Assembly (NCBI RefSeq): GCF_009766095.1
Contig: NZ_LMUD01000047.1
Coordinates: forward strand, 191,936 to 255,935
DNA: 64,000 bases
Source of the DNA: Granulicella sp. S190
GTDB taxonomy: Bacteria; Acidobacteriota; Terriglobia; Terriglobales; Acidobacteriaceae
Direction of reading: 5' to 3'
The position numbers and the translations under genes are program-made. Shown here piece after piece: positions 1 to 64,000 of this stretch. The notes beneath the pieces are model-generated. The model did not search any database. It saw only the letters and a program-made list of their open reading frames with translations, and was not told the DNA's origin. The stretch's first letter is position 1; each line of letters starts with the position of its first letter.

Positions 1-144
1 CCATCGCTTGCCATCTACACCGGTCCGCAGGTTGCCTACACTGCCGGCTCCGCCAGCACCATCATCCTCATCGATCAGCAATTAGCCTCCACCCCAGGCC
101 TTCAGGTCATCACGGCCACCGACTTCGAACCCACAACGAACTAA
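1..144 (+). CDS. C-terminal end of a DUF4397-like secreted protein (partial)
   Basis: The first frame is open from the window edge and stops with TAA at 142-144, giving the last 47 residues of a protein that begins outside the window. The residues read LAIYTGPQVAYTAGSAST followed by IILIDQQLASTPGLQVIT, which resembles the end of DUF4397 beta-sandwich lipoproteins common in Acidobacteria. The family call rests on recall of this short tail only. Function is unknown; such proteins are normally exported. Confidence 0.55.
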   Translation, partial: PSLAIYTGPQVAYTAGSASTIILIDQQLASTPGLQVITATDFEPTTN

Positions 145-345
145 GCGTCTCCAGGGAATATCGGAGAACCCGATCCCACTGGGAAGAGCCTAGCGCTTAC
201 CCGAAAAACACCCGAAAGTCGCGGCATAAAAAAGAAATATACTTTGTAAACTCGCCACAACACCTGCAAAACCAATGGGTCTATTCCATCCGTACGCGGT
301 AGCAGCAAGAACAAAGCCACCGCAGAAAGTTATAGGAGCGATCCA

Positions 346-690
346 ATGAATCTCACCAAACTTGCCCTTATCGCCTCACTCGCACTTGCACCCGCCGCCA
401 TCTTCGCGCAGGCAACCACCCCCACCCCCGGCCAGAACGACTACAACATCAACCAGCGCAAAGGCGACCAGCAGCAGCGCATCGGCCAGGGCGTTCAGAG
501 TGGCCAGCTCACCGCCGGCGAAACCTCTCACCTTGAGCATCAGGAGGCCGGTATCAACAAGGAAGAGCACGGCATGCGCGCGCAAGACAACGGCCACCTC
601 ACCAAATCCGACCGCCAGACTCTGCATAAGCAGCAGAACCAGGAGTCTCGCCGCATCTATCGCGACAAGCACAACAACAAAGTGCGTTAA
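346..690 (+). CDS. Small secreted hydrophilic protein
   Basis: A 114-residue protein with a clear signal peptide (MNLTKLALIASLALAPAAIFAQ, cleavage after AFAQ-like site near residue 22). The mature part is very hydrophilic and rich in Gln, Asn, Lys and Arg, with the phrases NINQRKGDQQQRIGQG, SGQLTAGETSHLEHQEAGI and QQNQESRRIYRDKHN. I know similar small exported proteins of unknown function from Acidobacteria and other soil bacteria. An AGGAG ribosome site lies about ten bases before the ATG. It stands alone, and points towards ahcY from the other side of a terminator. Confidence 0.75.
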   Translation: MNLTKLALIASLALAPAAIFAQATTPTPGQNDYNINQRKGDQQQRIGQGVQSGQLTAGETSHLEHQEAGINKEEHGMRAQDNGHLTKSDRQTLHKQQNQESRRIYRDKHNNKVR

Positions 691-761
691 CGAAAACACC
701 AAGCCGGGCTGAACCATGGAAGACTGAACGACACGCTTTGTTCTCTCTCATGCCGCAAAGC

Positions 762-798
762 AAAAGGGCCGCCGAGGAAACTCCTCAGCGGCCCTTCC
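762..798 (-). terminator. Rho-independent terminator of ahcY
   Basis: Arms at 764-778 and 782-796 pair over 15 bases with one G-U wobble on the minus strand and a three-base loop. It lies just past the ahcY stop codon and is followed on the minus strand by a T-rich stretch. Confidence 0.8.
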
Positions 799-814
799 TT
801 CTTCTCTTTCAAAC

Positions 815-2263
815 TTAGTACCGGTAGTGATCCGCCTTGTAGGGTCCTTCCACCGGAACGCTCAGGTAGTCCGCCTGCTTCTTCGAGAGCGTCGTCAGCT
901 TCACGCCGATCTTCTCCAGGTGCAGCCGTGCAACCTCTTCGTCCAGCTTCTTCGGCAGAATGTAGATGCCGACCTTGTACGTGTCCTTGTTCTTCCACAG
1001 GTCTAGCTGAGCCAGCGTCTGGTTGGCAAAGCTGTTCGACATCACAAAGCTCGGATGGCCCGTCGCGCAACCAAGATTCACCAGGCGGCCTTCAGCAAGA
1101 ACGAAGATGCTGTTCCCGCCCTCGAAGGTGTACTTATCCACCTGCGGCTTGATGTTCAGCTTCTTTACGCCCTTCAGCGCATTCAGCGGCTCCATCTGGA
1201 TCTCGTTATCGAAGTGGCCGATGTTGCACACGATCGCCTGGTCCTTCATCAGCTTCATGTGCTCCACCGTGATGATGTCCACGTTACCCGTGCAGGTCAC
1301 GTAGATGTCGCCGCGGCCCAAAGTCTCTTCGATCGTCGTGACCTCGTATCCCTCCATCGAGGCCTGCAGCGCGTTGATCGGATCGATCTCCGTCACAACC
1401 ACGCGTGCGCCAAGCCCGCGCAGCGAAGCCGCCGATCCCTTGCCCACGTCGCCATAGCCGCAGACCACGGCAACCTTGCCCGCGATCATCACATCGGTCG
1501 CGCGCTTGATGCCGTCCACCAGCGACTCGCGGCAGCCATACAGGTTATCGAACTTCGATTTTGTAACCGAATCGTTTACATTGATCGCCGGAACCAGCAG
1601 TGTGCCCTTCTCCAGCATCTTGTACAGCCGGTGAACGCCCGTCGTGGTCTCCTCCGAAACACCGCGCCATTCCTTCGCCACATCCTGCCAGCGCGTCGGG
1701 TGCTCCGCATGAACCTTCTTCAGCAGCGCCTTGATTACATCTTCTTCGGTCGAGCTCGAAGGCGAATTAATCCACTTGTCGCCCTTCTCCATATCGACGC
1801 CCTTATGGATCAGCAGCGTCACGTCGCCGCCATCGTCGATCACAAGCTGCGGCCCCAGCAAGCCACCCTTCCCGTCAGGGAACTTGAGCGACTGGTTGGT
1901 GCACCACCAGAACTCCTCCAGCGTCTCGCCCTTCCACGCAAACACCGGAACACCCGCAGCCGCAATCGCAGCCGCAGCATGGTCCTGTGTCGAGAAGATG
2001 TTGCAGCTCGCCCAGCGAACATTCGCGCCAAGAGCCACCATCGTCTCAATCAGCACAGCCGTCTGGATCGTCATATGCAGAGAGCCGGTCACGCGAACTC
2101 CCGCCAGTGGCTTGCCCGCGGCATACTTGTTGCGGATCGACATCAACCCGGGCATCTCCTGCTCGGCGATATCGATCTCCTTGCGGCCAAAATCTGCCAG
2201 GGAGATATCCGCCACCTTGTAATCCACCGCTCCTGCTGCCTTATCGATCGTCGCTGTCGCCAT
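815..2263 (-). CDS. ahcY: Adenosylhomocysteinase (S-adenosyl-L-homocysteine hydrolase)
   Basis: The 482-residue product hydrolyses S-adenosylhomocysteine to adenosine and homocysteine, removing the inhibitory product of methylation reactions in the cytoplasm. Length and motifs fit the family: the Rossmann NAD site reads [13 protein letters not shown], the substrate region includes [21 protein letters not shown], and the C-terminus ends in the conserved YKADHYRY. Start is the ATG at 2263. A strong terminator follows. The gene is on the same strand as metK, about 6 kb away, so two steps of the SAM cycle are encoded here, though not in one operon. I saw no SAH riboswitch in the 180 bases upstream. 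Confidence 0.97.
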
Positions 2264-2444
2264 TGTCTGAAAACCTCAAAACGCTGAATTTTTACCTCTT
2301 TCAGAATAACATTCAGGCCCGATTTCTTTACTATTGAGGCACTTAGATCGTTGGCGCCATCGAACTCTTCGCAGCTCTTTGGAGTCTCGTCAGCACAACG
2401 GTTTTTCCATCACTCACCTCCGGCCGAACGCGGCACGCTCGAAG

Positions 2445-3758
2445 TTATCGGTCACGCTCGGCAACAAGATGCTTCTCTCTACTTCTGGCCGCCAGCGCAA
2501 GCCCCGCAGCGCCTACCGCCAACGCGCTCATCGCATACAGCCCCCCGGTAAAGCTATGAGTAGCGTCTCGCAATCGCCCCGTCAGATACGGCCCCGCAAA
2601 TCCGCCCACCCCACCCACCATCTGCAGAATCGCCACTGCACCCGCCGCCGCCGCTCCGCTCAACATGCTCGTCGTCAACGTCCAGAACGGCCCCATCATG
2701 CTCCACAGCCCCACCGCTGCCAGTGTCATCGCACACAGCGCAACCGCCAGGGAGTGCGCCCACGCCGCCCAGGCAAACCCCACCGCTGACACCGTCAGAC
2801 ATCCGGCTATATGCCATCGCCTCTCATTCCGTTTGTCGGAGCTCCATCCCACCGCCACCGTCATCACCGCAGCCGCAAGATAGGGAAACGTCGCATACCG
2901 CGCAATCAAGATCGCATCTCTCTCACCGCCACGAGAGAAACTCTGCAGAATAAGCGGCATCCACAGATTCACGATGTACACGCCCACCTGGCTCACAAAG
3001 TACACCCCTGCCAGTACCCACAGCGCCGGCAGACGGAACGCATCCAGCAGACGATGATGAGTCGACGCCCCGAACCGCTCTTTATCCCGTTGCAACTCCC
3101 CCGCAAGCCACTCCCGCTCCTCTGGTCGCAGCCACTCCGCCATCGCCGGCCCATCCTTCAGCACAAACAACACCGAGATCCCCAGCAGCACCGTCGGAAT
3201 CCCCTCCGACACAAACAGCCACTGCCACCCCGCCAGTCCGCCCACTCCATCCAGCTTCAGCAAGTAGCTCGACAGCGGCCCACCCACCACTCCCGCCAGC
3301 GAGGTCGCCGTCATAAACTTCGCCACCGCCCGCGCCCGCTCCTGCGTAGGAAACCAGTACGTCAGGTAAAGAATCATTCCCGGAAAAAATCCCGCCTCGC
3401 TCACGCCCAGCAGAAATCGCAGCGCATAGAACGACTCCTTCGAGTGCATAAACACCATGCACGTCGACACGACGCCCCACGAGATCATGATCCGCGCAAT
3501 CCATATTCGCGCTCCCACCCGCGTCAGCATCAGGTTGCTCGGCAGATCGAACAGTACCGACCCGAGAAAGAAGATCCCCGCCCCAGTCCCATACACCGTA
3601 TTGCTGAAGTGCAAATCCCGCTGCAGATCGTAAGCGGCGAACCCCACATTCACCCGGTCCAGATAAGCCACGATATACAGCAAAAAAATATAAGGAATCA
3701 GCCGCCACGTAATCTTCGAGTAAAGCGCCCGCCCATCCACTGCAATCGTCGATTCCAT
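2445..3758 (-). CDS. MFS transporter, anion:cation symporter-like
   Basis: A 437-residue polytopic membrane protein with about twelve hydrophobic segments. The N-terminal half (IPYIFLLYIVAYLDRVNVGF) and the cytoplasmic loop region near RFLLGVSEAGFFPGMILYL match the anion:cation symporter branch of the major facilitator superfamily, which takes up sugar acids, tartrate, phthalate-like or similar organic anions. The exact substrate cannot be read from sequence. It follows the 100-residue membrane gene after 15 bases, so the two may be co-transcribed; ahcY lies 181 bases downstream on the same strand. Confidence 0.88.
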   Translation of the reverse strand: MESTIAVDGRALYSKITWRLIPYIFLLYIVAYLDRVNVGFAAYDLQRDLHFSNTVYGTGAGIFFLGSVLFDLPSNLMLTRVGARIWIARIMISWGVVSTCMVFMHSKESFYALRFLLGVSEAGFFPGMILYLTYWFPTQERARAVAKFMTATSLAGVVGGPLSSYLLKLDGVGGLAGWQWLFVSEGIPTVLLGISVLFVLKDGPAMAEWLRPEEREWLAGELQRDKERFGASTHHRLLDAFRLPALWVLAGVYFVSQVGVYIVNLWMPLILQSFSRGGERDAILIARYATFPYLAAAVMTVAVGWSSDKRNERRWHIAGCLTVSAVGFAWAAWAHSLAVALCAMTLAAVGLWSMMGPFWTLTTSMLSGAAAAGAVAILQMVGGVGGFAGPYLTGRLRDATHSFTGGLYAMSALAVGAAGLALAARSREKHLVAERDR

Positions 3759-3773
3759 GCGCTCCTCTTCGTC

Positions 3774-4076
3774 CTAGTTACCAGATTCACTACGGTGCAC
3801 GGGAGGGATCACCTGCACACGTCGCGACTCGCGAAGCGAACGCCAGCCGGCAAAGGCCATCAACACAAAAAATCCGCCGAACCCCATCGCAACGCCAAAC
3901 GCCCCTGCAACCCCCAGCAGCGTCACCCATAGCGGATCGCTCTTGTCCGCAAAGTAAACAAACGCAGCGACCACGTCGCCCAGCACCAGCGCTAAGGACA
4001 ACAGCAATACCGCGAGACTCGCCACCAGCCACTTCTTCGCACCGTCGGGTATCGCCTTACTCAGCACTGCACTCAC
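3774..4076 (-). CDS. Small membrane protein of unknown function
   Basis: A 100-residue protein with two hydrophobic segments, roughly residues 16-41 and 50-75, and a basic C-terminal tail containing SLRESRRVQVIPP. No family was recognised. It sits between ada and the MFS transporter on the same strand, 15 bases before the transporter, suggesting shared transcription. Two potential membrane helices and regular codon use support it as a real gene. Confidence 0.6.
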   Translation of the reverse strand: MSAVLSKAIPDGAKKWLVASLAVLLLSLALVLGDVVAAFVYFADKSDPLWVTLLGVAGAFGVAMGFGGFFVLMAFAGWRSLRESRRVQVIPPVHRSESGN

Positions 4077-4136
4077 GAATCACACCTATCCTCACACCCA
4101 ACAATTGCGAAACACACTCCGCAGCCTACCACGCGG

Positions 4137-5258
4137 TCATACGCTCTCCGCCTCCAGCAGCCGCCGCTTCCTCTCCACGCCCCAACGATATCCAGTGATT
4201 GCCCCACCCTTGCCCACCACTCGATGACATGGCACTGCAATCGCAATCGGATTCGCTCCGCAAGCCCCGGCCACCGCACGCGAAGCCGTAGGCGCGCCAA
4301 GCTGCAACGCCACCTCCGAATAACTCCGTGTCTCGCCCCGCGGAATCGCCTGCAGTGCCTTCCACACCCTCTGCTGAAACGCCGTAGCCCTCACATCCAG
4401 CGGAAACGTAGCCGCCAGCGGATGTTCACTTAACTGGCTCGTCACAAACGCAACCGCATCCGCCAACCATCCTGTATTTCCCTTCGCCACCACTAGCTGC
4501 GCCTTCGAGAACTGCTCCCGCAAACCAGCAATCAACTCCTTGTCATCCCTCCCAAACGCAATCGAGCAGATCCCCACATCGGTTGTCGCCACCAGCATCC
4601 GTCCCAGCGGGCTGGCCACCGTGCAATACCGAATCAGCAGCCCTGCGCCTCCCTCACGCATCACGCGAGGCGTCATCCCCAGCGTAGCCGCGCTCTTTTC
4701 ATACAACCTGCTACTCGATCCAAACCCCGCCTCATAGATCGCATCGGTTATCGGAGCCTTCACCTTCTTCGGCTCCCTCACCTTGCTCTTGAACCGCTCC
4801 AGCCGAGCCTCCTTCGCATACTGCCCCGGACTCACCCCCAGCACGCGCTTGAACCCACGCAGAATCGTCAATCGCCCCACGCCCGTAGCCTTCGCCACAT
4901 CGGCCAGCCGCGTCCGCTCCTCCGCGTGATCCTTCAAATACTCCGTCACCGCCGCAATCGCGCCCGCCTGCGGATCGGCCTTCGCCTCCGTCCTATCAGG
5001 CTCACACCGCTTGCAGGCCCTGTATCCCGCAGCCTCGGCCAGAGCCGGGGTAGGGAAGAACGTCACGTTCTTCCGCGACGGCCGCCGGCTCGCACAGCTC
5101 GGCTTGCAATAGACCTTCGTCGACTTCACGGCATACACAAACTGCCCATCCGCGCTCGCATCTCGCCCCAGCACCTGCTGCCACTGCTTGCCGGGAAAGT
5201 AGCTCGGCACCGCCACATCCTTCTTCGCTGCACTCGTCATCGTCATTGTCTCTGTCAT
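4137..5258 (-). CDS. ada: Bifunctional DNA repair methyltransferase / transcriptional activator Ada
   Basis: The 373-residue product repairs alkylated DNA by transferring methyl groups to its own cysteines and activates alkylation-response genes. The N-terminal zinc domain carries the four cysteines C51, C55, C82 and C85 (VYCKPSC and RACKRCEPD); an AraC-type helix-turn-helix follows (RLADVAKATGVGRLTILRGF). The C-terminal methyltransferase domain has the active site AVPCHRVVGKGG with C344. I chose the ATG at 5258 because a GGAGG site lies eight bases before it; an in-frame ATG eleven codons upstream (5291) has weaker support. It is divergent from the secreted hydrolase gene at 5370. Confidence 0.95.
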   Translation of the reverse strand: MTETMTMTSAAKKDVAVPSYFPGKQWQQVLGRDASADGQFVYAVKSTKVYCKPSCASRRPSRKNVTFFPTPALAEAAGYRACKRCEPDRTEAKADPQAGAIAAVTEYLKDHAEERTRLADVAKATGVGRLTILRGFKRVLGVSPGQYAKEARLERFKSKVREPKKVKAPITDAIYEAGFGSSSRLYEKSAATLGMTPRVMREGGAGLLIRYCTVASPLGRMLVATTDVGICSIAFGRDDKELIAGLREQFSKAQLVVAKGNTGWLADAVAFVTSQLSEHPLAATFPLDVRATAFQQRVWKALQAIPRGETRSYSEVALQLGAPTASRAVAGACGANPIAIAVPCHRVVGKGGAITGYRWGVERKRRLLEAESV

Positions 5259-5369
5259 TCCAGTATCCTCCCATCGGTTCAAAATCCCCACACTCCGTTT
5301 CGTTCACCCAAACTCGCATCATGTATCCTCATCGCATCCGCCAATAAAAGAACCCGCAGGAGACCTAGA

Positions 5370-6785
5370 ATGCGCCTCTGCCTCACCGCCTGTATCCTCG
5401 CCGCTTTTACGTCGACCGCAGCCCTCGCGCAGCCCGCCGATCCCCGCCTCAAAAACGCCTACACCTTCCAGAAAGACGGCTGGACCTACGTCCACCTCGA
5501 AGGCTCGCCCAGCGAAATCGGCTTCCAGCACGGCTATCTCCTCGCCTCCGACATCGCCGACAATCTCAAGACCATCGAGCTCGAAAACACCCACGAGGCG
5601 AACAAACCCTGGCCCTACTTCCGCACCATCGCCAAAGATCAGATCATGCCCCGCATCGAACCCGAGTACCTCGCCGAACTCCAGGGCATCGCCGACGGCG
5701 TTCAGGCCAAGGGCGAAAACATCGATATCCTCGACATCGTCGCCCTTAACGCCCACCTCGAAGTCTCCGACTACTACATCCCGTGGCTCCTCAAGCAGCA
5801 GGGGAAAGCCGCCCCCGCCGCCCTGGTCGCGCCTGGCCGATGCAGCGCCTTCATCGCCACCGGCTCCGCCACCAAAGACGGCAAGATCGTCATCGCCCAC
5901 AGCAACTGGTCCGCCTACATGGAGGGTGAGCGCTGGACCACCGTCTTCGACATCGTTCCCGCCAAAGGCAATCACATCCTCATGGACGGCAGCCCGGGGC
6001 TCATCCACAGTGGCGACGACTTCGGCGTTAACTCCGCCGGCATCATGATTACCGAAACCACCCTGCCCATGTTCCAGGGCTGGAACCCCTCCGGCATCCC
6101 CGAGTTCATCCGCGCCCGCAAAGCCATGCAGTACGCCAATACCATCGACCAGTTCGTCGCCCTCATGCGCGAAGGCAACAACGGCGGCTACGCCAACTCC
6201 TGGCTCGTCGGCGACCGCAAGACCAACGAGATCGCCTACCTCGAGCTCGGCCTCAAGCACACGCCCCTCACCCGCAAGTCCACCGGCTACTTCGTCAGCG
6301 CCAACTTCCCCGTCAACCCCGACCTCATCCGCGACGACACTCCCGGCTTCGACATCCACAACATGAAGAGCACCATGAACGCCCGCCACGTCCGCGCCGA
6401 AGAGTTCGTCCAGCAGCACATGGGCCAGCTCGACACCAACCTCGCCGAGCAGTACCTCTCCGACCACTACGACAGCTACGAACACAAAGTAGTCGCCGCC
6501 CGTCGCAGCCTCTGCGGCCACGAAGACGTCTCCAAAGATCCCGAGCCCGCGTGGGACTCGCCGCCCTTCTCGCCCAGCGGAGCCGTCACCGGCAAAGTCA
6601 TGGACGCATCTATGGCCGAGCACATGAGCTTCACCGCCCGCGCCGGCCACCCCTGCGGCGAAGACTTTATCGCCGCCCCCTTCCTCGCCGCTCATCCCGA
6701 GTTCACCTGGCAGGCACCAGTACTTCACGACATGAAGGCGGGCCCCTGGAGCACCTTCAGCGCCGCGCAACACCCCGGGTCATAA
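5370..6785 (+). CDS. Secreted C45-family autoproteolytic acyltransferase/hydrolase
   Basis: A 471-residue exported protein. A signal peptide ends near residue 21 (TSTAALAQ). The segment GRCSAFIATGSATKDGKIVI, with Cys158, matches the N-terminal nucleophile site of the peptidase C45 / acyl-CoA:6-APA acyltransferase and phospholipase B-like families, in which self-cleavage exposes the Cys as catalytic nucleophile. Later conserved stretches are NSAGIMITETTLP and GGYANSWLVGDRKTNEIAYLE. The substrate is unknown; amidase, lipase or acyl transfer activity is possible. The reading frame is open well upstream, but the ATG at 5370 gives a proper signal peptide and has a CAGGAGA ribosome site. Confidence 0.82.
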   Translation: MRLCLTACILAAFTSTAALAQPADPRLKNAYTFQKDGWTYVHLEGSPSEIGFQHGYLLASDIADNLKTIELENTHEANKPWPYFRTIAKDQIMPRIEPEYLAELQGIADGVQAKGENIDILDIVALNAHLEVSDYYIPWLLKQQGKAAPAALVAPGRCSAFIATGSATKDGKIVIAHSNWSAYMEGERWTTVFDIVPAKGNHILMDGSPGLIHSGDDFGVNSAGIMITETTLPMFQGWNPSGIPEFIRARKAMQYANTIDQFVALMREGNNGGYANSWLVGDRKTNEIAYLELGLKHTPLTRKSTGYFVSANFPVNPDLIRDDTPGFDIHNMKSTMNARHVRAEEFVQQHMGQLDTNLAEQYLSDHYDSYEHKVVAARRSLCGHEDVSKDPEPAWDSPPFSPSGAVTGKVMDASMAEHMSFTARAGHPCGEDFIAAPFLAAHPEFTWQAPVLHDMKAGPWSTFSAAQHPGS

Positions 6786-6826
6786 ACATCTTCAACCATG
6801 CACCCTGCGCAAGCTAAACTCAGTCC

Positions 6827-7336
6827 ATGCGAAGCATGATCCGAACTGTTTTTTTTGCCGCAGCTTGCTCTGCCCTCTCACCCGTCGCAAAGGCTCAAGA
6901 CAAAACTATCCCTCCCCCACCGCAGCAGGCGGTTTTAACTCTCCACGCCAGGGGATCGCAGATCTACAACTGCCAGCAGGTTCAAAACGCCTATCAGTGG
7001 GTCTTCATCGCGCCCGTAGCTCGTCTCTTCGACGACGCCGGCAACGAGGTTGCCACCCACGGCGACGGCCCCGTCTGGAACTATCAGGACAGCAGCTCCA
7101 TCCAAGGCGTTGTGCAGCAGAAAGTTTCATCGCCCGATGCCGCTTCCATCCCTTGGCTCCTTCTCAAAGCGGTCAACCCTGCACGCACCGGTGTCCTCAC
7201 CAGGGTCGACTTCATCCGCCGCTCCGACACCCAGGGCGGCATCGCTCCCACCACCGGCTGTGACGCTGATCATCTCGATGCAAATGCCCGCGTCCCCTAC
7301 ACCGCGACCTACACCTTCTACTCCGCGAAGCCCTGA
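6827..7336 (+). CDS. Secreted DUF3455 domain protein
   Basis: A 169-residue protein with a signal peptide (RTVFFAAACSALSPVAKAQ). The mature part, with phrases HARGSQIYNCQ, WVFIAPVARLFD and GDGPVWNYQDSS, matches the DUF3455 family of exported proteins found in soil bacteria and fungi. It has two cysteines that could pair (YNCQQ and TTGCDADH). Function is unknown. Its last 19 bases overlap, tail to tail, the end of the transglutaminase-like gene. Confidence 0.8.
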   Translation: MRSMIRTVFFAAACSALSPVAKAQDKTIPPPPQQAVLTLHARGSQIYNCQQVQNAYQWVFIAPVARLFDDAGNEVATHGDGPVWNYQDSSSIQGVVQQKVSSPDAASIPWLLLKAVNPARTGVLTRVDFIRRSDTQGGIAPTTGCDADHLDANARVPYTATYTFYSAKP

Positions 7337-8259
7337 ACCGCCCCTGCCGAGCCACGATTCACCGACCCCACCACAGTCTCCTGCGCAACCGTACCCGGCA
7401 GGCTAGGCACAGTCGTCCCATCCTCCAGCACCTCGTAGCTGTCGACGTAGAAGTTCGTCAAAATCGCATTCCCAAACGAGGTCGTAATCGCCACATCCGC
7501 CGCATCCCGCCCCGCCGCCATCAAGACGCGCCCAATCCTCGGTTCGTTATGGCGCGCATCCATCGTCATCCAGCGTCCATCTAAAAACACCTCGTACCAC
7601 GCGCTGAAATCCCCAGCTCCGCTATAAGGCGCGCGAATATCCCCCAGGTACCCCGTCACGTACCGCGCAGGAATGTTCTGACACCGCGACATCGTGATCG
7701 CCAGGTGCTGATAGTCCCGGCAAACCCCCACCCGCTCCGTAAAAACATCCATCGCCGTCTTGGTAGGTCGCGCCGTCTTGTAGTTGAACACCACCTTCTC
7801 ATGCACCCAGTCGCGAATCGCCGACGCCTTCGTCCACCCCGGAGTCATCCACCCAAAGAGATCCTGCGCGATCGGTCCAAACTTATCCACCTCGCAGTAC
7901 CGACTGGCCAGCAGATACTGCAACACCTCCGACGGCAGATCCTCCACCGCAGCCTGCTGCGCATACGCATTAATCGGGTCCGCCAGCCCCTCCATCTCCA
8001 CCACATTCGATCCGCTCAGACTGATCGCGCCCTCCGGCGTCATAAATCGCGTGCACCTGTTCCCAAACACATCCTGATACTCCAAAACTGGAACATTCGT
8101 CTTCGTATCGCGGCCCCCAGCATTGTCGATATGTTCGACCTTCAGCTCGTTTCCGGCTCGCACCCGCGGTTCCAGCGATGGATGCAAATGAAGCATAGCC
8201 ACCATCGGCGTAGGCATTGCGAGATGAAATTGAATATCGTATTCAGACTTAACTAGCAT
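7318..8259 (-). CDS. Transglutaminase-like (cysteine protease fold) protein with altered catalytic His position
   Basis: A 313-residue cytoplasmic protein. An N-terminal beta-rich domain of about 110 residues precedes a transglutaminase-like core with the nucleophile in RVGVCRDYQHLA (Cys180), the conserved IPARYVTGYLGD, and MTMDARHN (Asp234). The canonical catalytic His in a HAW motif is instead Ser219 in DFSAWYEV. Similar sequences with SAW exist as I recall, so this may be a subfamily trait rather than damage. Likely roles are protease or amidase-like, but activity is doubtful. Convergent with the DUF3455 gene. Confidence 0.85.
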   Translation of the reverse strand: MLVKSEYDIQFHLAMPTPMVAMLHLHPSLEPRVRAGNELKVEHIDNAGGRDTKTNVPVLEYQDVFGNRCTRFMTPEGAISLSGSNVVEMEGLADPINAYAQQAAVEDLPSEVLQYLLASRYCEVDKFGPIAQDLFGWMTPGWTKASAIRDWVHEKVVFNYKTARPTKTAMDVFTERVGVCRDYQHLAITMSRCQNIPARYVTGYLGDIRAPYSGAGDFSAWYEVFLDGRWMTMDARHNEPRIGRVLMAAGRDAADVAITTSFGNAILTNFYVDSYEVLEDGTTVPSLPGTVAQETVVGSVNRGSAGAVQGFAE

Positions 8260-8351
8260 CGAAAACCCTCTTCCCTACAGGGGTTGGTGTTAATGTGATG
8301 CACTTAAGCGATAGCCAGCAGTCTAACCCGATCCTCTTCAATCTCGTCCAA

Positions 8352-8386
8352 TAAAAGAAACGGCAGGCCCGAAGGCCCGCCGTTTT
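8352..8386 (-). terminator. Rho-independent terminator of metK
   Basis: Arms at 8359-8369 and 8374-8384 pair over 11 bases (one G-U on the minus strand) around a four-base TTCG-type loop, followed on the minus strand by TTTCTTTTATT. It lies 20 bases past the metK stop codon. Confidence 0.85.
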
Positions 8387-8405
8387 CAGATCGATCGAAA
8401 AAAAA

Positions 8406-9578
8406 CTACTTCGCAGCCAACTGCTTGACTCCAGCCTGTTCCGCCAGCGCCGCAGCCTTGTCGGTCTTCTCCCACGTAAAGCCCTCGCCCTTGCGGCCGA
8501 AGTGACCATAAGCAGCAGTCGCCTTGAAGATCGGCTTGCGCAGATCCAGACCCTCGATGATGCCCTTCGGCGTCAGCGAGAAGTTCTTCCGAACCAGGTC
8601 CTCAAGCTTCGATTCATCCACCTTGCCCGTGCCGAACGTATCCACCAGCACGCTCACCGGCTCTGCAACACCGATCGCGTAGGCCAACTGCACCTCGCAG
8701 CGATCCGCCAGCCCAGCCGCAACGATGTTCTTCGCCACATACCGCGCCATGTAAGCCGCCGAACGATCGACCTTCGTCGCATCCTTACCGCTGAACGCTC
8801 CGCCACCATGCCGGCCCATGCCGCCATAGGTGTCGACGATAATCTTCCGGCCCGTCAACCCGGTATCGCCCATCGGTCCGCCGACCACGAAGCGGCCAGT
8901 CGGATTGATGTGGTACTTCGTATCCTGGTCCAGCAGCTCGGCAGGAATTACAGCCTGGATCACGTGCTTCAAAATATCCGCGCGCAGCTCGTCGTTACCG
9001 ACATTCTCCGCATGCTGAGTCGAAATCACAACCGCATCCACCCGCTTTGGCTTGTTCTCGGAGTCATACTCCACCGTCACCTGGCTCTTGCCATCCGGAC
9101 GCAGGTACGCCATCAAACCGCTCTTGCGAACCTCGCTCAGCTTGTAAGCCAGCTTGTGTGCCAACGAGATCGGCGTCGGCATCAGCTCCGGTGTTTCGTT
9201 GGTTGCATAGCCGAACATCATGCCCTGGTCGCCTGCGCCGCCCGTATCCACACCCATCGCAATATCGCCCGACTGTTTGTTGATCGTCGAGATCACCGCG
9301 CAGGTGTTCGAATCGAACCCATAAAGCGCGTTGTCGTACCCAATCGCGGCAACAGTTCCGCGCACCAGGCTCTGAAAATCGACATAAGCCTTCGTCGTAA
9401 TCTCTCCGGCGATCACCACCAGACCCGTACAGGTCAGCGTCTCGCACGCCACGCGGCTATAGGGATCCTGCGCCAGGCAGGCGTCCAGAATCGCATCGGA
9501 GATCTGATCGGCAATCTTATCCGGATGCCCCTCAGTGACAGACTCACTCGTAAACAGAAAACGGTCGCGTTTAGCCAA
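8406..9578 (-). CDS. metK: S-adenosylmethionine synthetase (methionine adenosyltransferase)
   Basis: A 390-residue cytoplasmic enzyme that makes S-adenosylmethionine from methionine and ATP. Signature motifs are [18 protein letters not shown] near the N-terminus, [12 protein letters not shown], and the glycine-rich [17 protein letters not shown] chose the TTG at 9578 ([21 protein letters not shown]) because a perfect GGAGGAG ribosome site lies five bases before it; a longer reading to 9626 would add an unrelated N-terminus. With ahcY it covers two steps of the SAM cycle. Confidence 0.97.
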
Positions 9579-9637
9579 AACAACTCCTCCAGAGATACCT
9601 GCCCTGACACTTAGCCAGAACAGCATGCAACCTACTT

Positions 9638-9666
9638 ATTTTACCCGCCTCGACGGAGTCAGGCAA
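9638..9666 (-). promoter_or_regulatory. Candidate sigma-70 type promoter of metK
   Basis: On the minus strand TTGCCT (9661-9666) and TAAAAT (9638-9643) are separated by 17 bases and lie about 60 bases before the metK start. The call is by consensus match only. I did not recognise a SAM riboswitch between it and the gene. Confidence 0.4.
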
Positions 9667-9808
9667 AGGCCGGACCCTCGTCACCCACGGTCAACTAGCA
9701 GGATCGAGACCTCAATGGCGTTCTGTCGCAGTAAACAGTCGCTTCTCTCATCGAATGGAAAATCACAAGACGTGATTGCAGTATCTTGCACACTCTCATC
9801 CGAGCGGT

Positions 9809-10900
9809 TCAGGAGGCTGCAAAGCTCGACTCAGCGCCCTTCGGCCTCGAGTAACTGAAGCGCGACTTCAATCGAAGCCAGTGCCGCTCATAAAGTTGAT
9901 AGCTCAGCACCGACACGATACAGGTCAATACCAGCACCTCCGCGACGTACAGCATCCCGCCCCATGCCTTCGAGTGCACCAGGCGTTGCGAAGGCAGGAG
10001 CAGCCTGGCGGCAAGAGGAAAGAACAGCACATGGTACACATACATCCCGTAGCTGTACTTCCCGAAGAAGCGCAGGCCTCGAGTCCCCCCCAGCCAATGA
10101 AAGACAGTGCCTCTCTGAACTGTTCGAAGCAGCACGCAGGTGAAGAAGACCGCCAGCAGGGGATACACAAACAGCGTCATTCCCACATCGTGGTATCCAA
10201 AGCCCACATAGTGGACCGCCAGCCCTGCCATGCCGACAAGCGACAGCGCAAAGGGCAGCCGTGTCCAGCGGATCAGCGTCGACAGCTCGGTCCTGCGTAG
10301 AAGCACTGCCGCGATCGCCCCGCACAATAGTCCGTCGCTATGCGTAGGCAACTCCCCGTAGCTCCACTCCTGCGCATGGTTCGGCACCAGCCACAGCAGC
10401 AGGCACCGCAACGCAAACCCGCCCGCTATGGCCCCGGCGCACACACGAATCAGCCTGCTTCCATCGCGTGCTCGAAGCACCACGAGCGGCCAGATCAGGT
10501 AAAACTGCTCTTCGACCGCCAGCGACCAGAAGTGCGTCAGGCTCACAGCCGGCGGCAGATCATTGAGCGTGAAGTCAACGTGCCCGGCGACGTTGCCCAG
10601 GTAAAAAAACTGCGCCAGATGTCCTGGCCTCCACTGCAGATGGAACACCGGAGTCAGAGCCACAAGCAGAAATAACACCCCGTAAAACAAAGGGAAGATG
10701 CGCAGCGCCCGCCGTGCATAGAAGTTGCGAAAGTACTTCGGATCTTCGCGCGTATCGAGCAGAATGCCCGTGATCAAAAAGCCGGAAAGCACAAAAAACA
10801 GATCGACGCCGGACCACAAGCCCGTAGTCACGTACATCGCCTGCTCCACCCATCGCGCCCCAGTATGCGCGCTCGCGCCGTAGTGAAAGCAGAACACCAT
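9809..10900 (-). CDS. Membrane acyltransferase, acyltransferase-3 / OafA family
   Basis: A polytopic inner-membrane protein (about ten helices) that would transfer acetyl or other acyl groups to a surface or secreted sugar. Family features are GVDLFFVLSGFLITGIL, FYARRALRIFPLFY and LWSLAVEEQFYLIWPL-like residues (HFWSLAVEEQFYLIWPLVV). The 363-residue form starts at the ATG at 10900, but the same frame continues upstream and encodes HIESLDGLRGFAFL, the hallmark N-terminus of this family (SLDGLRG at 10913-10933). No ATG, GTG or TTG exists there before a stop at 11012-11014; a CTG is present at 10973-10975. So the real start is either CTG or has been lost. Confidence 0.88.
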   Translation of the reverse strand: MVFCFHYGASAHTGARWVEQAMYVTTGLWSGVDLFFVLSGFLITGILLDTREDPKYFRNFYARRALRIFPLFYGVLFLLVALTPVFHLQWRPGHLAQFFYLGNVAGHVDFTLNDLPPAVSLTHFWSLAVEEQFYLIWPLVVLRARDGSRLIRVCAGAIAGGFALRCLLLWLVPNHAQEWSYGELPTHSDGLLCGAIAAVLLRRTELSTLIRWTRLPFALSLVGMAGLAVHYVGFGYHDVGMTLFVYPLLAVFFTCVLLRTVQRGTVFHWLGGTRGLRFFGKYSYGMYVYHVLFFPLAARLLLPSQRLVHSKAWGGMLYVAEVLVLTCIVSVLSYQLYERHWLRLKSRFSYSRPKGAESSFAAS

Positions 10901-11083
10901 CAGGAAAGCGAAGCCCCGCAGGCCATCCAGGCTCTCGATATGGTGTCGTGAGGGTTGCGCTTTAGAAGAAGTCAGAGGTCGTGTCCAGTTTAGTCGGCTT
11001 ACTGATTCAAACTATATCCGACCCGCAACAAGACTCATCACTTCGAGCACGTGATTGGGTAGGTCATCTGAAAGTCAACTCAG

Positions 11084-11512
11084 TCAGGGAATCAAACGCC
11101 CATGCAGGGCAAACTTCCACACCACCCAGCCCAGTGCTCCCAGCATCGTCACCATGCTGCCGACGCCCATCCAGCGCAGATTGCTCTTCGATTCGCTACC
11201 GCTCCGGTTACGTCGTACATTTTCGGCAAACTCGGTCCAGTCGGTCTCTTCGACGACCGTACCGCTCTCTCGCAGGCTCGCCTCGAACCGCTCAACCCAC
11301 GGCGACTCTTCCAGGCCAACTGCAGTGAGGTAGCTGCGAAAGATACCCTTCCGGAAGACGCCTCCGGGCAGAGCGTCATACTCGCCAGCCTCCAGCGCCA
11401 GCACGTGCCGCGACGAGACCTTGGTCTCCGCGCAGATCCTCTCGATCGAGACCTGCCGCCTCTCGCGCTCCCTCCGCAACTCGTCGCAGAACTGTTTCAT
11501 TCGCTCCGTCAA
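11084..11512 (-). CDS. RodZ-like helix-turn-helix protein with C-terminal membrane anchor
   Basis: A 142-residue protein. Residues 5-75 form a Cro/RodZ-type helix-turn-helix (LRRERERRQVSIERICAETK, then VSSRHVLALEAGEYDALPGG and FRKGIFRSYLTAVGL), as in the HTH_25 domain of cytoskeletal protein RodZ. One hydrophobic segment (VGSMVTMLGALGWVVWKFAL) lies near the C-terminus, with almost nothing after it. RodZ links MreB to the cell wall; this short version lacks the periplasmic domain, so a role in shape or in membrane-bound regulation is only inferred. It faces away from the acyltransferase gene at 11697. Confidence 0.78.
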   Translation of the reverse strand: MTERMKQFCDELRRERERRQVSIERICAETKVSSRHVLALEAGEYDALPGGVFRKGIFRSYLTAVGLEESPWVERFEASLRESGTVVEETDWTEFAENVRRNRSGSESKSNLRWMGVGSMVTMLGALGWVVWKFALHGRLIP

Positions 11513-11696
11513 CCCTTTACGCTCCCGCAGGACGGGACACCGCCCCGCAGTACGCTAATTCATCGAAGAATAGACCGGGGCATTTGTCAAAGTCAAAGCC
11601 ACTTTCGGGTGATATCACCCCACTACCGGGTTGGAAGCAGGCTAGTTAGCCTCTAAGGCCTTCCCCCACGGCTATAATCCACCCGAGGAGCCGATT

Positions 11697-12866
11697 ATGT
11701 CCGCAGAGGCCGCCCCCACCGGCACAGCTTCGATCCACCGCATTCCAAGTCTTGACGGCCTCCGCGCTCTCTCGATCTTTCTCGTAGTCGCTCTCCACAG
11801 CCTCCAGCGCCTGGAGACAACCCGCCACGTCCCCTATCTTTGGGCGGGGATCTTTGACGGCGGCACCGGCGTCACTATCTTCTTTGTCATCAGCGGATAC
11901 CTCATCACCAGCCTCTTGCTCCGCGAGCACGAAAAGACCGGATCCATCAGCTTCCGAGGCTTCTACTTTCGCAGGGCGATGCGCATCTTGCCACCCCTCT
12001 ACTTCTATGTCGGAGTACTTTTGCTCTTGGGCTGGGCTGGGCGGCTACCCATCTACAAACTCGACATCTACAGTGCGCTGTTCTTCTTTCATGACTACGC
12101 TTTGAGCATGATGTGGAGCCTGGAACACTTCTGGTCCCTCAGCATCGAAGAGCAGTTCTATTTCCTCTGGCCCCTGATTCTCTTCTACTGCCTCCGTCGG
12201 CCCGGCGCCGAAGGCCGTCTCAAGGCCACAAAGGTCGCCATTGCGATTATCCTCGTGTCGCCTGTGGTTCGAGTCCTCTGCTTCACCATCTGGCGGAACA
12301 CCGTCCTCAAAAACGGCTACAGCTTTCACATGCGTGAAGATTCGCTCATGTTCGGTTGCCTGTTTGCCCTGGTTCAGGGCACCCCCCTCTTTGAGCGTAT
12401 CTACGCCTACGTCACCCGGATCTGGTGGATCCCACCCGCCGTCATCCTCCTGTCCGATCTCATAGGCTCGCGGTTTCAAAACTATTGGAACTTTCCCCTT
12501 GGTTTTACCGTCTGCGGCGCGGCAATCGCCTTCTTCCTCTTGTGGTGCGTACGCAACCCAACCTCAGCCTTGGGGAGATTTCTCAACTCCCGCATCATCG
12601 TCCATATAGGTGTGCTCTCCTACAGTATCTATATCTGGCAAACATTCTTCCTGCACCATCTCAACAAGCTCGTCTTTCCGCCTTCCCTGAGCCTTGTCTA
12701 CACCTTTCCTTTCAGTTGGCTGGCGATTCTGGTGGCCGCGGAGATCTCCTACCACTTCGTCGAGCAGCCTTCCTTACGCCTTCGCAGCCGCCTGATTCAG
12801 AGCCTCGGCCTTTACCGGCAAAACCGCCGTATACGACAAGCTACCCTGTCAAACTCCAAGGTCTAG
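11697..12866 (+). CDS. Membrane acyltransferase, acyltransferase-3 / OafA family
   Basis: A 389-residue polytopic protein. The N-terminus has the family hallmark IHRIPSLDGLRALSIFLVVA, followed by GGTGVTIFFVISGYLITSLL, FRGFYFRRAMRILPPLYFYV and EHFWSLSIEEQFYFLWPLIL. It would acylate an extracytoplasmic sugar. A GAGGAG site precedes the ATG by seven bases. It leads a plus-strand run of glycan-related membrane genes; the Wzy-like gene follows after 205 bases. Confidence 0.93.
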   Translation: MSAEAAPTGTASIHRIPSLDGLRALSIFLVVALHSLQRLETTRHVPYLWAGIFDGGTGVTIFFVISGYLITSLLLREHEKTGSISFRGFYFRRAMRILPPLYFYVGVLLLLGWAGRLPIYKLDIYSALFFFHDYALSMMWSLEHFWSLSIEEQFYFLWPLILFYCLRRPGAEGRLKATKVAIAIILVSPVVRVLCFTIWRNTVLKNGYSFHMREDSLMFGCLFALVQGTPLFERIYAYVTRIWWIPPAVILLSDLIGSRFQNYWNFPLGFTVCGAAIAFFLLWCVRNPTSALGRFLNSRIIVHIGVLSYSIYIWQTFFLHHLNKLVFPPSLSLVYTFPFSWLAILVAAEISYHFVEQPSLRLRSRLIQSLGLYRQNRRIRQATLSNSKV

Positions 12867-13071
12867 CGGGGGAAACGGGCATCTTCACTCCGTTATAGTT
12901 GTAGAAAGAACCGCACCTTAGTAGCTGCAACTCAAGAACCGGTCGCTCCTCGCAGAGGTCTTCCAAATCACAGCCAAACTAGACGATCGCGACAAAACGG
13001 TAGCTCAGTTAATACGACTAATACGACCTGAATCAATGCTTGAGCAGCTCCATTCGGACCAAAGAAGATAA

Positions 13072-14580
13072 ATGCGCCTTCCTTTTCCAGAGCGAATCCC
13101 GTTCGTCCCCGTCTTCTACTTCGCGGGAATCCTCTGCATCATCCAGATGATGCAGAAGACGAGCGCCATCTTCTCGCTCTGCTGTTTCTTTTACATCATC
13201 GTTGCCACTATCGCTTTTAACGTCGCCGGAGGGTTCACCCGAACCTCTGGTGCCTTCATCTTCTTCAACTCCACCCTTAGCCTCATCCTCGCTCTCTGCG
13301 TCAAAGCCTATCTCGGGGAACCCGCAGACTCAAATCTTTCGTCTCCCATATTGACCATCACCGTCTACCTCGCCGGCATGTGCATGATGCTCTTTGCCGC
13401 TTATTTCAGTAGAAGGGTCGCTCCCCGCAAAGCTCTTCTGGCAGACATGGTCACCCCAACCAACATGCAGACCGCAACGGTCGGAAGTCTGGTCATGGGG
13501 ATTCTGTTCGGATTCGCAGGGTATGTCCTTCCTAGCGGTCCCGGTTCTGTCGTAAGCGCTCTTAATCAGCTCAATCGTTTTTTGCTGCTGGCCATCATTC
13601 TGGGAGTCATCAACTCGGTCAGGCGCAGCGGGGGAAGGCGTAGCACCAACCTGCCAGTCCTGCTGTCCGCCTGTTACATGTTTTACGTTGGGGTCGTGAG
13701 CTATTCCAAAGAGGGAATGTTCGCTCCGTTCGCCTGTTGGTTCCTTGCCGCGGCCTCTGTACGCTTTAGAGTCAGTCGTCCTCAGCTACTCGGTCTCACC
13801 CTGGCGATTTTATTCATGTTCCGGTATCTCGTCCCTTACTCGCAGTACGGAAGAACTTTCAAAGATGTCAGCGGGGAAGTCAATCTTTCCACCAACCTCT
13901 CGCTCCTTTCGAACCTGGGGTATGTCCGCGAGCAGTATCTGGAGACCTCGCGAGACGCCTACGAAGATCGCATCCTCGGCTATTACAACACCCCTCAGGG
14001 GCTCTTCGACCGGCTTCAGATGGTCTCGATCGATGATGCAATCATCAATCACACAGAGCTTTTCGGGACCTTCGGACTCTATCCGATGGTTGCCTCTATC
14101 GAGAATCTTGTCCCCCACTTCATCTGGAAAGACAAGCCCGCGTTCTACTCAGGAAATGTCTACGCCCATGAGGTAGGGGTGCTCGGCGCGGACGACGACT
14201 CAACCGGCGTCTCTTTCTCTTCCACGGCGACGTCCTACCATCTATGGGGATGGAAGGGAATCTTCTTCCTCGCCCCGGCCCTTTGGTTCTTCCTCTTTTA
14301 CATCTTCGATTCGCTCTGCGGGGACATTCGGAAAGCTCCCTGGGGACTTCTGGTCCTCGTCCTCTACACCCATGCCGCGCCGGAGGCAGATGCCGGCACC
14401 ATTGTGTACATGTGCTACTTCACCGCGATCATCATCATCTTCGCTGCCGTCTTTGGTGCCTATGTTATGCCCGTCATCGGAACCTTCCTCATCGGTCCGG
14501 AAGGCATCGCTATTCGCAAAGGCGGTCCGGTTCGCTCCATTCGCGCCCGGCTCATCCCCTCCCCTTCGCCTAAAACCTGA
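13072..14580 (+). CDS. Wzy-like oligosaccharide repeat-unit polymerase
   Basis: A 502-residue membrane protein with about eleven to twelve hydrophobic segments and a large soluble loop near residues 250-340 (YSQYGRTFKDVSGE, YYNTPQGLFDRLQMVSIDDA, HFIWKDKP). Topology and loop resemble O-antigen or exopolysaccharide polymerases, which join lipid-linked repeat units in the periplasm. Sequence conservation in this group is low, so the role is inferred mainly from topology and the neighbouring acyltransferases and glycosyltransferases. The ATG at 13072 has no strong ribosome site; a short TAATACGAC tandem repeat lies about 50 bases upstream. Confidence 0.7.
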   Translation: MRLPFPERIPFVPVFYFAGILCIIQMMQKTSAIFSLCCFFYIIVATIAFNVAGGFTRTSGAFIFFNSTLSLILALCVKAYLGEPADSNLSSPILTITVYLAGMCMMLFAAYFSRRVAPRKALLADMVTPTNMQTATVGSLVMGILFGFAGYVLPSGPGSVVSALNQLNRFLLLAIILGVINSVRRSGGRRSTNLPVLLSACYMFYVGVVSYSKEGMFAPFACWFLAAASVRFRVSRPQLLGLTLAILFMFRYLVPYSQYGRTFKDVSGEVNLSTNLSLLSNLGYVREQYLETSRDAYEDRILGYYNTPQGLFDRLQMVSIDDAIINHTELFGTFGLYPMVASIENLVPHFIWKDKPAFYSGNVYAHEVGVLGADDDSTGVSFSSTATSYHLWGWKGIFFLAPALWFFLFYIFDSLCGDIRKAPWGLLVLVLYTHAAPEADAGTIVYMCYFTAIIIIFAAVFGAYVMPVIGTFLIGPEGIAIRKGGPVRSIRARLIPSPSPKT

Positions 14581-14702
14581 TCGGTCCACAGCCGCCGCAA
14601 TCGCATTCCGTCGGCACATCCGTTGCAGCAAATAGGCTGAAAGTCCATTCTTTGCCCTTCGCCCGCAGAACCGCGCCTGCATTCCCATACACTAGTAACT
14701 GT

Positions 14703-15794
14703 ATGAACAAATTAGTCGTCGGCAATCTGGTCCATCGTCCTCTGCGCTCGCTCATCAGCTGTCTCGCCATCGCCATCGAGGTCATCATGATCCTCTCCAT
14801 CACCGCCATCCTGATGGGCAAGCTCGACGGCTTCAAGACCCGGCAGAACGGCATCGGCATGGACATGTTCGTGCGGCCCAACACCGCCAGCAACCTCATC
14901 GGCATGAGTCCCGCCGGAGCCTCCATCAAGGTCGCGGACGTCCTGGCCAAGGTCCCTCACGTCATCGTCTCCGCCCCGGTCAATGTTCAGATCAACAGCT
15001 CCCTCGACACCATCTACGGCATCGACTTCAAGAGCTTCAACGCCCTTCTGCCCTTTGTCTTCCTCTCGGGCACCCCCTTCCAGGGGCCCGACGATGTCAT
15101 CCTCGACGACTATGCCGCGGCAGGCAAAAAAGTCGGCGACCCCATCAGCATTCTCAATCACCCCTTTCGCATCTGCGGCATCGTCGAGCATGGCAAAGGC
15201 GGCCGCAAGTTCGTTCCTATCGAAACCATGGGCGCTCTAACCGGCACCGAAGGCAAGGCCACCATGTTTTACCTTCGGACCGAAGACACGCCAAAGTATC
15301 AGGACGAAGTCCGCAAAGCCATCCTCGCCACTCCGGGCATGAGCACCTACAGCGTCGCCACCGCCGAAGAGTATCTCTCCTCCATCTCGCCTGACCGTCT
15401 CCCCGGCTTCAACATCGGCCTTCGCGTCGTCATCGGCATCGCCGTCGTCATCGGCTTCCTCGTCATCTTCCAGTCCATGTACACCGCCGTCATGGAGCGT
15501 ACCCGCGAGATCGGCATCCTCAAGTCCATGGGAGCCTCACGCTCCTACATCGTCGGTATCGTCCTGCGAGAGACCGGCGTTCTCGCCAGTGTTGGCATCG
15601 CCCTCGGCATCGCAGCCAGCTTTGCCCTCAGCATCGCCCTTCAGGCCCGCTTCCCCACACTCGACTTCGTCATCAACCTCCCCTATGTCTGGAAGGCCAT
15701 CGTCATCGCCTTCATCGGAGCATTGCTGGGCGCACTCTACCCAGCCCTCAAAGCCGCCAGCAAAGACCCCATCGACGCCCTCTCCTACGAGTAA
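14703..15794 (+). CDS. ABC transporter permease, MacB/FtsX type
   Basis: A 363-residue membrane protein with one N-terminal helix, an extracytoplasmic domain of about 220 residues and three C-terminal helices. The FtsX signature is clear in SMYTAVMERTREIGILKSMG and the end (ALYPALKAASKDPIDALSYE). Such permeases work with a LolD/MacB-type ATPase in export, lipoprotein release or mechanotransmission. No ATPase gene is adjacent; a lone LolD-type ATPase is found at 40479. The ATG at 14703 is preferred over upstream codons because the first helix then starts properly. Confidence 0.88.
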   Translation: MNKLVVGNLVHRPLRSLISCLAIAIEVIMILSITAILMGKLDGFKTRQNGIGMDMFVRPNTASNLIGMSPAGASIKVADVLAKVPHVIVSAPVNVQINSSLDTIYGIDFKSFNALLPFVFLSGTPFQGPDDVILDDYAAAGKKVGDPISILNHPFRICGIVEHGKGGRKFVPIETMGALTGTEGKATMFYLRTEDTPKYQDEVRKAILATPGMSTYSVATAEEYLSSISPDRLPGFNIGLRVVIGIAVVIGFLVIFQSMYTAVMERTREIGILKSMGASRSYIVGIVLRETGVLASVGIALGIAASFALSIALQARFPTLDFVINLPYVWKAIVIAFIGALLGALYPALKAASKDPIDALSYE

Positions 15795-15842
15795 GCCGCA
15801 GAGTCTCCTAAGCAGTTAATTCCTCGAAGTTGAGAAAAGCCC

Positions 15843-17138
15843 TTGACCGGTAATCAAGCTCTCATCGCGCGTACGGCCCTTAGCGTTCTCATCGGCGGCA
15901 TCAGCATAAGCGTCTGTTCGCTCTCAAGCCTTCGCCGGATGACTCGAAGATCCTTCGACCGAATGGTGAACTTTGCCTTCATCGCCAGCCGCCTCGCAGC
16001 CTACGTCGGCATCTTTTTCATCCTGCACATTCCGCCCAGGGGAGACATTCCGGCCTTCTACTGGGACGAAGCTAAAGCTGTAATCGCCCATAAACTCCCC
16101 TACAGGGACTTTCCATCCAGCTACGCGCCTCTTCATCCTTACCTCGATGCGCTTGCCATCAAACTGTGGTTCTCGCCCCTTGCCATCATCCTTCTTGCAA
16201 TCTGCGCAGAGGCTCTCGTCCTGCGTCTCTGGCTGTATATCGGCAGAGACTTCCTCACCGAGCAGGAGACCCGTTCGAGCGCTCTCCTCTACCTCACCAG
16301 CATCATCAGCCTGCAGTTCGTGACCATCGACGGTCAGGACAATGTCATCATCGCCCTCCTGCTGATTCTGGCGCTACTCCTCCTCCGCCGCTCTCAAATC
16401 GTAGCTTCGGGTGCAGCAGTAGGCCTCGGCGTCGCAGCGGTCAAGTTTCTTCCGCTTCTTTACTTCCCGGCGTTCTTCGTCGTCGTCCCACGCCGTTGGC
16501 GCTGGCTGCTCGGCGCATCGTTGGTTCTTGTTGCAATCTTCGGAGCCGCCGTCGCTGCTCACCTGCCCATCCTTCAGCCTCTGCTGTTTGAGCGCACCAT
16601 GAGATCCGCAGGCAACCTCCCCTACCTCTTCGAAGGCATCACCGGGATCGCCGTGCCCTCCGGCGTATGGGACACCCTCGTCCTTGTCATCGCCATCGCC
16701 ATCATCCTTCTGGTTGCCAGCAAAGCCAGGGGCGCCAATGCAGTCTTCCGGTCGCGTCTTCTCATCTTTGGTTCAGCGGCGCTCACCCTCGCCCTGCTCT
16801 TATTCTCGAAAAAGTCCTGGCCACCTTACCTGATGCTTACCTTCTTCCCAATCTGTCTTCTGGTAAGAAGCTGGAGCAGGGTAAGAACTCTATTGTTCGC
16901 AATCTTCGGAGTCTCTGCTGTCGTCTGTCTCAGCTATTGGGCCACCGTTCTCGGACAGTTTGAAGCCGTGACCTTCCACCTCGAGCTTCTCGCCCTCAAA
17001 CCCCACTCTTTAATCCTTCTCATCACCCAACTGGTTCTCGATACAGGGTATTGCTGGCTCCTCTATTTGGCTCTACGCGAAATCTGCCGGGATCAGAGCG
17101 CCTTTAGCTTAGAGACGGCTTTACCAGAAAGCGTGTAA
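15843..17138 (+). CDS. GT-C type integral membrane glycosyltransferase
   Basis: A polytopic membrane protein of up to 431 residues. After the first helix it carries a short acidic loop, GDIPAFYWDEAKAVI, followed by LPYRDFPSSYAPLHPYLDAL; acidic residues in this first loop are typical of GT-C enzymes that use lipid-linked sugars (GT39, GT87 and relatives). About ten helices follow. The frame opens with TTG at 15843; the ATG at 15939 (MTRRSFDRMVNFAFI) or 15963 may be the true start. Its end overlaps the convergent membrane gene by 35 bases. Confidence 0.68.
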   Translation: MTGNQALIARTALSVLIGGISISVCSLSSLRRMTRRSFDRMVNFAFIASRLAAYVGIFFILHIPPRGDIPAFYWDEAKAVIAHKLPYRDFPSSYAPLHPYLDALAIKLWFSPLAIILLAICAEALVLRLWLYIGRDFLTEQETRSSALLYLTSIISLQFVTIDGQDNVIIALLLILALLLLRRSQIVASGAAVGLGVAAVKFLPLLYFPAFFVVVPRRWRWLLGASLVLVAIFGAAVAAHLPILQPLLFERTMRSAGNLPYLFEGITGIAVPSGVWDTLVLVIAIAIILLVASKARGANAVFRSRLLIFGSAALTLALLLFSKKSWPPYLMLTFFPICLLVRSWSRVRTLLFAIFGVSAVVCLSYWATVLGQFEAVTFHLELLALKPHSLILLITQLVLDTGYCWLLYLALREICRDQSAFSLETALPESV

Positions 17139-18099
17139 TCATCACCTCGGCAGTCAGCGGCGCCAGTGTCAGCGCGAACGGCAGGAAGATCCTCACCTCT
17201 TGGATTCTTCCCACCACCACCCACATCCCCAGAAAGATCACTGCCCCGGTCAGCATTCCGGCTCCCGCAGCCTCAGCCTCGTGCCTTCGCCTTACCACCA
17301 TCGCGAAGGTCCATCCCACCGGTGCCATAAAGAGCAGGAAGGGAATCCAGCCAGACGGTTCCCGAAGATTCAGAAACAACTGAAACACAGGCGTATCTCC
17401 ATAGCTTGCCGCCGGGAACACCCTCCGCATCAGCCAGAACTGAATCCCTACCACCATCGCGACCGCAACCAGGCTCGTCCCCATCTGCAACCCTCGAGGC
17501 AGAACAAACCTGCGTCCCAAAGGCGTCAGGCACACCACTAGGATCCCGGCATGCAGCGCAAACGCAACATCGGAGCGCACAAACGCCTGCGCGACTGCCA
17601 GCAGCAACAAACCGCACACCGCCGTCCCTGCCCCCCCGCGCAAAGGCACAGCCAGCAGCAGCAGCGCCAGCGACAAAATCGCCGCCGTCGGCAGCGTCTC
17701 CGGCCTCTGATACCAGATCAGCCACGCCACGTAAAACTGCACCAGCACCGTAAATGCCGCAGCCCCGAACCACTGCCCTGCAAGCCCGGCCTCCCGATAA
17801 GCCGTCGACCGCCGCAGCACCAGGAAAAGCGTGAACACCGCAACCAATCCTGCAACCACATCAATCATTGCCAGCGTATGCCGCAGTGCCAGGTGCAAAT
17901 GTTGAGCCAGAAAGTAGGCCGTATCGATCACGCCGATCCGATACTGGTTTGGCGCACCGGCTGTACCAGCCACCACGTCCATCCACGTTCCCGGAGCCTT
18001 ATAAAACGTCTGGCTATAACTCCAGTAGTCCAGATAACCCGCCGACAGCACAATCAAACTCAGCAAGATGCTGACGACCCTCTTTGGACCCTGCATCAT
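17104..18099 (-). CDS. Polytopic membrane protein, function unknown
   Basis: A protein of about 331 residues from ATG at 18099 (MMQGPKRVVSILLSL), with an alternative start at 18153 giving 349. There are eight to nine hydrophobic segments. The first loop (YSQTFYKAPGTWMDVVAGTAGAPNQYRIG) precedes a helix, as in several GT-C-like or polysaccharide-associated membrane proteins, but I do not recognise the family. It is convergent with the glycosyltransferase at 15843 and divergent from the GT39-like gene at 18268, inside the same glycan region. Confidence 0.65.
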   Translation of the reverse strand: MMQGPKRVVSILLSLIVLSAGYLDYWSYSQTFYKAPGTWMDVVAGTAGAPNQYRIGVIDTAYFLAQHLHLALRHTLAMIDVVAGLVAVFTLFLVLRRSTAYREAGLAGQWFGAAAFTVLVQFYVAWLIWYQRPETLPTAAILSLALLLLAVPLRGGAGTAVCGLLLLAVAQAFVRSDVAFALHAGILVVCLTPLGRRFVLPRGLQMGTSLVAVAMVVGIQFWLMRRVFPAASYGDTPVFQLFLNLREPSGWIPFLLFMAPVGWTFAMVVRRRHEAEAAGAGMLTGAVIFLGMWVVVGRIQEVRIFLPFALTLAPLTAEVMITRFLVKPSLS

Positions 18100-18267
18100 C
18101 CGTTTTTTCTCGCTTCCCCACTGGCTTTTCAGAGGGAAGAATACCACCTGCACCCGCCCTGCCCGTGGCCCATAAGGAACCCCTTGCCCCGTCCCCGCAT
18201 CCTGCAGAGGCTAAATCTGTAATACCCTGAACTCTTACGGCACATCTGCGTTTAACCCTCTATTGAC

Positions 18268-19965
18268 ATGAAGCGGCCAGGCTCCATCTCGTTCTCTGTT
18301 CTCCCTGTCATCGAGACGACCCTCCTCGTCGCCTCGGCCATCTTCCTCATCCTGCACGCCTTTCATCTCAGCGCCGACTTTCCGAATCACTCCCCCTGGA
18401 TGGACTGGGCCAAATACACCGACGAGGGCTGGTACGGCGACGGTGCCATCCGCCACTTCCAGCGTGGCCACTGGAACGTCCCCGGAGACTTCAATCCAGC
18501 CGCCGCCCTCCCCGTCTGGCCCCTGGTCGAAGCCGCTCTCTTTCGCTTCACCGGCGTCAACCTCATCGCCGCCCGCAGCCTCGCCGTCGCCATCTTCGGC
18601 CTCATCCTCACCTCCTCCTACCTCCTGCTCCGCCGCTGGCAGACCCTCACCGCCTCCGTCCGCAAACAGCCGGTCAACACTCTCGCCCCTGCCATCGCAG
18701 TCCTCCTCCTCGCGGTCAGTCCCTTCTGCTACGTCTTCACCCGCATGGCGATCCTCGAGCCTCTGCTCATCCTCCTCACCCTCCTGGCCCTCCTCGCCGC
18801 ATCCTTCGCGGAGACGGTGCAGGGAAGCGTCTCCACAGCTCTGAAAACCGATCCAGCGACCGCCCTCCGCGCCACTGCCCGGCAGATCCTCCCCATCCTC
18901 GCCCTCGGCCTGCTAATCCCCCTGATGGTCCTCACCAAAACCACCGCCGTCTTCCTCCTGCCCTCCATCGGCTGGATCCTCTGGGCTCGCGCCGGCTATC
19001 GCCTCCGTCCATTCCTCATGGTCACCCTCCCCGCCGCCACCCTCGCCGCCGTCATCTGGATCGGCTACTACGCCTTCATCGTCCGCCCCCACTTCCTCGA
19101 CGACTACCGCTATCTCTTCAGCGCCAACGCCTACACCGGCATCACCCCCGGCACCGCCCTCTCCGTCCTCGGCGACACCCTCGCCGACGGCCTCTGGATC
19201 GGCAATATCCTCTACCCCCTGGCGCTCCTTGCCATCTTCTCAGCCTTCCTGCTTCGCCCCCGCCTCCTCCGCAACCCGCTCGTCCCGGCACTCCTGCTCT
19301 GGGCCGCAGGTTATGCAGCCTTCCTCGCCTACCACAACAACCTCCAGCCCCGTTACTACCTCGTGCTCGCCGTTCCGCTCACCTTGCTGATCCCGGTTGT
19401 CTTCTCCGCTCTCTGGACTAAAAACAACTCCGAACCTTTATCTCCTCTCCGCCGTCTCGGCACCTCCAGCATCGTCGCCGTCCTGGCCGTCCTCACCGTC
19501 ACCGACGCGCACCAGACCCTCCACTACGTCCGCCACCCCGACTACACCTTCACCACCGCCGCCGCCGAAATCCGTCAGATCGTCTCCGCCGATCCCACCC
19601 ACAACTCGCTAATCCTCTCCATCAGCGGCTCCAATCTCTCCCTCATGACCGGTCTCCCCTCCATCTGCGACGACTTCGGCACCATGGACCTCTCCGTCCG
19701 CGTCCAGGCCTACCACCCCGGCTGGTACGTCGCCTGGAACCAGGTCGACGACGATAAGATGGATGCCCTCAGCCCCACCTATCACCTCCAGCGCATCGCC
19801 GCCTTCCCCGCCATGGACGACCCCGAGCGCAACCTCCTCATCCTCTATCGCCTCGACCCCGCCACATCCGGTGCTAACCCGCGCCGCCATCGCAAACCCG
19901 TCATCCCCCGCCTCCTTCAAACCAGCTTCGGCCAACAGCCCAGCCCTGCTCAGCTCCAGCACTAA
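18268..19965 (+). CDS. Glycosyltransferase family 39-like membrane protein
   Basis: A 565-residue membrane protein with about ten to twelve helices. The first extracytoplasmic loop reads MDWAKYTDEGWYGDGAIRHF; the acidic pair DE in this position is the metal/donor-binding motif of the PMT/ArnT-like GT39 fold. A C-terminal soluble part of about 130 residues holds TVTDAHQTLHYVRHP and VDDDKMDALSPTYHLQRI. It would transfer a sugar from a polyprenyl donor to a lipid or protein acceptor at the outer face of the inner membrane. The acyltransferase gene follows after 41 bases, so both are probably one transcript. Confidence 0.82.
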   Translation: MKRPGSISFSVLPVIETTLLVASAIFLILHAFHLSADFPNHSPWMDWAKYTDEGWYGDGAIRHFQRGHWNVPGDFNPAAALPVWPLVEAALFRFTGVNLIAARSLAVAIFGLILTSSYLLLRRWQTLTASVRKQPVNTLAPAIAVLLLAVSPFCYVFTRMAILEPLLILLTLLALLAASFAETVQGSVSTALKTDPATALRATARQILPILALGLLIPLMVLTKTTAVFLLPSIGWILWARAGYRLRPFLMVTLPAATLAAVIWIGYYAFIVRPHFLDDYRYLFSANAYTGITPGTALSVLGDTLADGLWIGNILYPLALLAIFSAFLLRPRLLRNPLVPALLLWAAGYAAFLAYHNNLQPRYYLVLAVPLTLLIPVVFSALWTKNNSEPLSPLRRLGTSSIVAVLAVLTVTDAHQTLHYVRHPDYTFTTAAAEIRQIVSADPTHNSLILSISGSNLSLMTGLPSICDDFGTMDLSVRVQAYHPGWYVAWNQVDDDKMDALSPTYHLQRIAAFPAMDDPERNLLILYRLDPATSGANPRRHRKPVIPRLLQTSFGQQPSPAQLQH

Positions 19966-20006
19966 ACCCTCCCGCATCCGTCCGCCACGCTATACTCTGC
20001 GTAAAC

Positions 20007-21164
20007 ATGCAAGACAAGATAAGCCTGCGCCAGCAAGGCGATTCCCGGCGCTTCTACGAGCTTGACTCCCTCCGAGGCGTGGCCGCTTTAACTGTCGTGT
20101 TCCATCATTTTTCCCGCATCTGTCCGGACAGCGTCACCCATCTTTTAATCCGTACTCCGCTGCGCCTCCTCATCGCCGGCCATCAAGCCGTCATCCTCTT
20201 CTTTCTCCTCAGCGGCTTCGTCCTCACCCTCCCTTACAAAAAGAAAACTCGTCTGAACTACGGACCCTTCCTCTTGAAGAGGGTGTGCCGCATCTACCTG
20301 CCCTATCTCGGAGCCGTGGCGCTTGCCATCCTCTGCGATCTCAGCTTTCCGGGCCACCGCCCCTACGCCAACTACTGGATCAACTACACCTGGTCCGAGC
20401 CCGTCACAGCTCAACTCGTCCTGCAGCACATCCTCTTCCTCGGCAACTACGACTGGTCGCAGTTCAATACCGCCTTCTGGTCGCTCGTCTACGAGATGCG
20501 AATCTCTCTCGTCTTCCCCTTTCTCGCGCTCGCGGTTCTTCGCCTTAGTCTGCTATGGCCCGTCCTGTGTGCGGCCGCACTCTCCCTCGCGTCATTTCCC
20601 CTTGCGATCCTCTTCGCCAATGTCTGGCACCTGAGTGGATTCACCGCCGCCATTAACACCACCCTTACGCTTCACTACGCGGCGTTCTTCCTCATTGGCT
20701 CTCTCATGGCCAGGCACCTCAACGCAATCAATCGGTGGTACTCCAGGCTCACACCACTTCAGGCCGCAACTCTCGCGCTCTTATCTCTTGCCTTGTACGG
20801 CTTTGGAGACGCAAGCAGCCTCGTCCAGCGCTCTTCCGCTCCCAGCAACCTCTTCGACTGGCCCGTTGCCCTCGGAGCCGTCATGCTCATCATCCTCGCC
20901 ATCAACAACCGCTTCTTCCACGAGTTCCTGACCACCCGCTCCATTCATTACCTCGGCGAGCGCTCCTACAGCCTCTACCTCATCCACGGAACCATCCTCT
21001 TCTCCCTCATTCACACCCTGATGGGAAGAGTTCCCACTACTCTTTTGCTGATCCTCTATCTCTCGATCACCCTTGCCGTCACCGAGATCTTCTATCGCCT
21101 TATCGAGAAGCCGTCGATGCTGTTGGGCCGCCGTCTCACCACTCCAGTGACAGCTTCCACGTAG
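20007..21164 (+). CDS. Membrane acyltransferase, acyltransferase-3 / OafA family
   Basis: A 385-residue polytopic protein. Hallmarks are RRFYELDSLRGVAALTVVFH near the N-terminus with the catalytic-type His, AVILFFLLSGFVLTLPY, FLLKRVCRIYLPYLGAV and NTAFWSLVYEMRISLVFPFL. The C-terminal helix ends with FYRLIEKPSMLLGRR, the usual close of the family. Expected to O-acylate a surface glycan. It lies between the GT39-like gene and the 655-residue membrane protein, all in one direction. Confidence 0.93.
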   Translation: MQDKISLRQQGDSRRFYELDSLRGVAALTVVFHHFSRICPDSVTHLLIRTPLRLLIAGHQAVILFFLLSGFVLTLPYKKKTRLNYGPFLLKRVCRIYLPYLGAVALAILCDLSFPGHRPYANYWINYTWSEPVTAQLVLQHILFLGNYDWSQFNTAFWSLVYEMRISLVFPFLALAVLRLSLLWPVLCAAALSLASFPLAILFANVWHLSGFTAAINTTLTLHYAAFFLIGSLMARHLNAINRWYSRLTPLQAATLALLSLALYGFGDASSLVQRSSAPSNLFDWPVALGAVMLIILAINNRFFHEFLTTRSIHYLGERSYSLYLIHGTILFSLIHTLMGRVPTTLLLILYLSITLAVTEIFYRLIEKPSMLLGRRLTTPVTAST

Positions 21165-21294
21165 ACTGGCTCCTCAGGATCGTGACCCATCTCGCACAAG
21201 CTTCACCACACGGCATGACATAAAATTCGAAGGTCTGGGCTGCAGGAGCTGTCTCCATCACCCAGCTAGACTCGCCCACCACAGAGGACACTGC

Positions 21295-23262
21295 ATGACC
21301 CCAGCTTCCCTCCTGCACTTCATCGAGGCCCTCCTCTGGTGCGCTCTCCTCTTCTTCTCCATCACCGGCTACGGAGCCGTTCTCCTTCGTCTCTTCAACC
21401 TCCGCGCCCCCTCCATCCCCCTCGCAGCCTCCAGCGGCTTCGGCGTCGTCATCTTCCTCGGTGGCTGCCTCAATCTTCTCCACGCGATCACCACTCCCAT
21501 CCTCATCGCCCTCACCCTTCTAGGAGCACTCGCCGTCCTCCTCCTCCGCGGCACCCTCACCGACGAGCAACCAGCCTCAACTCCACTCGCTCAGCACACC
21601 TCACTTGCCTCGAAGACCATTCCCGTCCTCCTGATCGTCACCGCCCTCATCTTCGCCATTCGTCTCGCCGCAACCGTCCACTGGCAGTCCTATCAGGCCT
21701 CCGACGACTACAACTTCTACCTCGCCGCCCCCGCAAAGATGCTTCAGCTCCACCACTATGCCGCCGACCCCTTCAGCGAGCGCCGCATCATGTCCAGCAT
21801 CGGCGGCAACTACTTTCTCCAGACCCTCGTCATCGCAATCCTCCCCCTCGCCGACGTCCAGATGGCCGACCGCGCCCTCGGCCTCATCCTCCTCGCCTTC
21901 CTCACCTTTGCGCTCTCCGCCCAGTTCCGTCTTAGCCCCATGCAGCGCGCCATCTTCGCGCTTCTCGTCTTCTTTACGCCTCAACTCCAGTTCAACCTCA
22001 CCTTCGTCATCCTGCCCAGCGCTCTCTTCTTCGCCCTCGTCTACCTCGCTGGTCACCGCAACCTCCTCTCCGAACACCTAACCCTCCAGGCGCTTCTCCT
22101 CGGAGCCGTCGCCGGCACCCTCGCCACCACCAAATCCACCTATCTCCCCCACGGAGTCCTCTTCGTCCTCGCCTTCGCCTTCTTTCAGGCACGCCGCCGC
22201 GGACTCGCCGCCGCCATCAAAACCACCCTTCTCGCCGCTCTCGCCTGCCTCCTCGTCATGGCTCCCTGGATGATCGCCAGCCACTTCACCTCAGGCACCT
22301 GGTTCTACCCCTCCCTCGGCAAAGGCTACCAGTACAGCGCCTACGGCCTCTATCCCGCTCCCAGCGGCGCGGGATCCTCCATCATCCTGCACAAAGTCGT
22401 CCCCTTCTGCGCCCCCTTGCTCCTCCTCCTTGCGCTCGAGTGGTTCTGGGGCGACCACGACGAACCCGGCGAAGCCATCATCGCCCTCTCCGCTGCCGGA
22501 CTCTTCGCCACCCTGCTCGTCGGCATCGGCACCGGCGGAGACTCGGTCCGCCGCTACAACTATCCCTGCATCATCCCCGCGATGCTCCTGCTCTACGCCG
22601 TCTTCAGCCGCCGCCGCAACCGCGCCCCCGCAGCACGCCAGTGGCTCCTCCTCCAGACCCTCACCATCCTCTTCATCGCCTACACCGCCATCACCACCTG
22701 GCGCCAGAAGTTCAGCAACGAATACGACCAGATCCCTCTCGGCCTCAAGGCCGGCCTGCGCGACACCCCCATCGTCCCCGCCACCGTTACCGCCGAGTAC
22801 GCTGCAGTCCAGCGCTCCATCCCTACCGGCGGCGGTGTCCTCATCACCGTCAATAACCCCTTCCTCTTCGACTTCCGGACTCACAACATGAGCATCGCCG
22901 ACTATCCCGGAGCCGCCAGCCTCCCCCCAGGCTGGCCCTCCCACGGAGACGGCGAAGACCTCGCCCGCTACCTCCTCGCCAACCACCTCCGCTACCTCGT
23001 CTACTCCTACGCCGACTTCGCAGGCTTCGACGCCGGAGCACCCCACGTCATCGCCGACCCCACCCGGACCCAGTGGATTCACAGCGAGGCCAGAATCACC
23101 CTCCGCTCCCATCAGCAGTACGCAGAACTCGCCAAAACCCGTCGCACCCTCTACGACGACGGCCAAATGTACGTCCTGGACCTTGCCCAGCCCGTTGGTC
23201 GAAATTATCTACCCCCGACCAGCGGGAGGACCACGCGAAGCGGTACACAAGTCACGAAGTGA
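21295..23262 (+). CDS. Large polytopic membrane protein, glycan-region, function unknown
   Basis: A 655-residue protein with about twelve hydrophobic segments. The loop after the third or fourth segment reads HWQSYQASDDYNFYLAAPAK, reminiscent of the acidic first loop of GT-C enzymes, and a C-terminal soluble domain of about 170 residues follows. I infer a membrane glycosyltransferase-like role from this and from its neighbours, but no family is certain. The last codons (through the TGA at 23260) lie within a dispersed repeat that recurs at 26691, so the end of the protein is contributed by repeat sequence. Confidence 0.72.
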   Translation: MTPASLLHFIEALLWCALLFFSITGYGAVLLRLFNLRAPSIPLAASSGFGVVIFLGGCLNLLHAITTPILIALTLLGALAVLLLRGTLTDEQPASTPLAQHTSLASKTIPVLLIVTALIFAIRLAATVHWQSYQASDDYNFYLAAPAKMLQLHHYAADPFSERRIMSSIGGNYFLQTLVIAILPLADVQMADRALGLILLAFLTFALSAQFRLSPMQRAIFALLVFFTPQLQFNLTFVILPSALFFALVYLAGHRNLLSEHLTLQALLLGAVAGTLATTKSTYLPHGVLFVLAFAFFQARRRGLAAAIKTTLLAALACLLVMAPWMIASHFTSGTWFYPSLGKGYQYSAYGLYPAPSGAGSSIILHKVVPFCAPLLLLLALEWFWGDHDEPGEAIIALSAAGLFATLLVGIGTGGDSVRRYNYPCIIPAMLLLYAVFSRRRNRAPAARQWLLLQTLTILFIAYTAITTWRQKFSNEYDQIPLGLKAGLRDTPIVPATVTAEYAAVQRSIPTGGGVLITVNNPFLFDFRTHNMSIADYPGAASLPPGWPSHGDGEDLARYLLANHLRYLVYSYADFAGFDAGAPHVIADPTRTQWIHSEARITLRSHQQYAELAKTRRTLYDDGQMYVLDLAQPVGRNYLPPTSGRTTRSGTQVTK

Positions 23263-23283
23263 CCGCCCCGCGCGCAGCGGGCA
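23235..23283. repeat. Dispersed repeat, copy 1 (about 49 bp)
   Basis: The sequence around CAAGTCACGAAGTGACCG and GCCCCGCGCGCAGCGGGC recurs at 26691-26739 with a few differences. It contains small inverted repeats (GTCACGAAGTGAC; GCCCCGCGCGCAGCGGGC). This copy supplies the stop codon of the 655-residue gene. Confidence 0.75.
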
Positions 23284-23705
23284 GTTGTCCTTTATCATCG
23301 AAATCGAAACTACAATCCCAACAAATCCTTGACGCAGCCCCGGACACGCCGGTAAGATTAAACCTCGCGCAGTCTCGCGCTTGTACGCCCGTGTCTGTAT
23401 CGGTCCCAGGCGACTCAGGTTTCAGAGACATCCGTGGTGGATCCACTAGGGAGCAGCTCTCAACACAGCCGCCCCTGAAGCACCCATCCCATAGGTTGTG
23501 CGTACCCCAGCTGTAGTTTAGCTGTCGTTCAGGTCAAGCGGGCCACTCCGCGTGTTTGGAGAGAAACTCTCTCCCTTCCCGCTTATCGCCTCGCTCTGGG
23601 CAAAAGTTTTCCCCGTTTCTCTTATTGGCGAACCATCAACCTGCACCTCTTCTTCCTGCACCACGCCGAACATGGAAGACGGCAGAAACAAGGAGTAACC
23701 CAACG
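23284..23705. other. Leader region of the rplM operon
   Basis: There is no convincing gene in these 420 bases. The last 200 bases have short hairpins, for example GGAGAG/CTCTCC around 23560-23575, and are probably the 5' leader of rplM. Whether they bind L13 as an autoregulatory leader cannot be told from this sequence alone. Confidence 0.4.
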
Positions 23706-24209
23706 ATGTCCACCACCATACCGAGCGGCAAAGATATTAAGCGCAAGTGGTTTGTGCTCGATGCCAGCGGCAAGACCCTCGGCCGCCTCGCCACCCAGGC
23801 CGCCTCTATCCTCGCCGGCAAGCTCAACGTCCTCTACACCCCCTACATCGATATGGGCGATCACGTCATTATCATCAATGCCGAAAAGATCGTTCTGACC
23901 GGCCTCAAGTCTGACCAGAAGCTCTATCGCCGCTACACCGGCTTCCCCGGTGGTCTCCGCGAAGAGTCCTTCGTCAAGCTCCTCGCCCGTCGCCCCGAAG
24001 CCATCGTCGAGCAGGCAGTCAAGGGTATGCTCCCCAAGAACAAGATGGGACGCCAGATGGCCACCAAGCTCAAGGTCTACAAGGGCAGCCAGCATCCTCA
24101 CCTCGCCCAGCAGCCCGTTGCCATGGACTTCCATGCCAGCAACGCGCCAAAAGTTCTCACGTCGAAGGTCATGGTGCCAACGCACCCGGCTCACTCGCTC
24201 GAAGGCTAA
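23706..24209 (+). CDS. rplM: 50S ribosomal protein L13
   Basis: A 167-residue protein of the large ribosomal subunit, one of the early assembly proteins. Family sequence is clear: [20 protein letters not shown], then [14 protein letters not shown] and [20 protein letters not shown], ending with the HPHLAQQP region. It is about 25 residues longer than the E. coli protein, split between a short N-terminal extension and the tail. Start ATG at 23706 has AAGGAG upstream. rpsI follows after 78 bases, the usual L13-S9 pair. Confidence 0.97.
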
Positions 24210-24287
24210 GCGTCTCCTCCTGCTTCTGCAGGAGCTAACGAAGGTTGGGGCAAATAGCCCCGGGTTCTATCAAGTTCAAGGAGCACC

Positions 24288-24683
24288 ATGGCAGATCTGA
24301 TTCAGTACTACGGAACCGGCCGTCGCAAGTCCTCGATCGCACGCGTCTTCCTGCGTCCGGGCAGCGGCAAATTCACCGTCAACAAAAAAGAGTGTGACGT
24401 CTACTTCGTCACCGCACAGCAGCGCGCAGCCGCCAAGCGCTCGCTCGGCATCGCCGACATCGGCGAGACCTTCGACGTCATCACCACCGTAAAGGGTGGC
24501 GGCGTCATGGGCCAGGCCGACGCAGTCAAGCTCGGCATCGCACGCGCCCTCATGGTTTTCAACCCCGAGCTCCGCAAGACGCTCAAGGCAGAAGGCCTCG
24601 TTACCCGCGACTCGCGTGGTAAAGAGCGCAAGAAGTACGGTCAGAAGGGCGCTCGCGCTCGCTTCCAGTTCAGCAAACGCTAA
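24288..24683 (+). CDS. rpsI: 30S ribosomal protein S9
   Basis: A 131-residue small-subunit protein whose C-terminal tail reaches the P-site tRNA. Motifs are [20 protein letters not shown], the [20 protein letters not shown] core, and the basic end [14 protein letters not shown], with the invariant terminal SKR. An AAGGAG site precedes the ATG. Second gene of the L13-S9 pair. Confidence 0.98.
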
Positions 24684-24696
24684 TTGGATGCTGCTC

Positions 24697-24739
24697 TTGG
24701 CCGTTAGCTCTTAGCTTCTAGCTAAAAGCTAACGGCCAA
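24697..24739. repeat. Near-perfect long hairpin between rpsI and rpsB
   Basis: A 43-base hairpin: 13-base outer arms at 24697-24709 and 24727-24739 are exact reverse complements (TTGGCCGTTAGCT / AGCTAACGGCCAA), and the interior (TTAGCT-TCT-AGCTAA) pairs too, leaving one mismatch and a three-base loop. A further AGCTAAC follows at 24741-24747. It has no T-run, so it looks more like a REP-type or processing element than a terminator. Confidence 0.7.
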
Positions 24740-24883
24740 AAGCTAACAGCTGGCTTTTCGCATCACCCGCAGGCTTCAACCCTTGCGGCAAGGAGTCAAA
24801 TCTCCCGAGCCGGTCTCGTCCGGTAAAGGATCAATCCAGGCACCGGCACCACGGTACCGGCTGTCTTAAACCAAGGAGCTACA

Positions 24884-25819
24884 TTGGCAAACATTACGAT
24901 GAAAGAACTTCTCGAAGCGGGCGTTCACTTCGGGCATCAGACCAAGCGCTGGAACCCCAAGATGAAGGAGTACATCTTCGGCGAGCGCAACGGCATTTAC
25001 ATCATCGACCTGCAGAAGACCCTCAAGATGTTCAAAGAGGCCTCCAAGTTCGTCACCGACCTCACCTCGACCGGCAAGCTCATCCTCTTCGTCGGCACCA
25101 AGCGCCAGGCTCAGGACGCGATCGCCGAAGAAGCGACCCGCGCCGGCATGCCCTACATCAACAGCCGCTGGCTCGGTGGTCTCCTCACCAACTGGGTCAC
25201 CGTGCAGAAGTCCGTCAAGCGCCTCACCGAGCTCGACGACATGTCCACCGATGGCCGCTACGAGCTCCTCACCAAGAAGGAAGTCATCAAGCTCGAGCGC
25301 GAGCGCAAGCACCTCACCACCAACCTCGCCGGTATCAAGACCATGAAGCGCCTTCCCGACGCCATCTTCGTCGTTGACTCCAACAACGAAGCCATCGCCG
25401 TCGCCGAAGCCCGCAAGCTCGGCATCCCGGTGGTCGCCGTCGTCGATACCAACTGCGACCCCACCGTTGTCGACTACGTCATCCCCGGCAACGACGACGC
25501 CCTCCGCGCCATCCGCCTCTTCACCACGAAGATCGCTGACTCGGCCTACGAAGGCGTCCAGATGGTCTCCGAGAAGGCCTTCGCCACCGAGTCTTCTGAC
25601 GTTCAGCCCCTCGAAGTCTCCCCCGAGCACATCGGCGAAGACGGAGAGATCGAAGGCGTAGAAGCTCACGCCACTGTCGAGCCCACCGAAGCTGTCGCCG
25701 AAGAAGACGAAACCGTCGACCTCGCTGCAGTCCTCGGCGGAAACATCCGCAAGGCGCCTTCCGCTGCCACCGAGCCCGAAGCCGAGTCCGAGGCTGTCTC
25801 CGCTCAGGCCGCCGTCTAG
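24884..25819 (+). CDS. rpsB: 30S ribosomal protein S2, with long acidic C-terminal extension
   Basis: A 311-residue protein. The first 230 residues are typical S2 ([78 protein letters not shown]). About 75 extra residues at the C-terminus are acidic and low in complexity ([31 protein letters not shown]). Translation starts at TTG 24884, supported by AAGGAG at 24873-24878. Such acidic tails are known in several phyla; their role is unknown. tsf follows in the same direction. Confidence 0.97.
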
Positions 25820-25898
25820 TCGCTCTTCATGTCGAGAGGTTGCCACCAGGAAAGGGCAGGGCATTAGCCGTGCCGTAACCGCCTCTTGTTAGTTTAGT

Positions 25899-25930
25899 GG
25901 GGCGCGGGCATTCAGCCCGCGCCCCCTTTC
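25899..25930 (+). terminator. GC-rich hairpin between rpsB and tsf
   Basis: Arms 25899-25909 and 25915-25925 form a perfect 11-bp stem (GGGGCGCGGGC / GCCCGCGCCCC) with a five-base loop, followed by CTTTC. It has the shape of a weak intrinsic terminator or attenuator and could reduce read-through from rpsB into tsf. Confidence 0.6.
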
Positions 25931-25959
25931 GCAGAAAACGTCACCAAAGGAAACTCACA

Positions 25960-26622
25960 ATGACTGAAACCGCCGTAAAGATCGACGCAAAACTCGTCAA
26001 GGAACTCCGCGAAAAGTCCGGCGCCCCCATGGGCGACTGCCTCAAGGCCCTCCAGGAAGCAAAAGGCGACATGGAAGATGCCTTCGTCGTCCTCCGCAAG
26101 CGTGGCATGGCCTCGGCCGCAAAGAAAGCCAGCCGCACCACCAATGAGGGCGCAGTCGGAACCTACATCCATGCCGGCGGCAAGATCGGCGTTCTCATCG
26201 AGCTCAACTGCGAGTCCGACTTCGTAGCCCGCACCGATGAGTTCCAGGAGCTCCTCCGCGACATCGCCATGCACATCGCCGCCGTCGACCCGCGCTTCGT
26301 CAGCCGCGAAGACGTCACCGAAGCTGACCTTGAGCGCGAGAAGGATGTCTACCGCGCCCAGGCCGCTGCCTCCGGCAAGCCCGCCGAGATCATCGAGAAG
26401 ATGCTCACCGGCAAGCTCGCCAAGTTCTACGAAGAGTTCTGCCTTCTCGACCAGCCCTTCATCAAGGAAGCCTCGCAGACCATCGGCCAGCTCATCGCAT
26501 CGAAAGTCGCGAAGCTCGGAGAGAACATCAGCGTCCGCCGCTTCGCCCGCTTCAAGGTAGGCGCAGCCGACTGGACCGTAGCCCAGACCAAGGCAGCCGC
26601 AACCGACGAAGCCTCTGCATAA
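25960..26622 (+). CDS. tsf: Translation elongation factor Ts
   Basis: A 220-residue cytoplasmic factor that exchanges GDP for GTP on EF-Tu. The N-terminal domain has VKELREKSGAPMGDCLKALQ and the core the TDF-type contact FVARTDEFQELLRDIAMHIA, followed by QPFIKEASQTIGQLIASK. At 220 residues it is the short type of EF-Ts, lacking part of the coiled-coil and second core subdomain of the E. coli form (283). ATG at 25960 is preceded by AAAGGAAA. Longer upstream frames are not supported. Confidence 0.96.
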   Translation: MTETAVKIDAKLVKELREKSGAPMGDCLKALQEAKGDMEDAFVVLRKRGMASAAKKASRTTNEGAVGTYIHAGGKIGVLIELNCESDFVARTDEFQELLRDIAMHIAAVDPRFVSREDVTEADLEREKDVYRAQAAASGKPAEIIEKMLTGKLAKFYEEFCLLDQPFIKEASQTIGQLIASKVAKLGENISVRRFARFKVGAADWTVAQTKAAATDEASA

Positions 26623-26645
26623 TATGTAACCATCACTAGAACAAT

Positions 26646-26675
26646 AAGCCCGGGCCACCAGCCAGGGCTTTTCTT
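26646..26675 (+). terminator. Rho-independent terminator of tsf
   Basis: Arms 26646-26655 and 26661-26670 pair over ten bases with one mismatch around a five-base loop, followed by TTCTTTC. It lies 24 bases after the tsf stop codon and ends the ribosomal-protein/EF-Ts group. Confidence 0.75.
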
Positions 26676-26690
26676 TCGCCGATCACTTGG

Positions 26691-26739
26691 CGAAGCCGGT
26701 ATACAAGTCACGAAGGGACCGCCCCGCGCGCAGCGGGCA
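26691..26739. repeat. Dispersed repeat, copy 2 (about 49 bp)
   Basis: Direct repeat of 23235-23283 in the same orientation, sharing CAAGTCACGAAG and GACCGCCCCGCGCGCAGCGG. This copy is intergenic, between the tsf terminator and the end of the minus-strand secreted-protein gene. Confidence 0.75.
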
Positions 26740-26750
26740 CTTCGCCGAAT

Positions 26751-27710
26751 CTAACGCGAAGAGACCGAGTACTGCACCAGCACCCCATTCACAAAGTCAG
26801 CCCGCACACTCTCATCCCTGCTCTTATACGTGCACGTGGTCATCGACATCCCATTCTCCGTCCGGTCATGCGCCTCCACCGCCGGCCCATACAGAGCCTC
26901 CACCTGCTCTCGCGTCATGCCCTTCTTCAAGCCCTGCGCCGGATCGCCGCCCTGATCCGAAGGACGCACGGCCAGCCCCGGAGCACCACTAGGCGCACCC
27001 GCCGGAGGGCCGCCTCCACCATCCCCCGGAAACGAAACATACTGGGCCAGCGCACTCTCAATCACCTGCGGCGTCAGCGAGTCACCCATCCCTCTCGCAT
27101 CCAGCTTGATGTTGAACCGCGACCCGCCCTGCTGCCGCTTCATCGCCACCTGCCCCGCTTTTCTCTCGGCAGTGTCTTGGGCTCTCTCGCGGTCGATCCT
27201 ATCCCGCCTCTCCCTCTGCGACCTCACATAATCGAGCTCCCGCTGCAGAGACCGCCGCCTGTCCGGATCGCTCTCGTTGCTGATCTGGTTCTCCAGATCC
27301 TTCTCCCTGTCGCTCTTGCCCGTAGAGGTAAAGTGCACCGACGTATCAGAGTCGTCTCTCGCCGTCCCAAATCCCCCACCGCCAAGCTGAAACTCGACAT
27401 TGTCTTTGTTCACCTTTACCTTCGTCACCATCACCGTATCGCCGTTTCGCACCGACACGCCAAACTGCTTCAGCCGGTCCCCATAGCTCTTCGTATCCAT
27501 TGGCGGCTGCCGGTTCGGGTAGATATCCACCCCCTTCTGCGTCCCCGGCATATCGATCTTCACCACCACCTGCTTGCCCTCAAAGTAAGGCGAGAGCGCA
27601 TCCGGATTCTGCGCCACGGCCCTCGGTACAACCGTAAAGGCAACCGCGATCGCAGCCGCAAAACCAAGTCGCAGGCAAGACTCTTCGAACCAGCATTGAA
27701 ACCGACGCAT
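26751..27710 (-). CDS. Secreted protein of unknown function with coiled-coil centre
   Basis: A 319-residue exported protein. From the ATG at 27710 (MRRFQCWFEESCLRLGFAAA) a signal peptide runs to about residue 34 (VPRAVAQ). The mature N-terminal part (YFEGKQVVVKIDMPGTQKGV, VTKVKVNKDNVEFQLGGGGF) is a beta-rich domain, followed by a charged coiled coil (DREKDLENQISNESDPDRRR) and a small C-terminal domain (GMTREQVEALYGPAVE) that resembles SmpA/BamE-like folds. I do not know the family by name. It lies on the opposite strand between tsf and pyrH, which are normally neighbours. An upstream extension to 27815 is unlikely. Confidence 0.75.
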   Translation of the reverse strand: MRRFQCWFEESCLRLGFAAAIAVAFTVVPRAVAQNPDALSPYFEGKQVVVKIDMPGTQKGVDIYPNRQPPMDTKSYGDRLKQFGVSVRNGDTVMVTKVKVNKDNVEFQLGGGGFGTARDDSDTSVHFTSTGKSDREKDLENQISNESDPDRRRSLQRELDYVRSQRERRDRIDRERAQDTAERKAGQVAMKRQQGGSRFNIKLDARGMGDSLTPQVIESALAQYVSFPGDGGGGPPAGAPSGAPGLAVRPSDQGGDPAQGLKKGMTREQVEALYGPAVEAHDRTENGMSMTTCTYKSRDESVRADFVNGVLVQYSVSSR

Positions 27711-27916
27711 AGCACTCTCCAGAATCGACAGGAAACGAAAAAGGGCCCAAGTAAAGATGTGATTGAAGACGAAAGTATCATAGCCTCCACGGCAACACCG
27801 CTTGCCGTCGGCCAAATCATGTCAAGCCCCGAACCCTCAAATACCCGCGTCAATCAAGGGGTATCCCGTGGCATAGGAATTAGCTTGAACAACGTAAACT
27901 GGATTCAGTATCAAAG

Positions 27917-27946
27917 AAGGCCTCGGGACAACCCGAGGCCTTTTCA
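27917..27946 (+). terminator. Perfect intrinsic-terminator hairpin without an upstream gene
   Basis: AAGGCCTCGGG and CCCGAGGCCTT are exact reverse complements separated by four bases and followed by TTTTC... on the plus strand. The only gene upstream (27710) points away, so this terminator serves either an unseen small RNA or is bidirectional. Confidence 0.6.
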
Positions 27947-27969
27947 CTAGCGTACAAGTCGTTGAAAAC

Positions 27970-28080
27970 AAATATTTTGTGCGTAACTCATTTGATGCCA
28001 ATATTTTGCAGTCTGGGGGTGCCTGTAGCTTCAACAAAAGAAAAGACATCCTCCCAAAATACCCCAAGGGGGAGGGGGGA
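27970..28080. repeat. Dispersed intergenic repeat, copy A
   Basis: About 110 bases beginning AAATATTTTG, then GCGTAACTCATTTGATG, a second AATATTTTGCAG, a less conserved middle and an end AATACCCCAAGGGGGAGGGG. The same order of blocks is found in the copy split by the insertion element (31439-31480 plus 33943-34016) and, inverted, at 49576-49690. Confidence 0.65.
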
Positions 28081-28140
28081 GGGAAGGGAGACACAAGAAG
28101 AAGGGAAGCATCGACTTCGATCCTTCTGTCAGGGCAAACA

Positions 28141-28169
28141 AAAGAGGGAAGCCAAAGGCTCCCCTCTTT
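28141..28169 (-). terminator. Terminator of the 154-residue secreted-protein gene
   Basis: Arms 28141-28153 and 28157-28169 pair over 13 bases with a single G-U type mismatch, 18 bases past the stop codon at 28188; the minus strand continues into TTTGTTTGCCC. Confidence 0.7.
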
Positions 28170-28187
28170 CTTCTACAGGCGATACCG

Positions 28188-28652
28188 TTACTCCCAGTGA
28201 GCCGTACGCTGCGCATTGTCGACAATCGTATGCGCGTAGTCGATGTGTCCGATCGCACGATCACGAAGCCCATGCGCCTGCGGAACATCCTCTGCATGCT
28301 CCAGATCACGGTGAGCTGCAAACAGAAGTTCATTCGCCTTGCGGAACCGGTCATGTGGGCTCAGCCCTGTATCGATGTGGAACGGGTCATTCAATCCCTT
28401 GCCGTCATCGATGGCCGCATGCTTGATCTCGTCGATCGCAGCATCGATATGGTGAATCGCCTCATTGTCCTCGCGCTTCACCGGTGCCCAGGCCCATCCG
28501 TCGTTCAGGTAGTGCCGTGCCGCGCGCAGATCGCTCAGGGCATGCAGGTAAGCCGGGTGAGGCCCCGGAACCTCCTGTGCCTGTATCGTCATCGGCGCTG
28601 CTGCCGTCACCAGTCCAGCTGTCAAAATCATCAAACGTACCTTGCTGACCAT
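28188..28652 (-). CDS. Small secreted His-rich helical protein
   Basis: A 154-residue protein from ATG 28652, supported by GGAGAAAGAAAG just before it. A signal peptide ([20 protein letters not shown] ... IQAQ) ends near residue 26. The mature part is predicted helical and has many His and Asp: [77 protein letters not shown]. The pattern of paired helices suggests a four-helix bundle, and the family is widespread in Acidobacteria as far as I recall. Function unknown; metal binding is conceivable. Confidence 0.8.
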
Positions 28653-28842
28653 CTTTCTTTCTCCTTGGGCTGCGTTGTGTCGTGCCCGCAACCTGCAATA
28701 CCCACCTTACTCGGCAAAGTTGTGCACAATCACTCTCCGTCGCCACCAAGTTGTAAACAAAATTGTCCTCCGGACCGTCTATGGCAGCGAATTTATCGCC
28801 GGCATTCCCGGTCGCCCTCAGCATGCGATACTTAGTTCTGAC

Positions 28843-29547
28843 ATGTACAAAAGAGTGCTCCTCAAGATCTCTGGCGAAGCCTTGGCTGCAGGCAAAGGCT
28901 TCGGCATCGACGCCGTCTTCATCCACAAAATTGCCGCCGAGATCGCCGCCGTTCATGCCCTCGGCTGCGAGATAGGCATCGTCGTCGGCGGAGGCAACTT
29001 CTTCCGCGGAGTCGCCCAGCAAGCCATCGACATGGACCGCGTCGCCGCCGACCACATGGGCATGCTCTCCACCGTCATCAACGCCATCGCCCTCCAGGAC
29101 GCCATCGAGAAGCTTGGCCTCTTCTGCCGCGTCATGTCCGCCATCGAGATGCACGAGGTCGCCGAACCTTACATCCGCCGCCGCGCCATGCGCCACCTCG
29201 AGAAGAACCGCATCGTCATCTTCGCCGCCGGCACCGGCAACCCCTTCTTCTCCACCGACACCGCCGCCAGCCTCCGCGCCATGGAGATCAAGGCAGACAT
29301 CCTACTCAAGGCCACCTCGGTCGACGGCATCTACACCGCCGACCCCAAAAAAGACGACACTGCCACCAAGTTCGACGAGATCACCTATAGCGAGATGCTT
29401 CGCCTCAACCTCCGCGTCATGGACACCACCGCCGTCTCCCTCTGCCGCGACAACAACATGCCCATGATGGTCTTCAGCATGCGGGAGTCCGGCAACATCG
29501 TCCGCGTCGTAAGCGGCGAAAAGATAGGCTCCCTGGTCACAGCGTAA
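28843..29547 (+). CDS. pyrH: UMP kinase
   Basis: A 234-residue cytoplasmic enzyme that phosphorylates UMP to UDP. Motifs: [20 protein letters not shown] at the N-terminus, [55 protein letters not shown] and the [14 protein letters not shown] segment of amino-acid kinases. The ATG at 28843 matches the family start; the open frame upstream is not coding. pyrH usually follows tsf directly; here 2.2 kb with two reversed genes lies between, and frr does not follow. Confidence 0.97.
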
Positions 29548-29576
29548 CCGCCGTAATCGGTTGTCGTTGCCTGTTC

Positions 29577-29623
29577 TTTTGTTGTCATCCCGTAGGGATC
29601 TGCTGTTGTCCTTGTCGTTTTTG
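29577..29623. repeat. Dispersed GTTGTCATCCCG repeat, copy 1
   Basis: The sequence TTTTGTTGTCATCCCGTAGG followed by GATCTGCTGTTGTC and TTGTTTTTGAC-like bases recurs, slightly diverged, at 31170-31212, with a weaker copy at 31129-31170. The copies flank the acyltransferase gene at 29791. Confidence 0.6.
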
Positions 29624-29790
29624 ACCGTCTTCTCCCATAAAGAGGAGATATCCACAATCCCCAACCCACGCCCAAAACTCAATACCTGCGAATTATGTCG
29701 TCTTCCCACTCCGCATCCGCGTCAAAACCTAAGAAACAGCGTTAGATCAAGTTAAGATCCACAGCATCCCATACAAGCAGGACGAATCGT

Positions 29791-30975
29791 GTGAATCCGA
29801 GCCTTCTGGAACTAGAGACCGAGCAGCCGCGAAGCCCTGCCCCGTCACCCGCGGCCCACACCACCCGCAAGCCGCCTCTGCCGGCCCTCACCGGCATCCG
29901 CACCCTTCTCGCCATCTTCATCATCCTCTTCCACTTCACCCCTCCGCATCTGGGACTTCTCTATCCCATCATCGACAACGGCTATGTCTTCGTAGGCGTG
30001 TTCTTCCTCATCTCCGGCTACGTCCTTACCTATAACTACGCCGACCGTGCTCAGACCTTGGTCAAGCGCGAGTTCTGGCTCGCCCGCTTCTCCCGCCTCT
30101 ACCCCGTCTACCTGCTCGTCCTCCTCCTCTCCTTCCGTATGGTTCAGGATGAGTGGCACGCCCGCTCCCACTTCGATTTCTGGCAGGGAATGATTCTCAC
30201 CCCCCTCGTCCTTCAGGGCTGGAGCCCCTCCGTCGCCACCTTCTGGAACACCGTCGCCTGGACCCTTTCGAGCGAAGTAGTTCTCTACGCAGCCTTCCCG
30301 TGGTTGATCCGTCTCCCATGGCCGAGGAGGCCGATCCACCTCATCCTTCTCCTCCTCGCGCTATGGATCATCGGTCTCGCGCCCCACTCCCTCTACCTCC
30401 TGCTAAACCCAGACCACATCATCGGCCCGGTAGACCGTTACAGCTCCACCCAACTCATCCGCTTCCTCAAGTACACCCCACTCCCCTACGCCTGCACCTT
30501 CCTCATCGGCGTCACCCTGGGCAAGCTGCAGCACACCCTCACCATCCCCCCCCGCCACCGTCTGCTTCTCTCCGCCGTAAGCCTGACCCTCATTGGATTT
30601 TTCTTCTACACGGTCGTTCTTCACACACCGTACCTTCTAATGCACGGGGGCCTAATGACCCCTGTCTTCGCAGCTCTTGTCCTCGGCCTTAGCGGCCCTC
30701 ATCCAATCTCGGCGTTCTTTTCATGGCGTCCTCTTTTGCTGGTTGGTGAGAGCAGCTACTGTCTCTATCTTCTCCACTTCAACGTATTCCAACTCCTCCA
30801 CACCTACCACGTACCCGAGCATCTACATATGGTCGCCTTCGACCCCTGGCTCTCCTACGCAATCCTCATCCTTCTAGCACTGGCCACCTTCCACTTTGTA
30901 GAAGCGCCCGCCCGTAAAGCCATCCTTGGCCGTTTCTCCCGCAAAACTCGTCCGCTCTCCCCAGTCGCGTCCTAG
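29791..30975 (+). CDS. Membrane acyltransferase, acyltransferase-3 / OafA family
   Basis: A 394-residue polytopic protein, starting at GTG 29791. Residues 28-45 read KPPLPALTGIRTLLAIFI with the family's catalytic-type region HFTPPHLG following; then DNGYVFVGVFFLISGYVLTY, ARFSRLYPVYLLVLLL and WNTVAWTLSSEVVLYAAFPW. It ends with HFVEAPARKAILGRF. Fourth acyltransferase of this type in the window, separated from the other three by the ribosomal-protein genes. No partner gene is adjacent; dispersed repeats lie on both sides. Confidence 0.9.
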   Translation: MNPSLLELETEQPRSPAPSPAAHTTRKPPLPALTGIRTLLAIFIILFHFTPPHLGLLYPIIDNGYVFVGVFFLISGYVLTYNYADRAQTLVKREFWLARFSRLYPVYLLVLLLSFRMVQDEWHARSHFDFWQGMILTPLVLQGWSPSVATFWNTVAWTLSSEVVLYAAFPWLIRLPWPRRPIHLILLLLALWIIGLAPHSLYLLLNPDHIIGPVDRYSSTQLIRFLKYTPLPYACTFLIGVTLGKLQHTLTIPPRHRLLLSAVSLTLIGFFFYTVVLHTPYLLMHGGLMTPVFAALVLGLSGPHPISAFFSWRPLLLVGESSYCLYLLHFNVFQLLHTYHVPEHLHMVAFDPWLSYAILILLALATFHFVEAPARKAILGRFSRKTRPLSPVAS

Positions 30976-31128
30976 CAGGATCGACAGAGGCCACGACCAA
31001 AATCTGTCATTAGATCTGTCATTTCGACTGAAGCGGACAGCTTTGTCCTGCGCAGTGGAGAAACCTGCTTTGCCGCTACCGGTTCAAACTAGGCGGGTGA
31101 CGAATACGGATGTTTTGGCCTTGCCTAT

Positions 31129-31212
31129 CCTTTTTGTTATCTCCCAGGGATCTACTGTTGTTGTCTGTATTTTGTTGTCATCCCGCAGTGATCTGCTGCT
31201 GTCGTTGTTGAC
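31129..31212. repeat. Dispersed GTTGTCATCCCG repeat, copies 2 and 3
   Basis: A near-tandem pair: TTTTTGTTATCTCCCAGGGA then ATTTTGTTGTCATCCCGCAG, each followed by GATCT(A/G)CTG(T/C)TGT. The second is closest to the copy at 29577. Confidence 0.55.
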
Positions 31213-31438
31213 TCACAGTTGCAACCAACCGTCGCCAGCCATCGATCCCCGAGAATTCCTGTCAAGCCCCCAAGAAGCAAATCACTGCTTCAGGCAACGA
31301 CAAATGCGTGGCGTATTAGTTTCTCTGCCTTCGCTATACTTGAAACAGAGTTCAAACAGATACCCTCGGACATTAATCCGAGGGTATCTTTGTTTGTACA
31401 GGCAGCTGGAACGTGTCACCCGTAACGCATTTGTTTGG

Positions 31439-31480
31439 AATATTTTAGGCGTAACCCTTTTTGAATGAATATTTTGCAGA
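31439..31480. repeat. Dispersed intergenic repeat, copy B, left part
   Basis: AATATTTTAGGCGTAACCC followed by AATATTTTGCAGA matches the first half of copy A at 27970. The repeat stops at the edge of the insertion element and resumes on its other side at 33943. Confidence 0.65.
31473..31480 (+). repeat. Left target-site duplication of the IS1595-type element
   Basis: TTTGCAGA immediately precedes the left inverted repeat; the identical eight bases follow the right end at 33935-33942. Eight-base duplications are typical of the IS1595 family. Confidence 0.93.
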
Positions 31481-31505
31481 GGTAAGTATCCCCACATGTA
31501 AGGTA
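31481..31505 (+). repeat. Left terminal inverted repeat
   Basis: Starts GGTAAGTATCCC and ends GTAAGGTA; pairs with 33910-33934 at 21 of 25 positions. Confidence 0.9.
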
Positions 31506-31592
31506 CACTCAAAATACCGTCACAGGGCAGCTAAGAGATGTCTTGTAGTCATCTCTATTTTGGCGCTTCTTTGTAGGGTTCAAGACGACAGC

Positions 31593-32420
31593 CTATGGCT
31601 TTTTTCCGATGCATATTCTCAGTATTTCCTCCCCGGGGTCGGGGTCGAGCACTCCTTTTGTGACATTATTTTCTTCCGGAGGAGCGATGCTGGAACCGAT
31701 CATTTGGCTCAAAACAATGCCAGCGCGTAACTTCTGCGACAAAGAAGGAAATGGCTTCACTTGGAGTTCTGCGAGCGATTCTTTTTCGGTGACATGTACC
31801 GCTATCCCCGTATCCAAGCAAGATGGAACCATTTCTCCCTTCTCCCCTGCGGCGAAGACTGTCTTCATTGTCGGAATGCCAATATTCATGCCAGCTGGCT
31901 GTACTCGGATCCAACCAGCATCTTTCAATGCTTGGGCGACGATCACTGAAAACCTATTGGATTCATCATCCATGAATGCATTAATGGTGAAGTCCGTTCC
32001 CTTGAACGGTTTGAGCCCAGTGACTAATTCATCTTTGCGAACAAGAGAACGTGGCGTCTTGATAGCACTCAATTTAGCCTCCGCTGTAGCTTCTCGTTGT
32101 GTTGAGTCTGCTAAGCGTTGCTCTGCATCAGCTAGTCGCGATACCGCATCTGCGGCTTGCTTCTTGGCAGATACGATATCTGACTCGAAAGAGTCTGCTT
32201 CTTTTCTTGCACCAGCCGCCAAGATTGTCGCTACCGCTGAAGATTTAACCGCCTCGCCAGATTTGGTTGACGCGTCTTTGGCGGAAGTATCTGCTGCTCC
32301 TGCGGAGGCTTTGGCTTGGAATGCTGACGTGCCAGCATCGCGCAACAAATCAATGTTTATGGATTGGATATTCTCGTCATCCCTGTTCACGTCCCTGTCT
32401 ATCCAAAACTCTCCAGCCAC
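31593..32420 (-). CDS. Passenger gene, downstream frame: membrane-anchored coiled-coil protein
   Basis: The frame gives 275 residues from a GTG at 32420, but it continues upstream with EKKPVAEHGPYWITFIGLIG and a membrane helix (WITFIGLIGWIIVSVGVAG) and has no ATG, GTG or TTG there before a stop. It overlaps the end of the 91-residue frame at 32486. The most likely product is therefore a fusion made by a -1 shift at the A_AAA_AAC heptamer at 32492-32498, giving about 389 residues. After the helix come an Ala-rich coiled coil (AKDASTKSGEAVKSSAVA, ADSFESDIVSAKKQAADAVS) and a C-terminal alpha/beta domain (TPRSLVRKDELVTGLKPFKG, IVAQALKDAGWIRVQPAG). I recall uncharacterised proteins of this design with one continuous frame. 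Function unknown. Confidence 0.75.
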   Translation of the reverse strand: MAGEFWIDRDVNRDDENIQSINIDLLRDAGTSAFQAKASAGAADTSAKDASTKSGEAVKSSAVATILAAGARKEADSFESDIVSAKKQAADAVSRLADAEQRLADSTQREATAEAKLSAIKTPRSLVRKDELVTGLKPFKGTDFTINAFMDDESNRFSVIVAQALKDAGWIRVQPAGMNIGIPTMKTVFAAGEKGEMVPSCLDTGIAVHVTEKESLAELQVKPFPSLSQKLRAGIVLSQMIGSSIAPPEENNVTKGVLDPDPGEEILRICIGKKP

Positions 32421-32485
32421 TCCAACTGAAACGATGATCCAACCGATCAGTCCGATAAACGTAATCCAGTATGGCCCATGTTCAG

Positions 32486-32761
32486 CTACAGGTTTTTTCT
32501 CAAACGCTTAATGGCATTGGAGATTTCATATACCAGTTCGGGGCCCTCTAATATGACTCCAACAGCGACTAGCTGTGTCACGAACAAAAGATGGGAGAAA
32601 TCAACCTTACGTGCGTTGTCCCATACGTTTCTACTGTCCTCCAAAGCTTTTATTGCTTGGGGAGAAAGCCCATCCATGAGTGAAGCTAAAGACATCAACG
32701 AGGACAACGGGCGAATTAGTTCATTTGATAGACACATGATCGTGCTCACCTTAGTGTTCAT
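32486..32761 (-). CDS. Passenger gene, upstream frame: N-terminal part of the membrane/coiled-coil protein
   Basis: A 91-residue frame with one hydrophobic segment (LLFVTQLVAVGVILEGPELV). It stops at TAG 32486-32488, two codons after the slippery heptamer A_AAA_AAC read in phase. A -1 slip there would join it to the next frame just before that protein's membrane helix. Alternatively a one-base change in the six-A run has split a once continuous gene. Starts at ATG 32761. Lies within the insertion element and is transcribed in the same direction as the transposase. Confidence 0.65.
   Translation of the reverse strand: MNTKVSTIMCLSNELIRPLSSLMSLASLMDGLSPQAIKALEDSRNVWDNARKVDFSHLLFVTQLVAVGVILEGPELVYEISNAIKRLRKNL
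32492..32498 (-). other. Candidate programmed -1 frameshift site A_AAA_AAC
   Basis: On the minus strand the heptamer is positioned exactly in the phase required for tandem -1 slippage from the 91-residue frame, and the shifted frame is the long passenger frame. Programmed -1 shifts on this heptamer are well known in bacterial insertion elements, but usually in the transposase genes. Confidence 0.5.
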
Positions 32762-32833
32762 CGTTGTTATTGCATGGAGGGTTAGGGCCGAATGGCACTA
32801 GGCTATGTGCCATAATCCTAGCTAGGGAATTAT

Positions 32834-33013
32834 ATGAGTCCTTCACCAAAGCTGACCAAAGAAGAGAAGCAGAACGGGAAACGCAAGTTTCTCACCCCTC
32901 TCCCGCAAACGTTGGAGGAGTCGGAGATGCACCCTATCACCGTGGAAATGTTCACACGACTTGTAAAGAAAGCTATTCCGCCTTCGCCACAACCTGATCC
33001 AGCAAAGACTTAA
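32834..33013 (+). CDS. Small passenger gene (59 residues)
   Basis: An ATG at 32834 with AGGGA about five bases upstream opens a 59-codon frame ending TAA 33011-33013. The product begins MSPSPKLTKEEKQNGKRKFL and continues TPLPQTLEESEMHPITVEMF, ending with a Pro-rich tail. It is basic at the start, and the TLEE...MHP.TVE.F pattern looks like a small conserved protein rather than noise. Its last 41 bases overlap, on the opposite strand, the 3' end of the transposase. Unknown function; possibly a regulator or partner carried by this kind of element. Confidence 0.55.
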   Translation: MSPSPKLTKEEKQNGKRKFLTPLPQTLEESEMHPITVEMFTRLVKKAIPPSPQPDPAKT

Positions 33014-33884
33014 ACATCGGCTGGTTATCCATTCGGCGGTTGTAGCGGAACGAGTATTCATCGCAGTAAGACTGCAAATACTTGGTGCTTACCGAGTGGT
33101 ATACGCCTTCGATCCCACGCTTCAATAGGCTCCAGAAGCCTTCAATCGTCTGGGTGTGAATGTGCCCCATCACATAAATGCCAGCCGTATGGTTGATGCG
33201 CTCATGCTTGTAGTTATTGCCCATCCATCGCACGTTATCGTATGAGGAATAGGAGTCCGTGTAGACGGTGCTCTTGGGCAGCACACGCTCTGCGACTATG
33301 GGCATGAGGGTCTTCTCTTTCACATCCGCGACCACGCGAGTGATGACGCGCCCCTTGCGCTCGACAATCCCAAAGATGGGCTGCTTGTCCTTGTACTTGC
33401 CTTCGGTACGCTTGTTGGCGTGCTGGTTCTTTTTCGGTGCGCCGTGAAATGTTTCATCCATCTCAACCGGGCCGGACAGCACGAGGTCTTCCGACATCAG
33501 AGTACGAATCTGTTTGAACATGCGCCATGCCGTCTTGTAGGTGACGCCGCACTCGCGCTGTATCTGCTTTGCGCTGATCCCGCAGCGCGTAGCCGACATG
33601 AGGTACATTGCATAGAACCAGAGCCGCAGGGACGTGCTGGACTTCTCGAATATTGTTCCAGCCATCGGCGAGATGTAGGTTCCACAGTAGTCGCAGGCAT
33701 ACGCCTTTTTGGTGGCGATCCGGTGGTGCTTGCGCTCCACTTTGCAGTAAGAGCAAATAGCAAGTGATCCGGGATAGCGTTGCTCCATCAGCCAATCTAA
33801 GCAAGCATTGTCATCCACGAATTGTTTGTTGAAGTCGTTGATTGTAAAGCGACGTTCGGCGGGAATGGGCTGAGGAATCTTCAT
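32973..33884 (-). CDS. IS1595 family transposase (ISXO2-like)
   Basis: A 303-residue DDE transposase from ATG 33884. An N-terminal zinc ribbon has C44, C47, C64 and C67 (ICSYCKVE and YACDYCGTY), followed by a helix-turn-helix (SAKQIQRECGVTYKTAWRMF). The ISXO2-like catalytic core has D143 (GPVEMDETFHG), D210 (STVYTDSYSSY) and E248 (HTQTIEGFWSLLKRG). All catalytic residues are present, so it is probably active. A TTG seven codons upstream at 33905 is a possible alternative start. The right inverted repeat begins 25 bases before the ATG. Confidence 0.93.
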   Translation of the reverse strand: MKIPQPIPAERRFTINDFNKQFVDDNACLDWLMEQRYPGSLAICSYCKVERKHHRIATKKAYACDYCGTYISPMAGTIFEKSSTSLRLWFYAMYLMSATRCGISAKQIQRECGVTYKTAWRMFKQIRTLMSEDLVLSGPVEMDETFHGAPKKNQHANKRTEGKYKDKQPIFGIVERKGRVITRVVADVKEKTLMPIVAERVLPKSTVYTDSYSSYDNVRWMGNNYKHERINHTAGIYVMGHIHTQTIEGFWSLLKRGIEGVYHSVSTKYLQSYCDEYSFRYNRRMDNQPMFKSLLDQVVAKAE

Positions 33885-33909
33885 GGCAAGACTAGTGTCC
33901 CACAAATAT

Positions 33910-33934
33910 TACCTTACGTCAAGGGATACTTACC
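33910..33934 (-). repeat. Right terminal inverted repeat
   Basis: Read on the minus strand it starts GGTAAGTATCCC and ends GTAAGGTA, matching the left end at 21 of 25 positions. Confidence 0.9.
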
Positions 33935-33942
33935 TTTGCAGA
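33935..33942 (+). repeat. Right target-site duplication
   Basis: TTTGCAGA, identical to 31473-31480. Confidence 0.93.
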
Positions 33943-34016
33943 CAGTGGTGTCGCATAAATCGATGATAATAATAGGCTTCCGCGCAAGATACCCCCCAAG
34001 GGGGGAGGGGGGTACC
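33943..34016. repeat. Dispersed intergenic repeat, copy B, right part
   Basis: Continues the repeat broken at 31480: after a weakly conserved middle it ends in AGATACCCCCCAAGGGGGGA and GGGGGGTACCCC, matching the end of copy A (28055-28080) and copy D. Confidence 0.6.
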
Positions 34017-34252
34017 CCTGTGTAGGGTTGGGATAACGGAAGGCAGAAGAGGTACGGAAGAGTGACGCGAGAGGCCTTCCAATCTGTCTTGTTTAGGGCA
34101 CGGCTTCAGCTATGACGCAAGAGCTTTGGTTGAATTGCGGCTTTATCGGCTGAGGTCCGCTTTTCGCTTTCGGGGTATCTTTTCGTCACCCTTGATGTCC
34201 CACAAGGGACATCAAGGCAAACCGGAAGAGTGCCATCGGCCCCATTGGGAAC

Positions 34253-34284
34253 GCAAAAAGCCCCGCAGCTGCGGGGCTTTTTGC
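34253..34284 (-). terminator. Bidirectional terminator after the beta-propeller gene
   Basis: GCAAAAAGCCCCGCAG and CTGCGGGGCTTTTTGC are exact reverse complements placed back to back, with T5 runs in both directions. It is 17 bases beyond the stop codon at 34302. Confidence 0.85.
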
Positions 34285-34301
34285 TAGGACATAGCAGCCT
34301 A

Positions 34302-35666
34302 TTACTCGACGATGATTTGCGTCGGGTGAGAACCATTTGCCACTGCCACTGCGCAGGTAGGCAATGCGCCTGATGGGAACGGCGTATTCTGCACCTGCTT
34401 CAACGTCCCGTTTTGTGGGGCCAGTTGGAACGCTGAGACGTCGCCTTCTAGGTTATTCGGCACGTAGAGGTAAATCCCCAGAGCCGGCTCGACCGTTACG
34501 CACATGGGACCTGTTCCCGTTGCGGTCGACGCGGAGCCAACAGCTCCAGTTGGCATTCCTGAAGTGGCATCAAGCGTGTATGCCCCGACAGTCCCCGAGG
34601 AGAAGTTCGCCACATAGAGGAATTTACCTCGCGGATCGATGGTGACTCCCAACGGGAATATACCAGTGGCGAACGGGCTGTTGTTCATTGGGGTCAGCGA
34701 ACCATCTGCATTGGCAGTCTTCCCAAACAGCAGATTCTGAGCCTGATCGGTGACATAGACAAAGCGCGAAGACGGGTCCTCAGCAATAGCGCTTGGCGTC
34801 GTTCCCGCGCCAAAGCCCGTGGCTACAGTCTTACCTGTGGAATCGGTAGTGATCGTGGTTCCGTTCGTAGGAGTCAAAGCTCCTGTCGCCATGTTCTGCG
34901 AAAAGCCAAGCAAAGCAGCCTTCGGAGTCGTGATGCTCTCCTGATCTATGACGTACACAAAAGAGGTCTGGAAACCTGGCCCCGAACCGTCGGTCAAAGT
35001 GCAACCTGGATTACCAGCGTTATATGAGGCTGCAGGTTCGCAGCGCGGACGGCTAACCTCAATACCCACGGGCGTATTCCCGACCGGGACATAGTTCAGC
35101 GTGGGAGTGGAGGGAGTAGTTCCGATCGTCGTATTCGCCACAGCGGTTCCAAGCGAACCGTCCTTATTAATTGGGAAGATCGTTACACCGCCAGGTCCGG
35201 GCGCGGCGGTCGAATAAAGTTGCTGCCCTTGAGGGCCAAGCTGGTACTGAAAGGTGACATAGAGGAAGGCTCCTGCTGCATCTATCGCAACAGAAGTAGC
35301 GTTGCTTCCTGTCACGTTATAGGTGTTTTGCAAGTAGATCTTGCCGTCCGTTCCAATCGAATACTCGCCGATGGTCGAATCGTCGTGATTTACGACATAC
35401 AGGTTCAATCCGTTCGGCGAGGCTACCAAGGTGAACGGATTTCTTCCCGCTGGTATTGGAGAATCCGCCAGTGGCGTCAACGATCCAATCTGGAAGTCCA
35501 CTGCGTATGCATTGATTCCGCCGTTAGGGGAGGAACTCGTCAACGGTTTTGCTGTCGTTACGTACACATACGCCAGCGTGTAGTCGCGGCTGCACGCCGT
35601 TACGCTCACCAACGCAAAAGACAAAATCGAGGCCACTGTCCCGCGGCCCATCTTATTCCACTTCAT
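34302..35666 (-). CDS. Beta-propeller lipoprotein (lactonase/YVTN-like)
   Basis: A 454-residue protein from ATG 35666 (MKWNKMGRGTVASILSF). The lipobox VTAC gives a lipid-anchored Cys near residue 25. The rest is a run of beta-propeller blades with the usual 'YVYVTD' and 'LYVANF' strands (RFVYVTDQAQNLLFGKTANA, GKFLYVANFSSGTVGAY, IYLYVPNNLEGDVSAF), as in the 7-bladed lactonase-like family. Many Acidobacteria have numerous such lipoproteins; enzyme activity is unproven. It is a tandem paralogue of the next gene upstream on the same strand, 105 bases apart. Earlier codons to 35729 are not needed for the signal peptide. Confidence 0.85.
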   Translation of the reverse strand: MKWNKMGRGTVASILSFALVSVTACSRDYTLAYVYVTTAKPLTSSSPNGGINAYAVDFQIGSLTPLADSPIPAGRNPFTLVASPNGLNLYVVNHDDSTIGEYSIGTDGKIYLQNTYNVTGSNATSVAIDAAGAFLYVTFQYQLGPQGQQLYSTAAPGPGGVTIFPINKDGSLGTAVANTTIGTTPSTPTLNYVPVGNTPVGIEVSRPRCEPAASYNAGNPGCTLTDGSGPGFQTSFVYVIDQESITTPKAALLGFSQNMATGALTPTNGTTITTDSTGKTVATGFGAGTTPSAIAEDPSSRFVYVTDQAQNLLFGKTANADGSLTPMNNSPFATGIFPLGVTIDPRGKFLYVANFSSGTVGAYTLDATSGMPTGAVGSASTATGTGPMCVTVEPALGIYLYVPNNLEGDVSAFQLAPQNGTLKQVQNTPFPSGALPTCAVAVANGSHPTQIIVE

Positions 35667-35771
35667 GCTTACCTGACTCCAGGGCAAATCGTTTCCGCCC
35701 ATCCTGCTGTCCCGATACTCAGGATTCATGAAGACATCCCGTCCTTGTTCTCCAACTGCCGACCCGGCCAG

Positions 35772-37049
35772 CTAGTCTACGTTTCCGCTTATTGCAAGAC
35801 ACGTTGCTTGTCCCGTCGCTGTGAACTTGGATCCTCGACGAAGATCTGATAATTGGCCGAGCGTTGAGATCTGCTTACCTGTTACAGTCCCATCGCCATT
35901 TGAAGTGTAAACATATTGATTGGACGGATCCTCCGCCATACAGACTGGACCTGCTCCGACTGTATAGGGATTATTGCCAGGATCGCTCAACTCCTGCAGG
36001 GTTGAATTCGTTTGAATCGTAAATGCTGAGATCGAACTGTTAGGATTCGTTGTATCGGTCGTCGACTGATTTAGCACATACAAGTGTGTGGAAGTCTTCT
36101 TCTCTACCAACGAATAAACCGGATTTGCAGCAGGCGCAATGTTCGCCACCGCTCCGCCAGTAATTGTATTCAACGAGCATGTGGCAGCTCCAACCGTGTA
36201 GGGAAGAACCTGTCCAGGGCTGTTCTGGTTAGGTGCTCCTGCATCGGTGATATAGATGCCGCTTCCACCCGCGATAATCGAGGTAGGCGTTACCGCTCCC
36301 GAATTGAACTTCTGTGTGGTCGTGAATGTCAATTGCCCGGCTGTCCCTACCGCGTAAGGAGAAACCGTCTGGTCCGCCGTGTTCAGAGTAAACAGGCATC
36401 CACCCGAAACCGCCATCATTGTCGGTGTTTGACCCACCGCGAAGTAAGTCTGCTGCAGGCCAGTATTTCCCTGCGCCTTGACCTGCTGGTTGAGCACCAA
36501 TGTTAGCCGACCGGTATTCGGATCAATCGAGAAAACAGTGATGCTGCCATAGCAAGAAGTCGAGGAGAAGCCTGGAAGGGTCGAATCGCAAATCGCATCT
36601 TTCGCAACTTGATCCAGAACGTAGAGGAAGTTACCCGTGCTGTCGTTGGCTGCCCATACAGGAGTGGTTCCCTGACTTTGGAAGCACTGCTGGAAGGTAA
36701 GAATACCTTGGCCGCCAACACTGAACTCGCTGATACTGCCTGCGGTCCCGCAAGGGAGGCCAGCAGCTGGGCCGTTGCCGCCGCCCTTATTCACGACGTA
36801 TACAAATCGGCCGCCGGGCTTCACCACGATCGAGACGGGATTAGCTCCGCCGGAAGTAAACGGCGAATGAGGAATCGCTGTCAGGTTTCCCGTAAAGTCA
36901 TCGATCTTGAAGCCTGCGATCTGGTTGTATTGCGTTCCAAGAACCCACATGAACCCGATCGTGCCGCCACCGCACGCTGTCATGCCTAGACCCATCGCCA
37001 CGGACACTACCAAGGCCATTGAAACCCGGCCAATCCTGCTCAACTTCAT
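35772..37049 (-). CDS. Beta-propeller lipoprotein (lactonase/YVTN-like), tandem paralogue
   Basis: A 425-residue protein from ATG 37049 (MKLSRIGRVSMALVVSVAMG). Lipobox MTAC is followed by GGG. Blades include RFVYVVNKGGGNGPAAG, NFLYVLDQVAKDAI, THLYVLNQSTTDTTNPN and QYVYTSNGDGTVTGKQ. Same architecture as the neighbouring protein at 34302 but clearly diverged. Outer-membrane or periplasmic anchoring is expected; ligand unknown. A longer frame to 37175 lacks a suitable start context. Confidence 0.85.
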   Translation of the reverse strand: MKLSRIGRVSMALVVSVAMGLGMTACGGGTIGFMWVLGTQYNQIAGFKIDDFTGNLTAIPHSPFTSGGANPVSIVVKPGGRFVYVVNKGGGNGPAAGLPCGTAGSISEFSVGGQGILTFQQCFQSQGTTPVWAANDSTGNFLYVLDQVAKDAICDSTLPGFSSTSCYGSITVFSIDPNTGRLTLVLNQQVKAQGNTGLQQTYFAVGQTPTMMAVSGGCLFTLNTADQTVSPYAVGTAGQLTFTTTQKFNSGAVTPTSIIAGGSGIYITDAGAPNQNSPGQVLPYTVGAATCSLNTITGGAVANIAPAANPVYSLVEKKTSTHLYVLNQSTTDTTNPNSSISAFTIQTNSTLQELSDPGNNPYTVGAGPVCMAEDPSNQYVYTSNGDGTVTGKQISTLGQLSDLRRGSKFTATGQATCLAISGNVD

Positions 37050-37481
37050 GCGCTTCCTTAATCCTCGCCAGTGGGCGCTTGCCGTCCACTTTTTGCTGCG
37101 AGCAACTCTGTAGGGTACGATTCCTTCGCTTATTGTAGAAGCTGTCGCGACTTTGTGCCACTTGTAGCTGTTCATTCTGGCCGATCTGTCCTTCGGGGCA
37201 CGGTCACCAACCTTATGGTTACCGCCAATTCCCTCGCCGTAAAAGACGTCCTGCCGAAGCTGGATCTCTTTTGAGATCGGTTCTCTATCAGACGCGGCAA
37301 ATAATTAGAAGGTAGGCGGCATCGATTCAACTCAGCAGGCGAAAGGAGAGCCAGAGGGCTAGTGCAGAGCTTCGATGAGTCTCGCAGAATTCGGCCGGAA
37401 GGTAGAACTATGCGATGTTGCCGGAGACAAAAAAGCGGGCTCAGGCCAAAGCGTGGACCCGCTTTCTGTCTTCTCTTCTTT
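37050..37481. other. Intergenic region between beta-propeller and MCE genes
   Basis: No gene was found in 432 bases. The right end contains the MCE-gene terminator; the rest would hold the promoter of the beta-propeller pair. Confidence 0.5.
37430..37467 (-). terminator. Terminator of the MCE-domain gene
   Basis: AAAGCGGG and CCCGCTTT arms enclose a loop of about 20 bases, followed on the minus strand by TTTTGTC. It begins 15 bases after the stop codon. Confidence 0.65.
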
Positions 37482-38567
37482 CTAGAAAATCTTCAGATGA
37501 ATCGTAAGGTATTTTTTCGGATCGCTTCGAATTGTCGTCACTAGATCCGTACTCGCCGTTAACAGCTTATTCAGATTCGTGTAAGCGGCATCGTCGGTTG
37601 CCAGTTTGCCCAGCGTACCTCGGCCATCGTTCACCCCGGATACCAGTGAGTTCACCTGGGTCAGCGTATTGCTCAGATCTTGTCGAAACTTGGGATCTTT
37701 CAGCATTAAGCCAATGCCACCTTTACCCGCATCTGCGTCAGCGAGCAATGAGTTCGCGTGTGCCAGCGTTGAGTTTAGGTTTTTGTAGAGAGAATCATCC
37801 TTTAGCAACTTACCAGCAGTTCCCTGGCCACTATCCACTGTATTCGCGATGCTTTCCAACTTCGCAGCCGTAGCATCGAGGCGATTGTAGAGGGTATCAT
37901 CCGTCATCAGCTTGCCGATCGATCCGCGCCCTGCGTTCAAGTTCTTTTCCAGCTTCAGCAACTCGTCGACAGTATTATTCGCTTTGTTGTACAAGTCTGG
38001 GTTGTTGATTAACTGTCCGATCGAACCTTTGCCAGACTGAATGTTATCGACGATGATATTCATCTTCGCCAGAATCACATTCAGGCTTTCGATAGTTCCC
38101 TGGCTAGCCTTCACTACATCAGTCAGGCTAGGCGTCTCCAGTGTCTTCAGCACATCCCCATCCTGAAGCGGTGGGCCCACTGCAAACTGGCTATTGATAT
38201 CAACCACCGTATCGCCCAGCACCCCTACCGTCGACAACGAAGCCTTCGAATCTTTTTTCAGATTGGTGGTGAACTTGTCGTTCATCTTCATTACAACCTT
38301 CACGGGCGTCAGTTTATGCTCAGGCGAGTTGTCGATGGTCACCGACTTGACCGTTCCGATCGTTACACCCTCCAGGTTCACTGCAGCGCCCGTTTTCAGG
38401 CCAGCTGAGTTTTCGAAGTAGGTCAATACCGTCAATTTATGCGAAAAGATTCCCAGCCCCGACGAACTTGTCATCAGGAACAGAAGTGTCACCAGCACAA
38501 CTGTGGAAATCAGTACAATCACGCCCACCTTCAACTGCGACCACCGAACCTCCTGCTGGCTGGGCAT
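37482..38567 (-). CDS. MCE/MlaD-domain protein with five 34-residue repeats
   Basis: A 361-residue protein anchored by one N-terminal helix (LKVGVIVLISTVVLVTLLFL). Residues 45-130 form an MCE/MlaD domain (YFENSAGLKTGAAVNLEGVT, IGTVKSVTI, STVGVLGDTVVDI), which binds lipid in phospholipid transport across the periplasm. From residue 179 a 34-residue unit repeats at 179, 213, 247, 281 and 315, each starting G(K/R/Q)G(S/T/G).G.L, followed by an amphipathic helix; the last is incomplete. Such helices could form the tube seen in MCE hexamers. No MlaE or MlaF gene is adjacent, which is unusual for the Mla system. Confidence 0.9.
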   Translation of the reverse strand: MPSQQEVRWSQLKVGVIVLISTVVLVTLLFLMTSSSGLGIFSHKLTVLTYFENSAGLKTGAAVNLEGVTIGTVKSVTIDNSPEHKLTPVKVVMKMNDKFTTNLKKDSKASLSTVGVLGDTVVDINSQFAVGPPLQDGDVLKTLETPSLTDVVKASQGTIESLNVILAKMNIIVDNIQSGKGSIGQLINNPDLYNKANNTVDELLKLEKNLNAGRGSIGKLMTDDTLYNRLDATAAKLESIANTVDSGQGTAGKLLKDDSLYKNLNSTLAHANSLLADADAGKGGIGLMLKDPKFRQDLSNTLTQVNSLVSGVNDGRGTLGKLATDDAAYTNLNKLLTASTDLVTTIRSDPKKYLTIHLKIF

Positions 38568-38792
38568 AGCTCTCCTTTAGGTCCTTCTTGCGACAATCTA
38601 CCGACTACCGATACAACATCACACCGGTGTCTCCTGTCTGTCACGCAATTAGGGTGTCAGTAATTAGGAGGATACATTACCCTTAGTCCCGAGTACCTTA
38701 TGAAAACTATGGGGATTCCGTTGCGCTAAAGTGCGTTATCCCCATATGGATGCGTAAAGCGTTCGAATGGTTTCAAGTTCTTCTCCTCGCGC

Positions 38793-39173
38793 TTAGTCTT
38801 CCGTCACCACCACCGCCATGGCCAGATCACGGCTATGGGTCAGGCTCAACTGCACCCGCCGCACACCCATGGCGGCTGCCATCTCCGCGGCCCGTCCCCT
38901 AAAGTGCAATGTCGGTCGACCGCTTTCTTCCCGCCGCACCTCGAGCTCCTTCCAGGTGATCCCTCGGCTGATTCCCGTTCCCAAGGCTTTGGCACCAGCT
39001 TCTTTCGCTGCAAACCGGGCTGCGAAACTCTCAGAAGCATTTTTCTTCTTGCGCATGCAGTAAGCAATCTCTCCTGCAGTAAAAACGCGTTGCAGAAACC
39101 GTTCGCCATAGCGTTCGATACTCTCGTCAATCCGTCTCGTCTCTATCAGGTCCGTTCCGACGCCAAGCACCAT
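38793..39173 (-). CDS. acpS: Holo-[acyl-carrier-protein] synthase
   Basis: A 126-residue enzyme that attaches 4'-phosphopantetheine from CoA to acyl carrier protein. Motifs are the Mg-binding MVLGVGTDLIETRRI at the N-terminus and ESFAARFAAKEAGAKALGTG, both typical of the AcpS family, and the C-terminal QLSLTHSRDLAMAVVV. Normal length. It stands alone with divergent and convergent neighbours. Confidence 0.96.
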   Translation of the reverse strand: MVLGVGTDLIETRRIDESIERYGERFLQRVFTAGEIAYCMRKKKNASESFAARFAAKEAGAKALGTGISRGITWKELEVRREESGRPTLHFRGRAAEMAAAMGVRRVQLSLTHSRDLAMAVVVTED

Positions 39174-39345
39174 AAAAACCTCGCCTCTACAATCCTTCTA
39201 CACCCTGCGCTCCGAACAATCTGTCAGTCCGAACGGTCAGACTTCTGAAAGGATTCAAGCCATCTCTTTTCAACAGTGTCAACAAGAAACACCACGTGAC
39301 TACCGTACCTATAACAACCCCTCACGCTTCTCCCTTCTCGTTCCG

Positions 39346-39747
39346 ATGAACACTCTATCGGCAAGCATATTTTCATCTGCAAAGGCTCTATATCCCATGC
39401 AATTACTTGATATCAAGGGATTCAGCTACGAAGAGCGTCACGGCCTTCTCCCCACGCTCGTCTCAGCCTTTGCAGACTGCGGAGGCTGGATACTTAAGCG
39501 TAAGACACTTTCGCCCACCACCATAGAGTTTCGGGTTGAGATTCAGCTTCGCGCCGTTATCGAACTCTATGCGGCCATCATCTCTTCAGGCCTTGAGCTT
39601 ACTCGTGCTGGTCACCTCGGCTTTACTCATCTTTGTACTTGCCGTAAAAATCTCTCCACCCCAGCGGACCTTGGCCAGATCGTAACCGTTCGTCTTGAAA
39701 TCAGCTTCCTCGAAGAAACTACCCTTCAGGCATTTTTCGTCGCCTAA
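39346..39747 (+). CDS. Conserved hypothetical protein
   Basis: A 133-residue protein, or 116 if translation starts at the ATG at 39397 (MQLLDIKGFSYEERHGLL). No signal peptide or membrane segment. It appears to be a compact alpha/beta protein (EFRVEIQLRAVIELYAAIIS, DLGQIVTVRLEISFLEE). I believe similar short proteins occur in related Acidobacteria, but no function is known. Neither start has a strong ribosome site. Confidence 0.6.
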   Translation: MNTLSASIFSSAKALYPMQLLDIKGFSYEERHGLLPTLVSAFADCGGWILKRKTLSPTTIEFRVEIQLRAVIELYAAIISSGLELTRAGHLGFTHLCTCRKNLSTPADLGQIVTVRLEISFLEETTLQAFFVA

Positions 39748-39848
39748 GGAGAGAGTGCCTGATCTTACAAGCGCGTTTGTGGATGGCTAATTTGTTTTGT
39801 TCAGTTCTCAATAGCGCAACCGATCGGTTTGGAGAATCTGATCCTCAA

Positions 39849-40454
39849 TCAGCGTCCAAGTACAACCGCTGTCCTGCGATGGAGAAGACTATCAGAGTCC
39901 CCAATGACGAGTACTCCTGGCTGCTTCCACCCTTGCGTCAAAATTAGTCTCAAGCCGGTGGCATCTCCAGCCACCTTGAAAACAGGCTCACTCATCACCG
40001 AGTCTCCCCCCGCTATCTTCGCCGTAAGCCCCACGCCGTTCACTCCGGTTGACTCTTCCCACCGGCGGCCCTGTTCATCCACAAGATAAGCCTTCATCAA
40101 ACTTTCGCTCTGCGCCGATTCTCCCTGATTTGCGACTCGAACGGCTACTCGTAACAGTAGCCGCCCATCACGAATTAAAAAACCTCGTACTTCCTCGACT
40201 CCGATCACCGTATAGCACATGCCTCCAAAGCACTGAGGCTGACCCAACGCCACGATCTTCTGTCTCTGTCCAAGCGAAACTCCTAGCAGTACGCTGAGGT
40301 AAACCACCCATACAACAAAAAGTGACAATAATCCTCGGCGTACCCGCTGCCGCTCACTTCTTAGCTGCGATAATCCAATCCCCATCACTCCCAATGCCGT
40401 CCAACTCACCACCCCCACCAGCAAAAGCTCAGTCAGCCTCACTCCCCACTCCAT
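39849..40454 (-). CDS. Membrane-anchored protein with DUF4352-like domain
   Basis: A 201-residue protein with two N-terminal hydrophobic segments (ELLLVGVVSWTALGVMGIGL and LLSLFVVWVVYLSVLLGVSL) and a beta-rich C-terminal domain of about 120 residues (LLLRVAVRVANQGESAQSES, KAYLVDEQGRRWEES) that resembles the immunoglobulin-like DUF4352 fold. Two Cys in QCFGGMCYTV could pair. Function unknown. Divergent from the ABC ATPase gene, whose ATG is 24 bases away. Confidence 0.7.
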   Translation of the reverse strand: MEWGVRLTELLLVGVVSWTALGVMGIGLSQLRSERQRVRRGLLSLFVVWVVYLSVLLGVSLGQRQKIVALGQPQCFGGMCYTVIGVEEVRGFLIRDGRLLLRVAVRVANQGESAQSESLMKAYLVDEQGRRWEESTGVNGVGLTAKIAGGDSVMSEPVFKVAGDATGLRLILTQGWKQPGVLVIGDSDSLLHRRTAVVLGR

Positions 40455-40478
40455 TCGCGATAGACTTTATAAACGTAC

Positions 40479-41267
40479 ATGTCTTCTCATTCTTCCACGT
40501 TGTCCCCCCAGCCCGACCCGACCTCCGCAACGCCGAGTCAGTCGACGATCGCAGCCACCTCTACGGCTCCGATCATCTTGGCTCGCGACCTCGGCAAGAC
40601 CTATCGTTCCGGCAAACTCGAGGTCCCTGCCCTTCGTAAGGTCAACTTCGCCATCACTCCAGGTGAATTCGTCGCCATCGTTGGGCCATCCGGCTCCGGC
40701 AAATCCACCCTCTTCTATATTCTTGGAGGCCTTACTGGTGCCACCACCGGTTCTGTCCTGATCGACGGCATCGACTTCGCTACTCTTACCGATGCCGAAC
40801 GCACCAAGACCCGACGCGCCAAAATCGGCTTCATCTTCCAGCGTTTCAACCTATTGCCAACCCTTTCTGCGATGGGCAACATAGAGATCGCCCACGATAT
40901 TGCAAATCTCGGCTCCTCTAACAAGCGAGAGTTGGATCGGCCTCTTCTCGATCACCTTACTGAGATGTTGGGTATTCAAGGACGCCTTGACCATCGTCCT
41001 AATGAGTTGTCTGGTGGTGAGCAACAGCGCGTGGCCATCGCCCGAGCCCTCATCAATCGACCGGCCATCGTTCTTGCCGACGAGCCCACTGGCAATCTTG
41101 ACACTAAAAACTCTGACGCCGTTCTTAAGATGCTCCGCCAGTCAAGCCGCGAGCTCAATCAGACCGTTCTAATGATTACTCATAACCCTGAGGCTGCCCA
41201 GATTGCCGACCGTATCCTTCACATGCGGGACGGAGAAATTACTCATATTCAAACTGTCACACACTAG
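40479..41267 (+). CDS. ABC transporter ATP-binding protein, LolD/MacB type
   Basis: A 262-residue ATPase. Walker A is GPSGSGKST (residues 69-77), the signature NELSGGEQQRVAIARAL, and Walker B AIVLADEPTGNLDT. GNLDT and the general sequence place it with LolD/FtsE/MacB ATPases. About 30 residues at the N-terminus are low complexity (Ser/Thr/Pro). No permease is adjacent; the only such permease in the window is at 14703, so whether they pair is open. The neighbouring JmjC-like gene is unrelated. Confidence 0.93.
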   Translation: MSSHSSTLSPQPDPTSATPSQSTIAATSTAPIILARDLGKTYRSGKLEVPALRKVNFAITPGEFVAIVGPSGSGKSTLFYILGGLTGATTGSVLIDGIDFATLTDAERTKTRRAKIGFIFQRFNLLPTLSAMGNIEIAHDIANLGSSNKRELDRPLLDHLTEMLGIQGRLDHRPNELSGGEQQRVAIARALINRPAIVLADEPTGNLDTKNSDAVLKMLRQSSRELNQTVLMITHNPEAAQIADRILHMRDGEITHIQTVTH

Positions 41268-41473
41268 CTTTTATGCGACGCGATTTATAAAAATGGCGAA
41301 ATAGCTAATAATTGTCTTAATTAGATTCAGAGTAACTTGAGTATCGGTTACCTAAAAAAACATGCAAACACTGCAGAGATGTGTTGCGGGTCACTTTAAA
41401 ATTGAAGTAAACAGTCCTCCCCCTGTACCATTCGAGACTAGTAAGGCAAGATCCATTTGATTTGGGGGTTATC

Positions 41474-42325
41474 GTGGCTTACACGTATTTTCAACCAGAA
41501 GCTGAATTTTCTGATTCCTTTCGGCGAAAGCCATTCCTTTTTTCCCACAATCTGGACTCCAACGATTTGTTTTCGACGCAATCAGTGGAGAAGCTCGCCG
41601 AAATCTGGAGCCGTGACGATTCGAAGAAGGGTTTTTTTTATCTAGACAGAAAGTTTAGAGAGTGGGGAAGTGAAGATCATAGGGCCAGTCTTGTAGAAGC
41701 CTTTCGTCACTCTGACCTTAGTCGTATGAGAATGAAGCTCAGCTTTATTCACACTCAGCCTAAGTACGACAAGGTTCTCGAGACTATGACGGAGGAGCTC
41801 TCGGAGCTCACTCATGTCGATCTTCGTAAAGAGTATCGTGCGCCGATGGAAACGCTTTTCCTTACCTCGCCGAATGAATTTACTCCCTACCATATCGATA
41901 GTGAAGACAGTTTCCTACTGCAAATCCAAGGAACTAAGACTATCTACATCTTCGATGGAAGCGACGGCGAGATTCTTAACAACCTCGATATTGAAAAGTA
42001 TTGGGCGCAGAATGAGATCGCGTTTCGTGAAGAGATACGATCACGTGGAGTTCGCTTCGATATGGTTCCTGGAACCGGAGTGCACATTCCAATGCACTTT
42101 CCTCACATGGTGGAGAGCGGCCCTACTTCTTCGATGTCGCTTAGTATTGGCTATGAATCAATAGCTTTTGATCGTGATCTCTTCCGGGTTAACCATCAGC
42201 TGCGCAAGCTTGGTCTAAATCCAACCCCTCCGGGGAAGAGTAAAGTCATTGATAACACCAAGATGGCTGTTTTTGCCGGTGCCAAGGGGATCACTAAGAC
42301 ACTCAAAAATCTGCAACCGAAGTAA
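41474..42325 (+). CDS. JmjC/cupin-8 like Fe(II)/2-oxoglutarate oxygenase
   Basis: A 283-residue protein. The metal-binding motif H-x-D appears in FTPYHIDSEDSFLLQIQG and the distal His in GVHIPMHFPHMVES, as in cupin-like JmjC oxygenases. Such proteins hydroxylate proteins or small molecules using Fe(II) and 2-oxoglutarate. I chose GTG at 41474 because of the G-rich GGGGG stretch before it; TTG at 41462 adds four residues. A good terminator follows 50 bases downstream. The base composition is more AT-rich than the neighbouring genes. Confidence 0.82.
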   Translation: MAYTYFQPEAEFSDSFRRKPFLFSHNLDSNDLFSTQSVEKLAEIWSRDDSKKGFFYLDRKFREWGSEDHRASLVEAFRHSDLSRMRMKLSFIHTQPKYDKVLETMTEELSELTHVDLRKEYRAPMETLFLTSPNEFTPYHIDSEDSFLLQIQGTKTIYIFDGSDGEILNNLDIEKYWAQNEIAFREEIRSRGVRFDMVPGTGVHIPMHFPHMVESGPTSSMSLSIGYESIAFDRDLFRVNHQLRKLGLNPTPPGKSKVIDNTKMAVFAGAKGITKTLKNLQPK

Positions 42326-42762
42326 TTGGCAGGGATGTCTGGGATAGATAAATCCTACATTTTTTTGCTAAACCAAACCCCTGCTTTTGCAGGGGTTTTT
42401 CGCGAAAAGTGGGTTCGGGAGATGGTTTTTTGATGGTCAAATCGTGGTGGCGTGCGTGGTAAACGTGGTGTTGAAACAACACTTACTCTCTGCTGAAAAA
42501 TACGCCAACCTTCTAACTAATTTTTTTTGAAGGTTTGTCGTGGTACAGAGGAGCAGTGGTGTTCTTACACGTTTATGCACAGATCGCTGGAGAGAAGGCG
42601 CAATCGCGTGACCTCAACGCATGCCGACGTGCTTATGACGTTGCCATGCGTTGCAGCATATTTTGAGTTTGATATAACACGTGCGAGTGCCATCTTTCGC
42701 ATAAAAGATTTTTTGCAGGCGAAAAAGACGATGTCAAAACATCCGGGTTATCGAATGACCGG
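42326..42762. other. AT-rich intergenic region
   Basis: Apart from the terminator at 42375, no gene or repeat was recognised in these 437 bases. An open plus-strand frame from 42527 overlaps the antitoxin-like gene on the opposite strand and has no family match. Confidence 0.4.
42375..42402 (+). terminator. Rho-independent terminator of the JmjC-like gene
   Basis: AAACCCCTGC and GCAGGGGTTT are exact reverse complements around a TTTT loop, followed by TTCGC. Confidence 0.85.
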
Positions 42763-42996
42763 TCAGGTCGGCTTCTCGATTTGCGATCCGTGCCGGATCA
42801 TGTTTGTTTTCTGCGGTATCGCTAAGTCTCGCGGCTGAGCGAACTTCTCCATTCTGACGATCTTTTCTGCGATGGCCAGGCTGATGAAGTGGTTGAGCGA
42901 TATTCCGTCAATGTGCGCCAGGTCATTGGCCTGTTGGCGAATCGAAGGACATAGGCGGAGTGGAAAACTCTGGTGCCGCTTATATTCTTGGGTCAT
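42763..42996 (-). CDS. Ribbon-helix-helix / HicB-type DNA-binding protein (orphan)
   Basis: A 77-residue protein with a ribbon-helix-helix motif: beta strand SFPLRLCPSIRQQANDLA, then HIDGISLNHFISLAIAEKIV. This is the pattern of the DNA-binding part of HicB-like and CopG/Arc antitoxins. No toxin gene was recognised on either side, so it is an orphan regulator, a relic of a toxin-antitoxin pair, or its partner is unknown. AGGGAG precedes the ATG. Confidence 0.72.
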   Translation of the reverse strand: MTQEYKRHQSFPLRLCPSIRQQANDLAHIDGISLNHFISLAIAEKIVRMEKFAQPRDLAIPQKTNMIRHGSQIEKPT

Positions 42997-43715
42997 TCTT
43001 ACTCCCTACTGGTACTGCAACCCTACCCGCGTAGCTGAGAGCACAGACTTGTTTCTTTGCTGATTCTGACCGAATAGTTATAGAAATAGCAATAGCAATT
43101 ATTGGTTACGTCGGAGTTGGCTATGGAGGACTACTCACTTACTTGAGTGCTTCTTCCTAGCGTGAATGTAATACGCCGGACGCTTACCAACTAGATTTAG
43201 TTATCTCGATCTCCCCCAACAATGAGTGATTTCACCCAATAAACAAGCTGTGATATCGAATGTGATATCAAACGCTGGATTAATTGAAAATCCTTCCAAT
43301 CCAAAATCTGAGGAAAACGCTATAGGAGGTGACTGCAATATTTTGCGGTTACTTTTGGCACTTCTTTGCCTTCGGAATTTTGCCTTGGAGGAATTAAATG
43401 GTTCAGCCGCGTAGCTACTCCAACTCTTTTCTCGATTTGACTTCTGATCCCTCCGTTACCGACTCCTTCGAACCTGGAAATGACAGGTTTTATAGCAACA
43501 AACGGACATGTTTGACAGAGACTCTGCAGGCTCACACCTCTCAAAGTAAAGCGTTTGCTGGCAAGAAGTCACAGCCACATTCGTACTTTGCAGGAGCTCT
43601 AATAGCCACCCTCACATCGCGTACGTTCCAGCAGGGCAATCAAAAGCGCAAACCTGCAAAAAAGTTCAATTTTACCCACCCCATTCTTCGTCACACGGAC
43701 CCTAAGGAGCTTTCC
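42997..43715. other. Upstream region of the Ig-repeat lipoprotein gene
   Basis: About 720 bases without a certain gene. The frame of the Ig-repeat gene is open from 43398, but its sequence before 43716 has no domain or signal peptide and probably is leader. AATATTTTGCGG at 43338 resembles the core of the dispersed repeat. Confidence 0.4.
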
Positions 43716-46700
43716 ATGTCGAACAAAACAATGATATTTTTGAAGCTGGATCAAATAACCAGTACTACCAGAAGCTACGATCAGCACCAGAATTCGGCTG
43801 TTGAAACGTTTGTACGTGGCAGCGCAATCTTGTTCTTGCTGCTGAGCATCTGTTTTGCTTTTACGGGATGCGGATCCGGTGGCTATGCTGGTGGGGGGAT
43901 CGTAAGTCTATCTGCTTCTGCAGTTACCCTCGATGCTGGACAGTCGTTCGCAGTGACCTCAAAACTTTCCGGAAGCCCCAATGTGGGATGGGCGCTTTCG
44001 AGCACCATGTGCAATGCGGGCGCATGTGGAACGCTTTCTGCATCCGCTGGCAACTCTGTTACTTACACTGCTCCTTCTGGAATTACTTCACAGATGGTGT
44101 TGACGTTGACAGCAGCCGTTACAGGTACGACCAGTAAAAGTGCTGTCACTATTACTGTTAATCCTGATCCGACGATCTCGGGCAATCCGCCCTCGGGTAC
44201 GGTGGGAACGGCTTATACCTCGACCCTTATCGCGGCTGGAGGTACGGCGCCTCTGAAGTGGAGTGTTGCAAGCGGCATGCTCCCGGCGGGACTTACCTTC
44301 GATACTACTTCCGGTGTGATCTCCGGAACGCCGACAGCTGTGGGTACTTCCAGCTTCACGGTTCAGATCACTGACTCAAGCGACATTCCGGACACGGTAA
44401 CGGCGGCAGAGACGATCGCAGTCACAACGTCCAACTCCGGCACATCTCCATTGACCGTTATTGCAGGCAATCCACCTGCCGGTACGGTTGGAGTCGGTTA
44501 TACGACGACGCTTACGGCTTCGGGCGGCGTCACACCTTACATGTGGAGTGTGATCTCGGGATCTCTTCCTGCAGGTCTTGCACTGTCTCCGGCAACAGGC
44601 GTTATCTCGGGAACACCGACGACGCAGGGAACATTTACGTTCACGGCGCAGGCGCAGGATGCTTCAGGAACGACAGCGAGTGCGAACTTCAGCATTAAGA
44701 TCAATGCGGCAGCAGCGACGCTGACACTTACGGGTCTTCCAGGTGCTACGGTCGGAGTTCCTTACACGGGCACGATTGGAGCCACCGGAGGAACTCCCCC
44801 TTACACCTGCGCGATCGTGGCGGGGACGCTTCCTGCCGGCCTGACGCTCTCAGGCTGCGTGATTAGCGGGACGCCAACTGTTGCGGGGACAACCAACATT
44901 ACGGTGACGGTGACGGATTCCGGTAGCCCGGTAGCAACTGTTACCGGTCCGGTTACAATTACCGTTTCTCCTGCAGCTCTCACGTTGACCGTCTCTTCTC
45001 TACCGAACGGTACGGTTGGAGTTGCTTATACCGCGACGATAGGAGTAGCCGGAGGCACCTCGCCTTACGCCTGCGCTATTACAGCTGGAACGTTGCCCGC
45101 CGGTCTTTCGCTCTCGGGTTGCGTTGTGAGCGGCACGCCCACTGTGGCGGGAACTGCAAATATGACGGTGAAGGCGACGGACTCAAGCACAATCGTCGAA
45201 ACAACCTCAGGGCCGGTGAGTCTCACGATCCTACCGGCTCCGCTTAGTTTGACGCTCAGCTCACTCCCAGACGCGACGGTAGGGACTCCCTATACCGCCA
45301 CGATTGGAGTGGCGGGTGGTACTGCACCTTACTCCTGCGTCATCACGGCTGGGCTGCTTCCTGCAGGTCTTTCGATCTCGGGCTGTGTCGTGAGTGGAAC
45401 GCCAACCGTTGCAGGAACCGTGGGTCTGACGGTCAAAGCTACGGATTCCAGTCCTACGGTCGAGACTACAACGGGTCCGGTCAGCCTTACCGTGCTGCCC
45501 GCGAGTGTTGTCCTGACGCTTAGCTCGCCACCAAATGCCACGGTGGGTGTTCTTTACACAGGAACGATCGGGGTTGCAGGAGGTACCGCGCCTTACTCCT
45601 GCACGATCACAGCGGGGACGCTGCCTGCTGGACTCACAGCCTCAGGTTGCGCAGTGAGCGGCACTCCAACAACTCCCGGGACGGCGAACCTTACGGTCAA
45701 GGCGACCGATGGAAGCAGTCCGGTCAATACGACTACTGGACCGGTGACACTGACCGTTTCCCCTGCAAGTGCGACCCTGACGTTGAGCAATCCACCGAAC
45801 GCTACTGTCGGAGTGCTTTATAGCGGATCGATTGGGGTGGCCGGAGGCACATCCCCTTACACCTGCACAATCACCGCCGGCACGCTTCCCGCTGGACTCA
45901 CAGCGACGAACTGCCTGATCACAGGTACGCCTACGACAGCCGGGACTGCAAACCTGACTGTCAAGGCTACCGACTCCACCACTCCCACCGCCGCAACGAT
46001 CACCGGGCCGGTTACGTTGACCGTCTCAGCAGTCTCACCTCTTAGCCTTACGGGCTCTCTGCCGAACGCAATTGTTGGTGTGCCTTACACGCAGACCTTG
46101 ACTGCAACCGGTGGTGTGCCGCCGTACAGCTATCAGATTAGTGTCCCCAGTCTGCCTGCTGGATTGAGTCTCTCCACTGGCGGTGTTATCAGTGGAACAC
46201 CGACGACACCTGGAGCAAGCAGCTTCACAGTGAAGGTTACCGATACGGAGAGCACTCCGCAGACGGCTACCCTGGCTCTCGTTCTACTTGTGGTCTATCC
46301 GCTGACACCCAATGACCCAGAGCTGACTGGTCCGTACGCCTATCTGTTCCAGGGTTATGACGATGTGCTGCTCGGTGTTCTCTCTTACCAGACAGCTACT
46401 GTTGGAAGTTTCACTGCGGACGGCGCAGGAGGGATCAACAGCGGTGAGCTGGATGCGAATCACCAGAGCTCAAACCCGACAGGGAACACGATCAGCAGCA
46501 ATGCCTTCCTCGGCACCTACACAATCGGCACCGACAACCGCGGCATGATGACGATCACTAACCTCAACGCAGACGGGACGACGGCAGGGAGCGCCACCTA
46601 TGCGATCTCGGTGAAGGCTCCAGTATCTCCGTCCACCATCTCAACCCAGGCCGACATGATCGAGTTTGACAATGCAAACCTGGCAGGGACACGCGGTTCG

Positions 46701-47891
46701 GGAACGATGCTGGCTCAAGTGCCGGCGGCGCTCGCCGCTGGGCTCAGCGGCAGCTACGTCTTTGGACTCTCCGGAGATGCACCCTGCCTGCCTGCCTGCA
46801 CTGCTGGCCTGATTGCTGGTCCCGCAGCGGCTGTAGGACAGTTCACGACCTCCGGTTCGACCCTCGTCGGAACAGGCGACTCGAACAATGGAGCGTCGAA
46901 TTATCCAACGGAGGTTCTCGGCGGAAGCTTCGCTACTGCGGACGCTAACGGGCGCGTAGCCCTGACGATGACCACGGCGAATACGCCGACCGGTTATCCC
47001 ACGGACTATGCGGTCTACCTTGTCAACGCAAACCAGTCGTTCGTGATGTCGACTGACAAGCACTCGTCCTTCCTTCTCCTCGCAGGTTCGACTCAACTAC
47101 AGACGCAGAGCAGCTTCAGCAACGCGTCGATGAGCGGACCGTTTATCGGGTACGAGAACTCGGCTACCAATCCTGGCTTAGTGACAGGGCTGGTGTTGGA
47201 GAACGTGCTCAACCTCTCCACGGCAACCATCTTCCGCGGAACGGCTACTGCCAACGGAAGCTGCAACGTTACCAACGTCGATCTAGGCGGCACGACTGGG
47301 CTGGTCAATGAGTTGACGGGACTTCTGCCAGGCCTTAGTGGATTACTCGGCGGCCTGCTGGGTTCGGATGCGACCACAGGACCAATCACCTGTGACGTAG
47401 CCTCCTACGGACGCGGGACTCTACAGTATCCTGCGCCCACACTGCTTGGTATTCCCGCCGGCCCTGCTCCTGCTCCTCGGGTGTTCTACCTGAGCGCGCC
47501 TGATCACGGCTACTTCCTGGAGTCAGGCTACGCCGGACTCGGGAACCTGGAAGCACAGACTGGAGCTCCGTTTACGACAGCGACCTTCGATGGAACCTTT
47601 GTCTACGGGACCACCGCAGCTGCTTCTCTGGCAAGCATCAACGCTTCGGGCAATATCGTAGCCAACGGAACAGGTAGCGCTACCTCCACTGTCGATGAAA
47701 ACCTCGGCGTTGGAAACATCAACCTGCTGTCACTCGATGTAACCAGCACGAATCCTTACACCCTCACCGATGCGATAGCGGGCCGTTATACCTACGGCAC
47801 GGACGTCATCTACGCGATCACGCCTACCAGATTCGTTCTGGTGGATACGAACGCGCTGACGACCTCGCCTTCCATCACGTTGCTCTACTAG
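43716..47891 (+). CDS. Giant lipoprotein with eight putative-Ig (He_PIG) repeats
   Basis: A 1391-residue exported lipoprotein. ATG 43716 has AAGGAG six bases before it and gives a signal sequence ending ILFLLLSICFAFTGCGSGG with a lipobox Cys. One Ig-like domain follows, then eight units of 85-100 residues, each with a '(P/N).(A/G)TVG..Y' start and 'LPAGL...(V/I)SGTPT..GT' core. Five consecutive units share two Cys (PY.C.I and S.SGC.VSGTPT type), suggesting a disulfide in each. The last 500 residues form another beta-rich region (GSFTADGAGGINSGELDAN). Likely a surface adhesin or carbohydrate-binding scaffold. The OmpA-family gene follows after 49 bases. An upstream start at 43398 is possible but less likely. 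Confidence 0.85.
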   Translation: MSNKTMIFLKLDQITSTTRSYDQHQNSAVETFVRGSAILFLLLSICFAFTGCGSGGYAGGGIVSLSASAVTLDAGQSFAVTSKLSGSPNVGWALSSTMCNAGACGTLSASAGNSVTYTAPSGITSQMVLTLTAAVTGTTSKSAVTITVNPDPTISGNPPSGTVGTAYTSTLIAAGGTAPLKWSVASGMLPAGLTFDTTSGVISGTPTAVGTSSFTVQITDSSDIPDTVTAAETIAVTTSNSGTSPLTVIAGNPPAGTVGVGYTTTLTASGGVTPYMWSVISGSLPAGLALSPATGVISGTPTTQGTFTFTAQAQDASGTTASANFSIKINAAAATLTLTGLPGATVGVPYTGTIGATGGTPPYTCAIVAGTLPAGLTLSGCVISGTPTVAGTTNITVTVTDSGSPVATVTGPVTITVSPAALTLTVSSLPNGTVGVAYTATIGVAGGTSPYACAITAGTLPAGLSLSGCVVSGTPTVAGTANMTVKATDSSTIVETTSGPVSLTILPAPLSLTLSSLPDATVGTPYTATIGVAGGTAPYSCVITAGLLPAGLSISGCVVSGTPTVAGTVGLTVKATDSSPTVETTTGPVSLTVLPASVVLTLSSPPNATVGVLYTGTIGVAGGTAPYSCTITAGTLPAGLTASGCAVSGTPTTPGTANLTVKATDGSSPVNTTTGPVTLTVSPASATLTLSNPPNATVGVLYSGSIGVAGGTSPYTCTITAGTLPAGLTATNCLITGTPTTAGTANLTVKATDSTTPTAATITGPVTLTVSAVSPLSLTGSLPNAIVGVPYTQTLTATGGVPPYSYQISVPSLPAGLSLSTGGVISGTPTTPGASSFTVKVTDTESTPQTATLALVLLVVYPLTPNDPELTGPYAYLFQGYDDVLLGVLSYQTATVGSFTADGAGGINSGELDANHQSSNPTGNTISSNAFLGTYTIGTDNRGMMTITNLNADGTTAGSATYAISVKAPVSPSTISTQADMIEFDNANLAGTRGSGTMLAQVPAALAAGLSGSYVFGLSGDAPCLPACTAGLIAGPAAAVGQFTTSGSTLVGTGDSNNGASNYPTEVLGGSFATADANGRVALTMTTANTPTGYPTDYAVYLVNANQSFVMSTDKHSSFLLLAGSTQLQTQSSFSNASMSGPFIGYENSATNPGLVTGLVLENVLNLSTATIFRGTATANGSCNVTNVDLGGTTGLVNELTGLLPGLSGLLGGLLGSDATTGPITCDVASYGRGTLQYPAPTLLGIPAGPAPAPRVFYLSAPDHGYFLESGYAGLGNLEAQTGAPFTTATFDGTFVYGTTAAASLASINASGNIVANGTGSATSTVDENLGVGNINLLSLDVTSTNPYTLTDAIAGRYTYGTDVIYAITPTRFVLVDTNALTTSPSITLLY

Positions 47892-47940
47892 GTCACCAGA
47901 ACCACTAACACCGGGCGTTCTGTCCCGGAAGGAGATTAAA

Positions 47941-49254
47941 ATGTTGCGTTCTATCAATCTCGCTCTGGTCCTAGTGACGGTTGGAGTCTCCGCTGCCTTC
48001 GGGCAGCGGGGCCCCGCCGATCAGTCACTGATTCCTCCAAAATTTGAGCTTTCCGCTGGATATAACAACATTCATTCCAATGCGCCTCCGGGCCAGACAG
48101 AGTACTTCAACTTGAATGGGGGGTATGTCTCAGGAGACTTTCGTATCACGGACTGGTTCAGCGTTGGCGGGGAGTTCACCGCAGGTCACGCGAACGATAT
48201 CAGCCAGCTTGGTCAGAATTTGACCTTGTTCACGTTTCTTGGAGGACCAAGGATCTCAAGACCGGGGCATCGCCTGGTTCCATTTGCTGAAGTGCTCTTT
48301 GGCGGAGCTCACGGAACTGACTCTTACTTTCCAACGGCAACGTCTTCGACCACTAGCGCCTCAAGCTGGGCTCTTTCAGCCGGAGGCGGACTTGATATCA
48401 ATCTCACACGGCGGTTCGCCATTCGTGCGGTCAATGCCGACTACCTAAGAACGGCGCTCCCCAACGGGACGAGTGACAACTCTCAGAATCACCTGCAGAT
48501 CGGTGCCGGGGTGGTCCTCAAGTTCCTGCCGAAGGAGAGAGTACTCGCAGCTTCTCCGGTTACTCATAAACCGAGTGAGATCGTCTTTACCTGCGGAACG
48601 AATGTGGAGACCATCGACGAAGGGCAGGCACTGGAGATCATGGGTCATACGTTGACGGAGCCGGATAAGCTCGAGGTCACCTACACGTGGACGTCGGACG
48701 GAGGAAAGATCCAGGGTACGGGGCGTAGCGTGAGTCTCAACACTACGGGGATGCCCACCGGGGAGTATCGCATTACGGGGCATGCAGCCCTGGTCTCAAA
48801 TCCCACCATCACCGCGGAGTGCGCTGTGCCATTCCACGTCAGCGGGCACTCCAACATCTCGGATAGCGCCAGTGCAGCGGAGCAGGCTGCGGAGGCCGCA
48901 AGGAAGGACAAGATCTTCCACGAGAATGTGCAGGATGCCTTATTCGATTACGACAGCGCCGATATTCGAAAAGATGCTCACGAGGCGATCAAGCATGCCG
49001 CGAAGTATCTGGCGGATAATCCTTCGATTCGTGTGCTGGTGGAGGGGTATGCGGACGAGCGTGGGTCGGCGGAGTACAACCTGGCTCTTGGCGAGGAGCG
49101 TGCGAATGCTGCGCGTAACGCGCTTCTGGCTGAAGGGGTGTCCCCGGATCGCATTGAGATCATCAGTTACGGAAAGGAGGCGCAGGTGTGTACTGCTGAG
49201 AACGAGGCATGTTGGCAGCAGAACCGCCGCGCGGCCTTCTCGCTGCATCCGTAG
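47941..49254 (+). CDS. OmpA-family outer-membrane protein
   Basis: A 437-residue protein with a signal peptide (LALVLVTVGVSAAFGQ). Residues 30-190 look like an eight-stranded beta barrel (FELSAGYNNIHSNAPPGQTE, YFNLNGGYVSGDFRITDWFS) ending with LQIGAGVVLKF. A middle domain (EIVFTCGTNVETIDEGQALE) is followed by the OmpA/Pal peptidoglycan-binding domain: DALFDYDSADIRKDAHEAIK, VLVEGYADERGSAEYNLALG and an NRRAAFSLHP end. A GGAGAT ribosome site is present. It may anchor the outer membrane to the wall beside the Ig-repeat lipoprotein. Confidence 0.93.
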   Translation: MLRSINLALVLVTVGVSAAFGQRGPADQSLIPPKFELSAGYNNIHSNAPPGQTEYFNLNGGYVSGDFRITDWFSVGGEFTAGHANDISQLGQNLTLFTFLGGPRISRPGHRLVPFAEVLFGGAHGTDSYFPTATSSTTSASSWALSAGGGLDINLTRRFAIRAVNADYLRTALPNGTSDNSQNHLQIGAGVVLKFLPKERVLAASPVTHKPSEIVFTCGTNVETIDEGQALEIMGHTLTEPDKLEVTYTWTSDGGKIQGTGRSVSLNTTGMPTGEYRITGHAALVSNPTITAECAVPFHVSGHSNISDSASAAEQAAEAARKDKIFHENVQDALFDYDSADIRKDAHEAIKHAAKYLADNPSIRVLVEGYADERGSAEYNLALGEERANAARNALLAEGVSPDRIEIISYGKEAQVCTAENEACWQQNRRAAFSLHP

Positions 49255-49384
49255 CTGGCGGTAACTCTGTAGGGCGAGCCCCCTCGCTGAGTACTTCATG
49301 GGGGCTGCCGTTACAGCGGTTGGTGAAGAGGGGTGGTGTGGCGCGATTTACCAGTCGAGCAGGACTCGCGCCGCACCCCTTTCT

Positions 49385-49495
49385 TTACGTCGTTGGGGAG
49401 AACGATACCAACGCCGTGACGAAGAGCACACCGTAAAGGATCACCAGAAGCGGCCACCAGTTTTCCAACCACGACGATTCAGGGGACGAACTCAT
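49385..49495 (-). CDS. 36-residue single-pass membrane peptide
   Basis: ATG at 49495, with AGGAG at 49505-49509, opens a 36-codon frame ending TAA. The product is MSSSPESSWLENWWPLLVIL followed by YGVLFVTALVSFSPTT: a polar start, a WW pair at the interface and one clean membrane helix. The good ribosome site, helix and stop make it a believable small protein. Function unknown; it lies on the opposite strand just after the OmpA-family gene. It is below the usual size cut-off of gene finders. Confidence 0.6.
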   Translation of the reverse strand: MSSSPESSWLENWWPLLVILYGVLFVTALVSFSPTT

Positions 49496-49518
49496 CTCAA
49501 CATTCTCCTTTTAGCACT

Positions 49519-49556
49519 ACCAAAATCCTAACCGAGAAATCGGGTTGGGATTTTTG
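49519..49556 (+). terminator. Likely terminator hairpin
   Basis: AAAATCCTAACC-GA and TCGGGTTGGGATTTT can pair with small imperfections, followed by TTGCTTTGGC on the plus strand. It could serve read-through from the OmpA-family gene. Confidence 0.5.
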
Positions 49557-49575
49557 CTTTGGCTTTTACGGACAG

Positions 49576-49690
49576 GGTACCCCTCCCCCCTTCAGGGTAT
49601 TTTGCAGGGAAGTGGTTTGGATAGAGAGGTTTAGAGGGAGGGTGTGCCGCTAAAATATTGCATTCATGAGGGTTGTGGATAAAATACTTG
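49576..49690. repeat. Dispersed intergenic repeat, copy D (inverted)
   Basis: On the minus strand the order is AAGTATTTTA, AATGCAATATTTTAGCGG, a variable middle, then GCAAAATACCCTGAAGGGGG and AGGGGTACCC. This is the same block order as copy A (27970) and the interrupted copy B. Confidence 0.6.
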
Positions 49691-50098
49691 TTTTGTTTGG
49701 CTTATGGCAACTTGCATGATGGTGTAGGAACTGCAAACGCAGATTCCCTTCGGCAATGACAAACAAAAAGCGACTCTACCCCAAATTTACGACGTTTGCC
49801 CTTCGTATGAATTGAAGTGCAAGCGTCAAGCTTCGCTGCATCGAGATGGTGGCTTGCTTCGTTTTCGTGGTGCTTCGATGGTCTTTGGTTGCGTTGAATT
49901 TCAGAGTTGCTGTGTTTTTTGCGTGACGGCGGCTTATTTTGCTCTCTACTTCTTCGCACTTCACTTCTTTGCTTTCTTCTTAATTGTAGCGAGTTGGGTG
50001 TAACTCATACGCCAAGCTGGGTGAAGTTTTTTTGTTCGGCGGCCGGGTGTTGCGGCGTAGCTTCGATGCTATAGAGCGGTGATACGAGTTTCCCCTGG
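49691..50098. other. Intergenic region with short low-complexity repeats
   Basis: No convincing gene. The segment 49720-49800 (GCAGATTCCCTTCGGCAATG) looks like dispersed intergenic sequence, and 49930-49985 is a TTC-rich run. Open frames on both strands here have biased, low-complexity content. Confidence 0.4.
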
Positions 50099-50569
50099 TT
50101 AGTGCTGTCGCGTGAAGCTCTGGATCTTTTCAAGTATCTCTTGCGCGCTTTCGTCGTAGACGGCGAGAAAAGTTACGTCATATCCGACCAGGCTGCCGGC
50201 GCTGCGGCGCAACGTATTGGACGGCCGTGCGCTCTGTCGAAGTTTGAGAGCTATGGAGGAGAGGACGGGCACGAGGAGGATGCGCTTTTTGACGATCCTT
50301 GCGGATTCGATATCGGCCCAGGGGTAGAGTCGCGGAGCGCCGGTGAGGTATTTGATCTCGAGGCCGTGCTCGTCGATGCGGAGGTAGCTGTGGCTGCGCA
50401 TGGCCAGGGTTAGAACGGCGAAGGTGAGGAAGAAGAAGGCGAAGAGGGATTCGGTGAGGAGGCTGAGGTGGCGCCATGCTTCGGGATTGAGCCAGTAGGA
50501 GAGGATCATCAGGGCCAGTACGAAGATCACTGGCGAGGTCAGTCGGGCTGGCTGAAAGCGCGAGATCAT
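50099..50569 (-). CDS. Membrane protein with PH-like domain
   Basis: A 156-residue protein with two N-terminal helices (PVIFVLALMILSYWL and LLTESLFAFFFLTFAVLTLA), followed by a domain of about 100 residues (YLRIDEHGLEIKYLTGAPRL, YPWADIESARIV) that resembles the bacterial pleckstrin-homology fold of YcxB/STM3941-like membrane proteins. Function unknown. It is divergent from the DUF1330 gene. Confidence 0.7.
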   Translation of the reverse strand: MISRFQPARLTSPVIFVLALMILSYWLNPEAWRHLSLLTESLFAFFFLTFAVLTLAMRSHSYLRIDEHGLEIKYLTGAPRLYPWADIESARIVKKRILLVPVLSSIALKLRQSARPSNTLRRSAGSLVGYDVTFLAVYDESAQEILEKIQSFTRQH

Positions 50570-50716
50570 CGGCTGGTTGTCCCTCGGTGTGACGGTTGTG
50601 GGAGAGCTCTACCGGAGATACGGTCACCTTACCAGAGTTGAGTGATTGCTTCGGGTAGGATGAGTCGTCTTGTTGTTGGTTGCATCCAAGGTTTGCAAGG
50701 TATGGGAGAGAGCGAT

Positions 50717-51010
50717 ATGAAGAAGGGTTATTGGGTAGTTGCTTACCACACGGTTGGTGATGAGGCGACGATGAAGCACTATGGGGAGTTGGCGGGAGCG
50801 GCGCTGGCTCCGTTTGCGGCGCGTGTCCTAGTGTCGCCAAGGAGCGACGTGACAGCGCTTGAAGCCGGGTTGAAGCAGATGACGGTGGTGGTGGAGTTCG
50901 ATAGCTATGCGGATGCTTTGGCTGCCTATGAGAGCGCGGATTACAAGAAGGCTCTGACTGCACTCGGGCCGGGTGTGGAGAGGGACTTCCGGATTACTGA
51001 AGGGGCTTGA
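50717..51010 (+). CDS. DUF1330 domain protein
   Basis: A 97-residue cytoplasmic protein of the dimeric alpha/beta barrel type (KKGYWVVAYHTVGDEATMKH, AARVLVSPRSDVTALEAGLK, VVVEFDSYADALAAYES). DUF1330 proteins resemble antibiotic-biosynthesis-monooxygenase folds, but their function is unknown. I chose ATG 50717 because family members start at this point; an ORF from 50642 adds 25 unlikely residues. Confidence 0.85.
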   Translation: MKKGYWVVAYHTVGDEATMKHYGELAGAALAPFAARVLVSPRSDVTALEAGLKQMTVVVEFDSYADALAAYESADYKKALTALGPGVERDFRITEGA

Positions 51011-51044
51011 TTGTTCTTTGGCTTGAAGCGGTCGAGCTTTGCAC

Positions 51045-51098
51045 GAAGCCCCACCGTAGCGCGATAAGATCGCGCGAAGATGGGGCACCGAGAGTGGT
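51045..51098. repeat. Dispersed palindromic repeat, copy 1
   Basis: About 54 bases with GCCCCAC...CGTAGCGCGATAAG and ATCGCGCGAAGATGGGGC, which fold into a hairpin. A diverged copy is at 51918-51972 in the same orientation; the pair brackets two small genes. Confidence 0.65.
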
Positions 51099-51180
51099 AA
51101 GTTGGTTTTATGTCTGAGCCAGACTTCACTTCGCTACTTGAGAACGATCAGATTTAGTCCATGCAGTCGTGGTGGTTCGC

Positions 51181-51390
51181 TTAGAGTTGCTCGCGGAGTA
51201 GCTGAGTCAATGCCTGAAGGCTGTGCTCGGAGAGACTGGCATAGTGGCGCACCTTAGCAGGATGATCTGCTTCTTCGCAGATCAGGTAGATAAGGTTGTA
51301 GAGAGCTTCCGCGTGATTCGTTACCTCGCGGATGAATAACCTGTCGGGCGGGTTAGGAACATCTGCTTTAGAATCTTCCATCTTTGCCAT
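51181..51390 (-). CDS. Small hypothetical protein
   Basis: A 69-residue protein (MAKMEDSKADVPNPPDRLFI ...) ending SEHSLQALTQLLREQL. The predicted structure is helical, without membrane segments. I do not recognise a family. The regular amphipathic helices and a clean ATG support it moderately. It is divergent from the pseudo-receiver gene at 51548. Confidence 0.45.
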   Translation of the reverse strand: MAKMEDSKADVPNPPDRLFIREVTNHAEALYNLIYLICEEADHPAKVRHYASLSEHSLQALTQLLREQL

Positions 51391-51547
51391 TTCCAGACGC
51401 GTGATTACCGTGCGGCCAAAGCCTCCCTCTAAGGATGCGTTCGATGACTATTGAGATGAGATGTATAGACTTATATGTCTGTTGTGCGACATAGTAGAAC
51501 GTAGTTGACTTAGAACTCTCACAGTCCTGGTCCCGGGTGGCCCTCCC

Positions 51548-51895
51548 TTGTCCCGACAAATTATGGTGTGTGGCAATGAAGCGTGGCTTCTGCAGACTCG
51601 CCTGCTCGTGCTTGAACAGGCCGGGTTCGCAGTCGTATCGGCATGTTCGCGAGCTCAGATCGACTCGCTGCCGCTACACCCTGCAATTGAGCTTGGAGTT
51701 CTGGGACATTCGCTCAGTGAAGAGGAGCAGATATCGATCGCTCAGAGTTTACGTGCCAAGTGGCCGAACGCGAAGATCCTTTTTCTGGCCGCACATCAGG
51801 CATCGCTCGAGAGGGTGGCTGAGAACGAGTATCGCTCGGACAGTTCTCATCCCAGTCAGTTTGTGGCGTACTGCCGTCGAATTCTTGAGGCTTAG
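51548..51895 (+). CDS. Receiver-like domain lacking phosphoacceptor (pseudo-receiver)
   Basis: A 115-residue stand-alone domain. The start (IMVCGNEAWLLQTRLLVLEQ) and helix pattern resemble a CheY-like receiver: an N-terminal beta strand, then AGFAVVSACSRAQIDSL, then a strand ELGVLGHSLS at the place of the phosphoacceptor Asp, and AKILFLAAH. No Asp is present there, so phosphorylation is not expected. It starts with TTG 51548 or ATG 51563. Role unknown. Confidence 0.65.
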   Translation: MSRQIMVCGNEAWLLQTRLLVLEQAGFAVVSACSRAQIDSLPLHPAIELGVLGHSLSEEEQISIAQSLRAKWPNAKILFLAAHQASLERVAENEYRSDSSHPSQFVAYCRRILEA

Positions 51896-51917
51896 GATAC
51901 GGTTCGTGCTTTCGTAT

Positions 51918-51972
51918 GAAGGCCCACGTTAGCGCGATGAGACCGCGCGAAGATGGGGCCCAGATTGGTGGT
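51918..51972. repeat. Dispersed palindromic repeat, copy 2
   Basis: Shares GAAGGCCCAC, TAGCGCGAT, GCGCGAAGATGGGGC and GGTGGT-type end with 51045-51098. It overlaps nothing coding apart from touching the end of the YceI gene region. Confidence 0.65.
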
Positions 51973-51974
51973 GG

Positions 51975-52556
51975 TTATTGCTGGTAGGTGAGGCGGGGGC
52001 CGCTGGTCTGGTTGACTTTGAGGTCTACGTTGACTTCGACGCGGTCGGCGATTTTGACGAAGGGGATGCTGCCGTTGATGCCGTAGTCTTTGCGGTCGAA
52101 GGCCATGGTTCCCTTGATGGTGCCTTTGCCTGTGCCTTTGCCTGAGATGGTCATCTTGAGGGTTTCAGGTTTGGAGACTCCGCGAATGGTGAAGTCGCCG
52201 ATGACGTCGAGTGTCTCTGGGCCGGTCTGGACGACTTTAGTGGAGTGGAAGGTGATGAGTGGGTTCTGATCGACGTCGAAGAAGTCTTTGCCTTTAAGTT
52301 TTTTGTCTTTGATCCCGCTGCCAGTGCTGACGGTGGCGGCCTGGATCTTGATGTCGAGGACGCCAGAGGTGACCTCGCGCGAGGCGAAGGTGAGTCTGGC
52401 GTCCCACTTGTCGAAGTTGCCGACCAGGGCGACAGAGGCTTTGACATAGAATTTGACGGAACTGTCGACGGGTGCGGTTTGAAAGACGGGGACCTGGGCG
52501 CGAGCGTTTGCAGGCAGCAGGGAGAGTGCGAGGAGGCAGAGGGTGGCCAGGCGCAT
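51975..52556 (-). CDS. YceI-family periplasmic protein
   Basis: A 193-residue protein from ATG 52556 with a signal peptide (LCLLALSLLPANARAQ). The mature part is the YceI lipocalin-like barrel: DSSVKFYVKASVALVGNFDK, ADFTIRGVSKPETLKM-like residues (IGDFTIRGVSKPETLKMTI) and KDYGINGSIPFVKIADRVEV. YceI proteins bind polyisoprenoids in the periplasm. Longer upstream codons to 52592 are not needed. Confidence 0.9.
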   Translation of the reverse strand: MRLATLCLLALSLLPANARAQVPVFQTAPVDSSVKFYVKASVALVGNFDKWDARLTFASREVTSGVLDIKIQAATVSTGSGIKDKKLKGKDFFDVDQNPLITFHSTKVVQTGPETLDVIGDFTIRGVSKPETLKMTISGKGTGKGTIKGTMAFDRKDYGINGSIPFVKIADRVEVNVDLKVNQTSGPRLTYQQ

Positions 52557-52657
52557 GTGGGTGAGTGTCGATGGTTTCTGCGAGCGTGTCAATTGGAATC
52601 CTGCGTTGCCGAGGAGATCGCAGGATGGCGGTTGTTTCCTCAGTCGTGGAGCAGGAC

Positions 52658-53095
52658 TCAGTTTTGTGGGTTCGGTGAGGGCGCGGGCGTGTTGTCGTCG
52701 TGATGGCCGTGGTGGAAGATTTTTCCGATACCGCGACCTGTGCCCTTGGCAATTTTTCCGGTGCCCTTAGCGGCACCTACGCCGACGTCTTTTCCGGTGA
52801 CTGCTGCGCCCTTACCGACGTTGCCGGCGGCGTTGAGGGGGTGGAGGGTGACGAGGTCTCCGGCGCCTTTTCCGACGCCTTCGGCTGCGGCTCCTGTTCC
52901 CTTGGCGGTGCCTTTGCCGATATCGCCGGCACCGCTGCCAACGTCACCACCGGGACTGCGGGGTTGGGGCTGTGGCGGGGCTTGAGTTTGTGTGGGGGGT
53001 GGCGTGGGCGTGGTCTGGGATTGGCCGCTCTGGGTGCAGATGGCAAAGGCGAAGGCGAGAAGCGCAATGAATGTAGTGGATGATCTGTGGCGCAC
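52658..53095 (-). CDS. Secreted Gly/Pro-rich low-complexity protein
   Basis: A 145-residue protein. A signal peptide (FIALLAFAFAICTQSGQSQ) is followed by a Pro/Gln segment and then a repetitive region of GKGTAKGTG, EGVGKGAG, GKGAAVTGKDVGV and similar units, ending with FHHGHHDDNTPAPSP. It is intrinsically disordered in appearance. Similar Gly-Lys repeat proteins are seen in Acidobacteria as I recall; function unknown. Confidence 0.65.
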   Translation of the reverse strand: MRHRSSTTFIALLAFAFAICTQSGQSQTTPTPPPTQTQAPPQPQPRSPGGDVGSGAGDIGKGTAKGTGAAAEGVGKGAGDLVTLHPLNAAGNVGKGAAVTGKDVGVGAAKGTGKIAKGTGRGIGKIFHHGHHDDNTPAPSPNPQN

Positions 53096-53283
53096 GGATG
53101 GGCCCTCCTGACAATTAGATGCGTCTGCTGGTGGGCGGGGTCCGGGAGCGGGTTAAGCTTCGCTCGAATGTCTCCTCCTACGATAAGGCTGCAATCGGAG
53201 ACAGGTTGATTTTGAGGAACGATCAGCCGCGCGAGATCGGAAGTGCGTGTAAGCTTGGTGTCTCAAAAAAACAGGAGGTTTTT

Positions 53284-54027
53284 ATGCACTCTGCTTCCAC
53301 GCGCCGGACGTTTCTTTCCAACTCGGCTTTAGGTGTTCTTGCAGCTGGCGTGCCGTTGTTTGGGCAGGCTGCTCAACCTGCGGCAGCGCCGTCTACGAAC
53401 CAGCCGCCTGCACCGGCTCCGCCGCCAGCCAAGCGCACGCCGATGCCGCGCATGGCGCCGCCGTATGACAAGGCCACCATCAACATGATCGGGCCGAGGC
53501 CTGGGTATACGCCGCATATCGGCACCATGGTTACGATGCTGACCTGGATGGAGCCTGCGGTGCTGGGGCCGACGCGCGACCTCAAGCAGGATCAGCTCGA
53601 CTACCTGTTCGACAAGAATGCGAATACGATCGGTGCACTGATGCTTCACCTGGCGGCGACCGAGGTTTTGTACCAGAGGATTACGTTCGGTGAGGAGAAC
53701 TTCGATAAGCTGCCGGCGGACTATGAGGCGAAGTGGGGGCCGGCGATGAATCTGGGTGCGTCTGGGCGCGAGAAGATCAAGGGGCACGATGTTGCTTACT
53801 ATCAGGACGCGATTCGCGAGGCTCGGGAGAAGACGTTAGTGGAGTTTGCGAAGAAGGACGATGCCTGGTTCACGACGGCTCTGAAGGAGCCGGGATGGGG
53901 CGGTGGGCCGGTGAATAATTTTTGTTTGTGGTTTCACGTGTGCGAGCATATCTCGCATCATGCCGGGCAGATTGATTTGCTGATTAAACGGCTGCCCGGG
54001 GCGAAGAGTGATGAGTCTGCGGGTTGA
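53284..54027 (+). CDS. Tat-exported DinB-family protein
   Basis: A 247-residue protein from ATG 53284, which is preceded by AGGAGG. The N-terminus has a twin-arginine signal (STRRTFLSNSALGVLAAGVP), then a Pro/Ala linker and a DinB-like four-helix bundle with His in LMLHLAATEVLYQRI and FHVCEHISHHAGQIDLL, the usual metal-binding positions. DinB-like enzymes include bacillithiol and mycothiol transferases; the substrate here is unknown. A longer reading from 53119 is unlikely. Confidence 0.85.
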   Translation: MHSASTRRTFLSNSALGVLAAGVPLFGQAAQPAAAPSTNQPPAPAPPPAKRTPMPRMAPPYDKATINMIGPRPGYTPHIGTMVTMLTWMEPAVLGPTRDLKQDQLDYLFDKNANTIGALMLHLAATEVLYQRITFGEENFDKLPADYEAKWGPAMNLGASGREKIKGHDVAYYQDAIREAREKTLVEFAKKDDAWFTTALKEPGWGGGPVNNFCLWFHVCEHISHHAGQIDLLIKRLPGAKSDESAG

Positions 54028-54428
54028 GTGGAGGGTTGCGAAGGAACAGGTTTTTTGAAGTGGGCCGTTGACTGGTTGAGTCGGCGGCCCATTTTTTTTG
54101 GATTTTTTCTTGCGGTGGTTACGGTGTTTTGGCGTGGTGTTTTGTATCGGCCACCCGCCGTTGCGCGTAGCACCTAAGGCCCAATTCAGTTTCATGTGCG
54201 GGCGACCCGCCTCATGTGTCGAGCCTGCACCTTGGACCTTGGTATTGATCGATACGTTCGTCCAATAGATTCCTTATCGCGGTTGTGGCGTAATCGAGTT
54301 TCCGGTAGTCGGAGCAATGAAGACAGAGCGCCAGAAAATTCTGCCTACGCTTTTCGTTCTGCTCCTGGATCAAAGGCGAATCGAGGGAGGAACTCAATGG
54401 ATGATCTGGGTTTCAGGGTGAAGAAGAG
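54028..54428. other. Intergenic region before the flavoprotein gene
   Basis: About 400 bases. A minus-strand frame (54212-54397) with protein-like composition is listed separately at low confidence; nothing else is recognised. Confidence 0.4.
54212..54397 (-). CDS. Possible 61-residue hypothetical protein
   Basis: A TTG-started frame encoding SSSLDSPLIQEQNEKRRQNF, then LALCLHCSDYRKLDYATTAI and a short charged end. The composition looks like a helical protein, but there is no family match and no clear ribosome site. It could be chance. Confidence 0.25.
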   Translation of the reverse strand: MSSSLDSPLIQEQNEKRRQNFLALCLHCSDYRKLDYATTAIRNLLDERIDQYQGPRCRLDT

Positions 54429-55691
54429 ATGTTGAACGGCAGGATCGTCATCTATGGGCGCGCGAATTCGGCCGCGGGTTACAAGATACGTGACTTCTTG
54501 ACTCGTAATTGCACTGAGTATGACTGGGTCGAACTGAATACGGATGAAGAGGCCCGGAAGCTGGCAGGAATTTCAGGAGTCGCAGATCCGCGACTTCCTG
54601 TCTGCGTTCTTAGCCAGAATAGGAGACTCTATTGTCCTAGTCTGCGCGACCTGGCGATGGCTCTGGAGTGGTTCAAAGGGCCGAAGTACGAGTGCTACGA
54701 TCTGGCGATCTTTGGTGCGGGACCAGCAGGTTTGAGTGCTGCTCTCTATGGGGCCTCTGAGGGGCTGCGCACGATCGTTGTCGAGAAGATCGCCGTCGGT
54801 GGGCAGGCTGGCAGCACCTCGAAGATTGAGAACTATATGGGGTTTCCGGATGGGATCAGCGGGTGGGAGCTCGCAAGCAGGGCACGTCAACAGGCAATAA
54901 AACTGGGAGCGGAGATTATCGTAGGCCTCGAGGGGGTCGCAGGAGAGCATCAGGATGGCTGGCAGTTCAGCTGGTTCGCCAGTGGCGAGCAGATCGCTTC
55001 GAAGGCTACGATCTGCGCTACTGGCATCGAGTACTCACGACTTGGGCTTGAACGAGAGGATTATTTTCTGAATCGCGGCCTTTATTATGGTGCCGGTTCG
55101 AGCGAAGCTGATATCTGCAAGGGACATGTAGTGATTGTGGGCGGTGGGAACTCTGCTGGCCAGGCGGCGTTGAACTTCGCGCGACAGACGCGGGTGACGA
55201 TGCTCGTCCGAGGGGAGTGCTTGAAGGACACGCTTTCGACGTACTTGCTGGAGCGCATTGAAGGTACTTCGTCGATTACGGTCCTAACGAAGACCACGTT
55301 AATTAAGCTCGAGGGAGATGATGCGCTGGAGAGAATTACGTATCGCGATGAGGCTGGCAACACCGCATCCATTGAGACACATAGCGTCTTCGTTTGTATT
55401 GGAGGCAAGCCTCGCCTCGACTGGGCAAAACCTGGGGTGCTGCATTGCGATCCGGCGGGCTACATTCTGACGGGCCCGGATCTCGACCGGTCTAGCCTGT
55501 CAGCGGAGATGTGGACAGATGGTCGAGCGCCACTCTTCATGGAATCAAGCATTCCAGGCTTGTTTGCTGCAGGAGATGTCCGCCATAACTCTACGAAAAG
55601 GTGTGCAGCAGCAGCGGGAGACGGTGCAGCCGCAGTGTCTATGGCTCATCAATTTCTGATGTCCGTGAAACATCAACCTCTAGGGCGATAG
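54429..55691 (+). CDS. Thioredoxin-reductase-like FAD oxidoreductase with N-terminal glutaredoxin-like domain
   Basis: A 420-residue flavoprotein. Residues 1-82 resemble a glutaredoxin fold without the CxxC pair (IVIYGRANSAAGYKIRDFLT). The FAD site is IFGAGPAGLSAALYG (residues 94-108), GGQAGSTSKIENYMGFP is the usual TrxR segment, and the NADPH site is VVIVGGGNSAGQAA. At the place of the redox CxxC the sequence reads GLYYGAGSSEADIC, so the disulfide centre is missing, as in the cNMP-binding-domain-linked TrxR-like subfamily. The C-terminus has SSIPGLFAAGDVRHNSTKRC. Substrate unknown. A repeat of its 3' end at 56975 indicates a decayed second copy. Confidence 0.9.
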   Translation: MLNGRIVIYGRANSAAGYKIRDFLTRNCTEYDWVELNTDEEARKLAGISGVADPRLPVCVLSQNRRLYCPSLRDLAMALEWFKGPKYECYDLAIFGAGPAGLSAALYGASEGLRTIVVEKIAVGGQAGSTSKIENYMGFPDGISGWELASRARQQAIKLGAEIIVGLEGVAGEHQDGWQFSWFASGEQIASKATICATGIEYSRLGLEREDYFLNRGLYYGAGSSEADICKGHVVIVGGGNSAGQAALNFARQTRVTMLVRGECLKDTLSTYLLERIEGTSSITVLTKTTLIKLEGDDALERITYRDEAGNTASIETHSVFVCIGGKPRLDWAKPGVLHCDPAGYILTGPDLDRSSLSAEMWTDGRAPLFMESSIPGLFAAGDVRHNSTKRCAAAAGDGAAAVSMAHQFLMSVKHQPLGR

Positions 55692-55702
55692 TGCGCGGTC
55701 TA
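55632..55702 (+). repeat. Duplicated 3' end of the flavoprotein gene, copy 1
   Basis: The last 60 coding bases plus 11 bases downstream (TCTATGGCTCATCAATTTCT ...CGGTCTA) recur at 56975-57040 with about 75-80 percent identity. Confidence 0.7.
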
Positions 55703-56103
55703 GGCTCAACGTCTCGGAGAACCTGAATCAAACGAAGCCAAGCACAACGCCTTATAACTTCGCGAACGCACCATTCCAGAACTGGGGAGTTATTTTCTCT
55801 ACGAATAACCTAGGTGGTCAAAACTACCAGGCATTGGAGTTGGAGGCTTCACACAGAATGGCGAGGGGACTGTCTTACCAGGCGAACTATACCTGGGCTC
55901 ACAATATCACCGATGCTCAGGGCGATGGACCTACCGCGTTCCAGGGTGAGACTCGCTATGGACTTGCTGATCTGAATCGTTTCGACATCAGTGCTAACCG
56001 GGGTAACGTTGTTGGAAATCGGCGTCAGCGTCTGTTGGTGACAGGGACTTACGAACTGTCCTCGAGTCGTGATGGCGGGAAGCTTCGAAACCGTCGTGGC
56101 GAC
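55692..56103 (+). pseudogene. TonB-dependent receptor fragment (interior)
   Basis: One frame, open from 55692 to 56103, encodes NLNQTKPSTTPYNFANAPFQ, FSTNNLGGQNYQALELEASH, RMARGLSYQANYTWAHNITD and RQRLLVTGTYELSS. This is typical barrel sequence of Acidobacteria TonB-dependent receptors with carboxypeptidase-like plug. It lacks a start, signal peptide and plug, and breaks after YELSS, where the barrel should go on. The piece lies directly after the flavoprotein stop codon. Such receptors import large nutrients across the outer membrane; this one cannot be functional. Confidence 0.8.
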
Positions 56104-56293
56104 TGAACAAGAAGAAGAACCCCTCGCATGGCTCTCCTTCAGGAAAAGCAAGCGTCTACAGGCAAAGAGACGGTGTTGTCTTTGTCATCGACTGGACGCA
56201 CGCAGATTTGCACAATCGGGTGCAGCAATGAGCACGTTGGAAACAGCAAACATAGGCTGTACTTTGCGACTCTGAATAAGATCGGTCCGGTGA

Positions 56294-56917
56294 ATGGAAT
56301 CTCTTCTCGCGCTGATTGGCATGGCGATTGTGCTGTTTGCCTCAACCAATGTCGATGATGTGTTTGTGCTCGCAGGGTTTTTCGCCGATAAGAGGTTCCG
56401 CACACGAGACACTGTGCTCGGTCAATATGTAGGGATCACCGCTTTGTTCAGCGCGAGTGTTGCGGCGTCCCTGCTCTCTCTGGTGATCTCTCGCGCCTAC
56501 ATCGGCCTGCTGGGAATGGTCCCTATTTTGATCGGCGGAAAGAAGCTCTTCGAACTACACCAGCCGCGCGATCGGACGAAAGAGACTTTAGACCATCACG
56601 TCGATGCCAACAGAGGCGGACGAGTCGCAACAGTAGCGCTGGTGACGTTGGCGAACGGTGGCGACAACATTGGGATCTGCACGCCATCGTTTGCTTTTCG
56701 TTCGGCACACAAGATCATCGTAATTGCTCTCGTTTTCGCCGTGATGACCGCACTCTGGTGTTTTGTAGCACACGCGATAGTGAATCATCCGAAATTGGGC
56801 TCGCCTATTCGCCGGTACGGGCAACGTGTGACTCCCGTTGTGCTAGTCGGACTTGGAGTCCTGCTCCTCTATCAAGCGGGTAGTTTCGGATTGCTGCTCG
56901 GGCGTAGTGGGTTCTAG
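56294..56917 (+). CDS. CadD-like cadmium resistance transporter
   Basis: A 207-residue membrane protein with six hydrophobic segments. The start MESLLALIGMAIVLFASTNV and DDVFVLAGFFADKRFRT, then the conserved LVTLANGGDNIGICTPSFAF, match the Cad family of small cadmium-resistance transporters. It may export Cd or a related ion. It lies between two TonB-receptor fragments and probably arrived with the rearrangement. The ribosome site is weak. Confidence 0.82.
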   Translation: MESLLALIGMAIVLFASTNVDDVFVLAGFFADKRFRTRDTVLGQYVGITALFSASVAASLLSLVISRAYIGLLGMVPILIGGKKLFELHQPRDRTKETLDHHVDANRGGRVATVALVTLANGGDNIGICTPSFAFRSAHKIIVIALVFAVMTALWCFVAHAIVNHPKLGSPIRRYGQRVTPVVLVGLGVLLLYQAGSFGLLLGRSGF

Positions 56918-56974
56918 AGAATGTTCACAGCCTGCGCCGCTCGCAGTGCCGACTCGATTCGAACAGGTCCGTGC

Positions 56975-57040
56975 GCAGTCTCTATGGCTCATCAATTTCT
57001 TCTTTCCGTGAAGTGTCAGCTCTACGGGACTGCCGGTCTA
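56975..57040 (+). pseudogene. Relic of the 3' end of a second flavoprotein gene
   Basis: The bases encode AVSMAHQFLLSVKCQLYGT, nearly the same as the end of the flavoprotein at 54429 (AVSMAHQFLMSVKHQPLG). No upstream part is present. A second copy of the gene has therefore been lost except for this tail. Confidence 0.65.
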
Positions 57041-57557
57041 CTTTGAGATAACCCTCTTAGGCATCAACAACAATCGTTTGTTGACACGAGCTTGGGGTCA
57101 TTTCATAATGGCTTCACCGTTCACCGGGCACGTCATAGCCGGGATTCGCATTAGCTGCAGTGCCATATGCTTCAACTCCCCTAGTTCGTGTAGCAGTGGC
57201 AACCAGTAGATCGAATCCCCGAGTCTCCCTTCATTGAGGGATGCACGGCAACCTCATCCGTCTTCAGACACAATCAGGCCGCATCCAGAGCTGTTCTCTG
57301 CGGAGTTCTCCCCCGTCGGTACCGCTCAGAGGTGCGCCCTTGCGAAGAGGTGAAAGCACGATGAGCAAACCCGCGACTGCGGGAGCAGCGGTGCGCCAAA
57401 AAGCTTCAGCAAATCAGTGTTTTGCTGACCAGAACTATGCCCGAGTATGAGCACTCATATTCGAGGTATGGAGCAGATCCTGGTAGAGGAAATCTTCTAT
57501 CGGGATCACTAGTAATAGCAGTTAGACGAAACAGATGCAGAGCCAAAGTCTGTTTCA
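57041..57557. other. Unassigned stretch in the decayed region
   Basis: No gene was recognised in about 520 bases. A minus-strand frame around 57110-57245 (LPLLHELGELKHMALQLM and so on) has no start and may be another remnant. Confidence 0.35.
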
Positions 57558-58097
57558 ATGGAGAGCTTCATGTCAGAATTACAATCGCCCCCAGTCAAGG
57601 CTGGTCCCAGCCTCGATGATCAGCCATTCGTGCCCAGCGGCACCCCTAACCAAGTCCCAAGCGAAGTCTTCGAAGCTGATGCCAATGTCTGGTATCACCT
57701 TGCGGTGAACTACGTCGATAAGGAAGGGAAACCTGCTTCTTCCTTTTTTTACCCGTTGGCGGCCAATGCCTCGACGTCGTTCTGGGACTACATGGCCTTC
57801 AACTCCACTTCCGGGCTGAAGCCTTCCAAGTTCAAGGTGCATCCGGCGAAGGGTGGTTATTCAGAGTGGGAGATCGATGACGGGAACTACCTCTGTCTGA
57901 AGGCCACGGGCTGGGCTTATCGCTCCTCGGAGTATCGCATTGGATGGGCGATCGTGAACGGCCACTTGTACAGCAATTACTGGAGAGGTCCGGTGGGTTA
58001 CAGGTACGACGGGGATTCGATCATCGCTCCTGTTCCCCGGGCCTATTACATTGGGATGGACCTACCGGCGTTCACTTGTGAGTTGGTTCCTGCCTAA
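57558..58097 (+). CDS. Hypothetical soluble protein
   Basis: A 179-residue protein with no signal peptide or membrane segment, beginning MESFMSELQSPPVKAGPSLD; ATG 57570 is an alternative start. The body has many aromatic residues and a repeating WEIDDGNYLCLKATGWAYRS / YRIGWAIVNGHLYSNYWRGP pattern that suggests a beta-sandwich or beta-trefoil fold, perhaps ligand binding. I do not recognise the family. Codon use is normal, so it is likely a real gene in the middle of the decayed region. Confidence 0.65.
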   Translation: MESFMSELQSPPVKAGPSLDDQPFVPSGTPNQVPSEVFEADANVWYHLAVNYVDKEGKPASSFFYPLAANASTSFWDYMAFNSTSGLKPSKFKVHPAKGGYSEWEIDDGNYLCLKATGWAYRSSEYRIGWAIVNGHLYSNYWRGPVGYRYDGDSIIAPVPRAYYIGMDLPAFTCELVPA

Positions 58098-58247
58098 GGA
58101 CGATGAATCTCGTGCAGCGAGGATGAGAGGAAGAAGGCCTTATGAGGGACCTTCTTCCTCTTTCGAATGTAGGGTTACCCCAATTAAGTCTCTCCGTAGT
58201 TATTGTCCGATGAGAAGCAGTTGCGTTTCTCTCGAATGCTAAAGCAC

Positions 58248-58661
58248 TCCGGTAAAAACGAATCAGCGCGATCGAGCAGACGGGTCTGTTCACTCTTGGG
58301 CAGCGGCCTACGGAGGCTCAGGGCAACGCGAACATTTCGCATAAGACGAAGGATCATTGGTTCAACACGGCGCTGTTTTCGCAACCTGCTCCGTTTACGC
58401 TTGGCAATGCGCCGCGAGCATTGCCGAATGCGCATGTTCCCGGTACGACGAACGCAGACCTGTCCGCAATCAAAAATAACTACATTGGAGACAGTAAACG
58501 CTACTCGGTTGCAGTTCCGCGGAGAGTTCTTCAATGCGTTCAACCATCCGCAGTTCGCGCCGCCAGATACAGGCGTGAACGATGGAAACTTCGGGAAGAT
58601 TACGTCGACGAATGCGAATTCTTCGAGGCAGGTACAACTAGCCCTGAAGTTCATCTACTGA
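58248..58661 (+). pseudogene. TonB-dependent receptor fragment (C-terminal end, frameshifted)
   Basis: One frame (about 58265-58495) encodes TGLFTLGQRPTEAQGNANIS, then KDHWFNTALFSQPAPFTLGN and AHVPGTTNADLSAIKNNYIG; another frame carries on with NATRLQFRGEFFNAFNHPQF and ends SSRQVQLALKFIY and a stop at 58659-58661. This is the usual C-terminus of Acidobacteria TonB-dependent receptors, and the change of frame near 58495 shows decay. It may be the other end of the same gene as the 55692 fragment, or another receptor. Confidence 0.8.
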
Positions 58662-59190
58662 GAATCCGCCAGGAGTTCCGGTTGCAATGAACTCCTGCTG
58701 ATTGCCTGGGTCACGGTTGCAATGACGGGCCGATTATCGTGGCGAATCGCTTTGTCAGTGGGTAGCTGTGACGTCTGCAGGCGGAAGCACGATCCACTGC
58801 CAAACGGTCTGAACGTCCAAGGCAGAGGAAGTGGCGATGCGAGAGGGCTGTGAGTTTTGCGCAGCGGAGTTTTTTAGGCGATGGTTGAAGCGAAGAGTAA
58901 AACGAGAAGGGCAATGGGTCGCTGCATGGAATGCTCCTCTTCAGTTTGGATAACGTCGGGACCGAACACTCCCTGCAGCACAACGACGGAGGCACGCTGC
59001 TCAATGTAGAGCGAGTGGCCCAGAGTGCTGAGAGCACAATAAAGCCGAACAAAAAGATGAGATGAATCCTGCTGAGATAGAGGCTGGCCAGCCTCTATAA
59101 GCGATTTTTTGATTCGTATACATCGTCTTCGGATCGCATACTCCGACGATCAGGATCCATAACGAGGCTTGTTGAGAGTCGGACTTGGAG
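58662..59190. other. Intergenic region with a perfect palindrome
   Basis: No supported gene in about 530 bases. The segment 59077-59098 is a perfect 22-base palindrome (ATAGAGGCTGGCCAGCCTCT plus AT), followed by a T6 run at 59104-59109 on the plus strand, so it could be a terminator or protein-binding site. Confidence 0.5.
59077..59109 (+). terminator. Perfect palindrome followed by T-run
   Basis: An 11-bp perfect inverted repeat without spacer at 59077-59098 and TTTTTT five bases later. A terminator for decayed plus-strand receptor transcription is the simplest reading. Confidence 0.5.
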
Positions 59191-60714
59191 TCACTTCTCT
59201 AGCTCCTTATCGTTGGGTAGAAGTTCGTAGCTTACGAAAGCCAGTTTGCGGCTGTCCGGAGACCACGAAGGCACGTTGATGGTTCCCTGGCCGCCAAAGA
59301 GTTTTGCAAGCACGTGCACCGACTTGTCCTGCATCGACATGAGATTGAGCACGACATCCTTCAGAGGCGGGTGACCGGTGACGTCTTTGTCGTAAGAGAG
59401 GAAGACCATCCATTTGCCGTCGGGTGAAAGATGTGGAAACCAATCATTGGTGTCGTCTGTGAGTACTCGCTCCTGTTGGCTGCCATCGGCTCGCATGCGC
59501 CAGATCTGCATGGAGCCGGTACGCTCTGAGTTGAAATAAATGTATTGACCGTCCGGGGAAAATTCAGACCCGTCATCGAGACCGTGAGCGGTGGTGAGCC
59601 GTGTTTCTGGGCCGCCAGCGGCGGGGACGGTGTAGATGTCGAATTCGTTATTGCGCTGGCCAGTGAAAGCTATGGTCTTACCGTCCGGTGACCAGCCGTG
59701 CCAGTAGGAGGGGCCGTCGTTGGTGAGCTGGCGAGGAGTTCCGCCTGCGATGGGCAGAAGGTAGATCTTCGATTTGTTGTCGATACCTTGGTCGCTGATG
59801 GCGATGGACTGACCGTCGGGCGAGATGCCGTGGTCGTTATTGCAATGATTTTGTAGGTCAGTGAAGATCGTGACTGGGGTGTCGCTCTTCAGCGGAAGAC
59901 GCATGATGTGACCTTCACTATTGAAGAGAAAGAAGGAACCATCCCGTGACCAATTTGGAGCTTCGAAGTGGCTGGGAGCAACGTACTCGACGTGGCGGTC
60001 AGTCGAAGCTACGGTTGTGGTTTCGAGAGCGCTGTATAGCGTCAACTTTTCGGCGCCGGCTGGAAGATGAGTCAATTTGACATTTGAAAAGATCGCCGTC
60101 TCAGTGACGTTCTTATCGTGAGCGCTGACGCCGATACCGATGTAGAACGAGCCGGCTAAAGGCAGTTTGGTAGAGGCGCCGGAGACATGCAGTTTGCCAT
60201 CGGCGCCTGAGACGAAGGCATAGAAATAATCACCACGTTTTTCGAGGCGTACGGTTTTTGGACCGACGGCATTGGCTTCAACCTCATGAGTGTGGCCACC
60301 TGTCGCCTCTCTAAATTGTAGAGAGGTTAGACCGTCTCCGTGCCGCGCGAGGTCTACGGATTTGGAGTCAGTATCGAGGGATTCCCTGATCATGAGGACG
60401 GCCTTGCGGTGGTTATTGCCGGTTGCGCCGACGAAGTCGATATCGGCAGTCAAGGCCACGTCTCCGGAGACTTTAGTCCATAGGTAGTGGAAGTCGTCTT
60501 CCGCAAACCACATATTATCCCCGCTGCCGGTGACAGTGTAAGTGCCTTTGGTGGCGTCGTATTTTACTGAGCCGGGGTGAAGGACGGTTCCTACATCTTT
60601 TTGTTGTTGAAAGATGCCTAGAGATTGGGCGCTTGTAAATGCAGGGGTAAATGTCAGGATGACAGGGAGCGCACAGCGAAGAAGGGAGAGCAAACGAATG
60701 CTGGAAAGAGACAT
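59191..60714 (-). CDS. Secreted TolB-like beta-propeller with N-terminal DUF1349-type domain
   Basis: A 507-residue exported protein. The signal peptide ends near FTPAFTSAQ. Residues 30-215 form a concanavalin-like domain of DUF1349 type (YTVTGSGDNMWFAEDDFHYL, ADIDFVGATGNNHRKAVLMI). Residues 240-500 are WD40-like/TolB blades with the repeated 'SPDG' motif (GISPDGQSIAISD, GWSPDGKTIAFTGQ, EFSPDGQYIYFNSERTGSMQ, HLSPDGKWMVFLS). The combination suggests binding of a polymer, probably sugar. The VOC gene lies 18 bases upstream on the same strand, so they form one operon. Confidence 0.88.
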   Translation of the reverse strand: MSLSSIRLLSLLRCALPVILTFTPAFTSAQSLGIFQQQKDVGTVLHPGSVKYDATKGTYTVTGSGDNMWFAEDDFHYLWTKVSGDVALTADIDFVGATGNNHRKAVLMIRESLDTDSKSVDLARHGDGLTSLQFREATGGHTHEVEANAVGPKTVRLEKRGDYFYAFVSGADGKLHVSGASTKLPLAGSFYIGIGVSAHDKNVTETAIFSNVKLTHLPAGAEKLTLYSALETTTVASTDRHVEYVAPSHFEAPNWSRDGSFFLFNSEGHIMRLPLKSDTPVTIFTDLQNHCNNDHGISPDGQSIAISDQGIDNKSKIYLLPIAGGTPRQLTNDGPSYWHGWSPDGKTIAFTGQRNNEFDIYTVPAAGGPETRLTTAHGLDDGSEFSPDGQYIYFNSERTGSMQIWRMRADGSQQERVLTDDTNDWFPHLSPDGKWMVFLSYDKDVTGHPPLKDVVLNLMSMQDKSVHVLAKLFGGQGTINVPSWSPDSRKLAFVSYELLPNDKELEK

Positions 60715-60732
60715 AAGCCACCTCGGAACGAA

Positions 60733-61662
60733 CTAGTTTTTGGGGCTGCTGGCGGTGAAGTCTGAACAACATGGTTTGGCGACCGGCTGAAACTCCATGA
60801 GTTCAACACGGGTTCCGTCAGGATCGTAGAGATTGGCTTGCCACTTTCCGTCCTTGCCCATCTGCGGACCGTCATGCTGAGGGCTTAGGAATCGATCCTC
60901 GCGAAACAAGGTCGTTACTGCCTGCTCCATATTGGGCACACCGATAGAGAAATGATTCAATACGTCCATTTCGTGCTTGTCGACCTTGGCGAGAGGGACA
61001 TCTGAACCTTCGCCAACCAGCATATATTCGATCCAGTCATGACCGTCAGGCACCTGCTGGGAGACCCAGTCAAGGTGGCCGGGTTGCATGGAACCATACC
61101 AGTAAGGCCGAAATCCCAAGACATCTTTGTAGAAACGATCTTCGGCATCTTTGCTGTGCACGAGGTAGCCGACGTGAATGATGCGGGTGCCGATCGGCTT
61201 GGTGGGCTGCAGCTTTGGTAGTTGACCAATCTGAATGAATTCCACCTCGTTACCTTCGGGATCTTTGGTCTCAAACCAGTGGCTGCCATCGCTGCCGGCC
61301 TGCAGGGGAGCGACCTCTTTTACGCCGTGAGAGAGGAGGTACTCTCGCAGGATGGCTGCATTTGCCGTGCTGTAGGAGATGCGCGCCATTCTGCTCAAAC
61401 CATGCTGGGTGGGTAGCGGAAGTACTTCGACAAATTGCGTTGGGCTGAAGTAGAAACGCGTGCCATTAGGACTCTGCGGGTCAGAGCCTTTAGACGCGCC
61501 TAGACTGAAGGTGTAAAAGTGCTCGCTTGCCGCGGGATCACTTGTAAAGACAGACATGTGCGAGATGCCTGTAATAGCTGGTCGACTCTGTTGGCCGAGT
61601 ATGCTTGCGGTGGTTGCGAGCATGCAGGATGCAAGACCAAGGGTACGTTTCCACTGAATCAT
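60733..61662 (-). CDS. Exported VOC-family (glyoxalase-like) protein
   Basis: A 309-residue protein from ATG 61662 with a signal peptide (LGLASCMLATTASILGQ). Two VOC modules follow: TGISHMSVFTSDPAASEHFY with FETKDPEGNEVEFIQIG, and IIHVGYLVHSKDAEDRFYKD with LYDPDGTRVELMEFQP. The His and Glu of the metal site are present in both. Substrate is unknown; the family covers lyases, dioxygenases and binding proteins. It precedes the TolB-like gene by 18 bases in the same transcript. LacI lies 180 bases upstream. Confidence 0.87.
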   Translation of the reverse strand: MIQWKRTLGLASCMLATTASILGQQSRPAITGISHMSVFTSDPAASEHFYTFSLGASKGSDPQSPNGTRFYFSPTQFVEVLPLPTQHGLSRMARISYSTANAAILREYLLSHGVKEVAPLQAGSDGSHWFETKDPEGNEVEFIQIGQLPKLQPTKPIGTRIIHVGYLVHSKDAEDRFYKDVLGFRPYWYGSMQPGHLDWVSQQVPDGHDWIEYMLVGEGSDVPLAKVDKHEMDVLNHFSIGVPNMEQAVTTLFREDRFLSPQHDGPQMGKDGKWQANLYDPDGTRVELMEFQPVAKPCCSDFTASSPKN

Positions 61663-61844
61663 TGCTGTCACATCCGTTCGCAACACAATTTGTGCATCGG
61701 GAAATACGCGCAATTATACCCAAAGGAAGAGAGTCGTGGGAACGTTATCATTAACGAGGGCAAAGAGACACTGATCCGTCATTAAACGATGGCGACTCGC
61801 TTTGCAGGAATTAGGTTGTCAGCGCCGATGCTGGGTGTGGGAGC

Positions 61845-62882
61845 TCAAGGTTTGATCACTTTGGGTGCATCCTGTGTGCATCCGCAGGAGGAACGAAGAA
61901 CCAATTCAACTTTTAAAGTAATTCGGCTGCCCTTTGCCGGCCAGTCTTCTGCTTTCGCTTTGAATTGATTGAAGAGCGCCTCAGCTGCGGTTTTACCGAG
62001 CGCTTCTACAGGCTGGCGAATAACGGTGAGCGGAGGTTGCATCATGTCGGCCATGTCGAAGTCGTCAAAGCCAACAGTCGCAATATCAGTGGGAACGCGA
62101 ACTCCAAGATTGCGTAGAGCGCGAAAGAGGTAACGGCTGATCCGATTGTTTCCCGAGAAGAAAGCTGTCGGTGGGTTTTTTCCCGCAAGCGCGGTTTTGA
62201 CATACTTGAAGACAAGGTCTTCCGAGTCGCAATCGAGGCACTCGCCAGTCTTCAATCCAGCGTCCAAGAGAGCTCGTCGATAGCCTTGATGTCTTGTCCT
62301 GATGGTGAAGAGGTCCGGCCGGTCTCCTAAAAAGAGAATGCGTTTATGGCCGTGCTCAATGAGATGCTGAGTACCAAGTTTTGCGCCTACATGATTATCA
62401 ACCACAACGGAGGAGAACCGGGACCCCTGCAAGGGGCGATCAAAGGAGATGATCGGTATGCGCTGGAAGATCTTGTCGGAAAACCTGGAATTACGCCCGA
62501 CGGAAGGACAAAGAACGAGCCCTTCCACATGCTTTTGCAACATCCACTCTGCCTCGGAAAACTCCGTATCGGGATTTTCGTTGGAGGTTGTAATGATGGT
62601 TGAGTAGCCCTTAGACTGAGCGACTGCGTTGACGTTGTGAGCGCAGATGGCAAAGAAGGGATCGGTCAACGAAGGCACAATGAGACCGATCGACTTTGAC
62701 TTGGCACCACGTAGTCCTCGGGCCATCTCATTGGGTCGATAACCTAGTCGTTCGATCGCTTCGTGTACCCTGCGGGCGGTCTCTGCACTGACATGCACTG
62801 AGCTGTTCAGAACGCGGGAGACTGTCATCGTCCCGACGTCAGCCAACCTAGCGACTTCGATCATCGTTGCTCTTTTGCTCAT
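61845..62882 (-). CDS. LacI-family transcriptional regulator
   Basis: A 345-residue regulator. The N-terminal helix-turn-helix reads MIEVARLADVGTMTVSRVLN with hinge helix RLGYRPNEMARGLRG; the periplasmic-binding-protein-like domain follows (SIGLIVPSLTDPFFAICAHN, VGFDDFDMADMMQPPLTVIR). It probably senses a sugar and represses neighbouring genes such as the GH2 glycosidase upstream and the VOC/TolB pair downstream. A candidate operator lies upstream at 63046. Ends in KVELVLRSSCGCT. Confidence 0.94.
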   Translation of the reverse strand: MSKRATMIEVARLADVGTMTVSRVLNSSVHVSAETARRVHEAIERLGYRPNEMARGLRGAKSKSIGLIVPSLTDPFFAICAHNVNAVAQSKGYSTIITTSNENPDTEFSEAEWMLQKHVEGLVLCPSVGRNSRFSDKIFQRIPIISFDRPLQGSRFSSVVVDNHVGAKLGTQHLIEHGHKRILFLGDRPDLFTIRTRHQGYRRALLDAGLKTGECLDCDSEDLVFKYVKTALAGKNPPTAFFSGNNRISRYLFRALRNLGVRVPTDIATVGFDDFDMADMMQPPLTVIRQPVEALGKTAAEALFNQFKAKAEDWPAKGSRITLKVELVLRSSCGCTQDAPKVIKP

Positions 62883-63205
62883 CGTTTCATACGTCAGGGA
62901 GTTTTCTCAACTTCATGGGAAACGGAGAAGCAACTTCTTTCGTCGCAACTTTGTCCAGCTGGACTGCCGTTGTAAAGAATCTTCTGCCACGAATGATACG
63001 CGATGTTTCTGTTGAACTTGCGCTAGCTCGGCCGATTTTCAGTGTTAACATTCCCGGTTACATGTTATGCCACAGGAATATTGAATGATTCTCTTCGAAG
63101 AAAATCGACCTTTGGATCTTTCGCTGATAACTGATGGACTGCGAGCCGAAGGGAACAATCGATTGCCATCGATGTTGCCGATTGCGAAGCGGTGAAGTGG
63201 ACGCA
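62883..63205. other. Intergenic region between GH2 and lacI-type gene
   Basis: About 320 bases without a gene. The only notable feature is the palindrome at 63046-63067. Confidence 0.5.
63046..63067. promoter_or_regulatory. Candidate operator for the LacI-family regulator
   Basis: TAACAT and ATGTTA are exact inverted halves separated by ten bases, 164 bases before the lacI-type start. GTTAAC just to the left (63044-63050 area) is also palindromic. Assignment to LacI is an inference from position and symmetry only. Confidence 0.3.
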
Positions 63206-64000
63206 CTACTTCTGTATGTCAAGCACTACCGTTTGAGGGATGACGTTCCAGCCACGGATCGCGATCTCCGCAGATTCTTTCGCAGCGCTGGCCGGATATT
63301 CGATCTCCACGTCGCGGCTCTCTCCTGGAAGGAGTGATATGTAGTTGTCGGAGTAGTAGGCAGGGAGAATGCGTACTTTATCCTTGCCTCCGATCAGCGT
63401 GAGCTTGTTCGTCAAACTTACTACTGCTCCGCTGTTGGTCAGTTTAACCGTTAGCTTAACCATATCGTGGGTTGTGTTCGTGGTAGCACTGGCCTTCAAT
63501 TGAGTTGCAGCAAGATGCGTCAGTTCGCGATAGGACGAGGCTTTTGCGCCGAGCCAATAGAGATTCTGCGAGACGGATTTACCCGCGTTATTCAGCATCT
63601 CCAGTTTGACGATGACCATTCCCTTTGCAAGATATGGAGCTAGATCAAGTTTGAGGCTGGCCTCGGAGGAGTCGGCGCCGACACTTTTCTGATCTCGAGC
63701 TTGAAAGAGAAGCTCGTTGGTGAGGGTGTATACCTTCGCAATGACAGTAAGACCGGCTTGAGCCGCGGGCGTGGTGTTGATGACGTCCACCTGGTACGTC
63801 GCCAGATTTAGTTGAACGTGCAAGGGTTCGCAGGCCTTTTGAGTTCCATAGAAAGATGCCTGAGTGTCGTAGTCGGAGCTAAGAATCTGCCACATCGTGC
63901 TTGGCCATGCGGGCTGCGTCATCCAGAGCATGCGACCGCTGTTGGGTGCCCACAGGTTTGCGTTCATGCCTTCGAAGATGGCGCGATGATCGACGTAGTT
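63206..64000 (-). CDS. Glycoside hydrolase family 2 protein, C-terminal part (partial)
   Basis: The frame runs off the right edge of the window and stops at 63206, giving about 264 C-terminal residues. The segment YVDHRAIFEGMNANLWAPNS, then GRMLWMTQPAWPSTMWQILS and DYDTQASFYGTQKACEPLHV match the end of the catalytic barrel of GH2 enzymes of the exo-beta-glucosaminidase/beta-mannosidase type. Two Ig-like domains follow (LPGESRDVEIEYPASAAKES). The active-site residues lie outside the window. It would cleave sugars from chitosan, mannan or similar. It precedes the LacI-type gene on the same strand. Confidence 0.85.
   Translation of the reverse strand, partial: NYVDHRAIFEGMNANLWAPNSGRMLWMTQPAWPSTMWQILSSDYDTQASFYGTQKACEPLHVQLNLATYQVDVINTTPAAQAGLTVIAKVYTLTNELLFQARDQKSVGADSSEASLKLDLAPYLAKGMVIVKLEMLNNAGKSVSQNLYWLGAKASSYRELTHLAATQLKASATTNTTHDMVKLTVKLTNSGAVVSLTNKLTLIGGKDKVRILPAYYSDNYISLLPGESRDVEIEYPASAAKESAEIAIRGWNVIPQTVVLDIQK

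Follow-up and report, generated by a model that had tools for sequence, protein, structure and literature searches.

Does a gene carried by an insertion sequence use a programmed -1 ribosomal frameshift, or has it simply been split by the loss or gain of one base? This question is raised by a cargo gene in the window, as we call the whole stretch of 64,000 nt from Granulicella sp. S190 that was analysed here, in which two overlapping reading frames meet at a perfect A_AAA_AAC heptamer. The original prediction had offered two options, programmed frameshifting and an A6 run altered by one base. Of these the one-base change is supported by our analysis and programming is not, as the homologues that span this point cross it in a single frame. 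We assign a probability of roughly 0.86 to the reading that the cargo gene of an IS1595 element of 2,454 bp was broken when the A run changed its length by one base, be it in the genome itself or through an error of sequencing.

To begin with the setting, the gene had been called a passenger, and it indeed lies inside a complete IS1595 element of 2,454 bp (31481-33934) that is flanked by 8-bp target-site duplications. The left copy TTTGCAGA (31473-31480) is identical to the right copy TTTGCAGA read from the sequence at 33935-33942. The left terminal inverted repeat, beginning with GGTAAGTATCC, occupies 31481-31505 on the plus strand and the right one, located by an inverted-repeat search and by reading the sequence, 33910-33934 on the minus strand, both being part of a longer inverted repeat (31475-31505 and 33910-33940) that is 84% complementary over 31 nt. 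Between these ends and on the same strand as the cargo, upstream of it, sits the gene of a 310-aa transposase (32973-33905, minus strand), which shows the Pfam domains PF12762 (DDE_Tnp_IS1595, E 1.6e-41) and PF12760 (IS1595 zinc ribbon, E 1.8e-6) and is named IS1595 by NCBIfam (NF033547, E 2.4e-62). The element is placed in this class by its ISXO2/IS1595-type DDE transposase, which has a zinc ribbon, by its terminal inverted repeats and by an 8-bp duplication, the latter being typical for the IS1595 family. Members of this family can carry passenger genes, and the window element shares with them the transposase domains, the inverted repeats, the 8-bp duplication and the extra gene inside the ends, whereas its cargo gene differs in being frame-broken and in encoding a coiled-coil protein, with a pair of hydrophobic helices, for which no family was found above cut-off in Pfam or NCBIfam and none in PADLOC or the PDB. 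As both flanking octamers are identical, the element is a complete and probably recent insertion. Its G+C content is 0.50 compared with 0.56 for the window, and at the search thresholds used it is the sole copy in its own genome by DNA, by cargo and by transposase. A small convergent ORF of 59 aa (MSPSPKLTKEEKQNGKRKF..., 32834-33013, plus strand) extends into the transposase gene at its 3' end; it has a similar counterpart (MPKLTDEEKQNGKRKLL...) at the same place in a related IS1595 locus (L091, from 3899, plus strand), and similar C-terminal ends seem to be present in L018 and L020.

The cargo gene itself is read on the minus strand. According to the ORF and its translation, its frame-0 part (32486-32761) encodes 91 aa with the first hydrophobic helix and stops with TAG at 32488-32486, and an alternative start at ATG 32737, which is preceded by AAGGTGAG, is possible. 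The heptamer (32492-32498), identified by reading the sequence, marks the frame break and is in phase with frame 0, the codons being AGA AAA AAC followed by one sense codon (CTG) and then the stop. The -1 frame is open from behind the stop at 32510 as far as 31593, and the corresponding part of the gene (31593-32507, 304 codons open) is homologous to single-frame proteins and encodes the second hydrophobic helix, an alanine-rich coiled coil and a C-terminal domain ending in IGKKP. The membrane helices were assigned by eye. Both open frames overlap by 19 nt with the A6 run inside, a read-through from frame 0 into the -1 frame would give a product of 389 aa, and no further disruption is seen over the approximately 1.17 kb of the gene. 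Reading the sequence afresh thus bears out three statements of the original prediction, namely that the 91-residue frame ends two codons after a perfect in-phase A_AAA_AAC (32498-32492, minus strand), that the -1 frame continues into a membrane helix and a coiled coil with a joint product of 389 residues, and that no ATG, GTG or TTG precedes this helix in the -1 frame. The earliest such codon, GTG 32420, comes only where the hydrophobic stretch ends, and upstream of it only ATT, ATC and CTG are available. Starting from this GTG, or from a non-standard codon, the downstream part might be a separate gene, and GTG 32420 would indeed yield a coiled-coil protein of 275 aa, which lacks most of the helix. 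However, the homologues spanning the junction are one polypeptide with both helices, and a simple coupling of termination to re-initiation could not lead into the -1 frame, since the ATG directly past the TAG belongs to frame 0 and is soon followed by another stop, making two separate genes extremely improbable. A 300-codon ORF started by ATG runs antisense to the cargo gene (31609-32511, plus strand), and long antisense ORFs were also seen in L003, L045 and L087; they are probably a by-product of alanine-rich codons.

To take a wider view of the junction, we built a profile of eight rows, including the two parts of the window gene, and searched it in 398 genomes of the family at E 1e-6. Matches were obtained in 33 genomes, the window's own among them, with 38 stretches listed. 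Leaving the window aside, the junction (model position 55) is spanned by 26 stretches from 25 genomes, each of them in one frame and 25 of them stop-free, the exception being one with stops in G178; ten of the 38 fall outside the junction. The window copy appears as two stretches (model positions 3-55 and 55-344) and is the only one split at this place. Weak matches, carried by the helices and the coiled coil, make up many of the 26, and three of the 25 genomes (G119, G022 and G009) contributed rows to the profile; strong matches are those of G022 (430-codon open frame), G119 (372) and G664 (381). Another homologue, from G651 (L088, 2802-3865), is spread over three frames and split at model positions 106 and 197 and not at the window junction; its stretch counts among the 26, and the assembly is 74% complete.

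The pairwise comparisons show the same picture, with homologues that are only about 23-41% identical to the window cargo. The 91-aa frame matches the cargo of L092, a single-frame protein of 382 aa, with 55% identity over 38 aa up to residue 88, from where the -1 frame continues at WIT, and the read-through protein is 33% identical to it over 227 residues. With the single-frame cargo of L087 (375 aa) the identity is 34% over 369 residues covering both helices and the loop, and with that of L091 it is 23% over 230 residues (E 9e-5). Six homologous junctions were read as DNA (L003, L045, L005, L091, L087 and L092), and neither A_AAA_AAC nor a run of six A's is present in any of them. A pattern search placed every AAAAAAC of these six loci away from the junction, and those in L005 (2167) and L045 (4724) lie at the terminal GKKP and out of phase, as worked out by hand from their positions. 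The single-frame homologues across helices and loop suggest that, most likely, the gene was ancestrally in one frame and had a short loop at what is now the break. For programming, the original prediction had looked to a heptamer and a two-frame layout conserved among homologues, and such conservation was not found: all 26 non-window stretches are in one frame and the six junctions lack the heptamer, among homologues of about 23-41% identity. It had also named an outcome that would speak against its idea, a single frame and no slippery site in every homologue, and this is for the most part what we found, with 25 of the 26 stretches stop-free and six junctions without the heptamer.

Searches beyond the family gave little to compare at closer range. 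The cargo query P0002 had no match in plasmids or phages, the 36 pattern matches obtained in viral contigs all failed confirmation, and a scan of genome contigs reduced 105 pattern matches to one locus, L045. Within the own genus (62 genomes) one weak match was obtained besides the window genome, and at class level 5 of 399 genomes had a cargo match at E 1e-8, the window genome included. The element DNA had no match in phages. No close relative of the cargo was thus found in plasmids, phages, viral and genome contigs or at the levels of genus, family and class.

What, then, is to be made of the heptamer? Runs of six or more A's occur 16 times in 24,400 codons (stop-to-stop ORFs of at least 200 codons in six frames, overlapping ORFs counted), and by our own arithmetic the chance of finding one within a given 19-nt overlap is about 0.3-0.4%. 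As chance placement in the overlap is that unlikely, the A6 run is probably tied to the frame break, and both a homopolymer indel and programmed slippage predict A6 at the break. Six of the 16 runs are in phase, close to the one third expected. Heptamers of this kind are common in the window: among ORFs of at least 150 codons it has seven other in-phase A_AAA_AAN sites, including A_AAA_AAG at the cargo's own terminal GKKP (31605) and an A_AAA_AAC mid-ORF at 62181. Phase, direction and the perfect heptamer taken together favour programming over a random indel in the A run by about 6:1 according to our own estimate.

Programmed -1 frameshifting at this site would produce the 389-aa membrane coiled-coil protein next to the 91-aa short form and thereby limit cargo dosage, and limiting of dosage by frameshifting is known for the transposases of several IS families. 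A_AAA_AAC is the frameshift motif of IS1, and the window resembles the transposase frameshifting of IS1 and IS3 in the heptamer class, the two overlapping frames and the -1 direction. It differs from these systems in that the site lies in the cargo and not in the transposase, that site and layout are not conserved in the relatives found and that no stimulator was found. An in-phase X_XXY_YYZ motif in the overlap of two open frames, as expected for a programmed -1 frameshift gene, is present, the heptamer lies two codons before the frame-0 stop with the right direction of shift, and the -1 frame, open for 304 codons, is homologous to real proteins. From the published side, PMC4066793 counts A_AAA_AAC among the motifs chosen for a frameshifting above 0.10% in E. 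coli in the absence of stimulators, and PMC3711429 describes programming as frequent in mobile elements, though in transposases. Against this, PMC5009743 gives A_AAA_AAC as much less shift-prone than A_AAA_AAG in E. coli. The conserved heptamer and two-frame layout of a programmed gene are absent among the distant homologues of about 23-41% identity, with a single frame in all 26 other junction-spanning stretches and no heptamer at the six junctions read. A stimulator, either as a Shine-Dalgarno-like word or as a downstream structure, was not found: none of eight such words occurs within 25 nt upstream of the heptamer, and the 85 nt downstream of it show an ordinary RNA stability (z -0.58, 51 of 200 shuffles as stable) in a comparison of pseudoknot-free folds. 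The missing stimulator is weak evidence because PMC4066793 describes a proven IS case in which no stimulator has been established for A_AAA_AAC either. Programming is unlikely, and equally unlikely is the idea that this IS1595 cargo gene lately gained a working A_AAA_AAC site through a one-base change of the A run that now limits the amount of a membrane protein.

The one-base break that we prefer would proceed from a single-frame gene whose product of roughly 320-430 aa had a pair of hydrophobic helices followed by an alanine-rich coiled coil; most of the close relatives also have a small domain at the C-terminus. The A run, located in the loop between the helices, would then have changed by one base and put the second part out of frame, be it as a real slippage indel or as a sequencing or assembly slip. 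We infer both the direction and the recency of this change. The full protein would now not be made, or only in traces by incidental slippage at the heptamer, which may allow slight residual frameshifting. Single-frame homologues and a break at a homopolymer, as expected for an indel-broken gene, are both found here. In PMC3711429, 4010 pseudogene clusters stand against 146 recoding clusters, and singleton frame transitions in non-orphan genes are regarded as likely indels or sequencing errors. The window gene resembles the indel pseudogenes and singleton frame transitions described there in being a single-copy homopolymer break with relatives that are intact at this place, and it differs from them in the in-phase slippery heptamer that the change has created or left. 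Speaking against the break are the phase and direction of the heptamer and the absence of further disruption in the gene; by inspection, no other obvious split gene is present in the ORF layout of the window either, so that a generally poor assembly is unsupported.

If the mutation fell on a slippery heptamer, the broken gene could also be leaky, with a trace level of cargo that still matters. The same break on an in-phase slippery heptamer speaks for this, and PMC5009743 describes how frameshifting at a low level can compensate for an indel within a run; however, a leaky gene would overlap with the indel explanation and differ from it only in whether the residual product matters, and we regard it as very unlikely. 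A homopolymer at the break would likewise suit a phase-variable switch in which changes of the A-run length turn the cargo on and off. This is hardly credible given that 16 runs of six or more A's lie in large ORFs of the window and yet no other broken gene is evident by inspection, that the six homologous junctions have no A6 run and that contingency tracts are usually longer than six bases.

Regarding the function of the cargo, its sequence combines a pair of hydrophobic helices with an alanine-rich coiled coil and closes with a small conserved C-terminal domain whose last residues are GKKP. Pfam yielded nothing at E 1 for the window cargo and nothing at E 0.01 for six cargo homologues, and NCBIfam gave only TIGR04320 below its cut-off (E 0.026) for the window cargo. 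In PADLOC the only hit was a weak one for L045 (JetC, E 0.0065), with none for the cargo of the window, no sequence match was found in the PDB, and the AlphaFold model of P0002 (two sequences) is of low confidence with a mean pLDDT of 45.5. The sequence features suggest a membrane-anchored coiled-coil protein, and an accessory function for the element or the host is suggested by the repeated presence of the cargo on IS1595-type and IS1 elements.

This repeated presence can be followed through several loci. L091 has an IS1595 transposase (PF12762, E 2.9e-37) followed by a single-frame cargo of 317 aa in the same layout as in the window; its ends were read by eye, with the octamer AATTCATC as flanks at 2774-2781 and 4994-5001 and a third copy of AATTCATC elsewhere in the locus at 1813. 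In L003 (1408-2685), from genome G119, a single-frame cargo of 368 aa lies in a cassette without transposase whose ends are of the IS1595 type (31 nt, 71% complementary) and which is flanked by two copies of the octamer CTTGTGAT; the same genome also has a transposase 61% identical to that of the window. L003 is thus like a mobile insertion cassette (MIC) in having IS1595-type ends and an 8-bp duplication around the cargo without a transposase, a likeness that does not extend to the window copy with its own transposase. In L087 (794-3500), IS1-type ends (22 nt, 95% complementary) enclose the 375-aa cargo together with an IS1-family transposase, and in L092, L045 and L052 the cargo adjoins an IS1-family transposase, the copy in L052 being short (251 aa). 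The repeat finder listed no inverted repeat in L091 and L052 and no end-joining pair in L092. As judged from these sequences, one coiled-coil gene family recurs as cargo on IS1595 elements (window and L091), on the L003 cassette and on IS1 elements. A small ORF (MAKANQVSIPYLDPNVQHVG..., 68 aa in L087, 3024-3230) lies 3' of the IS1-family transposase, an ORF in L092 (from 4546) has the same start by eye, and both look antitoxin-like by eye.

Other IS1595 transposases, 55-64% identical to that of the window (L016-L022, L026, L027 and L029), are followed by varied adjoining genes in a survey that leaves out L023, L028 and L030-L044. These genes encode DUF3800 proteins (L021 and L022), a DUF433 protein (L017) with a DUF5615-like neighbour below the Pfam cut-off, and others without family, several of them convergent. 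The inverted-repeat pattern was not found in L021, and one end with three mismatches was found in L022. As such ends were not found or were one-sided, the genes of these relatives are placed only beside the transposase and are candidate cargo.

If the gene is only split by an indel, it cautions against reading programming into a frame break on the weak evidence of a perfect slippery heptamer, because indels and sequencing slips also fall on homopolymers. If the site did work, frameshifting would act on the cargo of a transposon and the dosage of the cargo, not of the transposase, would be controlled. The recurrence of this gene family on IS1595 elements, on an IS1595-type cassette and on IS1 elements suggests a selection for carriage of the cargo by mobile elements, and this may outweigh the question of the frame.
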